Shown: positions 1-64,000 of the stretch, piece by piece
Numbering within the stretch: the first letter of the stretch is position 1
How the letters are laid out: each line of letters opens with the position of its first letter
DNA from: Henricia sp. BOLD:AAB3569
Taxonomy: Eukaryota > Echinodermata > Asteroidea > Spinulosida > Echinasteridae
DNA length: 64,000 bases
Assembly (NCBI GenBank): GCA_037783545.1
Contig: JBBELK010000368.1
Location: 1,364,001 to 1,428,000 of the forward strand
Direction of reading: 5' to 3'
The notes under the pieces: model-generated
The model's input: only the letters and a program-made list of their open reading frames with translations
What the model was told of the DNA's origin: nothing
Databases searched by the model: none
Position numbers and translations under genes: made by a program

Positions 1-807
1 CTACTTTATACTGCAACAGGAAAGACTTGAGTAGGGAAATGTTACCAAATGTACCAAATATAGAAACCACCTGGCACATCCATCTTTAGCCTACCAGGAT
101 ACAATAAAAACAAAAAGGTGCGCCCCTGATAGCCATATTAGTAAAAATAATACCTGTTTAAAATGAACCAGAATTCGCCAATGAAGGTGATATATATTAG
201 TTGGCATTACACATGGAAAATTACTAGCCTCAAATTTTTTTTTCTGTTCAAAAAGACCAAACGAATGCGGGCACAAGTATGATTAGGCCTACCCCGACTA
301 GATTGGATTACTTGACTGCCCTCTACGTCCGAAGGATACGTGACGTCACTGTTCATATTATCACTCCTCTCCATGGCAAAACTGCCAACAATTCTACTTA
401 TCTACACACCAGCTGAAAGGGGTAAAATAAATAGCTCGACTCGGACCAAACAGCCGCTAAGAGTGCACTTATATGGTATAGACTCTTTGTACCGGTGGCC
501 ATGACAGGGGGAAAGTTAACAATAGATACACAAAGGGTCTATACACTTAATTTGTCCGGCTAGTCATGCGTGATAATGTTGATGTTTGTCCAGTGCAATT
601 CAACATAATAAAACCATAAAACATTCACAGCCTCGAAAAAGGTGGGTCGGTGCTATTATGTTGTACTTTAATAATACTGCATTCGAATTATTTAAAGAGA
701 GTTTTCATACGCAGACGAGTGTACACGGGCATACAATGTACTATATCAGAACCAAGGTAAATTGCCTGTCCGAAAAAAAGGTTGGGAGTCATTTTATTGT
801 TCAGATA
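1..807. other. Downstream flank of gene A
   Basis: 3' flank and intergenic DNA with no gene or repeat that I recognise. Open frames here that extend into gene A are antisense shadows. Confidence 0.5.
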
Positions 808-5611
<4,804 letters not shown>

Positions 5612-5764
5612 TTTGAGAGATTCTCTGTGGAAGATCGCTGGAAGACGTATAGCAAGTCTGAGAACAAAAGATGCACCGCGTTTAGTCGCGCTCCTGCCAG
5701 AGGTTCGCTATGAACTGGGCGAGAGACCGAGTTTATGCTGACGAGATGACCGTGTCACGCGTCG

Positions 5765-5771
5765 ATTTATA
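5765..5771 (-). promoter_or_regulatory. TATA box of alpha-tubulin gene A
   Basis: TATAAAT on the minus strand, about 155 bp upstream of the gene A ATG. It implies a start site near 5735 and a 5' leader of about 125 nt. Genes C and D have a similar box at a similar distance, which supports the exon 1 assignment. Confidence 0.7.
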
Positions 5772-6527
5772 CCGGGGCACCGCGCAGCGGACGCACCGCC
5801 CAGCTTGACCACGCGCGACTCGGTAATTACTATTCATGTAACCGTGTTGGTTGGTGCATATACCCCAACGAATCGGAATGCGCACAGTGACATAAATTAT
5901 GAACTAATAAATCACTGACTCGTTCTAATTATAATTTTGTAGCCAATATTTCAAACCAAGTAAGCGTTTATTAATTGTTTCTAAAAGAAAAACATTTTGG
6001 GTAAATGAAATGCTAAAATCTACACTATTACAACAGTACTGAATTACTAAATTTGCTACATTAAAAAGCAGATATTTACACAACATCAGTCTTGACTGCG
6101 CATTGTCTGACCTAATTAAAATAAAATAAAAGAAAGGTAATTGAAAAAAACACTGTTAAATCTGAAGGTTTTATTTACAATCGGAATTAGCAAACCGTAT
6201 AAATAAATGTGATTATACCAAATGCTAAAGAGTTAACCTAATTAACCAATTGAATTTTTTTTTTTCAAATAAAAAAGAAATGAACTTAGGAAAACACTGT
6301 TAAAACCTTTTTTTTTTACAATTGGAATAACCAAACTGTATAAATAAAACCATGAAAAAGCAAACTATGAAACAATACTAAATGCTAAAGAGAACAATAA
6401 AATGACACTGTCTCATTTTCAATAAATTTTGGAAAATGTTAGGACACATTTTAAGGATAATTGTCTCAAATTCATAATACAATTTGTTCGATGATAATTT
6501 TATTTCAAAGCCAGTTGTCAGAGATTA

Positions 6528-6604
6528 GTTAAAGGTACAGACTCGTCAGCAATGCGCGCGCGCCAAATTCGTGTCACGAAATACGCAGCTCCATGCTTTT
6601 GCTA
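6528..6604. repeat. Half copy of GC-rich palindromic element
   Basis: One arm only of the element found complete at 13629-13758, 29291-29412, 32150-32285 and 52053-52169. Confidence 0.6.
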
Positions 6605-6742
6605 TCACGAGTAGGCAATCATATTGTGGCTTTCTGTTGGGGATCCACAACGGTCCGTTTATCTTCGTCGAATCTTCTTTTGATATGTTTTTGCAAAACG
6701 TCAGTGCCGACAGAGGGCGCCCTGTTCACATTACGGAGGCGG

Positions 6743-7482
6743 TTAAAGGGACACACCGGCTTGTTGGGCTATTTTGGGCTCAAAATAGACGCATACATTA
6801 TTCTGAAGCGTTTTCCATAGTAAATTATATATATCCTGAAAAGACGCCGTCAAATTTGGCCGTTTTTGCGCATTTTTAAAAAATTCAAGGTCACGTGACT
6901 TTACGGAACCAGATTCTGGTTCCGAAAAGTCACGTGACTTGTGAGTTAGTTGTATTTCCAGCCGTAGAAACCAGCGCGAAGTGCGAGTTGTTTTTGTCAT
7001 TCGCGGTTGGTTTCTCTTCTTGTTGAAAAATAATGTTGAAACACTATGTACATACCGTATTTTCCAATTTGTATACAAACTCTGCCAACAGATTTCATGA
7101 GAAGGGTTTCTGGGTGTTGATATATCTCAGATTTTCGTGTCTTCGCTTCGCGTTTGCGGCAAAACGTTGCGTTCGAGTTGCTTCCTCGAGTCAGCGCTGA
7201 CCTGAGGGATCATGCAAGGTGTGATGAGTCAGGGAAAACAAGGAATCGAGGTTAAACACGTGTCGACCCATATCGAACGCCACCTTTACTTACAAACACA
7301 TGATACATAATACATGGCGACGGCTGGTAAAGCGTATAGCCCAACATTTGTCTCTTTTGTTAATTTTAAACATTTCTGGTTAATTACGTGACATTTTGAT
7401 AATTTTTTTTCACAACGATCGTCGAAACATTATTGTCAAGGATGCTAGATTGCTAGAACAGTAAGCCGGTGTGTCCCTTTAA
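6743..7482. mobile_element. TTAA-ended 740-bp DNA transposon between genes A and B
   Basis: Termini TTAAAGGGACACACCGGCTT and its inverted copy. The TTAA at both ends matches the target preference of piggyBac/Kolobok-type elements. Inside is a palindrome around 6890-6950 built on GTCACGTGACTT. No transposase is seen. Confidence 0.7.
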
Positions 7483-7618
7483 AGCCGATTTGTTTGACGA
7501 TGGCTACAGGCGAAAGTGAAAATGTAGGGGAGGGGGAGAGAAAATGTATATTACTGCAGCCCAAATTTGCCGAAATCACCTAGAAATGTACGAATCAATA
7601 GAGATCATTGCATCTTAA

Positions 7619-10600
7619 TTAGTATTCTTCCTTTGCCTCTTCGTCTTCGTCTTCGATGACAGAGTCGGCGCCTACTTCCTCGTAATCTTTCTCGAGAGAA
7701 GCCAGATCCTCACGAGCCTCGGAGAACTCACCCTCCTCCATACCCTCTCCCACGTACCAGTGGACGAAGGCACGCTTGGCGTACATCAGGTCGAATTTAT
7801 GGTTGAGGCGAGACCAGGCCTCTGCGACAGCCGTAGTGTTGCTCAGCATGCAGACGGCACGCTGTACCTTGGCCAGATCACCACCAGGCACGACGGTAGG
7901 CGGTCGTTGGTTCACACCCACCTTGAAGCCAGTCGGACACCAGTCGACGAAGTGGACCTTACGTTTGGTCTTGATGGCCGCAATTGCCGAGCTGACGTCT
8001 TTTGGGACGACGTCGCCGCGGTACAGCAAGCAGCAGGCCATGTACTTGCCGTTACGAGGATCGCACTTCACCATCTGGTTGGATGGCTCGAAGCAGGCGT
8101 TGGTAATCTCGCCAACAGTGAACTGCTCGTGGAAGGCCTTTTCGGGTGACACAATCGGAGCATAGGTCGCCAGAGGGAAGTGGATTCTCGGATATGGCAC
8201 CAAATTGGTCTGAAACTCATTTAAATCGACGTTGAGGGCGCCATTGAAACGCAAGGATGCTGTAATGGAGGACACAACCTGGGCGATCAGCCGGTTGAGG
8301 TTGGCAAACGACGGGCGCTCGATGTTTAGATTGCGCCGACAGATGTCATAGATGGCTTCGTTGTCGACCATGAAGGCACAATCAGAGTGCTCCAAAGTGA
8401 CATGAGTGGTCAGAATAGAGTTGTAGGGCTCCACCATTGCGCAGGACATCTGGGGAGCCGGGTAAACAGCGAACTCCAGCTTGGACTTCTTGCCGTGCTC
8501 AATTGAGAGACGCTCCATCAAGAGCGACGTGAAGCCAGAGCCGGTGCCTCCACCGAAGCTGTGGAAGAACAAGAATCCCTGTAGGCCTGAGCACATCTCG
8601 GCCTAAGGGAAAGACAACATTTTTAAAAAGGTCATTTTTACTTTTTTTTCAGCAACTGCAGGAAATAAACAGTTAAAACCTAGTAAAACTTTGATGACGT
8701 CATCGATCCTTTAAAGGTGAGGCATGATTAAGACCGAAAGATCACCAAAGCCGAGAGATGAGATGTAACATACATGTATATTGTCCGTTAGTAACGTGTA
8801 CACTCTAAAAACTGAAGTGTTATAAATAACTCCCTAAGTGTTAGATTTAGCACTATCCAGGTGCTTCCTGAGGGACTGCACCTCAAGTGCCATTTCAGCA
8901 CTTGATGAAGTGTCAGCATTGCAGCACTATCTAAGTGCTGTGAAAGTGCTACCAATACAGCACTAATATAGTGTTGATTTAAGTCCTTTGTAGCACCATC
9001 TTGGTGTACATCCAGCACCCCAAGGTGCAATCCATACAGCACTTGATGAAGCGGTTGGGCGCATGCGCAAGATTTCGCCGGGGTCATGCAAAAATAAATA
9101 TTCATTACTCCGTGACCTGTTGGTTTTTTTTGCTGTCTGTCGATGTAGTAAAATAATACACTGCAAAAAATGCGGTGTTAAAATCTACACCACTGGTGTC
9201 AAATTTGATTCTTCGTTGGTATCCATATTGGGCAAGGATTTGGGTGTTGAGTAACACCAATTTGGAAATCAATAGTTTTTAACACTAAGAAGAGTGTTAA
9301 ACTCTAACAACCCCATTTGGTGTCAACGTATTCTTCTTGGTGTTTATTTTGGGCAGGAATGTTGGTGTTAATTTACACCTAAATGTGGAATTAAATTGTA
9401 ACAATTATACAGTTGATTTATTCTTACATAATTCAAAGCCGACACCAATTGGTGTTAAATTTAACACCCATGGTGTAAATTAACACCAGCATTTGGTGTT
9501 ACAATATTTCAACACTGATCTGTTTGTGGTGGAACAGCAATGAAATTGTGCAACAGCAATATACCATTGTTTTCATCATGTTTTTTCATGATTTCGTCAC
9601 ATCCCTTAAGGAATAATGAAGATATCATAGGGAAGAAAAATTCAGATAGTCTAGCCATAAGTACAACGTGGTAATTATGGTTTGTATGCTTAAACGCGGA
9701 AAAATGATCAGAAACGCATGTAGCCATTCAAATAGCTGGATTTCTGCATTATGCATAATGATCATGCGCAGTTTATCAAGTTTAACACCATGCAAAATCT
9801 ACACCACTTTTTGTGCTGTTAATCTATTACACCGGTGTTCGTTTGACACAAATGTAACACCCAAAGAATTAAAAAACCTTGGTGTTAGAAATTTAACACC
9901 GCGTTTTTTGCAGTGTACGGAAATCCGCGGCTGTCATCAACACGCGTCGACGCGATTCGCGCGAAAAAAATAGCGATTTGTGAACAAGTTTCGCTCCGTT
10001 CATGACGCGAAAAAGTTCGATTTCAAGTGGAATTTTCAACATAAAGATGAGTTATCTGTAGCTTCTGGTAAGTAAGATTTTAACAGTGAAACTTAATTCT
10101 ATTGAATGATGATATTTCCAAATGAGCAAACCCAGTAGTATAATTCTTAACACTATTAAAGCACTTTGAAGTGCTAGAATAGCACCAATTATGGTGTTGG
10201 AAATGAACGCCTCCAAGTGTTATTATAGCACTATGAATAGCACCAATTATGGTGTTGGAAATGAACGCCTCCAAGTGTTATTATAGCACTATCTTAAAAC
10301 TTAAAGTGCTGAATTTATGTAGCACTTGGATAGTGCTAGGTTTTAACACTTCAGTTTTTAGAGTGTATGAACACCTCTTGTGGCAAGGCTGACTGCAACA
10401 GTTTCCGTAAGAGCCGATGAGGCAGGATGCGCCACTCTTCCTGGAATACTCCCTGATCCCCTGCACTTCTAAGGCTCTTTTGGGAGACGCGCAACGCGTC
10501 TTGCAGGATTCTCCAAGAAACAAACAAATGAAACAGAAAGCTGTTCTCTTACCAATTTTCGGATCCTGTCCTGCACCATATCAATGTGGTCTTTGCCCAC

Positions 10601-13600
10601 GGTGTAGTGGCCCCTGGCGTAGTTGTTTGCAGCATCCTCCTTTCCCGTGATCATTTGCTCAGGGTGGAAAAGCTGGCGGTACTGACCCGTGCGAATCTCA
10701 TCTGGTTATCATAAACACATAATCAATTTAGTCCGTTTAATGAATAGACCTGTTCGGGGTTTTTCGCACACAATGGGAATTAGCATACTCATGTATAAGC
10801 GGACCTTTGACATGTATAGTTTGGTTCCCGAGTAGATGACATTCCGCAATATAGCAATAGGATAAGGAACCGGTCCATAGTATGTCGAAGGTCCGCTGTA
10901 CCAAAAATAAATGAGTATGCTAATTCCATTGTGTGCGAAAAACCCCGAACAGGTCTATTGTCATCTTTGGTAAATGTAATTGGTCTTCGAACATTATTGA
11001 GACCATAAAAGCTGTAAGTCTATGACTTATGATCATTATTAGCGCTGTGGGTTGATCGCTGCGTCTTTTGTTGGGTTTAAGGGGTTTTAGTGCTTCATTT
11101 CGCAGCCCGGATGCTGAATTGCATGCTGAATTGCATGAAGCTTACAATTAAAAGTGTCTTACACATAAACATCGAGATACAATAGGCGCCATTGGCAGCC
11201 GACGGCCAGAGAGTGCTCTTAGATCATACACTGGACCAAAAAGTTGTGGAAAATTCGAGGCAGAGATCACATAATTATAATAGAGTGGGAGGCCGGCTTT
11301 AATATTTATAAGGTTCTTTTTTGTTCTCACCAATGACCGTTGGTTCAAGATCAACAAAGATGGCGCGAGGCACATGCTGGCCGGAGCTCGTCTCGCTGAA
11401 GAAGGTGTTGAAGGAGTCCAAGCAGTGACCAACGCTGGTGTCACTGGGCATCTGACCATCAGGCTGGATGCCGTGCTCCAAGCAGTACAGCTCCCAGCAG
11501 GCATTGCCCATCTGGACTCCGGCTTGGCCGATGTGTACCGAGATGACCTCACGCTGGAACGGCATGATTCGATATGGATGAAAGAGCTAGTTCCGATTTT
11601 TTCAGAAAATTTATTTAGTTCTAACCTAACAATCATATAAAAAAAACCTCTCCAAAATACTATCCAGCACTGCTTTATGGAATAAATAAATTAGTGTTTT
11701 TGGACAATATCCTTGGAAATATATGGCTTGAGAGCGAGACATTTCAGAATGGTAATGAGAAAAATATGACGATATGGTGTCAAAATTTCAACACCCATGG
11801 AAAAAAAATTAGCGGATCCAAAATGTGATCTGGACACGCTTCTTTAACACAAAAACCATGCATGGATTTTAAATGTTTTCTGAAGCATTGATGCGTCTAG
11901 ATAAAATGTCCGCAGGCGTTTACCAACCTTCTTCTTTAGATACCTTAGGCCTACGCCCTTCTTCCAAGACTCCGTAAAAAAGTTTCATCTTGCAAATGAG
12001 GCACATTGGGTCTTTACTAAGACATAATGTTACTACATATGTGAGCCACTCCACCAAAAGTAGGCTCTTGCATTTTAAAAAATGAAAATGGAGCTAATGA
12101 CTTAATCAGATAGAGTATATTATAAGCTTCACAAAACTACAAACATTGTGTCAATCCGTCAAAAATTGACCAATTAGTTATGACCATTTACGTGATGACC
12201 AAGAGCACAATTGTTTTAAGAATCGCTTTAGAGAATAATGGCGTAGAAGGTTGTGCTTCTGTTAAAGCATAAAGTCCTTAGCAACTACGCAAATTTTGAC
12301 TTCAAAAGCCCTATACCTATAGGAAAACATGCGTTCTTCTGGTGTATGGGATATAGTGCCAACCCGAAGGCAATGAAAATAAGCATGGAATATCGGTGAT
12401 TTTCCCATTGCTAAATGTAGGCCTATAGAAAAACACTGTTCTGGTATTTAGATGGATACTTAATAAGTGGTCTCATGCAGAAATCCTGGTATCAATAAAA
12501 AATTCCCTACGTGACATACATGCATAATGTTTTAGCCATTATCTCAGTTCTGGCCTATGCATAGCAACAAGCGCCTACTTTCGTTGGAGCGGCTCATATA
12601 TGTAGGCCTACATGTGCTTTTCCCTCATGTGAATGGCAGTTTGGGATTTCTTAACATTTTGGGATACATTTCTATATTATCCTTTTCTATAAAATAAAAT
12701 CTCCCAAGCGGATGCATGGACACGTTATACCACAGGTGTTCAATCAATGTGAATCTATAGGAAACATTATGTTGTTATACATATACATGTACTAGGAAAT
12801 CGCATGTAGCGTGTTAGAATGTTTCATATTGCCACGTGGGCTGTTTATTTTTTCCTCTGCCTCCAGATTAATAAATCAATAATGTCTTTAGATTTTATAT
12901 TATTCTGTATAGAAACATTTCATGTGCACGTAATTTTAGCACAATTGCGACCTGGAAATAATTTATAGGGGATAAATCCAGGCATGGTCGGGAGAATAAT
13001 TATGTTTAGCGGCTGCAGGGATATTACTCATAAATCCAATCGATAATCCATATTATTCCAGGGTTTAATATTACTATTCAATATGCCTATACATTTGGTT
13101 AAAATCATTTGGAAAGTACAACCAAAACAGAAAACATACACACTGGAATGAAAAGGGAAAAAAATTTAAGGGCCTTATTATATATTAAACGGGATTCGAA
13201 CCCAGACCTGTGACTCATGGGCAGATGCTCTACCAGCTGAGCTATAAGGCATGGTTTGGTTGTTTCAATTTAATGGTGATTAGGCACCATACCAGACTTT
13301 ACGAGTCAGTTTATACCGTGGTGAAAACATGTTCATCGTCATTTTCATCACCATATACGCCCGGTCACAACTATGTGTAGGCCTACATAGCACAACTGAA
13401 ACATATTCGTATATCATAATTTGTGGAATTAAAATGTTCGTTGCAAAAAAAAAATTATTTTCTGCTTGCAATTATTTGCAGCTGATAAACAAACATGTTC
13501 AATTAATCTCTAAAACAAACCAAAAAACCAAGGCCTTATAATGTGTTCACGCACTTGTTTCGGTTTTGCCAGGTGAGATCCGTGCATGTGCACCTTTTGG

Positions 13601-13960
13601 GCAGGGTTGAATCCGGCAATTACCCAGTTTAAAGGCACAGACTCGACAGCAATGCGCGTGCCAAATTCGTGCCACGAAATACGCAGCTCCGTGTAGTAAA
13701 GGCATGGAGCTGCGTAATGCGTGGCAAGAATTTGGCGCGCGCGCATTGCTGACGAGCCTCAAATGTTACAAAAACAATTACCACTTGTTTCATTAACCCT
13801 CGTATTCTAGAAATTCGACCGCCATTACATCACTAGACTGCATTAAAATGATGCATAAAATCCATACGATTTCTTGAAGCTATGACATATTTAAGTGGCT
13901 CGCTTATTAAATTCAAAACACTTAACTGTATACTGAAAATTAGCAACGAAAACTCACCAT
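7619..13960 (-). CDS. TUBA: Divergent alpha-tubulin gene B (452 aa; lacks Lys40)
   Basis: Alpha-tubulin paralogue with minus-strand exons 13960-13958 (ATG, donor GTGAGT), 11553-11331 (223 bp), 10701-10553 (149 bp) and 8602-7619 (984 bp, TAA). The total of 1359 bp encodes 452 residues. It starts MREVIS. The luminal loop reads [12 protein letters not shown] where conventional genes read [12 protein letters not shown], so the acetylatable Lys40 is Thr. GGGTGSG and DLNEFQTNL are intact and the tail ends EEAKEEY. Other differences include [25 protein letters not shown] and VNQRPPTVV. The intact frame and in-phase introns argue for a working, specialised isotype and not a pseudogene. Introns are 2404, 629 and 1950 bp, and intron 3 carries a nested pair of transposons. 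No TATA box was found in the roughly 140 bp above the ATG. Confidence 0.95.
8800..10366. mobile_element. Inverted-repeat transposon in gene B intron 3 (host of a nested element)
   Basis: Both ends read TACACTCTAAAAACTGAAGT in inverted orientation. Internal AGTGCTNTAGCACTT-like motifs repeat in both arms, and a stretch near 10178-10290 is tandemly duplicated. The centre is interrupted by a second element at 9157-9916. Confidence 0.75.
9157..9916. mobile_element. GGTGTTAA-rich element nested in 8800-10366
   Basis: Ends ACACTGCAAAAAATGCGGTG and, inverted, CACCGCGTTTTTTGCAGTGT. Motifs of the type GGTGTTAAAATTTAACACC recur throughout. A 240-bp relative is at 14793-15032. Confidence 0.75.
10741..10963. 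mobile_element. 220-bp inverted-repeat element in gene B intron 2
   Basis: Arms of about 50 bp beginning ATAGACCTGTTCGGGGTTTT in inverted orientation around a short core, 33 bp or so above exon 3. Confidence 0.7.
11600..11848 (-). repeat. Copy of the GGAGCGTGTCC element family
   Basis: A family of about 340 bp ending TTAAAGGAGCGTGTCC and ACACGCTCCTTTAA. Other copies: 27753-28078, 29440-29660 (partial), 30542-30896, 45686-46028, 49627-49784 (partial) and 63222-64000 (interrupted). The TTAA ends suggest a piggyBac/Kolobok-mobilised MITE. Confidence 0.65.
11849..13160. other. Central part of gene B intron 1
   Basis: AT-rich intron DNA. Around 11860-12010 it resembles the AAAACCATGCATGGATTTT repeat family listed at 41820. 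Nothing else is recognised. Confidence 0.4.
13165..13300 (-). repeat. tRNA-like repeat
   Basis: The minus strand holds TAGCTCAGCTGGTAGAGCA (A-box) and GGGTTCGAATCC (B-box) at tRNA spacing, but the anticodon stem does not pair. Flanks recur inverted at 57172-57290, which marks it as a tRNA-derived repeat and not a working gene. Confidence 0.65.
13629..13758. mobile_element. GC-rich palindromic MITE, copy in gene B intron 1
   Basis: Foldback of two roughly 55-bp arms containing CCAAATTCGTGCCACGAAAT and ending GCGCGCGCATTGCTGACGAG, bordered by TTAAAGGCACAG. Full copies also at 29291-29412, 32150-32285 and 52053-52169. Confidence 0.75.
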
Positions 13961-14578
13961 TTTGAACAATTATTCGGCTTTGCCCAGTTATTGATGAAGA
14001 ATCAAAAATTTACGGCAGAGTTTAATTGCGCACTGCAACCGTTTGTACACCACGTCTGATAATAATGTACAATGCTGTTCGTTCTTTTACCGCTGTCCGT
14101 TTTAGTATATCTCTTTTTGTTGACGAAACAGATGTCGAATTCCCGCAAACAATCATTATTGGATTTGCGGATCTTTTCATGCTTGAAAATCTGTCCGTTT
14201 CCATTGTGTTTAAGACAATGCAGTGCCCTAGAATATGTAGGCTACATTATAATTCTGCTGATTTTTTCCTATATTGATTTTGTGTTTTGTATGGGGTGTT
14301 TCACACTTGCTCATGTTTTTGTCCATTTTGTATCTGTGCTGCCCCATGCACCCCTTAGGTGGGGGTTTGGTTACGTTGTTCATGCCCCAGGGTGGGGATT
14401 TTGACCCATTGAAACAAAAATGCCAACGCATCTGATAGCGATTAGACACGCTTATTTTGCACCCGTGGGTGGGATTTTGGTCACCTAAATTTTGCCCCAG
14501 GAGTGAAGATTCTGTCACGCGAAAATTGAGAGTCCTCCCAGCTTTGGTGGGGTAGCCCGGGGGAGGAGGTGGATGGTG

Positions 14579-14751
14579 CAATAGACTACTAAAGTGAGAA
14601 CGTCACCCTTTGTGTGTTGCCATGGTTTTTGGGTCTACACTAAAAACCAGTGAACTGTTTCCCTGCGCTATACCTTTTAGATTACCAGCAAATGTTTAGA
14701 CCCAATTACCATGGCAACTGACGTCACACTTTAGTAGTCTATTGGTAGGTG
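14579..14751. mobile_element. Inverted-repeat element upstream of gene B
   Basis: Ends ATAGACTACTAAAGTG and, inverted, CACTTTAGTAGTCTAT. The TTGCCATGG motifs inside are part of the arms, so they are not counted as a gene B X-box. Related arms at 18478-18515 and 19140-19230. Confidence 0.65.
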
Positions 14752-14792
14752 CATAACGAGCAACACCGTTGAAAATACTTGCTCACAGTGCG

Positions 14793-15032
14793 TACACTGC
14801 AAAAACTGTGGTGTTAAATTAACACCAGTGGTGTTGTCTTGTATAGATACCAAGCCTGTTGTTAAGTTTTAACACCACAAGTATTAGTTTTAACACTCGG
14901 GTGTTAAAAATAGTGTATTTATTTCAAGTGTGCATTAATAACACCTATGGTGTTACATTTTAACACCAGTCATGGTATCTATATAAGACAACACCGCTGG
15001 TGTTAATTGAACACCACAGTTTTTGCGGTGTA
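14793..15032. mobile_element. GGTGTTAA-rich element, short copy
   Basis: 240 bp ending ACACTGCAAAAACTGTGGTG in inverted orientation. Same family as 9157-9916. Confidence 0.75.
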
Positions 15033-15857
15033 TGACTACAAAACAGACATGAGTTCTTGATGATGTCAAATATTTAATTATGTATATCATTGTTAATAAT
15101 TTAGAACAACTGAACCAAATACAATCCTAAAACATTTCAAATGTTTTGGATTGGGTCCTATAAACCACATTTTGACATGTGTATAGCACAGGTTTTCTGT
15201 TTTACTTATTAAACAAGCCTTTTCTTACTTTCCGTTTGCCGTTAACGCAACGTTTTCTTGCACACTTTTCTCCGAAGGCTATACTAAAACTGCCCGTTGT
15301 TGTCAAAAATTTTAAGTACTAAAGTTACCTTTTACCAGACTAAAGGTCCAGACTTTCCATTTTTGACCCGTCTGAATAATTATTGCAGCTCGAATTTATA
15401 GTCTTTCAAACACCTACCAATACATAACGGTATTATACTTTTATAATAATAATGCATTCTACTTAATTCCTACAAAAACCAAGTAATGGTATTTTTGGTG
15501 GCGGAAGTGGGATTCGTCACAAGTAGGTTCTCGACTAGGTACAAAATATAGTGCCAAAGTTCCAATAAAAGAAATACTACTTAAAGTATCAAATGGTTAC
15601 CTCCCACCACCTTAAACATGTGACCCGTTCTGCCAAAAAGGTTTTTTGTCGCGCAGGCTAGGTCGAGTTTTCGCGACCATGAGAAGAAATCTGCGGCAGA
15701 TCCATGCTCATTTTGCAGAGCGAGTCACATTTAAAATAGGCTGATATAATGTAAAAGAAGCATTGAGTAACGTGGTTTGAGATACAAAAGCTAACTAATA
15801 AAGGACCGACGTTGATCTAAAAGATTCGTCTCTGAAAGGGGTACAAATTTGCTGAGC
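15033..15857. other. Intergenic DNA below gene C
   Basis: 3' flank of gene C. No coding, RNA or repeat signature recognised. Confidence 0.4.
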
Positions 15858-18800
15858 CTAATATTCATCAGCCTCTTCTTCATTTGCATCGCTTGAATCG
15901 ACACCGACCTCCTCGTAATCCTTCTCCAGGGCAGCCAGATCCTCACGAGCCTCGGAGAACTCACCCTCCTCCATACCCTCTCCCACGTACCAGTGGACAA
16001 AGGCGCGCTTGGCGTACATCAGATCGAACTTGTGATCCAGACGAGCCCAGGCCTCGGCGATGGCCGTGGTGTTGCTCAGCATGCAGACGGCACGCTGCAC
16101 CTTGGCCAGATCACCACCAGGCACGACGGCAGGCGGCTGGTAGTTGATGCCCACCTTGAAGCCAGTTGGACACCAGTCCACGAACTGGATGGTGCGCTTG
16201 GTCTTGATGGTGGCGATGGCTGCATTGACGTCTTTGGGGACGACGTCTCCACGGTACAGCAAACAGCATGCCATGTACTTGCCATGACGGGGATCGCACT
16301 TCACCATCTGGTTGGCTGGCTCGAAGCAGGAATTGGTGATATCAGCAACCGTCAGTTGCTCGTGGTAGGCCTTCTCGGCAGAGATGATGGGCGCGTATGA
16401 GATCAGAGGGAAGTGGATCCGAGGATAAGGCACCAAGTTAGTCTGGAACTCGGTCAGATCCACATTGAGGGAGCCATCGAACCTAAGAGACGCCGTGACA
16501 GAAGACACCACCTGAGCAATCAATCGGTTCACGTTGGTGAACGTCTGCTTATCGATGTCCATGTTTCTCTTGCAGATGTCGTAGATGGCTTCGTTGTCGA
16601 CCATGAAGGAGCAATCGGCGTGTTCGAGGGTAGTGTGGGTGGTCAGCACGCCGTTGTAGGGCTCCACGACGGCCGAGGAAAGGTTAGGGGAGGGGTAGAT
16701 TGCCATTTCTAGCTTGGGTCTCTTGCCGTAGTCGACGGAGAGACGCTCCATCAACAGGGATGTAAAGCCAGAGCCGGTGCCTCCACCGAAGCTGTGAAAG
16801 AGGAGAAAACCTTGGAGTCCCACGCAGTTATCGGCCTGTAAAGAAACAGTCTTGCAAAATTATTCGGGATTTGGGAAGAACCGTGTTGTTGTGTTAGAAA
16901 CGGGCATATAAATGAAACAAGTGATGAGAAAAGATGGTTGTACACCAACCACAAATTGGACCAAAATAATTTGTCAAAGGAGAGTCTTATCTCTTCAAAA
17001 ACTAACCAACTTGCGGATCCTGTCAAGAACTTGGTCGATCAAGCTCTTGCCGACCGTGTAGTGGCCCCTGGCGTAGTTGTTGGCGGCATCTTCTTTGCCT
17101 GAAATCAACTGCTCAGGATGGAAGAGCTGGCGGTAGGTGCCGGTGCGGATCTCGTCTGAAAGCAAGAAGAATCGGATGCAATTGTTTTCGAAGACGAAAG
17201 TAATGATCCTCATCAATTTGTGCGTTATTGTATTATTTGTTTTAATTAATTTGCAAGCTTGCAAGATTGTGGTTTCTATAACAGCTTCAAAAGGGTATTA
17301 TAAGAAGTATGGCCGAGCGGTTGGGGGCTCTGACGAGCAAACATTATAGGTGGAAACACTCGAATATTGTAAGTTTTTGAGCCATACATTGAGAAAACGA
17401 GAGAGAGAGACAGAGAGAGAACTCTCAACAAAATTACTACTGTGCCGATGTATGTGGTTGCCGCCATTTTGGCTTAAAGGGGCTGTGTCACGGTTTGCGC
17501 ATGCGTCGCAAAACTTGAAAAGTTTGGCTAACTTTTTTAAGTTTCGTCTTTCGGGTACTGCAATATTGTATTTAATCTTGACCATCTCTTATAATTCTTT
17601 AGTAATTTTGGCTGTGGTGTACTTCTGTCAGGTTGTCCTGATACATTATTTTTTATTCGAACTGGCACCGTTTGCCGTATTTTTTAAGCCGTCAAACATC
17701 AATATCACCGGACGGCCGTCGTTTGAACTTCGAATCGAAAGAGAATATTTTTATCCCATCAAGAAAAAAGACAAAGTATGACATAATTTGTTTCAGACAG
17801 CGATTTGGCTGCACGTTTGTCAAAATCTAAAGTATTTGGCACATGTTCAAACCGTGAAACAGCCCCTTTATTTAAGCGCTACGAGTGTAAAAGGCCAGGG
17901 CAAAATGGCAGGATGTGTCTTTGCGCCATAACGCTCATCCAAAATGGCGGCGCCTATAGAACAGAAAATAAATTATCAATCTACCGACAACAGTGGGCTC
18001 CAGATCAACAAAGACCGCCCGTGGGTTATGTTGGCCGGATCCAGTCTCGCTGAAGAAGGTGTTGAACGAGTCTGTGCATTCTCCGACGGTCTTATCACTA
18101 GGCATCTGACCATTAGGCTGGATGCCGTGCTCCAAGCAGTACAGCTCCCAGCAGGCATTGCCCATTTGGACTCCGGCCTGGCCGATGTGAATTGAGATGA
18201 CTTCACGCTAAATTTAAAAGGAAATTGTATGATTAAAGCATTTTCCTATACCTCTGTGATTAAAGTGAGTACGTGGGATTTGCTGTCAAGTCCCTTGATT
18301 CCGTGAGTTTCTACCACATGCTCATGTGTGGGGTTTCCTCCCATCTCTAAAACTGCTCTAGAGAGTATTTCTACCTATTCTCTTCAGTACACCTCGTGCA
18401 TGGTCGTGCCGAAGAACCTGCTAGGTAGCTACATACAGGGCATCAACTTTAGGGGATCGTTCTAAGGAACAAGTGCAATTGACTGCTAAAGTGCACGTCA
18501 GTTGCCAAATTATGTAAACTTCTCAAAAAAGTTCGGAAAGTCAAGTTTGACTGACGATTTCTCTCTTGTTACTAAATCATTTCCCTTGAATTTGGTATCA
18601 TTGGAAAGCCCTGTTATTCCTCTTTACAGTGATGTGTCATTTGTTATGATTAATCAATTGGGGGATGTGCAGTATAGCGGAATACAGGATGGGTGGAAAG
18701 TGAAATGTCACAAAATTCACTGCTATTGTTGACATGTCATGCAGTGCATTCCCCTTTTGCTTGCAGGATGGGAATGTGTCAATGCACTTTTTGACAATAG

Positions 18801-21800
18801 CAATGCATTTTGTGACATTTCACTTTACACCCGCCCCCGTATTCAGCTGTGCTGCACATCTCCCAATTGCTTAATCATAACAAATTACACATCATCGTAA
18901 AGAGAAATAACAGGGCTTTCCAATGATATAAAACTCAAGGAAAATTTTTTCGCAACAAGAGAGAAATCGTCAGTCAAACTTGACTTTCCGAACTTTTTTT
19001 GAGGAGCTTATATTGTTTTTGTGTGCACATTGGGAAGATGAATTTCACTTTAAAAGTGTTTTAATTGTGATGAAATAAAATATTGGATTGAATTGAATTG
19101 AATTGAATGGTAACTGGGTCCAAACATTCGCTGGTAATCTGAAACATGCACTGCTAAAGCACATGGAAAGAGTTCACTGGTTTTAGTGTTGACCCAGTAA
19201 CCTTGGCAACATATAAAGGGCGACGTTTTCCTTTCATTATACTCTATGGACCGTATCGAATATAGCTGCCATCTTGTAGGGAAACCTTTGTCATTTAAAT
19301 TGATCAACAGTGTAAGCACAAAATGTGTAACCATGGATATCCTCAAGTAATAAAGAAACTGCCCTACAAGATGGCAGCTATTCAATACGGTGTATATCAT
19401 CAGTTATATCCTCAAAATCCGCTCAATGAAAATAAAATCATTCATGTATAATTTATTATCTTTTAGGAGTGTCAATTGTTATTATTGGTCGAACAGCCCG
19501 AGGCCCTAAAATACAGCTTAGCTCAACTCGATGCAGCAAGGGTTTTGGGAAACTCGTTGTGCAGCAAAGACTCTTGCGAAAGGAAGATGGGTTTTCTTGT
19601 CATTGCAATAATTATTGTCATTTAATCTACTTTAGTGGCTACAACATCATGGGGAAAATATGAAAAATGATGTGGTTTGAATTTAGCTATTAAATATTGC
19701 CCCATATTGATTCTCAAGCGCTATCGTAGAATAAGCTTCAATATTATCTCTACAAATTATATCTGACACGCCTCTTTACACGGCAATAATTAACTATCGG
19801 CAAGGGGCCAGAACTATTCAAATACTCATTATTGACTGACTATATCCGTTTCGGTTGCAGAAAACCTGTGCAGAATTGTACTTTATTCGCACTTGAATCT
19901 ATGCATAGATAAATAGTTCTAGTTTCTTTCTTTTTTTAATACAGATTAGGTTGGGACCCATGTGTACGGGACAGAAATACGAACGTAGTGCACGAAGTAT
20001 AATATAGACCGAATACAGGGAATATACAGGGAAATTGCTAGGCCCAAAAACATTAGTGTGGACGTTTTTCTGTAAAAGTATACATATATACAGTTGTAGT
20101 CAGAAGTTTACATACAACTGTGTTAAAACTGGTGTGCTTAAACTTGCGTTGTCACCATTTTTGTAACAGTCTTTACTAAAGTCTTGATTTTGTGGAATTC
20201 CTCACGTGCTTGCAGTACTTAAAAACATAGCTTGTACACCTTGCAATTGTTCGGGTAGTCCTGTTTACCATTTTGGGTGATGATGGTAGTGGTGTACATG
20301 TATGTAAACCTCCGACTTCAACTGTATCAACAAACATTGTAAAAAGGTACCCTTGTGGTTGGTGTAGCCCGGTTGTCCCAATGCGTGTTCCTAAGCAAGG
20401 CACTTTGCAATTAGTACGCACCATCTATCAATAGGGCATGGAGTAGCGGAAGGGTATAATGGTCTAAAGATGCAGTAAATGCGTGTCGTTTCCGAGCAAG
20501 GCATTTTCTCACCCTCTATTTACTAAAAAAGTCTTTAAAAATAGAGTAGGCCCTACATGATTGATAAACTGTTAAAAACGGCGCCATGTATTTCCACTCG
20601 TAATTAAACGCTTATGTCGAGAAAACTGCCTTGTAGAAATTTCAGCCAGATAGATGCAGTAATACTTCCGAAACCCTGAAAAATCCTTGCATGTTTTTGT
20701 GTGTGAATGAATGGTAAAAAAACGTTGTCTGCAGACAACTTTTTAAAACCCCACAGAAAACCCACCTTCAGTTGGCAATTTCTCCCACAAAGGTACCATT
20801 TTACACGGAATAAAATCGTGTGGTGTTTGTTACCATTGCTATCAACACTTTGAGTAAGGTTTTTCTTGTCAACTCATGAAAAACAAAATTGGGTTATTGC
20901 AAATGATACAATGGCTTTTAAGCCAACTATATGAATCCCCGTAGGCCTATGGATACAGTGGGTGAGGTCACAATTCTGTGTGTATTACGTGTTAGTGTTA
21001 GTGTTACAGATCTGTTAACAGATCTGTTAACAGATCTGTTAACAGATCTGTTAACACGGCATTAATTTCGACCTCTAACTGAACGTCCAGGTTAACACCG
21101 AGTTAACAGATCTGTTAACACGGTGTTAACACCATGTTAATTCTTTGCACTGTACATAGGGCAAAGTCACAACTCTGGGTTGCGTGTTAGTGTTAGTGTA
21201 ACAGATCTGTTAACTTAATCAGAATTGTGACCTCAGAACAAACCCCGTGTTAACTCGATGTTAACATGGTGTTTAGGACGTGTTAGTGTTACATCTCATG
21301 TTAGTTCAACACCTCATGTTACAGATCGTGTTAGTGTAACAGATCTGTTAAGTTAATCTGAACGAAGTGGGTGGTGTTAATTTTGATTAATTTAGAACTT
21401 TCGTGATTTTCAATAAATTGAGTTTCATTTTTCAACACAACTTATAAATGTGTTGGATCTTGCATTCTACCCACAATTGAGACGTTTTTTGGCTCCGTAA
21501 AGGTTTTGAAAATTTCAATCACTTAGTGGTTAAGCTCGTGTAACACGGACCGGAGGTCACAATTCTGTGTGTGTTAGTGCTGAAAGTCGTGCAGAACCCT
21601 ACCGACTTGACATTTCCCAAGATGCCCAGTCAACAGATCTGTTACACTAACACTAACACGGTTTCCCGAGACTCCGATTTAACTCGATGTTAACATGGTG
21701 TTAACAGATCTGTCACACTAACACTAACACGCAACACGGGATTGCGCCCTCACTCGCTGCAATTTGCGGATCTGTGCGCGACTTTTAACACGTCCTGTTA

Positions 21801-22547
21801 ACACGGCGTTTGTTCTGAGGTGTGACCTCACCCATTGTATCTATCGAAGAGATGCCATCTTGTAAAACAGTTTCTTTGTTTTTATTATTGTTGTTATTAT
21901 TATTTATTTCTGGTATTCATACCTAGTGCTCATTGCATTGTCACTCACAAGCGAGAGGAAACCCATGAAGAATTAGAAATGGCCAGAGACACCGGGGAAT
22001 CCCCTTGCTCTTCACGAAAAAATGCTCTGGGATTTTTAAAGTGTGTTACTGTTACCTAACACACTGGACCAACGGCTTTACATCCCTTCCGAAGGATGGA
22101 GCAAGTGTGGTTGAGTGCCTTGCTCAAGGACACAGGTACCGCAGCAAGTTTTCACCTAAAGCCCGCCGCACACCTTTGCGATTTATCGGCCCATCGGACA
22201 CTAGACCATCGGATCCGGAAAAATCAAACAAGTTTGATTTGCTCCGGTCTATGGTGTACGGTCAATTGTTTCAGCGCACACCTTTGCGGTAAGTGGTCCG
22301 ATGATCCGATGATCCGGTAAATCGCAAAGGTGCGCGGCATGACCCAAACCACTCGGCCACGGTACCCGGCCCCTTGAGGACATGCATGGTTGCACATTTT
22401 GTGCTTACATTGTCAGCTATTCAATACGGTATATAACGACATTGGATAATCCAGCCCTAGAAAATTTGACAAGGATATAGCTTATATGGAAACAAAATAA
22501 TTTGTCTGAACGTAAACGGCAGATAATTGAAACTTTCTACTTACCAT
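15858..22547 (-). CDS. TUBA: Divergent alpha-tubulin gene C (450 aa)
   Basis: Alpha-tubulin paralogue with exons 22547-22545 (ATG, donor GTAAGT), 18207-17985 (223 bp), 17155-17007 (149 bp) and 16835-15858 (978 bp, TAG), encoding 450 residues. It starts MREVISIH. Lys40 is present but the following loop is changed ([12 protein letters not shown]), as is the nearby SGQHNPRAV segment. Exon 3 ends [13 protein letters not shown] and exon 4 opens ADNCVGLQG. The nucleotide loop GGGTGSG and the catalytic DLTEFQTNL are intact, and the tail ends EEEADEY. Intron 1 is the longest in the cluster (4337 bp) and holds SINEs, a Tc1-type element and a GTTAAC-rich transposon. Introns 2 and 3 are 829 and 171 bp. 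The 3' half of exon 4 is nearly identical to genes A, E and F at the DNA level. Confidence 0.95.
17474..17875. mobile_element. TTAA-type 400-bp element in gene C intron 2
   Basis: Ends TTAAAGGGGCTGTGTCACGG and, inverted, CCGTGAAACAGCCCCTTTA. No transposase. It ends about 110 bp from exon 2. Confidence 0.65.
18275..18465 (+). mobile_element. SINE fragment
   Basis: Shares the body CATGNNTGTGTGGGGTTTNCTCCCANCTCTAAAACTG and a GTGCCGAAGAACCT block with the fuller copy at 34595-34905. The head is not recognisable. Confidence 0.5.
18515..19008. mobile_element. 490-bp inverted-repeat element
   Basis: Ends CTCAAAAAAGTTCGGAAAGT in inverted orientation, with long complementary arms. Partial copies at 37925-38178 and 47128-47628; the latter is interrupted by another MITE. 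Confidence 0.7.
19081..19109 (+). repeat. TTGAA microsatellite
   Basis: Short run of TTGAA/ATTGA pentamers (GAATTGAATTGAATTGAAT). Confidence 0.7.
19244..19396. mobile_element. Palindromic MITE (GCCATTT type), copy 1
   Basis: Foldback with arms GACCGTATCGAATATAGCTG and its complement. Other copies at 25708-25824, 31036-31184 and 47270-47415, with a half copy at 22382-22437. Confidence 0.7.
20091..20324. mobile_element. Tc1-type miniature element
   Basis: Flanked by TA. Ends CAGTTGTAGTCAGAAGTTTA and, inverted, CAGTTGAAGTCGGAGGTTTA, close to the terminal repeats of Sleeping Beauty-like Tc1 elements. 234 bp, no transposase. Confidence 0.75.
20949..21843. mobile_element. GTTAAC-rich palindromic transposon
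   Basis: Ends GATACAGTGGGTGAGGTCAC and, inverted, GTGACCTCACCCATTGTATC. The interior is packed with AACAGATCTGTT and GTTAACAC palindromes, including a 12-bp tandem run AGATCTGTTAAC near 21008-21055. No open frame of note. Confidence 0.7.
21921..22378 (-). mobile_element. tRNA-derived SINE, interrupted
   Basis: The minus strand has a tRNA-like head GGTACCGTGGCCGAGTGG and a body matching the copy at 48748-49040. The head and body are separated by an inserted MITE at about 22148-22345 whose ends read CGCACACCTTTGCGATTTA in inverted orientation. Confidence 0.7.
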
Positions 22548-22674
22548 TGTGAATAGATTGACGAACTTAGCGGCTGATATTTTCAGAAATTCACTGTCGT
22601 TTTTACGTCCCGTAAATCGCCTTCGATGGACGGTACGGGAAAAATAAGTAAGGGACGATTGCGCAGCTCACGGC

Positions 22675-22682
22675 CTTAAATA
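22675..22682 (-). promoter_or_regulatory. TATA-like box of alpha-tubulin gene C
   Basis: TATTTAAG on the minus strand about 130 bp upstream of the gene C ATG, comparable in position to the boxes of genes A and D. It is a weaker match to the consensus than those two. Confidence 0.5.
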
Positions 22683-23419
22683 CAGAACGCTGACCAATTC
22701 CAGCAACGTGAACAAGCATGGGCTCAGGAATAGTCAGTGCTATATTTATCGTTTATGACGTGTCAACTTTTTTTTATTTACTTATTCAATTGTGGTATAC
22801 CTTACCGCTCAAAGGTTACTGTTCGTGTATGTGCATATACATGTATATTTGCAAAATGTACATGTAGGCTATAATTACGTAATTTTTGTAAAGGCGTTGA
22901 GGTGTTTAATTTTAGTTAATAACTGGTTATTCATAAACAGAGAAGTTTGCTGGTTTGGACCTGTCGATATTTTTATAAAAATAATATTTTACTAAATGTT
23001 TGCTTCAGTGAAAGCATAATGTTACAATGAGTGTGAAAGTGGTGGTTAAGTTAAGTTAAAAAGGCATCTGCTAAGGGGCGGATCCAGGAATTATTCCGGG
23101 GGAGGGGGTGGAAGGGCGGGCGCCGCAGGGGAAGGGGGTGGGGGTGGGGGCGCGTGGCAGGGGTTGCAAGTCAGATTTTTTTGTCAGCTTGTTGCGGACA
23201 GGCGGATACACAGGAAAATGCATTACATTGATTTATTTTGTTATGTGTGTCAGAGCGGGGGTCGTGGGGGTGGGGGAGGGGAGGGGGGTTGACCACCAAA
23301 ATCCACCCTCTTGATCCGCGCTTGCATGGCTTCTGAGAATTTCTCCTTCAAAGTAAGGTTGGCTTAAAAATGGACAATGTTCTAAATTCGCACATTTTGC
23401 TGTTAATAACCGGAAACGC

Positions 23420-23990
23420 GAGAATTATATGGAGATGCAGTTTAGAATGTCACATATTACGCTGTTGTTGCTACGTGGTGCACGCAAATGCCTAGCAGCC
23501 AATAGTCTGGTTGTTTTATGCCATTCTCTCCTATGGTAAATACGGTATTGATTCTGTACTTCACGCCGCCACGTGCACCACATAGCAACAAAAATTAGTC
23601 TGGTCAAGTGGATACTAAGTGTGCATGTGAAAGGGAGTACGTCAGTACACCAGACGCTATTCTTGGGTTTCACTTTCTTGACAACCGGTTGCTATCCGCC
23701 ATTACTGTGTCCATACTATGGCACGCCAAAGCGAAAATAATATTTAAAAATGTTGACGCATGTTTTCGCAAATGTTGCGCAAGACAAAAAAATTGGCATG
23801 ACTTTTAAATGTTGATAGACCGTGCTTTTGTTGGCAAGTTTTTAAAATGTTGAGTCTTGTTTTTCATGGTTGATGGTAGAATTATCAGTGTTTAATTATT
23901 TACGCTTTGGCGTGCCATACGCGTGACGTCAACAACTATCATATCCGCCATTACTGTGTCCATACTACGGCACGCTAATCTTGATGACCT
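23420..23990. repeat. Two adjoining dispersed repeats
   Basis: About 23420-23655 matches 48670-48745 and both arms of 53620-54125 (GCTACGTGGTGCACGC core). About 23655-23990 matches 28618-28740 and 44563-45388 (CCGCCATTACTGTGTC, GGCACGCCAAAGC). Confidence 0.6.
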
Positions 23991-24020
23991 CCTTATCAAC
24001 ATTTAAATTCAAACCTCGTT

Positions 24021-24510
24021 AATAAGAGCACTGTTAATACAACATTCTGCTTATAACAAGGAACCCTGATAATAAGAGCACTGTTAATACAACATTCTGC
24101 TTATAACAAGGAACCCTGATAATAAGAGCACTGTTAATACAACATTCTGCTTATAACAAGGAACCCTGATAATAAGAGCGCTGTTAATACAACATTCTGC
24201 TTATAACAAGGAACCCTGATAATAAGAGCACTGTTAATACAACATTCTGCTTATAACAAGGAACCCTGATAATAAGAGCACTGTTAATACAACATTCTGC
24301 TTATAACAAGGAACCTTGATAATAAGAGCACTGTTAATACAACATTCTGCTTATAACAAGGAACCCTGATAATAAGAGCACTGTTAATACAACATTCTGC
24401 TTATAACAAGGAACCCTGATAATAAGAGCACTGTTAATACAACATTCTGCTTATAACAAGGAACCTTGATAATAAGAGCACTGTTAATACAACATTCTGC
24501 TTATAACAAG
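24021..24510 (+). repeat. 50-bp tandem satellite, 10 units
   Basis: Unit starts AATAAGAGCACTGTTAATAC. Ten consecutive units differ at only a few positions (AGCG for AGCA in unit 4, CCTTG for CCCTG in units 6 and 9), which indicates recent expansion or homogenisation. It lies between genes C and D. Confidence 0.95.
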
Positions 24511-25707
24511 TGGTCACGTGGTCAAAACTAGTTCGAGCAGCTCCTAATTTTAGCTGCATTTCTACCCTTAAACCTTTAACAATGATGTATTTGGTGATCA
24601 CACTATGAGCAAAAACATGTACATGTTCATTGTAACCCCATTGTTAGTAACAATGGTGTGTGCCCAATTTCCATTGTTAGATGTTCATAGTGTCAGAAGT
24701 TAAAATCTATACCCAGCACGATATGGGGCATAAGGACTTCCCCCTGACCGCCTTCCCTTGTGTTAACGCACCAACCCCGCCCACTCCCCCTAAAAACTGA
24801 AAGGAATTCCTTGGAATTCCTTGGATGTTTGAGACACAATGGGTGAACAATGGTAGCGGGGAGCGGTACCCTCGGCCCCAGATCGTGCTGCATATGTTCC
24901 CTACCCTAAAACTTTTAACAATGATGTATTTGGTGATCAGAAGTTAAAATCTTACCATTAGCTCAAGCGTGTGTTGACATGGTCGATGCCCTCAGTCGTG
25001 CGTCGTATATTGTCCCACATATTTTCCACACCGTGCGTCTTATATTGTTCACATCAAGTAATATCCATACAGACACGATTGTACGCTAAAATGGTGAAAC
25101 ATTCCATTTTCCAAATAAATCGCTGCTTTTCGGTGCAAAGAACACAACTTATGTGAAGTAGATACATCTTTAAAAGAAGCTTTGCAACGCAACGCACGAG
25201 CCACTGCTGTCGAACTCCTACTAGGAGGAACACCATATTTTTTTAGAAAAATGGCGGACACAATATGAGATTATGAGGGCGCACTTTGATTGTGGTATAA
25301 ATTTGAAGTAAATGCAAAATAACTGCATTTTTCACTTTGCAGCTACATGTACTATTATTTAAAATTCTACCACCGGCAAAACAGGTTGTTTTATGAAGGA
25401 AATACATTTGTACACAATTTATACCCAAATAAAATTGCGCACTCTTCTGTTGTTCCGCCATACTTCAAAAGGTTAATTGTAACGAACTGCGCACGCGCAC
25501 CTTAATTTGCCATTTTAAGCAGCCAATCAAAACGTGGTTATTATCGTGGGTATAGGCGACTCCATCACTTCCATAGTCTCCCTGATTTATATGCAAAGTA
25601 TAGATATTCTTCTGTCATGACAGGGGGCAGGTTTCCATATTTAAATGTGACCATAGATGCATGGTGACAATGTGACTGCATCCTATCATGGCCGACCGTG
25701 CAAATGG

Positions 25708-25824
25708 TATATAGACCGTGTAGAATAGCCGCCATTTCGTGGAAGCACAATATGTGCAGCCATGCATGTCCTCAACGAACAAAGAAACTGCCACATGAAA
25801 TGGCGGCTATTCGATACGGTCTAT
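25708..25824. mobile_element. Palindromic MITE (GCCATTT type), copy 2
   Basis: 117-bp foldback with GAATAGCCGCCATTTCGTGG-type arms and an ATAGACCG terminus. Confidence 0.7.
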
Positions 25825-26064
25825 GCACTGGATTCAGTATGCAATAGCAGCTGGCTAAACGAGAATTGAAGCCACGTGCCGGCCTTCTTAGTACTCCTAA
25901 GATAACGCTTTGCCTAGACTGCTTCCCGGTCCATACTATCGTTTGCATTCCACTTATAGCACATGTATTCTAGTGAAGATAGTATAGCCACCAGTCTATG
26001 CAGGATATTGTCTTGGGAGTACTAAAATGGCGGACGGTGGCTTCAAATTTAGGCAACGCGTGCA
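25824..26064. mobile_element. Inverted-repeat element with AATTGAAGCCACG arms
   Basis: About 240 bp. Related to 45076-45343, which is nested in another transposon. Confidence 0.6.
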
Positions 26065-26755
26065 AGAAACCCATAATAAACCGACTATTGGCATATATAC
26101 ATTCAACTGCTTGCAGTGCGTTTATTTCCTCCATCTTGGTATTCGTCTGTTTTCGAGATCTTTTACTCTTTAAATAAATCTAAATAATTAAATCATAAAC
26201 AAGCAATTTAGTCGTACATAACATGCGTTCATGATTTTTCCAAGGCTTAGAGGAGACTTTTTTTTTTAGACAGACAGAAAATGGCTTCAAAACGTCCATT
26301 AATTTGAAAGTGTGAAGATGGAGAAAATGATTAATTTACGCATAATAAAACCAAGAGAAAAATGTGGATAATGCAAATAATTTTTTAGTGTGATGAATTT
26401 TATTTTAAAAGTTATCAGCAAGTCTTTTAGACTGGTTCCCTGTCCTCATATTTACTTCCCCTTCGTCGTATGTCTACAAGTTTTCTTGGGCCCGGGATGG
26501 TCTCGACCACTTTAGATGATATGGCACGAGAGGGCGCTGTTCTATGCTAACGGAATGACACCTCTGTGTGGAATTGCCTGAAAAATAACTTGTTTCTTTC
26601 ACCAATTTAGCGTAGTCACCATTGAAAATAAAAGTATTTAATTAAAACATCCCCTGTGTACATACCCTATGGACATAGTATCCTATCTATACACCAAACC
26701 AACTATCCACTACACGTAAAATTTATAAAATTTATTTTAAAAGGAACAAAATGTT

Positions 26756-29700
26756 CTAATATTCTTCTTCGCCTTCTTCATCTGGACCAACACTATCTCC
26801 ACCAACTTCCTCGTAATCCCTCTCCAGGCCCGCCATATCCTCACGAGCCTCGGAGAACTCACCCTCCTCCATACCCTCTCCCACATACCAGTGGACGAAG
26901 GCGCGCTTGCGGTACATCAGGTCGAACTTGTGATCCAGACGAGACCAGGCCCCGGCGATGGCCGTAGTGTTGCTCAGCATGCAGACGAGGCGTTTAGCCG
27001 CAGCAAGGTCGTCCCCCGGCACGTTAACTAGCGTCTGGTTATTGATCCCGACCTTGAAACCAGTCGGACACCAATCAACAAACTGGATGCTTTGCATGGC
27101 TTTGATTTTTGCAATTGATGCATTGACATCTCTGGGTTTCACATCGCCACGATAGAGCAGGCAGCAGGACATGTACTTGCCTTGACGCGGGTCACATTTG
27201 ATCATCTGACTGCCTGGCTCGAAGCACGCCTTGGTTATCTCTTGGATGTCCACGGAAGAATGGTGGGCTTTATCGACGGATAATATCGGTGCAAAACTAG
27301 CCATTGGGAAGTGGATGCGTGGATAGGGCACTAAGTTGGTCTGGAATTCGTTCAGGTCCACGTTTAGTTCTCCATCGAAGCGCAACGAGGCAGTTATGGA
27401 CGACACGACCTGGGCAATTAGCCGGTTGAGGTTGAGATAACTCGGGCGGTCGATGTCGAGGTTGCGACGGCAGATGTCGTAGATGGCTTCGTTGTCTACC
27501 ATGAAGGCGCAGTCGCTGTGGTCCATGGTAAAGTGGGTGCTCAACACCGAGTTGTAGGGCTCTACCACGGCTGTGGAGATTTGGGGAGCTGGGTAGATGG
27601 CGAACTGCAGCTTGGACTTCTTGCCGTAGTCGACGGAGAGACGCTCCGCCAACCTAGCTGTAAAGCCAGAGCCGGTGCCTCCTCCGAAGCTGTGGAAGAG
27701 AAGGAAACCCTGAAGACCCCCGCAGTTGTCCGTCTGTGGGAGGAAACTAACCAATTAGGAGCGTGTCCAGATCACACAATATTTGACATCATATTTTTCC
27801 CATGGGTGTTGAGATTTCGATACAATATAATTTGTCATATTTTTCTCATTGCCATTCGGAAATCTCGTGCTCTTATAGATCATCCGTACATTTCCAAGGA
27901 TGTAAACTAATTTATCTGGTTCCATAAAGCAGTGCAGTGATTAGACCAATGTTTTTGCTTTCACATTTAAATTGGAGATTGCAAATTTCCTGTTTTTTTT
28001 CACATGGTATTTTGGGGAGGTAGAACGAAATCCACTTTCTGGAAAAAATCTCGATCAGCTCCTTTGATGTTTCGGTGGATGTAAGGTATTAAACATCCAT
28101 CAAAGAGAACATTGTATCGCGGTACTTTAGTATTTGCAAACTCACCAGCTTACGTATTTTGTCAAGGGCTTCGTCAATTAACGTTCTTCCCACGGTGTAG
28201 TGGCCCCTGGCGAAGTTGTTGGCGGCGTCCTCCTTGCCCGTAACGAGTTGTTCAGGGTGGTAGAGCTGCCGGTACGAACCCGTGCGAATCTCGTCTAGAA
28301 CGGGAAAGAAATATTCACGAAATACAGGGTGTCCCTAAAAAAATGTCCTGGCCAAACCAGGCAGCCCCAGAATCAAGGTTTCCCTGGAATCTTCTCACAT
28401 GAAAAAAAATATTGTTTATTTCATCAAAATCAGTCAAGACAATCGGAAGTTCTGTTCTTGTTTGTGCAGCAAACTCACACTCTTTGATACGAACTGGCTG
28501 TCTAATTCAGGAAGTCAATAGACAGTTAATAGCCTATAGTCTATTTTAGCCTGATTTTGATAAAATAAAGACTAATTTTCGTGTATGAAGATTCCCTATC
28601 GGGATCCAGGCAAACCTATAGACTATTCTTGGGTTTAACTTGGTTTGACAACGGTTACTATCCGCCATTACTGTGTCTATACTATGGCACGCCAAAGCAG
28701 AAATAATTCAACACTGATAATTTGGAAGTCTGGTAATATGTGCTATGAACTTTCTTGTTGCTATGAATGTTCTTATTGGTCCAGTACGGGTGATTCGAAA
28801 GATGTCATTTTTTGTTAATTTGAAACGCCAGTCCACATGTTCATCATTAGCCGTAGATTGGCTTCTTTGCAGCTTTCCCTGGCCACGGTTGCCTCCACGC
28901 CCAGAAGGTGAGACATTAACTATTTGAAATCCATTTCAAAGGTTACATTTTCTCAAAAGGAATTCTCCATTTTCCCCCAAATGTTACCGTGACAGAATCG
29001 TTTCTGCCAAACTCACCTATAACGGTCGGTTCCAAATCGACAAAGACGCTGCGGGGAACGAACCTCCCCGAACCTGTATCGCTAAAGAAAGATGTCCTGG
29101 AATCACCAGGTTGCGGCTCGTGTTTAGGGTTCTCCATGCCATCTGGTTGTATGCCGTGCTCCAAGCAGTACAGCTCCCAGCAGGCATTGCCCATCTGGAC
29201 TCCGGCCTGGCCGATGTGAATTGAGATGACCTCACGCTGTAGAAAAAAAAAGCCGACCATGTTTGTCGTGTTGCTGGGTGAAGGCACATGAAGGCTTGTC
29301 AGTAATGCGCGCGCGCCAAATTCGTGCCACGAAATACGCAGCTCCACAGCAAAGGTGCGTATTTCGTGGCACGAATTTGGCGCGCGTGCATTGCTGACGC
29401 TGTGCCTTTAATTAAGGTAACGATATATCGTTTTAAAAAAACCGCGAAAACTAATTTTTCCCCCCCCCCCCGTTCCATAGGCCTAGAGCAGTGCAGTATT
29501 ACACCACCCCGTTTGCTTCCACATCCAAATTAGATATTGCAAATTTCCCGTTTTCTTTTTATGAATGGTATTTTGGGGAGTATTTTATATGATTCTTATA
29601 GGTTCAAACGAAATTTATAATTCTGGAAAATCTGAACACGGTCCTTGAATTTACCAGTTATATCTATGTTGGAGAGACGGAATTAATAAATAATTTAAAC

Positions 29701-31655
29701 GGTGAAAAACATTGTTTTCAAAGTCATAAAGTTGTTAAGTTTTACTTCGAAATTTGACCCAAGCCCATACCTTAAAAGCTTGTTCGATCATGGAAGAAGA
29801 AACAAGATCGTGGGATTTTTGAAAAGCCTTTATTGAGTCATAGTTGAGAGACGGCTTTTACTAGATTTCCATTAAACTAGTATAGTTTAGACTTTAATGC
29901 GGGTATATGTTTGCTTTGTTGGGCAAAAGCCAGGCATGGGCGTACGTACGTGTGCCGTTATGTCATCAACCAGCAACCATCTGTTGCATCACAGACCGGT
30001 AAATTCTATTCTGTATTCATCTTTTGTCCGAAGTAATTATCATATTGTTTGCATAAATTGCATTGAACTGCGTGTGGCATCGGGCGTGTTATTTGTGGGA
30101 AACAGCTAGGCCATTCTTTGATTTTCCCACACGAAAATAGTTCTTTTGAACGAGTTAAATGGTTGTCCGAATCAAATATGTTTGTGCAAAAACAACTCAG
30201 TCAGTCAACAGAGCGTATTATACTGAATCCTTGAACTTTGCGCGCTATTCACGAACAGATGACGCACATCATAACCAAAAACCAAAAAGTGAATGCAATT
30301 TTCAAGGATTTTAAAATGACACGGTTTTGTTTGTTTAGTTTGGGTGGGATTTAAACGAGTGCTAAATGCAATGACAGGGGTGTGGATATAATAATCTCTT
30401 TGTGTTAATATTAAAAACGAGGACGGATCAAGTAATAAGAGAAAAATTTGGAATATGCATTGTATACAACATACACAACGACTGGTCACAATTAATTTGA
30501 TGGGCAAAGTGTACACGTCCGGATAAAGGGTGCTTGATACTTTAAAGGAGCGTGACCAGATCACATTTTTGACCAACACATTTTCCCCATGGGTTTTGAG
30601 ATTTTTATACCATATATCATTTGTCATATTTTTCTCATTACAATTCTGAAATTAATTTCACGCTCTCAATCCGCATATTTTCAAGGATATCGTAAAAAAA
30701 CAAACAAGTGTTTTTGTAAATTAATTTATCTAGTTCCATAAAGCAGTGCAGTAAATTACCAACCCTTTTGCTTCCACATCCAAATTAGAGATTGCAAATT
30801 TCATGCTTTCTTCCCATGGATATTATTTTTGGGAGGTATTGTATATGCTTGCAAGGTCCAGACTTTTGGGGAAAAAATCTGGTCAAGCCCATTTAAGGCA
30901 AACATGATTTGTTCTATGATATTCATTAATAAACATCTTGCATAATTTCTATCATTCAAAAAAAAAAATTATATCGAAATTAACGGAGATCCTAACGAAA
31001 TTTCGAGTTATGATATAGTTGACCATTACATTCCCTACAGACCGTATCGAATAGCCGCCATTTCGTGGGGCACCTTTTGTTACTTAAACCGTTCAACGAT
31101 GGAAGCGCAATGTGCAACCATGCATGTCCTCAAGGAACAAAGAAACTGCCCCACGAAATGGCGGCTATTCGATACGGTCTATGCTATCAGCCATCTGTAA
31201 GTGCGGATTTGGTAGTAGAAAAAAAACCAGAGAGGAACCTACGAGCTTATTTAGTAAGAAAAACAATTTTCAGCTTTAGTCTCGTAGGTTTTATCATGGA
31301 GCTATAATCCTTTTTATAGCTCCATGGTTTTATACACAAAGACACAAACAATGGTCAGGTCAGTACTAAATTTCCTTATATTCAAAATGTGGCAACTTTT
31401 CAAACTTTTAAAATTTAAAAAAAGTAAGTTGTTTCCTTCCTCCATTGTTCAACAGAGGTTTAATAGTCCAGTCTATACGGCCGTGACAAAATTGATTAAA
31501 AATACATGTATTCACAAGATTAACTATCTTTAATGGTTAATTTAACGACTCTTAGTGTTCAATATAATGCCAATGATTAATAAAATATATAATGGGGTAT
31601 ATGGTAGGATTGACGTTGACAATTAATTAATTAATAAAATAGTTAAACATACCAT
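26756..31655 (-). CDS. TUBA: Most divergent alpha-tubulin gene D (449 aa; rewritten Lys40 loop)
   Basis: Alpha-tubulin paralogue with exons 31655-31653 (ATG in a CAACCATGG context, donor GTATGT), 29236-29017 (220 bp), 28294-28146 (149 bp) and 27733-26756 (978 bp, TAG), encoding 449 residues. Exon 2 is one codon shorter than in its neighbours. Residues 35-52 read [18 protein letters not shown], so the Lys40 loop is replaced. Other departures are [52 protein letters not shown] and [14 protein letters not shown], the catalytic DLNEFQTNL and the terminal GEEEY are kept. It resembles divergent animal alpha-tubulin isotypes, but orthology to a named one cannot be settled here. Exon 1 is inferred from the splice signal, the Kozak-like context and a strong TATA box upstream. 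Confidence 0.92.
27753..28078 (+). repeat. GGAGCGTGTCC family copy in gene D intron 3
   Basis: About 325 bp beginning AGGAGCGTGTCCAGATCACA and ending CAGCTCCTTTGA. It fills most of the intron. Confidence 0.65.
29291..29412. mobile_element. GC-rich palindromic MITE, gene D intron 1
   Basis: Foldback with the TTCGTGCCACGAAATACGCA arm, about 50 bp above exon 2. An 11-C run and a partial GGAGCGTGTCC-family copy follow (29460-29660). Confidence 0.7.
30542..30896 (+). mobile_element. GGAGCGTGTCC family, full copy
   Basis: 355 bp bounded by TTAA at both ends. Confidence 0.65.
31036..31184. mobile_element. Palindromic MITE (GCCATTT type), copy 3
   Basis: Near-perfect foldback: ACCGTATCGAATAGCCGCCA and its complement around a core of about 80 bp. 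Confidence 0.75.
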
Positions 31656-31804
31656 GGTTGTAGGCGAAATTCTGTTGTCGATGCGATATACAGAACTCGG
31701 TGTAACAAGTTGGGCGGTGTCCAATCCTGTGTAAAAACGCTGGCGATGTGCGCTCTCAACTGTTGGACATTATTTACAATAATCCAGCCGCTGTACTAAA
31801 CGTG

Positions 31805-31812
31805 TTTTTATA
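31805..31812 (-). promoter_or_regulatory. TATA box of alpha-tubulin gene D
   Basis: TATAAAAA on the minus strand, about 155 bp upstream of the proposed ATG at 31655. It is the strongest TATA match among the six promoters and supports the exon 1 choice. Confidence 0.65.
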
Positions 31813-32149
31813 CAAACACAGTGGCCTTGGCAATAATAATTGATGCGCGACAAAGGCCTGTTGCGTGTACTGTCGCATTGTACTTATATCACGTATTATG
31901 CAAATTGTCTCGCGAAGTAAAAAGCATACACGTGTCATCATAATAAACGCCCTCTGTTGACTGAAACGTGTGAACGGGCTCTGTTTTCGCAAGCGTGATC
32001 AGAAACACATCTGTTCGCCCCATTTTCACTTCGCCCCATGTCAGTTCGCCCCATACCACTTCGCCCCATGTCACTTCGCCCTATTGCCACTTTGCCCAAT
32101 CGCCATTTCGTCCAATCGCCACTTCACCCGCCGCCACTTTAAAATTAGC

Positions 32150-32285
32150 AGGCACAGGCTCGTCAGCAATGCGCGCGCCAAATTCGTGCCACGAAATACG
32201 CAGCTCCGTGTAGCAAAGGCATGGAGCTGCGTATTTCGTGGCACGAATTTGGCGCGCGCGCATTGCTGACGAGCTGCGCCTTTAA
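32150..32285. mobile_element. GC-rich palindromic MITE upstream of gene D
   Basis: The clearest copy of this family, with arms ending CGTCAGCAATGCGCGCG. It follows a short TTCGCCCCA-type repeat (32015-32110) whose inverse reappears at 32423-32468. Confidence 0.75.
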
Positions 32286-32956
32286 GTTTCATTTTGCAGG
32301 GAATGAAACATCTAATGTCTAAACAGTAAAATGTAAGCAAAACAATGGAGAAAGAAATACAGACATCGCTATCGTTCACAATAACATCAGTTACGGTCAG
32401 ACTCACAAAAATACTCTCAGGAGATGGGGCGAAGTGGTGATGGGGCGAAGTGGTAGTGGGGCGAAGTGACAGAGAGTCCGACGTACATCACATTGGCTTA
32501 TCTAATGAAAAGTGATCGCTGGTAACGAAAGCTGCTGGTTATGATTGCGAAAACAGTGCCCAGAACCGAAGTGAATAAGGTGTTAAAACTGTTCAGAATC
32601 ACCACTAGGCAACTGACGTCAAACCAGCGTTCTACACAGCATGCGTGATGACGTAATGTGCGTGACATCTTCCCAAATACACAAGTTCTAGCAAGCTGCA
32701 GGCGACATACGATTTCTGTATCTGCTGAGCAGTCAGGGGAGATCTTGGCGCCCAGGTAAGTGAACTGCCGATGGAAACTGTGGCGGCCTGGCGGGCAGAG
32801 GAGCTAGGGAGGAGGTCTGATTGACAGTCACTGGACCTTTGTCTTCATCTAGCTGATGGTGAAGGGGTACGTACACGCTGAGGGCCATGTGATGGTGTCA
32901 AGGAGCTCTGCGAAAATTTTCACATCGTCTGCAAAACAGAGGTCGCTCACACGACT

Positions 32957-33060
32957 GTGATAGTCGACACCAAGTCAATTCAGGACAGCGCTCCAGGGAT
33001 CTCTTTAGCCAGCTAAAGAGATCGCTGGAGCGCTGTCCTGAACTTGGTGTCGACTATCAC
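32957..33060. repeat. 104-bp near-perfect palindrome within the LINE relic
   Basis: Arms GTGATAGTCGACACCAAGT and complement, meeting near 33009. It duplicates a piece of the retrotransposon in inverted orientation. Confidence 0.8.
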
Positions 33061-33134
33061 AGCAGGACGTAGTCTCAACACCCCTGCCGGACACCAGATG
33101 TAGTAGGGAGTGTAATGGATAAGCTTCCCTCAGC

Positions 33135-33651
33135 TCTTAAGCCTAGCGTACATCGACATTGCAACTGGAAGCAACTCAACTGATCGGTTGCGAAACTGAT
33201 TAGTTCCGCAACTATAGCTAGCGGCAACTGGGAGCATCCAGATATATCTACATTTCCAGGCCAGAGCGCGCACATCGACACAGCAACTCGGTAAAGCGCA
33301 GAGTGCATTGCCCTTGCAACTGAAAGCAACTGTGCTTGCAGTTTCTGTCGATGTGCGCGCACGTGATCATCAGATGCACGCGAGCAACTGGCAGCAACTA
33401 GTTGCAAGTACGCGTACATCGCAAATCGACGCAACTGACCGCAACTGGGTACAACTAGTTGCCAGAAAGTAGAACATGAGCAACTCGCGGCAACTGGGAT
33501 TTTTTTCAGTTGCCGGTAGTTGCAAGTGCGCGTACATCGACCTTTTTGAGCAACTGATCAGTTGCTCCCAGTTGCTCCCAGTTGCCCCAGTTGCTCCCAG
33601 TTGCCACTAGTTGCTTCCAGTTGCAAGGTCGATGTACGCTAGGCTTTACTC
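33135..33651. mobile_element. Inverted-repeat element carrying a GTTGC minisatellite
   Basis: Ends AAGCCTAGCGTACATCGACN in inverted orientation. The interior is short repeats of GCAACTGG / CCAGTTGC. It splits the LINE reverse transcriptase. Confidence 0.75.
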
Positions 33652-34100
33652 TGCACGTTGTGTAGGTGTATACCGCTTGATATATTTTTGGGGACCCGGG
33701 ACTCTAATTCCCTGCACCCGGGAGCCAGAGAGCGTCGAGATCGAGCGAGTCGATGCGGTCTTCTGTTCATATCTACATAGGCAGCTAAAAGGGGGCGCTG
33801 GATTTCCCTTCGCTGCTGCGACAGGCAGGGCAAAGATGTAGTGGTAGATCTGCTTGGGATGAACCCCGTCTGCTGGGGCCGCTGCTTTGACAGGAGAAGA
33901 GGCCGTATACGTTTCATGATTAGGAATATGATCATCTTGAAGGGGGTGGAAAGGAGCATGATCGGGCGATAATTCGTCGGGCTTCTGAAGCCTCCTTTGT
34001 TCTTATACAAGAACAAAGGACATAATGGTCCCATACAATACATTTTTGCAGTAAAACCATTGCTACTGTACTGAATTTATTATTCATATTGCTTCTAAAT

Positions 34101-34512
34101 GGGTCTGTCCACAGTAATGGGGTACATTTGAAAAATAAGTCAATAATTCCTTTCAGATGTCTTTAGTTTATCTCAGAATTAAAGAAATGTCCTTGTTTTG
34201 TTCTCAGGAGATTGCTGCCACAATTGCTGCCACAACATACATTTTTGAAAAGCAAGTGCACAAATTTTCCTATTACGCATGTAACGTGGACAGACAATTT
34301 TGTGACATTTTTTTCCGTCTTTGTTACATGCGTAATACGAAAATTTGTGCACAAGGTTTTCACAAATGTATTTTTCTTACTCCTTGGTGAAAAAGTTATT
34401 TCCTCAGTTTAGCTTGATAATTTAAAGATAAAATTAAGACATTTGAAGTGAACTGGGACCTAAGATCTTGAATGTTACAGAAATGTACCCCATTACCGTG
34501 GACGGACCCATA
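34101..34512. mobile_element. CCACNGTAATGGGGTACATTT element, copy 1
   Basis: 412 bp with ends GTCCACAGTAATGGGGTACA and, inverted, GTCCACGGTAATGGGGTACA. A second palindrome inside (34256-34355) is built on AAATTTTCNTATTACGCATG. Copy 2 lies at 59803-60243. Confidence 0.8.
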
Positions 34513-34594
34513 TACATGCACTATAAAAGCAGTCAGATATAAGGCACTGCACAAAATTAAATTATTAATAAGAATTGCGTTTGTAAGATTAAGC

Positions 34595-34905
34595 TTTCCT
34601 GCCAACCGTGTAGTGTCAAACGTCCATCTTAGGGGAAAATCAGGTTGGCGTAGTGACGCTTCCACTTCGCCTTCCACTTCTTTGGTCCTTGTTCGAATCC
34701 CGTCCGGGTATACTATGTGAATTGGATTCTCAGTCCCTGCTTGATTCTGTAGGCTTCCCCATACGTGTGTGTGGAGTTTTTCTCCCACCTCTAAAACTGA
34801 GGGTTTTTTCCTGTTCTCTCCCACCTCGTGGCCGTGCTGAAGAACCTCCTAGGAGGATAAAGGGCAACGAATTTGTCGGCTAATTTCAGCGAACACATTC
34901 CTTTA
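34595..34905 (+). mobile_element. tRNA-like SINE
   Basis: B-box-like GTTCGAATCCCGTCC after a degenerate head, then a body shared with 18275-18465 and ending near the TTTAGGGGATC block. Confidence 0.55.
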
Positions 34906-34937
34906 GGGGATCATACGAGAGAAAAAGTGGTTTCAAA

Positions 34938-35048
34938 CATGGGCCTTTTTCCAAATCTCGACTTCGTCTCCGTCTCCGGCTCCATGTGGTTTACATGGAG
35001 CCGGAGCCTAAGCCTGAGCCCAAGTCGCGATTTGGAAAAAGGCCATGA
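34938..35048. repeat. 110-bp foldback
   Basis: ATGGGCCTTTTTCCAAATC and complement flank a GGAGCCGGAG-type palindromic core (CGGCTCCATGTGGTTTACATGGAGCCGG, split by a short loop). Confidence 0.75.
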
Positions 35049-35769
35049 TAAGGCACTGTCTTCTTAAACATGGCTGCCAACGCAAAGATTATATTCCAGA
35101 AACATTACACGTATCTCAGATTGTTTCTCTACAGACAAAAATAAGTTAACCACTTAAAAGATCTTTGAACTCAAGTGAAAAAATCGACAGTTCATTCATT
35201 GCACACAAAAACGAAGCAAGCATCTGAGAACGACCGACTTCTACGCGTTTACACATACATCACAAATGCACTGATTAATAAAATCTGTAGTCTGTAAAGA
35301 ACATTTTGGCCACAAGCAAATTATAAATTATATTTTAAACCACTGGCAGCAATCATAGGCGGATCCAGAACATTTGTTTAGGAGGGAGCGGGGGCTGAGA
35401 GTCAAACATTTTTCAAAACTCCCGTCCCAATGTTAAAAACGTGATTATTACCTGGACTATTCTACCATATACTATTGGAAGGGGAGTGCGTTCTTTCCTC
35501 TCTCCCCTCCTTCTCTCTCTCTTCTTCCTTCTCTTTTGCCCTCCCCTTTTTTTGTAGGGGTAGGGGTATAGCCCCCTCAGCCCCCACCCCTGGATCCGCC
35601 AATGGCATTACAGTAAGACATAAGCAAATGTCTTCAGAAAATGTTGCTTCCCTTTCTGAGCTCTCCCCTAACCATAAAATACAAAGCCTCTCTGAATATG
35701 TTAGATACGACGAAACAAGACACTTTAAGTCATGTCCAAAAGATTTGAAAACATCTTTGAACATTCGAT
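35049..35769. other. Downstream flank of gene E
   Basis: Contains a pyrimidine-rich stretch (35500-35560) and no gene on either strand. A plus-strand frame running into gene E is an antisense shadow. Confidence 0.4.
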
Positions 35770-39592
<3,823 letters not shown>

Positions 39593-39766
39593 TTTTCCTG
39601 GTTTTGATGGCGAAAATTTCAAAAAAAGAGAGAGAGAGAAAATCGCTCCGTTGACAGGCGCTTGTTGATCTTGAGATCCGGTTATTATGACGGCGAGTCG
39701 GCAATTGTCTCATCGAAACCCAGCGGTCTTGTCAACTGATACCACATGACTGTGTGCTGACAGCTG

Positions 39767-39771
39767 ATTGG
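39767..39771 (-). promoter_or_regulatory. CCAAT box of gene E promoter
   Basis: CCAAT on the minus strand within GACCAATCAGCTG, about 177 bp upstream of the gene E ATG. The same block occurs at the same distance in gene F, inside a stretch of promoter homology. Confidence 0.6.
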
Positions 39772-39819
39772 TCCATCGACCGATGCGTCCAAGGTTACAA
39801 AGGGAGAAAATGGCTTCGG

Positions 39820-39833
39820 GTTGCCATGGTTAC
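39820..39833 (-). promoter_or_regulatory. RFX-type X-box of gene E promoter
   Basis: Minus-strand GTAACCATGGCAAC, an imperfect palindrome that fits the X-box consensus bound by RFX factors at ciliary genes. It lies about 235 bp upstream of the ATG and about 15 bp from the left end of an inserted retroelement. The gene F promoter carries the equivalent site. Confidence 0.65.
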
Positions 39834-39848
39834 AGTCACCGCTGGATG

Positions 39849-41760
39849 TGGAATTTCTTTTCGTTTTAGAACGACAGGTGCCAGTGTATTCACACTGAAC
39901 ACAATAGAATTACATAACAACTGGCTATATAAACGCCACGTTCGCTTCAGTAGCTCACTCTCGGTCAATCGTGTCAACTTTGCTGTACAATCCTATTCTA
40001 CACACTCTTCACGCACCGCATCGAACATGTCCCTCGAACCGGGCGTCGGCGGTTCGGAGTCCGGTACCAGCAGTGATCAGATACTGAACGCTATCCAGGC
40101 CCTTTCTAAGTCATTAGACTTCAAGGTCGAATCGGCTTGCAAGAAGCTACGCTTATCAGACGTTCCGACGTTCAAACGCGACGGCATCAACAGCAGCACA
40201 AGCACTGCGAGAAGCTTCTTTCGCTTGTCGAGTCGGCCATTCAGAACATTGACAGCCTTGACATCGACTCGGCCAAGACCGACTGGAACGCCGCCGTTAA
40301 GTCCATCAAGGAACGTCAAAAGCTCATACGACTTGCTGACCGTTCTGATCTCGGCTGGGGAGTTGTGAAAGAGTACATCGCAGAAACGTCTAATTGAGGC
40401 GGCATAGACATTTGCGTCCACCCAGTCGTATGGCACTGAGTTTATAACACATTTTATTCGATCGTTTGGTATCGAATTCGATTTGAGGGACAGAGGAGTT
40501 TTTGTCCGTCCAATATTGGCATCGAGCACATCGTTCAAAGTTTAATCTCACAATGTTTTAAAATTGTTGATCTTTTCACACCGGAACTGGCAATCGTAAT
40601 TTGTCATTTAATACCTTTTTTACCTTTGTTGTTTTTTCCGCGTTCCGCGTGCACCGAAGGCCAGTAAACGTCTATTTGAGGCGGCATAGACATTTGCGTA
40701 TACACAGTCGTATGGCACTGAGTTTATAACACATTTTATTCGATCGTTTGGTATCGAATTCGATTTGAGGGACAGCGGATTTTTCATTTTATTTTATTTT
40801 ATTTTTGTCCGTCCAATATTTGGCATCGAGCACATCATTCAAAGTTTAATCTCACAATGCTTAATTGTTGATCTTTCCACACCGGAACTGGCAATCGTAA
40901 TTTGTTATTTAATACCTTTTTACCTTTGTTGTTTTTTGTTTCCCCTTTGCCCTTTCTTTTGCGACTTTCTATAGACTACAGCAAGGTTCGCACAACGACC
41001 TAGCCACTGTTCACCATTGGAAACATTTGACCTGTTTTTGTCCTTTTCTCGTCTCACATGAGGTATAAATAGAAAAGAAATGAATTTTCTGACGGAAGTA
41101 TGGAGGAAGAAAGTGGAATTTCTTTTCGTTTTAGAACGACAGGTGCCAGTGTATTCACACTGAACACAATAGAATTACATAACAACTGGCTATATAAACG
41201 CCACGTTCGCTTCAGTAGCTCACTCTCGGTCAATCGTGTCAACTTTGCTGTACAATCCCGCCCACCCCATTTTCCCACTTCAATCGGAATTCGGACCGGG
41301 GGAGTGCACCCCTGTCGAGTGCCCTGGATGCACCCACGTTTCCTCCAATGGCTGGGGGTTTTTCGTGGCCACCGAGCGCCAGCACACAGTGCTGGTCCGA
41401 CACTCGACCCGAATTCAGTTTCAGTTCCGACACACGTGTTTTATTTTCTCTTTCGGCTTGATTGATTCTGACCGATTTTAGCACGGTGATAATTATTGAA
41501 CTTCGACACTTTATTGTCGAGACCTAGATACTGTGAACTTTTTAAATTCGTTTAGGATATTACATTTGTGCATATAATTTGATCCTAATCAAGCTGATTA
41601 GCGGAGTTTAAAATAAATCGAACAGCAAGGTTCGCACAACGACCTATAGCCACTGTTCACCATTGGAAACATTTGACCTGTTTTTGTCCTTTTCTCGTCT
41701 CACATGAGGTATAAATAGAAAAGAAATGAATTTTCTGACGGAAGTATGGAGGAAGAAAGT
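39849..41760 (+). mobile_element. DIRS/Ngaro-like retroelement relic with split direct repeats
   Basis: Repeat A occurs at 39849-39993 and 41114-41258 (both 145 bp). Repeat B occurs at 40978-41113 and 41622-41760. The order A1-gag-B1-A2-B2 is the split direct repeat layout of PAT/Ngaro elements. Between A1 and B1, from about 40027, a gag-like frame begins MSLEPGVGG. After a 1-base frameshift near 40185 it continues to KSIKERQKLIRLADRS and GWGVVKEYIAE, a motif known from ORF1 of DIRS-type elements. Reverse transcriptase, RNase H and tyrosine recombinase are missing. A segment of about 285 bp (40387 on) is tandemly duplicated. Confidence 0.65.
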
Positions 41761-41819
41761 TGAATTATAGATTGGGCGATTCAGTACAACTTGGAGTTTT
41801 GAATTTATCATGCTTGTTT

Positions 41820-42125
41820 GCAGTTACCCAAAATTTGACTTCACGAGTTGACAAGAAAAACACCACTAAAAGTGTTGATAGCAATGGTAACAAAAACCAC
41901 ATAATTTTTATTTCATGTACAATGATACAATTTTGTGGGAGAAATTGCCAACTAAAGGTGGTTTTAAAAAACAATTGTCTGCAGACAATTTTTTTACCAT
42001 TCATTCAACACAAAAACCATGCATGGATTTTATGGTTTTCTGAAGTATTATTATTTCTGCATCTATGGCTGAAATTTCTACAAGGCAGTTTTCAACATTA
42101 TTCTTTAGTTATGTAATGCTGTTGT
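41820..42125 (+). repeat. High-copy dispersed repeat
   Basis: Core motifs AAAACCATGCATGGATTTT, GAAATTGCCAACTNAAGG and AAGGCAGTTTATCAACATTA. Related copies: 20525-20925 (-), 38690-38945, 51040-51160 (-), 52440-52700, 52895-53030, 54140-54700 (split by a SINE), 55625-55740 (-), 56090-56420 (-) and 60940-61010 (-). No coding capacity. Confidence 0.65.
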
Positions 42126-42875
42126 TTCTGTTTTGCAATCATATATTCGGTCTTTAAAGTGGTTAATAGACCTAGGACATGTATGTTTTCCTATAGGAGG
42201 CAGCTACGGGGACACGCACATGTAAACAAATAAAATAATAAAAACAATACGTCACTGTTTTGTCTGTTATTATAGACTTTGTTTCAATCAGCTAAATAAG
42301 TTCTGGGAAAAAAAATAACCCACGAATGTTTGTTTGCTTGTTTTAATTTATTTTAGCTCAATTATAAGCGAGCTTGTAATTACAAAGTACTAATGCACCT
42401 ATCAATCGTTTCCCCCTTAGATATTTTACACTATTATTCCACGAATCTGTAAAAAGTTTTATCTTGCAAATGATACATAGGCCTTTACATTATTGGTAGC
42501 GCATGTAGAAATTCAATGCCAAAACAAAAACGAAGACATAACGATTATGTCAACATCATAATTTAAAGTTGTTTTAGTGTCAAAAATGTAAAGTAGGCTA
42601 TACAATGAAACAAAAAGTCAGGAAAAATGCTGTTCGGTGATAATAAATTGCAACAATTATTCGCTTGCACATTGCATTTTCAGAAGTTCTATTATTTTGT
42701 GGTACCATTGTTAGTTGAAGTCAATTTATGAAATGATATATTATGGGCTCACTAATAGCGAAAGATATTTTATTGATATCATTAACAATAGCGTTGCACC
42801 GGCGTGCTCAATTAGGCCACTCGACCGAAAACACAAAAGGGTAGATACGGGCAATTTAAGCTCAAGGCGGTTGCT
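42126..42875. other. Intergenic DNA between genes E and F
   Basis: AT-rich, with no recognised gene or named repeat. Confidence 0.4.
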
Positions 42876-43138
42876 ATGGTGAGACTCGGTCTGCACAGAA
42901 AATGTTTAAAGGTTATAATAAGAAATTCATCGGCGCAACAATTGTCTGTGAGATGCTGCCACGTAGCGCGTACAGCCGCTCAGCGATACCGACGCCAAGG
43001 AGCGCTTGACGGTATTGTTATCTTTTCCGTTCCGCTCAACGGACGAGCGCGTACAAGGACATCGTATGCACGTCTTTACAAAGAAGAGTTAATTACTTTA
43101 AGAACGCACCCTCTCCCCCTCTCTCTCCCCCCCTCCCC

Positions 43139-43668
43139 CAGTGCTGTAGTCAAGACTTTCACTAGGCCATCACAAGGCCCTGCAAGTCCCGACAACTCCA
43201 TGGGTCTAAGTGCTGTAGTCAAGGCTTTCACTAGGCCATCACAAGGCCCTGCAAGTCCTCACAACTCCATGGGTCCAAGTGCTGTAATCAAGGCTTTCAC
43301 TGGGCCATCACAAGGCCCTGCAAGTCCTCACAACTCCATGGGTCTCAGTGCTGTAGTCAAGGCTTTCACTAGGCCATCACAAGGCCCCACAAGTCATCAC
43401 AACTCTATGGTTCTCAGTGCTGTAGTCAAGGCTTTCACTAGGCCATCACAAGGCCCTGCAAGTCCCGACAACTCCATGGGTCTAAGTGCTGTAGTCAAGG
43501 CTTTCACTAGGCCATCACAAGGCCCTGCAAGTCCTCACAACTCCATGGGTCCCAGTGCTGTCGTCGAGGCTTTTACAGGGCCATCACAAGGCCCTGCAAG
43601 TCCTCACAACTCCATGGGTCCCAGTGCTGTCGTCGAGGCTTTTACAGGGCCATCACAAGACCCTGCAA
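43139..43668 (+). repeat. 69-bp minisatellite with a continuous open frame
   Basis: Eight units of 69 bp (23 codons). The frame open from 42876 to 43709 reads SAVVKAFTRPSQGPASP plus NSMGL-type ends in every unit. Unit length divisible by three keeps any open frame open, and the non-repeat ends match no family, so this is more likely a minisatellite than a gene. Confidence 0.85.
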
Positions 43669-44562
43669 GTCCTCCTGTTGTACTTTTAGATACTGTGACT
43701 TGTGTGTAGAACCATTACTTTAGTTGGCAAATTAATATTAAAAGGTGACGTGTGCACTTCGGCTCTGTTTCATTGTTGTCTATTGATGTGAAGTATATTG
43801 GTGGGAAGATCGATACAGTTATATTAAATTAAAGTCGAAGGTTTCAAATTAATTTCGATCGGTTGATTGCCGGAAATGGTTACCATGGAAACGCCGCATG
43901 AATACCCAGGGTAATAAAATGTTAAGGGGACCATTTGCATCCCCCCGAATTTTGACAAGACAAATGGCAAATTCTATGGATATTTCCAATTTTTAATTTC
44001 TCATATTTCATCTTCAAGATCAATAATCGAAGAGGCAAATTAAGCTGGCTTCCCACTGTGCGATTTTTGCCACGAATTTCCAACGATTAGGTTCGATTTG
44101 GTGAGATTACCAGAGACTGTCTATAAACTCTATACACAATCGTACCAAATTGTACCTAATCGTTGGAAATTCGTGTCAAAAATCGAGGCCCGCTTAAGTC
44201 TGGAAATATCATTTTTAGACCCAAAGCAAAATTTGCTGCATTTCCAAAGAATTATTAAAAAGTTTGGCAAAATAATAAAAATCGTTGCTGTATGCACATA
44301 TCCATTCAAAACTTTGGAAAGATTACCATGCACGGACACCCCCTGAGAACCCATGCGCTAAACCTATGGGACAACTGTAAAACAAATTATAAGTTTTACC
44401 TCAGTAAATTCATAACACTTTTCCCTCCTAATTTTGGGTTTTATTATCAAACTGTAACATTTTTACATGGTTTATATGTCATAATGAAAATCCTGGGTGT
44501 CCGTGCATGGTAATGAACCCAATGAGGATCCATGAAACTAATGCAGTGTCTATTTATTCTTG

Positions 44563-45388
44563 GGTTTCACTTGGCTTGACAACGGTTGCTATCCGCCATT
44601 ACTGTGTCTATACTATTGCACGCCAAAGCGAACATAATTAAACACTGATAATTTAATGTTGACGCAAATGTTCGCAAATGTTGTGCAAGAAAAAAAAAGG
44701 TTGGCATGACTTTTAAATGTTGATGGACTGTTTGCAAACCGGCATACGGTGCTTTCGTGCTTTTGTTGGCAAGTTTTTAAAAATGTTGAGACTTGTTTTT
44801 CAGGGTTGATGGCAAAATTATCGGTGTTGAATTATTTCGCTTTGGCGTGCCATAGTATGGACACAGTATAGTTATGACGGTAATATGGCACGCCAAAGCG
44901 GAAATAATTTAACAATAGTTTCAATCAGTCTATCAACGCTAACCTTTTTTTTCTTACGCAACATTTGCGAAAATCATGTAGCGTCAACATTAAATTATCA
45001 GTGTTTAATTATTTTTTGCTTTGGCGTGCCATAGTATGAACACAGTAATGGCGGAAAGAAACCGGTTGTCAACATCGAATAATACACTGGATGAAGTATG
45101 CAATAGCAGTTGGCTAAACGAGAATTGAAGCCACGCGCCGGCCGCCATTGTACCCCACGAACAATGCTTGGCCTAGACTGCTCCCCGGTCCATGCGATCG
45201 CTTGCATTCCACTTAACACATGTAGACCATGATGTAGACAAGTGAAGACAGTATGACCAGTCTATGCAAGGCATTGTATTTGGCGGGGTACAATGGCGGA
45301 CGGTGGCTTCAATTTTAGACGTCGTTGCCTTATCCAGTGTATATATATCGATGGTTGTCAAGCCAAATGAAACCCAAGAATAATGCCT
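44563..45388. mobile_element. 825-bp inverted-repeat transposon with nested element
   Basis: Ends ATTCTTGGGTTTCACTTGGC in inverted orientation. Near-terminal GGCACGCCAAAGC blocks recur. 45076-45343 is an insertion of the 25824-26064 family. Partial relatives at 23655-23990 and 28618-28740. Confidence 0.7.
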
Positions 45389-45685
45389 TTGCATAAAATT
45401 CTTGCTTTTGGTGCAAGAATTTGAAGCAAATAAAAACTTGATGCAAATCTAATTGTAGCTTTTTTTCGAAATACAGTGTATTCTTTTAAGATTTTTAATT
45501 TTTAAAATTCACACAGAACAAATTATACAGCCTGAAACTATGTCCTCACTTTACATAAACAAACATTTATGCATAAAATTTATAAACATTACTAACTATA
45601 AAATTAAAAGCAAAGTTCAAAGTCTTTTTACAAGCAAAATTTGTTTTCACTGCGATTTATTTCTTTAGACTTTCATAGAGTCTAT

Positions 45686-46028
45686 TTAAAGGAGCGTGTC
45701 CGGATCACCTTTTTGAAACCCAATTTCCCATGGATGTTGAGATTTTGATACCATATCATTTGTCACATTTATCTCATTACCATTCTGAAATTTCGCGCTC
45801 TCTATTCGTATATCGTCAAAAAAAAATACCGATGTTTTGTAAATTAATTTATCCGGTTCCATAAAGCAGTGCAGTGATTACACCAACCTTTTTGCTTCCA
45901 CATCCAAATTGGAGATTGCAAGTTTCCTGTTGTCTTCCCATGGATAGTATTTTGGGGAGGTATTTTATATTGATTGTTAGGTTAGAACGAAATTCATTTT
46001 CTGGAAAAATCTGAACACGCTTCTTTAA
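45686..46028 (+). mobile_element. GGAGCGTGTCC family, full copy below gene F
   Basis: 343 bp with TTAA at each end. It ends 47 bp from the gene F stop codon, so it may lie in the 3' UTR. Confidence 0.65.
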
Positions 46029-46074
46029 CTAAGCTTTATATTCATAAACGACATTGGCATTATTTATCAGTAGT

Positions 46075-50383
<4,309 letters not shown>

Positions 50384-50563
50384 TTTTGTTGATTTGACGA
50401 GTTAAAATTCCCAGGAATTTTAAAAATTGTCTCGCAAAGCGGCGCTTGTTTGATCTAGGCGAGAACCGGTTTAAAGACGGGAGTCGGCAGTGCGTATATT
50501 TGCGCCTCATCGAAAACCAGCGGTATTATCAACTCATCCCACGTGACTACGTGCTGGCAGCTG

Positions 50564-50568
50564 ATTGG
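50564..50568 (-). promoter_or_regulatory. CCAAT box of gene F promoter
   Basis: CCAAT on the minus strand in GACCAATCAGCTGCCAGC, about 183 bp upstream of the ATG. Position and flanks are conserved with gene E. Confidence 0.6.
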
Positions 50569-50599
50569 TCGAGGTTGGAAGCCGATAAAATGGCTTCAG

Positions 50600-50613
50600 G
50601 TTGCCATGGTTTC
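50600..50613 (-). promoter_or_regulatory. RFX-type X-box of gene F promoter
   Basis: Minus-strand GAAACCATGGCAAC, one base off the gene E site (GTAACCATGGCAAC). It lies about 220 bp upstream of the ATG, next to a shared AAAATGGCTTC block. The right half-site is intact and the left half-site is weakened. Confidence 0.5.
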
Positions 50614-50639
50614 TGCCAGCGTTTACTGTGAAATTATAA

Positions 50640-52050
50640 TTCAACTCGATACCAAGCGGTGCCGTTTTAATCTTTTATGATATAGTAATTGGTATAGATA
50701 ATCAAGGATTTTAATATTTCAGCGTGCGGCAAGCTTTTCTGCCCGTCTGATGTTGCGCATGGTTTCAATTGCTCGAGGCTTAAATTTATTCCGAGAGCAA
50801 ATTCGACAGAGAAATTCTTTTTGTTTTGACAAAGCTGTACTGACACGAAGTCAAAACCGATTTTATTTTTACAAAAGGGCTTTTGAAAGCAATACGCTTG
50901 TTTTCAAGCCCTAGTGCTTAAAAATCGTGACCAAATTCCAACATTGAACTTGGGGTATAGCGTGGAGGGGAAGACCGGTTTTGCTTTCGTATACATGTAA
51001 AAAACAAAGTGTCATTGAAAAAATGTTGTATGACAACATAAAGCCTGTTTTAAAAGACATATTACATGATTGGAAAACTTTTAAAAACAGGAACAACAGC
51101 ATTACATAACTAAAGAATAATGTTGATAAACTGCCTTGTAGAAATTTCAGTAATACTTCAGAAACGAGCTTGACGTTGCTCGTCATTTGACGAGCCTGCG
51201 TCTTTAACTAATATGCATGGCGGTCTGCAAGGATCGAATTCGTGACGACTGTTGCATGCGCATCAAGTGTTGCCCTTGACTTTCAGTTGCCCGATTTCCC
51301 TGTTCAGCGGAACGGCGACAGAACAATGCCGTGTGAGGCCGCCTGGCAACGGCACCGCTGTTGGCTCGATTAGCTACATCGCGGCGTCTCGCAAACAATG
51401 CACGGGTGACCTATTATAGCCTTGTATATTTTGCCATAGTAACCACATTGACTGAAAATTGTGATCTTTATAACCGTGGTACGAAGCTCATTACCAAGAA
51501 CCATTATTAGTATGCAGCATCCATTTGCATCAAAGCTGTATAATATATTATACCTATAAAGACAGAGGCTCGTAAGGTTGCACGCCAGTAAATAGGGCTC
51601 CCATAGGAACCAATGCTAAATGCCCTATTTTCAAAAATCATTTAAAAATACTCACAACTCTCTCAGCTTCTCAGGACAACAACCAGGATACTCACTGATT
51701 TCTCATCTTTTCAATTCTGTTCAAGTGGGGGTAATCCGTCACTTTTATTCCCTAATTTCCACTTGAAACAAAACTACTCCTACAAGTAGTGAAACTTGCT
51801 AATCAGACCTGCATACATTTTGGAACAAAGGCACATACGCTACTGGGCAAAATAGGGCCACTTTTAGGAGCTAGTGTCTAAAACGTTTATAGTTGGAAGA
51901 AAAAAATACCCCACATCGCGACGATAGTCATATTCTACACAAGACCCCACTCGTTCAGCTCGCAACTCTCCCTAATAAAGAAGAAATTGAGGGGATACAC
52001 AATATTCATGAGCTCGGCGCACAGATCTATGCCTATTTACTTGGGTGCAC
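50640..52050. other. Intergenic DNA upstream of gene F
   Basis: One partial high-copy repeat (51040-51160, minus). Nothing else recognised. Confidence 0.4.
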
Positions 52051-52052
52051 CC

Positions 52053-52169
52053 GTAAGCAATGCGCACCCGCCAAATTCGTGCCACGAAATACGCAGCTCC
52101 ATAGCAAAGGCATATGGAGCTGCGTATTTCGTGGCGCGCGCGCATTGCTGACGAGCCTCTGCCCTTTAA
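52053..52169. mobile_element. GC-rich palindromic MITE, rightmost copy
   Basis: Foldback with slightly shorter arms. The right arm has lost the AATTTGG segment. Confidence 0.65.
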
Positions 52170-53619
52170 CACAAATTCCACATTAATTATGCCCAGTGTG
52201 TCTGAGCTGCAGTTTCGGATCCATTGTTATGACCATTTTCTATAATAATGTATTGATTCTAGTGAAGCATGACAATGTAGATAGACGCGGTATTTATGAT
52301 AATGCTTTTGGGACGCCTTCGAGGTTACGGTGTATTCATTTAGTGGTTACTTTTAAAATTACAAATTTGGCATCAGGTATATATGATATATACTGTTACC
52401 ATTTTAGTTTTTCGACTTTGATTAAAGCTCAATACATCATTTGCAATTACCCAATTTTTCATGAGTTGACAAGAAAAACCTTACTCAAAGTGTTGATAGC
52501 AATGATAACAAACACCACATGAATTTATTTCCGTCAAAAATGGTATTTCATGTTGGAAATTGACAACCGAAGGCGGGTTTCTAAAAAAGTCCCGTGTACA
52601 CAAAATCCGTATATATATTTTCAAGGTTTTCTAAAGCACTGATGCATCTAGCTAAAATTTCTTCAGGCTAGTTTACCAACATTCTTCCTTAGATATGTTA
52701 CACTCTTGCGAATGATACATATAGGGCCTTTAATAGACGGCCTGATATTAATTTAGTGATTACTTTTAAAGGCAGTATACATCATTGGTAATTGGTAATA
52801 AACATGGTGACCGTAGAAAACCTCCCCTAAAATGGTTTTGTCTGAAGTGCTATAGTCTTTGAGAAATGAGTAAAACAATTTTCGTCTCATGAGTGTGAAT
52901 GAATTGTCAAAAAACGATGCATATATTTTTCACGTTTTCTAAAGTATTACTGCATCTATGTGGCTGAAATTTCTTCAAGGCAGTTTATCAACATTATTCT
53001 TTAGTTATGTAATGTTGTTGTTCATGGAATTCTTAAAAACGTTAATGACGTGTAATGGCTTTTAAAAAATAAACTATTTTGTCCAAAGTCGATTCATTTC
53101 TAAAACCTCTTTAGTGTCCAAAAACAATGATGGTGTTCAAGTCACGTATACACGTATAAATAATGCATAGCTCATTTTGCAAAATTGTGAACTATTTTCT
53201 AAACGAATATCGAAAATTCATGACAAATTTGAAAACCTGTTTAGTGACACCTCATTTTAAATGGGAAAAATATCAATATTTGTATCCCTACACCCATGCC
53301 TTGTGCGTACGTGTTCGCAACAGTTTTGTTGTAATAGTGACGTGGTCCTTTGATGATTAAATGTTGGGCTTAATTATCCTTGGTCAACGCCCATTAATTA
53401 CTTAGGCCTTGTATTTTACGATCGCAAAACCACTCTTCCAATTAGATGCCAGCATCTTGACTGGGAGTCGTTGTACTGTTGACGACGGGGGGAAATGAAG
53501 GTCGTTTTTGTTCGAAGTACCCATCGATAGAAGTACCCGGTAGATGTCGAAGGTCATATATGAGATCGAGGATGACCGTGCGTTCCCGCGTGTAAAGTGC
53601 TGTTAATTAGACTACAGCG

Positions 53620-54125
53620 CGTAACATTTGCGAAACGCTGGTGCCCATAATAATATTCTTCACTTTCAAACGGAGGTGCATTTTTAGGAAGTCGCATACT
53701 ATGCTCTTATTGCTACGTGGTGCACACCATTGCCTGGCAATCAACAGTCTGGTTGTTTTATGTAATTCTCCCCTACGGGGAACAAGGTATTGATTCTGTA
53801 CTTCACACCTGCCGCGTGCACCACATAGCAACAACAAATTTGTCTGGTCAAGTGGATACAAAATGTGCATGTGAAAGCCTTTTGCACATTTCATGCACAT
53901 GAAATAGCGTCTGGTGTACTGACGTACTTCCTTTAACATGCACACTTAGTATTCACTTGACCAGACTAAATTTGTGTTGATATGAGGTGCACGCGGCAGT
54001 GTAAAGTACAGAATCAATACCATGTTCACCGTTGGAGAGAATGGCATAAAGCAACCAGACTGTTGGTTGCTATAGGCATTGTCGTGCACCACGTAGCAAC
54101 AACAGCATAGTATGTGACTTTATTA
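53620..54125. repeat. 500-bp inverted repeat
   Basis: Two long imperfect arms meeting near 53885, ending at CATACTATGCTNTTNTTGCT and complement. The left arm matches 23420-23655. Confidence 0.7.
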
Positions 54126-54339
54126 GTAGAAACAGTCTTAAAGTCCCAATACATCATTAGCAATTACCCAAAATTTTACTTCACGAGTTGACAAGAAAAA
54201 CCCGACTAAAAGTGTCGATAGCAATGGTAACAAACATGGTACCTTTGTGGGAGAAATTGCAAACTAAAGGTTTTTTTTTTGAGTTTTTACCATTCATTCA
54301 ACATTCATTCAAAAAATAACTGGATTTTTCAGGTTTTCT

Positions 54340-54635
54340 ATGTATGGAGACATGGTATAGTGGATAGCGTGTCGGACTTTCGGTCGACGGTTCAAAACCT
54401 GCATTTGCACCGCGTTGTGTCCTTGGACAAGACACTTCACTCCACGTTGTCTCTCTCCAGTGTATAAATGGGTACCAGCAAATACGGTTGGGGAACCCAA
54501 CTAGTTGCTGGGGGTAGACCTGCGATGGACTGGCATCCCATCCAGGAGAAGTACATGTACCATTGCTCCTAGTCACTCCATGCCACGGAAACCGGGGACG
54601 AGTACCGGCCGTATGAGCCAATATTGGCTTGTAAT
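54340..54635 (+). mobile_element. tRNA-derived SINE inside a dispersed repeat
   Basis: Head GGTATAGTGGATAGCGTGTC with B-box-like GACGGTTCAAAACC, then a body with TGTCCTTGGACAAGACACTT and GGACTGGCATCCCATCCAGG. It splits a copy of the 41820-42125 family. Confidence 0.7.
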
Positions 54636-54911
54636 GGCTGAAATTTCTACAAGGCAGTTTTATCAACATACGCTTGTAATCAAAGGTGGAAATAACGCAG
54701 CTTTTAACAATTTATCTTTAACCACTCTTTTCCGATGCGCGCAACGGCAAATTAAAAATATTTTCGGAGCACAAATAAAATATGCTTTTAACATTTTCCA
54801 CGGTGTTCGTTTACTTAACACGAAGGTATCGGAACATAATTCCCCACCTTTTAAAAATGAGCCGAGGCTTAATACGTTTTAAAGCTTTTAAAAAAAGTTA
54901 AACCAACTCAC

Positions 54912-54914
54912 CAT
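54912..54914 (-). other. Orphan alpha-tubulin-like ATG exon
   Basis: Minus-strand TGTCAAAATGGTGAGTTGG has the same ATG plus GTGAGT donor context as the exon 1 sites of genes B, E and F. No alpha-tubulin exon 2 lies between it and gene F exon 1. It may be a distal alternative first exon for gene F, the remnant of a lost gene copy, or chance. Confidence 0.3.
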
Positions 54915-55063
54915 TTTGACAGAAAACAGCAGGAAAAACTAGAAAAGTGACCACAAAACTAATCGGGCAGACGATGACAATGTACGCCCCGCAAAATAAA
55001 ATGGCAGTAAATTATTAATACCCTGCTATTTACTGATACATATATCCGGGTATCGTTGTCGTC

Positions 55064-55612
55064 GTTAAAGGTCCATATCATTTGCAATATGAAACATTTT
55101 ACGGAATCCTGGAATACAGGCATAACTAGCCCGAATGCCTTTGGCCGTACATATCTTATGTGTGACGGCAGAGCGGTGGACCTTTCCCAGCGGCCGGACT
55201 TTTTTTCTCGCGAATTTGCTACATACTTTGAGCGAGATTTTCCTCTCACCCAGGACAGAGATTTCTAAAGTTAAAGTACCTACACATATAGAGGAACTCA
55301 TATATTTTCCAAAACACGTTCCCTTATTCAGAAATCTTCATCCATCTGGCCAAGAGGCGACGATCATTCTGCAAGTTCCAGACATATTGTTCCTCCATTT
55401 TCGTTTCAAAAATGGCGGCGGCCTTCTGGGCGTGTTGTAATGCTATGCGCCCAAAAAAGTCCGGCCGCTGGGCAAGGTCAAGCGCTCTGGTTGTCACACA
55501 TATAAGATGTGTGCGGCTAAAGGTATTCGGGCTAGGGCATAACATAATATGGACAAATGTTTGTAAACTAGTCTGCAGAAAATACCATGCATTCAGAAAC
55601 TCTCTCTTTCGG
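55064..55612. repeat. Diverged 550-bp inverted repeat
   Basis: Left arm has GTCCATATCATTTGCAATATG and CAGCGGCCGGACTTTTTT. The right arm has the complements AAAAAAGTCCGGCCGCTG and a diverged terminal part. Arms are roughly 150-170 bp. Confidence 0.55.
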
Positions 55613-57171
55613 GAGATGTGTGGTTCTGAAAAGAACACATGTCGTGTTTGTTACCGTTGCTATCAACACTTTGAGTAGTGTTTTTCATTTTTTAATTTAT
55701 GAAGTAAAATTTGAGGTTATTGAAGATAATGCCCTTTAAGAGTCACTTACATTTCGTTCGAAAATACTTTTCTTGAATATTCATTAAATGTCATTATAAT
55801 TCAATAAACAGATGTTAAGTTCTGACGCAAGCTCATATTGTGGCATACAATGGTAGTTTTGTTAATTGATTATTTTTGTCTGACGAAACAAAATCGGTTT
55901 TTTTTTTCTCTTTTGCCGCTTGGCTGCATTCTGAATATTTTTGAATAATATGCCTCGGAAAAATCAAATTAGCGAATACCCAAATGGTATTAGAGGATCT
56001 AGATTTGTGTAGAATTTCCCCTTTTTTGTGATTTTTGTCAAACGAATGATCCTTCAGTTCCGATCTGATAATTTTAAAGATAGAATTAATGGTTGGTAAA
56101 CTGTTAAAACGGCGTTATTTCCACTCGCATTTAAAATTCAGCAACATTGATGCAGTAATACTTCAGAAAACATGAAAAATCCATTTAAGGTTTTTGTGTG
56201 TGAATGGATGGTACAAAAAGTTGTCTGTAGGCAACTTTTAATTAAAAAAACACCTTCAGTTGGCAATTTCTCCCACAAAGGTACCATTTTACACGAAAAA
56301 AATGTGGTGTTTGTTACCATTGCTATTAACACTTTTAGTCAGGTTTTTCTTGTCAACTCGTGAAGTAAAATGTTGGGTAAATACAAATGATGTAATTGGG
56401 GCTTTAAAGGCCAGTGTATCATTTGCAATGACCCCAAAAAGTAATCGACGAGTTTACAGGGGAAAAGTTCTGAAAGTAAAGATTGAATTAATAGCATCTA
56501 CCCAATGAAAGGTTTCCGCTCAAAATAATCTAATTTTACCAGAAAATAATCCGTAAAGATGAAATTATTTAGATCGTTTGCAAACGATTTACTTATTTTT
56601 GGTTCGCATCTACGCGGTCCAAAATGCATGGGCGCTTATGGATCGCGCGCACACGCAGTATATGATGTGCGCTACAGAGTGCATGACGCAAGCCACATAG
56701 TACCCGATCAACTGAGAACGAATATTTGAAACACCCCGCCAAGACCAGGAAAACGCATATGGATTTTCATGTTATTTTTTAAAACGTGGTACATTTGACA
56801 AAGCAGAAATTTCTTCGATTGAGTTTGTTGATGTCTTTCTTTTGATTTATAATGGTTTTATTCGCAGAATCGCTCAAAAACAGATCATCTACATGCCTTT
56901 AAACGAACGCTAATGGTATGTTTTGTTAATTGATACTTTTTTTTCAGGGCAGGAATAAATATTTATTTTGTTCCTTGAGACTAGGCTGCATCCTTTATAA
57001 TTTTTCATAATTTGCCTCAGAAAAATCAAATTTGCTAAGGCTCCAGGTTTGTGTAGCATTTTTCCTTTTTTGTGGTTTTTATCAACAATTCTTTCAGTTT
57101 CGACCTGACAATTTTAAATTGGTACGAACTCTCAATTTTGACAGCTAAGACAACAAAAAAGCGCAACATCT

Positions 57172-57290
57172 GGTATGGTGCCTAATCACCATTGAAATGA
57201 AACAACCAAACTTGCGATGAGAGAAAAATCGTAAGGGCCTTATATCGGGACTCGAACCCGAGACCTCTCACTCACAGCGAAAAGCCATCA
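57172..57290 (+). repeat. tRNA-like repeat relative
   Basis: Shares GTATGGTGCCTAATCACCAT and a GACTCGAACCC T-arm with the 13165-13300 repeat in the opposite order. Not a functional tRNA. Confidence 0.5.
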
Positions 57291-57571
57291 GAATTCACAG
57301 ACCTATTCCAGATTTAATGGGATTTTAATTTTTTTAGAAAACCAAAAAAATACTCCATGTCTAGAAATCTGATGGGACCTATGGCTCCACATTGGTCTAC
57401 ATAATAGGGTCTGTGGAAACTGTGAAAACTTTGTTTTAATTGATAACAAAATAAACAGAACATTTTTTTTTTTAGGGGCTGTTCAGAGACTGAATGTTCA
57501 GTCGTGCAATGCACTGGTGAATAGCTTATTTGAAAAACAAACTTTACAGCGTTTATGAGGCATAGAAAGAC

Positions 57572-57852
57572 CAGGGCCCAATTTCATAGAGCTGTTTAAC
57601 AGCCCATTTCCCGTTAACCGAGCGTCAGGCTATTTCATAGACATCGTTAACGGTAAGCAACTGAAAACCTGCCTTAACTGCAGAGCAAAATTTTGCTTAA
57701 GATAGTGACGCAACAATGGCGGTTTCCAAGCACGCGCATGCTTAAGCACGCCGCGGCCGTGAAATAGCCTTAACGTTAGCACAACTTTTCTGCTACAGTA
57801 AGCACACATTTTCTGCTAGCGCTTATTAAAGCAGCTCTATGAAATTGACAGA
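57572..57852. mobile_element. Inverted-repeat element (CAATTTCATAGAGCTG)
   Basis: 280 bp with ends CCAATTTCATAGAGCTG and, inverted, CAGCTCTATGAAATTG. A single arm recurs at 37538-37590. Confidence 0.65.
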
Positions 57853-58241
57853 AATTCATGACAGAATTCCTTGCCCAAGGACACTAACACCATGGACGTA
57901 ACCCACAACCTGTAAAAATAGAGCAGGTTTTGAGTTTGATACACAAGACTATTTCGTCATGGTACTTCACATGGGCGTAGGCTGGTTTTGGCCTGGGGAT
58001 GTGATTTTCATGAAAGTGGAACGGTGATCGGTCTTGGCCCGCCAAAAGTCTTAGATATTTCCTCCGAGACCCATCGAGAAGACCACAACAACAATATAAA
58101 TTTCACACTTCTGAAGCATTCGCATAAAGACCAGTTGAACTTGATTCGATAGCACGACACCGTTTCAGACAACTCCACTCAAGACATCTCGACTTATTAG
58201 TCTGTATTATTACCCCATTAAACATTGGAAGTCGAGTTGTC

Positions 58242-61200
58242 TCACTCCAAAGCTCTTAATGGGGACTCGAGCTCCGACCATGGAAACTGCACTTGTTGCT
58301 CTAACCACTTGGCGATTGTTAGGAGCCGTCGGTCCTGAAAACTTGGACCAATCAGCTGTAGACCTATGGGCATGCTCCTTGAGGACAGGGTGGCTGGGAC
58401 GGAAATGGCTGGAATCCCTGGAGGCAAAAAAAAAGAAGAAAAAAAGAGTAGTTTCTCGGATGTGACTTTCTTGCTCTGCAAAGGAGAACGCCAAAGTTTT
58501 GTGTGTTTGAGTTTGAAAATATATTAGGATACAACCAAACAAAGGATGAGAGAGATTCGAACCCGACACCTCTCACTCTCCAGGCAGATGCTCTACCAGC
58601 TGAGCTATAGGTCATAATAATAATAATAATGATGGTTAGATTTATATAGCGCCTTACACCGACGATGTCAGTCTCAAAGCGCTTTACATTCCATTACCCC
58701 CTGGTCATTGGTCCAGCTCGTCGCCCACACATACGTGGGGTATGGCAGCAGATCGAGATCAGCGCCCATGACAAGATACACCTCGCAGGGTCCCCATTTA
58801 GCACCTGGGTAGAGAGGTGGAACTGTGTCCAAGGACACAACGGAAGAGCTGAGCCGCCCTGAGAGGATTCAAACTCGCAACCTGTCGATCTGTAGTCCGG
58901 AGCTCTACCGACTGAGCTATATCCCCTCAGGCATATTCCCTCAGGTTTTCCCCAAGACCTCTGACACACGAGGCAGATGCTCTACCAGCTGAGCTATGAG
59001 GCACAGTGGTATACTCCCTCAGGTTTTCCCCATGACCTCTGACACACTGAGCAGATGCTCTACCAGCTGAGCTATGAAGCACAGTGATATATACTCCCTC
59101 AGGTTTTCCCCCAATACCTCTGACACACCAGGCAGATGCTCTACCAGCTGAGCTATGAGGCACAGTGGTATACTCCCTCAAAGTTTCCCCATGACCTCTG
59201 ACACACTGGGCAGATGCTCTACCAGCTGAGCTACGAGGCACAGTGGTATATACTCCCTCAGGTTTTCCCCAGACCTCTGACACACCAGGCAGATGCTCTA
59301 CTAGCCGAGCTACGAGGCACAGTGGTATATACTCCCTCAGGTTTTCCCCAAGACCTCTGACACACCAGGCAGATGCTCTACCAGCTGAGCTATGAGGCAC
59401 AGTGGTATACTCCCTCAAAGTTTCCCCATGACCTCTGACACACCGGGCAGATGCTCTACCAGCTGAGCTACGAGGCACAGTGGTATATACTCCCTCAGGT
59501 TTTCCCCAGACCTCTGACACACCAGGCAGATGCTCTACTAGCCGAGCTACGAGGCACAGTGGTATATACTCCCTCAGGTTTCCCAAAGACCTCTGACACA
59601 CCAGGCAGATGCTCTACCAGCTGAGCTATGAGGCACAGTGGTATACTCCCTCAAAGTTCCCCCATGACCTCTGACACACCGGGCAGATGCTCTACCAGCT
59701 GAGCTACGAGGCACAGTGGTATATACTCCCTCAGGTTTTCCCCAGACCTCTGACACACCAGGCAGATGCTCTACTAGCTGAGCTACGAGGCACAGTGGTA
59801 TATGGCTCTTTCCACAGTAATGGGGTACATTTCTGTGACATACAAGATCTTAGGTCCCAGTTCAGTTCAAATGTCTTAATTTTATCTTTAAATTATCAAG
59901 CTAAACTGAGGAAATAACTTTTTCACCAAGAAGTACGAAAAATAGTCCTACAACATACATTTCTGAAAACCCTGTGCACAAATTTTCCTATTACGTATGT
60001 AACAAAGACAGAAAAAAATGTCACAAAATGGTCTGTCCACGTTACATACGTAATAGGAAAATTTGTACACAAGATTTTCAAAAATGCATGTTGTGGCAGC
60101 AATTTCTTACCTTTTTGTGCAAAAGTTATCTCCTGAAAATAGTACAAGGAAATTTCTTTAATTTTGGGATAAACTAAAGACATCTGAAAATAATTATTGA
60201 CTTATTTTTCAAATGTACCCCATTACCGTGGAAAGAGCCATATACTCCCTCAGGTTTTCCCCAAGACCTCTGACACACCAGGCAGATGCTCTACCAGCTG
60301 AGCTACGAGGCACAGTGGTATATACTCCCTCAGGTTTTCCCCAGATCTCTGACACACCAGGCAGATGCTGAACACGCTCCTTTAAAGTTATATTGTCCGT
60401 GGTTCTCAGCACATTCAATTTTTAAAGCATTTACTTTATTTTAACAAAAAAACATCATACTTTGTATTTTAGACATACGGCCGTTTTTGCGCCTTGCCGT
60501 GAGTTAAATTATTGGCGGACGTCCATCAATAATTCGAAATATTGACAGTAACTGTTCGATAACTAAACGTTGGTCATTTTTTTTCCGTTGATGTCTCATT
60601 TGAAAGCAATTAACTTCTATTTTTCTGGAAAAATATCAAAACGCACGGACAATACATCTTTAAGCAGTAAGCGCCATACCAGATATAAACTAATAAAATT
60701 CTAACAAAATAAAATCTTAACCTACCAGCCAAGTTTACGGGCAGAATCATAAAATCTTCTTCCTCTTGTCGTTTGCGATTATCGGCCTCCACGAATTCAC
60801 GGTACAGCTTCGCGTCACTGATTGTCGTTGGTGTTAAGAGGACGTCTACTTCAGACTCGAACAACCTTCGGAAATCGTTGGCTACCAAACGACGCACTTT
60901 CTGGGCCTGTAGAAAGTACTTCTCATAATTGCTGTTTGAAAGACAGATTACATGATTGGAAAACTTTTAAAAACACGATTAACAGCATAATGAAAATAAA
61001 GAAGAATGTTGATAAAGTGTTTTTAAAACAAAATTGTTTAATGTGCAATTTCTTAAATAATTTAGAATATTTAAAATAATTTACAAACGGTTAGACATGT
61101 CTTGGTATCATAGTCTTGAAAATATTCAAGAAAATTGTTTCCCAACGTAAGGGGGGACTCCAAGGCATTTTTCAACTCTTGCGATTACATTTCAAGTCTT

Positions 61201-62389
61201 TTTGACCAGTTTCTTCTGGAAAAGGTACGGTAGTTGCTGATTTTACCCAGCTGTAGAACCTGTACTCTATCGATTCAAATTACATTATGAACGAAATTTG
61301 TTACATTTTGAGCGAAAGTTTCAAAATGTCACACTTGCATTTAGAAGATCGCACTAGTTTATTGAATCGTTCTCGTTATGTGGAGTTTGATTCATGATGT
61401 CATATATTCTTTATATGCCGAGAGTAATCGTTCTCCGAAATCTGGTAGTTAAAAAAAATCAACTCCCGAAGTGTCACGACGTTAGGGGGACACTGTCCCG
61501 TTTTCATGGACTACATCTATGACCCCGTTCTCAATAGAGAATCGCTTCATTCGACGAAGATTAATTAATCATCGTTAGTTAATAAAGCGCGCGTTCTCAC
61601 TTAACGAAAATCGAATGAAGAGCGGTACCATTCAATGGAATGAAGCTGTGCAATGGCCCTCTGTTGATTAATTTTTACACTTCCAGTGGGGCACGTCACC
61701 CGGTAGACTGGTACCCTGTCCATGTGCGCTATGCTGCTCTTGCTCATATACGACGAAGGGGAATTAAATATGAGGACAGGGGACCTGTCTAGTCACAGGA
61801 GCCACTCATAATGTCAAATCGCTTCGTCGAACGAAGGGGAGCGTTCACATTAGAAATTTGCTTCGTTTAATGAAGTGATGTCTTCGTCGAATGAAGCGAT
61901 CTCTTCGTCGAATGAAGCTAATTTGCTTCGTCGAATGAAGAGGCGTGCGTTCACATCAGAAAATCTCTTCATCGAATCATCGTCGAATCTTCGTCGAACG
62001 AAGCGATTTCTCTAGTGAGAAAGGGGTCATAGATGCAGTAATACTTCAGAAAACCTGAGGGTATTACCAGGTGTCTCTGGCTGTCCGCTGCCAATGGCAC
62101 CACCCACCTATGTATCTCGATGTTTAGGTGGAAGACACTTGTAAGCTTCATGCAATTCAGCCTACGGGCAGCAAATTGTGAAATTCTTTAAAACCATTAA
62201 ATAAAATACACTCCACAGATTTTGGTCGGCATGCGCCCACACAGCATGCAAAACACAAAGTATTTTCTTACTCTTTGAGAAGGAAGTAATTTCCTGCCAA
62301 AATCCTCCCTCTGACCACCTCATTGAAGCCCTCATGTCTCGTAGCTGCATACAGCTCCTCAGTAGAATGGCCAACTTTAGATCTATGTC
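58242..62389 (-). CDS. QRSL1: QRSL1/GatA C-terminal exons (partial gene)
   Basis: Mitochondrial glutamyl-tRNA(Gln) amidotransferase subunit A, the amidase-family subunit of the GatCAB complex, which converts Glu-tRNA(Gln) to Gln-tRNA(Gln). Three minus-strand exons join in phase: 62389-62272 (118 bp), 60931-60726 (206 bp) and 58417-58242 (176 bp, TGA). They encode about 165 C-terminal residues. Recognisable blocks are [59 protein letters not shown] and [18 protein letters not shown]. The N-terminal half, with the amidase Lys-Ser-Ser catalytic region, must lie to the right, beyond the window. A Tc1-type element sits in the intron above the first exon. The intron between 58418 and 60725 holds a tRNA-unit array, a SINE and an inverted-repeat element. 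Confidence 0.9.
58616..58927 (-). mobile_element. Complete tRNA-head SINE with (ATT)n tail
   Basis: On the minus strand it runs from a tRNA-like head (GGGGATATAGCTCAGTCGGT, B-box GCGAGTTTGAATCC) through a body with AGCGCTTTGAGACTG to a tail of ATT repeats at 58616. Length is about 312 bp. Confidence 0.7.
58928..60372 (-). repeat. Tandem array of about 13 tRNA-5'-half units
   Basis: Units of about 78-84 bp on the minus strand, each with TAGCTCAGCTGGTAGAGCAT (D-arm and A-box) then CTGCCNGGTGTGTCAGAGGT and GGGGAAAACCTGAGGGAGTA. No standard B-box is present. Eleven units lie before a MITE insertion (59803-60243) and two after it; the last is cut by a GAACACGCTCCTTTAA end. Long minus-strand frames here are repeat artefacts. 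Confidence 0.85.
59803..60243. mobile_element. CCACNGTAATGGGGTACATTT element, copy 2
   Basis: Ends GGCTCTTTCCACAGTAATGG and, inverted, GGCTCTTTCCACGGTAATGG, flanked by TATA-like direct repeats. Inserted within the tRNA-unit array in the opposite orientation to copy 1. Confidence 0.8.
61513..62035. mobile_element. CTTCGTCGAATGAAG-rich inverted-repeat element
   Basis: Both ends read CATCTATGACCCCGTTCTCA-type in inverted orientation. Several CTTCGTCGAATGAAG palindromes inside. Sequence around 61690-61800 resembles 26420-26480. It lies in a QRSL1 intron. Confidence 0.75.
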
Positions 62390-62463
62390 CTGGACAACCG
62401 TTAAAAAGACAGTGTTATTCCATAAGCTGTGCTATACAGTCTAGCGACAATTAGACAAACCTA

Positions 62464-63047
62464 CAGTACCAGCTAAAAGTTCAAGTACACCTGTTGAAAA
62501 CTATGTTTAGTAACATTTTACAGCATTTTATGCCCAGTACAAAAAACACACTATGCAACTAATATATTCAATGCATGTCATAGAAATGTCCTTGAAACTT
62601 CAGAAATGTCTCTTTATCTTTCACTCCTCAAAATAGCCACCTCTGGCTTCATATTTTAAAAAAGTAGCCTCTGAAGGTCACACAAGTTTTAAGAAGTATA
62701 CAATAAATACAATATTGTATTATGTAACAGATTATGTGTAATAGATTCTTTTGCATGTGTTCTGACTGTTCTCTGATTTTCTGAGGTCCCTGGAGCGTGT
62801 CCAAAATCACTTTGTACTAGCTGAATGCACAGTATTGGCACCAGTCAGTTCTTGACCACTATCAGATAGCTATCTAGTCTATATTTGCCTTTCTTGCATA
62901 CACAACTGTTGTAAAATGGCAAAAGGACCCCAGTTTAGTAAAGAAAAGGGCAAGCTGTGATTACTCTACGAAATGAGGGTCAATCTTACAGACAAATTGC
63001 AAATACATAGTTTTCAACAAGTGTACTCAAACTTTTGGCCGGTACTG
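62464..63047 (+). mobile_element. Tc1-type transposon with truncated transposase
   Basis: Flanked by TA. Ends CAGTACCAGCTAAAAGTT and, inverted, CAGTACCGGCCAAAAGTT; terminal repeats are about 45 bp. A plus-strand ATG at 62916 starts MAKGPQFSKEKGK. After a 1-base slip the frame continues LRNEGQSYRQIA, a Tc1 transposase N-terminal helix-turn-helix. The catalytic domain is missing. Confidence 0.75.
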
Positions 63048-63221
63048 TATGTTTTCAAAAGTTGCGCAAGCTACACACGTTTTCGTGAAATTAGTAAAAT
63101 AACACGAATTATCTGTCAACCGAGTGTCAACATTTCAATTGACCTGAAATAACCATCTCTCTACAAATTTAGGACCATGTTATAAAGTACATTTCAGCAG
63201 CGTCAATAATTGTTTCAGAGA

Positions 63222-64000
63222 ATGTATTTTGTTCTAACCTAACAATCATATAAAATACTTCCCCAAAATACTATCCATGAGAAGAAAACAGGAAATTTGC
63301 AGTCCAATTTGCCAATTTGGATGTGGGTAATTCCCAAAATTAGGGGGTCCAAAAGTGTGACATGCTTTTTAAGATTTCCAAGTGTTTTTAATTATTATTT
63401 TCCCAGTAAAAAATAATTATTTTTATTTGAACAAATGCCACTCAAATTTAATGTTTGTGTGTAGATATGGCACCAAGGTTAATGCAAACTCATTCTACAG
63501 CCAATTTTCATTGGCGTAGGTAACCCGGGACACCAAACTCCAATTCAATACCATGGAACAAATTATAAGCCTTTATGGTCTTTTGTTTTGAATATTTTTC
63601 AGAAATCAGAAAACAAAATATTGAAGAAAATGATGCTGCCCCCTATAATCACAGGCCACAGTCCATTACTGAGAATTTGTGGTCATAAGTGGTGATTTTT
63701 GAAGCAGAGAGTGTCGTACGTAACTGGGACACCAAACATTTTGGACCCCTAATTTGGGGAATTACCCATATGTGGAAGCAAAAAGGTTGGTGTACTCACT
63801 GCAGCACTGCTTTATGTAACCGGATAAATTAGTTTACAAAACATCGGATTTTTAACGATATCCTTGAAAATATACGGACTGGGAGCGTGAAATTTCAGAA
63901 TGGTAATGAGAAAAATATGACAAATTATATGGTATCAAAATCTCAACACCCATGGGAAAAATGGGGGTTCAAAAATGTGATCTGGACACGCTTATTTAAA
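63222..64000 (-). mobile_element. GGAGCGTGTCC family copy interrupted by the 448-bp element
   Basis: The outer copy spans to the window edge (ACACGCTTATTTAA). The 63324-63768 element, with ends GGGTAATTCCCAAAATTAGG, is inserted in it. Confidence 0.65.

What the first reader, a model, noticed from the sequence alone, without database searches (positions are those of the whole stretch)
39593..39850. Ciliary-type X-box and CCAAT in the shared promoter of alpha-tubulin genes E and F
Upstream of the E and F ATG exons an aligned block contains CCAAT (39767, 50564), an AAAATGGCTTC block and GTAACCATGGCAAC / GAAACCATGGCAAC (39820-39833, 50600-50613). The E site fits the RFX X-box consensus. The other four promoters lack it. 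RFX factors drive ciliary genes in animals, so E and F may be the tubulins supplied to cilia or flagella.
Basis: partly seen in the sequence, partly recalled or inferred. Interest (0 to 1): 0.72.

Follow-up and report, generated by a model that had tools for sequence, protein, structure and literature searches.

The report
Conserved X-box promoter in two tubulin genes
Two alpha-tubulin genes of an echinoderm share a promoter block of about 230 bases that has outlived its surroundings and carries a switch site like those of cilia genes, complete in one gene and half-decayed in the other, so a role in supplying cilia is plausible but unproven.

Summary
GTAACCATGGCAAC (39820-39833, minus strand, 241 bases before E's inferred ATG) fits the RFX X-box consensus exactly; F's GAAACCATGGCAAC has one mismatch. 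The promoters are homologous: 178 of 232 ungapped aligned columns are identical, while first introns show no similarity, and E's block finds only F in the 740 Mb genome. The X-box plus GAAGCCATTTT is the longest near-perfect block, but it does not stand out significantly from the module's own mean identity.

An exact X-box this near an ATG is unlikely by chance (about 0.007 per 400 bases); F's site alone is not (about 0.14). CCAAT boxes are common in this tubulin array and are no ciliary mark. "The other four lack it" needs qualifying: B has repeat-borne X-box-like sites 656-758 bases upstream, D's ATG exon was not found, and gene I, outside the window, has an exact N3-spaced X-box. In 283 kb scanned, 26 of 43 strong X-box-like sites cluster with a dispersed MITE-like repeat, so motif counts mislead here; E/F are outside it. 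RFX-domain exons exist in the genome, and RFX control of tubulins has a precedent. Related species and expression could not be tested.

The parts
39590..39592 (-). inferred start codon (coding part of exon 1) of alpha-tubulin gene E, followed by a GTGAGT donor
   Evidence: no transcript evidence
39593..39847 (-). E promoter and 5' leader, homologous to F's; no TATAAA-type box in it
39820..39833 (-). X-box GTAACCATGGCAAC, exact match to GTNRCC-N2-RGYAAC
39807..39817 (+). AAAATGGCTTC block (GAAGCCATTTT in the gene's sense), identical in F; resembles a YY1 core CCATNTT (motif recalled)
39785..39798 (-). weak second X-box-like site GTAACCTTGGACGC, in E only
   Evidence: recalled weight matrix, score 12.2; not kept in F
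39767..39771 (-). CCAAT box in the conserved block GACCAATCAGCTG
50381..50383 (-). inferred start codon of alpha-tubulin gene F, followed by a GTGAGT donor
50384..50630 (-). F promoter and 5' leader, homologous to E's
50600..50613 (-). degenerate X-box GAAACCATGGCAAC: one perfect half-site (GTTGCC on the + strand), one mismatch in the other half
50564..50568 (-). CCAAT box of F in the same conserved block
50296..50309 (+). further X-box-like site GTTACCATAGAAAC (one mismatch) in F's first intron, about 75 bases after the ATG
35773..37358 (-). gene E, coding exons after the ATG exon (alpha-tubulin, K40 present, ends EY)
46078..48452 (-). gene F, coding exons after the ATG exon (alpha-tubulin, K40 present, ends EY)

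Best explanation
E and F carry two diverged copies of one TATA-less proximal promoter of about 230 bases. In the gene's sense it runs: X-box, GAAGCCATTTT, CCAAT box with an adjoining E-box, then leader and ATG. I propose that an RFX protein binds E's palindromic X-box as a dimer, works with NF-Y on CCAAT, and raises transcription in cells that build cilia or flagella, so that E is one alpha-tubulin used when axonemes are made. F keeps one good half-site and probably binds RFX more weakly. Shown: the sites, their places, the homology, and the loss of similarity in the first introns. Inferred: the ATG exons, RFX and NF-Y binding, the transcription start, the cell type and any ciliary role of the proteins.
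For: Exact consensus match at -241, expected 0.0073 times per 400 bases. Homologous module: 178 of 232 ungapped columns identical; the longest block with at most one mismatch (25 columns, 39831-39807) is most of the X-box plus GAAGCCATTTT, P 0.004 against a neutral identity of 0.62 taken from E/F synonymous differences. First introns (2,231 and 1,928 bases) give no blastn hit. Only F matches E's block in the genome search. The site does not cluster with the repeat family. 13 exon-level RFX DNA-binding matches on 6 contigs. CFAP20 and IFT57 have X-boxes near their starts. Precedents: consensus GTNRCC N0-3 RGYAAC (PMC10530576, passages); Rfx2 controls expression of tubulins in Xenopus (PMC3889689, passages); deciliation of sea urchin embryos stimulates tubulin transcription (PMC12183034, passages).
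Against: F's site misses the consensus at one position, and such sites are expected 0.14 times per 400 bases. Against the module's own identity (0.767) the X-box block is not exceptional (P 0.19), so selection on the X-box is not separated from selection on the promoter. E and F were sisters in 0 of 200 bootstrap trees of partial coding sequence, so a shared function does not follow from kinship. Three of five located ciliary starts have no X-box within 400 bases. Gene I has an exact N3-spaced site too. K40 is kept by 12 of 15 array genes, so the proteins do not single out E and F.
Confidence: 0.45

Rival explanations
1. The module is a general TATA-less promoter (NF-Y, YY1-like and RFX sites) for constitutive or proliferative tubulin supply; an RFX factor may bind, but the gene is not specially ciliary.
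For: 10 of 13 array starts printed have a CCAAT box, either orientation, 150-250 bases upstream; no TATAAA-type box in the module; GCCATTTT resembles a YY1 core (recalled); RFX-domain exons lie on 6 contigs; in lineages that lost cilia, RFX regulates non-cilia genes (PMC12183034, passages).
Against: A complete X-box is rare in the tubulin promoters: 2 of 20 candidate promoters, E and I.
Confidence: 0.33
2. E's X-box works and F's is a decaying relic: F has lost full RFX control, so the pair has split in regulation.
For: The one difference in the 14-mer falls on a consensus T; E has a second weak X-box-like site that F lacks.
Against: The rest of the block is kept in F; F has a further one-mismatch X-box-like site in its first intron (50296-50309); half-degenerate X-boxes can be bound (recalled).
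Confidence: 0.35
3. The X-box resemblance is coincidental: the palindrome is kept for another factor or by short divergence alone.
For: One-mismatch sites are frequent (78 hits with up to one mismatch in the 164 kb array region against 68 in the control); outside the repeat family strong sites are no commoner than in the control (17 including E and F, against 24 at score 14 or more).
Against: E's score was reached by no control position in 283 kb; exact sites are expected about 0.1 times in the 14 array candidates and 2 were seen.
Confidence: 0.15
4. The X-box was brought in by the dispersed X-box-carrying repeat.
For: 26 of 43 strong X-box-like sites in 283 kb cluster in one repeat group, including one upstream of gene B.
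Against: E and F contexts match only each other; the E block has only F as a match in the genome search; no repeat place covers them.
Confidence: 0.03

Closest known systems
RFX X-box promoters of ciliary genes (animals and choanoflagellates; PMC10530576, passages)
   Same: Exact palindromic consensus with a 2-base spacer in E, near the start of the gene
   Different: Binding and ciliary expression not shown; F is half-degenerate; the gene is one of many alpha-tubulin paralogues
Rfx2-controlled tubulins in Xenopus multiciliated cells (PMC3889689, passages)
   Same: Tubulin genes as RFX-dependent genes
   Different: There from perturbation and genomic data; here from motif and conservation only
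Paracentrotus lividus Tuba1a, ciliary-band alpha-tubulin (PMC5283682, passages)
   Same: Echinoderm alpha-tubulin whose first exon ends at the ATG and is followed by an intron
   Different: That gene needs a TATA box and a forkhead site in its first intron, and 'RFX' occurs 0 times in the main text; E/F have no TATAAA-type box in the module and their first introns share no similarity
MHC class II X-Y promoter, RFX plus NF-Y (recalled)
   Same: X-box and CCAAT box in one proximal promoter
   Different: The gap between X-box and CCAAT differs: 48 bases in E, 31 in F

Membership tests
RFX-regulated ciliary promoter | Match to GTNRCC N0-3 RGYAAC | tested here: met
   E exact; F one mismatch, so met by E only
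RFX-regulated ciliary promoter | Site close to the transcription start | tested here: inconclusive
   241 and 230 bases before the inferred ATG; the start site itself is unknown
RFX-regulated ciliary promoter | RFX factors present in the organism | tested here: met
   13 exon-level PF02257 matches on 6 contigs; gene number not worked out
RFX-regulated ciliary promoter | Motif conserved beyond its surroundings | tested here: inconclusive
   the module is conserved and the introns are not, but the X-box block is not above the module mean; no related species available
RFX-regulated ciliary promoter | RFX binding and RFX-dependent expression in ciliated cells | not testable with these tools
   no binding or expression data
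Repeat-borne X-box | Flanks similar to the X-box repeat family | tested here: not met
Axonemal alpha-tubulin | Lysine 40 available for acetylation | tested here: met
   both have K40, but so do 12 of 15 array genes, so it does not discriminate
MHC class II-like X-Y module | Fixed spacing of X-box and CCAAT | tested here: not met
   48 and 31 bases between the sites (coordinates)

The most novel reading that the evidence does not exclude
In this echinoderm, alpha-tubulin paralogues of one array are told apart mainly by promoter: E, and in part F, keep an old RFX/NF-Y module while coding regions have been reshuffled. At the same time an abundant, little-diverged MITE-like repeat spreads ready-made X-box, CCAAT and TGACGT sites, with copies within about 750 bases of the inferred starts of IFT20 and IFT57, so it could be recruiting or rewiring ciliary genes.
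Probability: 0.1. Interest if true: 0.7.

Novelty: new member of a known kind. Interest (0 to 1): 0.38.

Why it matters
Which of many near-identical tubulin genes feeds the cilium is hard to tell from coding sequence. A short promoter module that outlived its introns and carries an X-box gives a direct, testable candidate in a 15-gene array. The repeat result is a warning: in this genome, motif scans for RFX targets will return many repeat copies unless these are masked.

Tried and rejected
Genome-wide X-box excess as proof of RFX use: 8,937 exact strand-matches against 2,089 for the reversed pattern. Since 26 of 43 strong sites in the 283 kb scanned cluster with a repeat, I do not use the excess. 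I did not measure what share of the 8,937 is repeat-borne.

Beta-tubulin with the same promoter: the two beta starts found in five fetched loci have no X-box within 400 bases; one has a weight-matrix hit at -472. The other beta genes' starts were not found or not fetched.

Ciliary controls that failed: B9-domain genes, first exons not located, upstream sites partly in repeat copies; BBS5, first exon not located and nothing fetched; a third, sub-threshold tektin-like locus on C58, scanned with my weight matrix only, none.

Two of my own tests were mended on checking. The block statistic dropped alignment gaps, so its 29-column block runs across gaps and is not the X-box block; breaks blocks at gaps and gives 25 columns at the X-box. 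The 'further upstream' test compared F with what is mostly the retroelement-like insertion beside E; one search compares the DNA beyond it: one 157-base hit at 77% (E 41817-41971, F 52440-52588) at quite different distances, in a stretch that by eye recurs elsewhere in the window, and none in the first 500 bases.

E and F as a sister pair: not supported. A FoxJ1-type site beside F's X-box (GTAAACG, by eye): not kept in E, not pursued. Orthologous loci of related species: the genome-contig collection is bacterial and archaeal, so not possible. My weight matrix was written from recall; the scans use the published consensus.

Full report
Setting. The window is C368:1364001-1428000 of a 740 Mb genome. 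COX1 has AAA where Asn and ATA where Ile is expected at well-conserved places (expectation recalled), the echinoderm code; a cluster of tRNA genes lies directly upstream of cox1, which I recall as the asterozoan order (sea stars, brittle stars). A motif scan of C368:1274001-1438000 finds 15 alpha-tubulin genes with an N-terminal exon. Six are in the window (A-F); nine lie to its left (G-O in my naming).

The observation. The letters and coordinates are right. E's ATG exon is inferred at 39592 and F's at 50383, each followed by a GTGAGT donor. E's site is an exact X-box; F's has one mismatch. F has a further one-mismatch X-box-like site at 50296-50309, just inside its first intron.

Chance. RTNRCCNNRGYAAC with up to one mismatch has 28 strand-matches in the window against 10.7 in shuffles. 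The exact consensus GTNRCCNNRGYAAC has 8,937 strand-matches in the genome against 2,089 for the reversed pattern (palindromes count twice). I do not take this as evidence of regulation: of 43 strong sites in the 283 kb scanned, 26 fall in one group linked by flank similarity, E and F form a pair of their own, and 15 are single. With half-sites and 0-3 base spacers the 164 kb array region has 6 exact sites against 3 in the control, and 78 against 68 with up to one mismatch. Of 20 candidate promoters examined there (14 in the array, counting two alternatives for gene O and an uncertain one for H; 4 at dispersed alpha loci; 2 beta), 2 have an exact site (E; and I, GTCACC-AAT-GGCAAC at -166, overlapping a CCAAT box) and 2 more have one mismatch (F; H). 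No ATG exon was found for D and G, so they were not tested.

The module. E and F promoters align over 274 columns, 232 ungapped, 178 identical (47), blastn E about 1e-20. Their first introns (2,231 and 1,928 bases) give no hit at E 0.1, while the coding exons do. Upstream, E is interrupted 15 bases beyond the X-box by a retroelement-like insertion; beyond that insertion only one out-of-register hit is seen, in a stretch that recurs elsewhere. Synonymous differences between E and F are about 0.38 per site. Breaking at gaps, the longest block with at most one mismatch is 25 columns: most of the X-box plus GAAGCCATTTT (39831-39807); next is GACCAATCAGCTG-CAGCAC with the CCAAT box (20). P for a block of 25 is 0.004 at a neutral identity of 0.62, 0.025 at 0.70, and 0.19 at the module's own 0.767. 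So the module is conserved, and the X-box block is its longest part, but it is not shown to be under stronger constraint than the rest. E's block matches only F in the genome search (that search skips very common words). By partial coding sequence (exon 2 and the last exon, 376 codons) E and F are sisters in 0 of 200 bootstrap trees, though 11 of 15 inner branches of that tree are open. The likely reading is an old shared promoter with coding regions altered since, perhaps by gene conversion (inference).

What the module holds. In the gene's sense: X-box, GAAGCCATTTT, CCAAT in GACCAATCAGCTG, CACGTG (F) or CATGTG (E), then about 150 bases to the ATG. No TATAAA-type box lies in it. CCAAT boxes are common at this distance in the array (10 of 13 starts printed, either orientation).

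Controls in the same genome; starts inferred from open frames. CFAP20: GTCGCC-A-GGCGAC at -173, one mismatch. IFT57: exact GTAACCATGGTAAC at -343 (C348) and -356 (C635), a few bases outside a repeat copy. IFT20: none within 400; one-mismatch sites at -424 and -522, in a repeat copy. Tektin C777: none with up to one mismatch in 1,460 bases. Tektin C274: one, at -1078. So 2 of 5 located ciliary starts have a site within 400 bases, too few for a rate.

The repeat. The IFT20 copy is 171 bases, with 16-base terminal inverted repeats and an inner 27-base inverted repeat that holds an X-box-like palindrome and a CCAAT in each arm, next to ACGTCA-type sites. A genome search gave 2,063 first-look candidates, of which 40 were scored; besides the query itself and one short piece, the 40 rows listed are 96-99% identical. 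In the stretches searched this form has 20 places, one of them upstream of gene B (14581-14742). A paper search for MITE or transposable element with RFX, binding sites and X-box listed 6 papers, none on this by title and abstract start; that is one search of an open-access library.

Known background, all from passages: X-box consensus and RFX in ciliogenesis (PMC10530576; PMC12183034); Rfx2 controls tubulin expression in Xenopus (PMC3889689); sea urchin FoxJ1 induces ciliary genes in zebrafish (PMC3493443); P. lividus Tuba1a needs a TATA box and an intronic forkhead site and its main text does not mention RFX (PMC5283682). In a C. elegans ciliome paper the word tubulin does not occur in the main text (PMC10393296), so it says nothing for or against.

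Verdict. A real, conserved promoter module with one full and one half X-box. RFX control of E is plausible; a ciliary role for E and F is a fair hypothesis, not a result.

Noticed in passing
window 39848-41766: A retroelement-like insertion starts 15 bases beyond E's X-box. Split direct repeats: 39848-39993 and 41113-41258 (100%), 41001-41120 and 41647-41766 (99%); the arrangement recalls tyrosine-recombinase (Ngaro-type) elements (recalled). The near-identical repeats suggest a recent event.
   Followed up: partly
L047 513-683; window 14581-14742; other places: MITE-like repeat of 171 bases with paired X-box-like and CCAAT sites and ACGTCA-type sites; 2,063 first-look candidates in the genome, 40 scored, listed copies 96-99% identical. 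Copies lie upstream of the IFT20 and IFT57 starts.
   Followed up: partly
gene I, C368 + strand, ATG about 27.1 kb left of the window: Alpha-tubulin promoter with an exact N3-spaced X-box at -166 that overlaps a CCAAT box, and a TATA box at -131.
   Followed up: partly
window genes B (11553) and D (29236), and gene N left of the window: These alpha-tubulins lack lysine 40 (B and N have Thr; D has an altered loop), so they could not be acetylated there.
   Followed up: no
genes J, K, L, left of the window: Their promoters share a block like CATTGAAGCTACA-CGTGT between CCAAT and ATG, seen by eye; perhaps a second promoter type in the array.
   Followed up: no
contig C955: Three COX1 copies spaced 16,221 bases apart on one contig, plus one on C2104: probably a concatenated mitochondrial genome in the assembly.
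   Followed up: no
C1/C888 (CFAP20), C348/C635 (IFT57), C151/C785/C1894 (tubulins): Genes found on paired contigs with like scores suggest retained haplotypes in the assembly, useful as allelic comparisons.
   Followed up: no
window, from about 43140: Tandem repeat with a unit of about 69 bases (GTGCTGTAGTCAAGGCTTTCACTAGGCC...), seen by eye; it gives a repetitive open frame.
   Followed up: no
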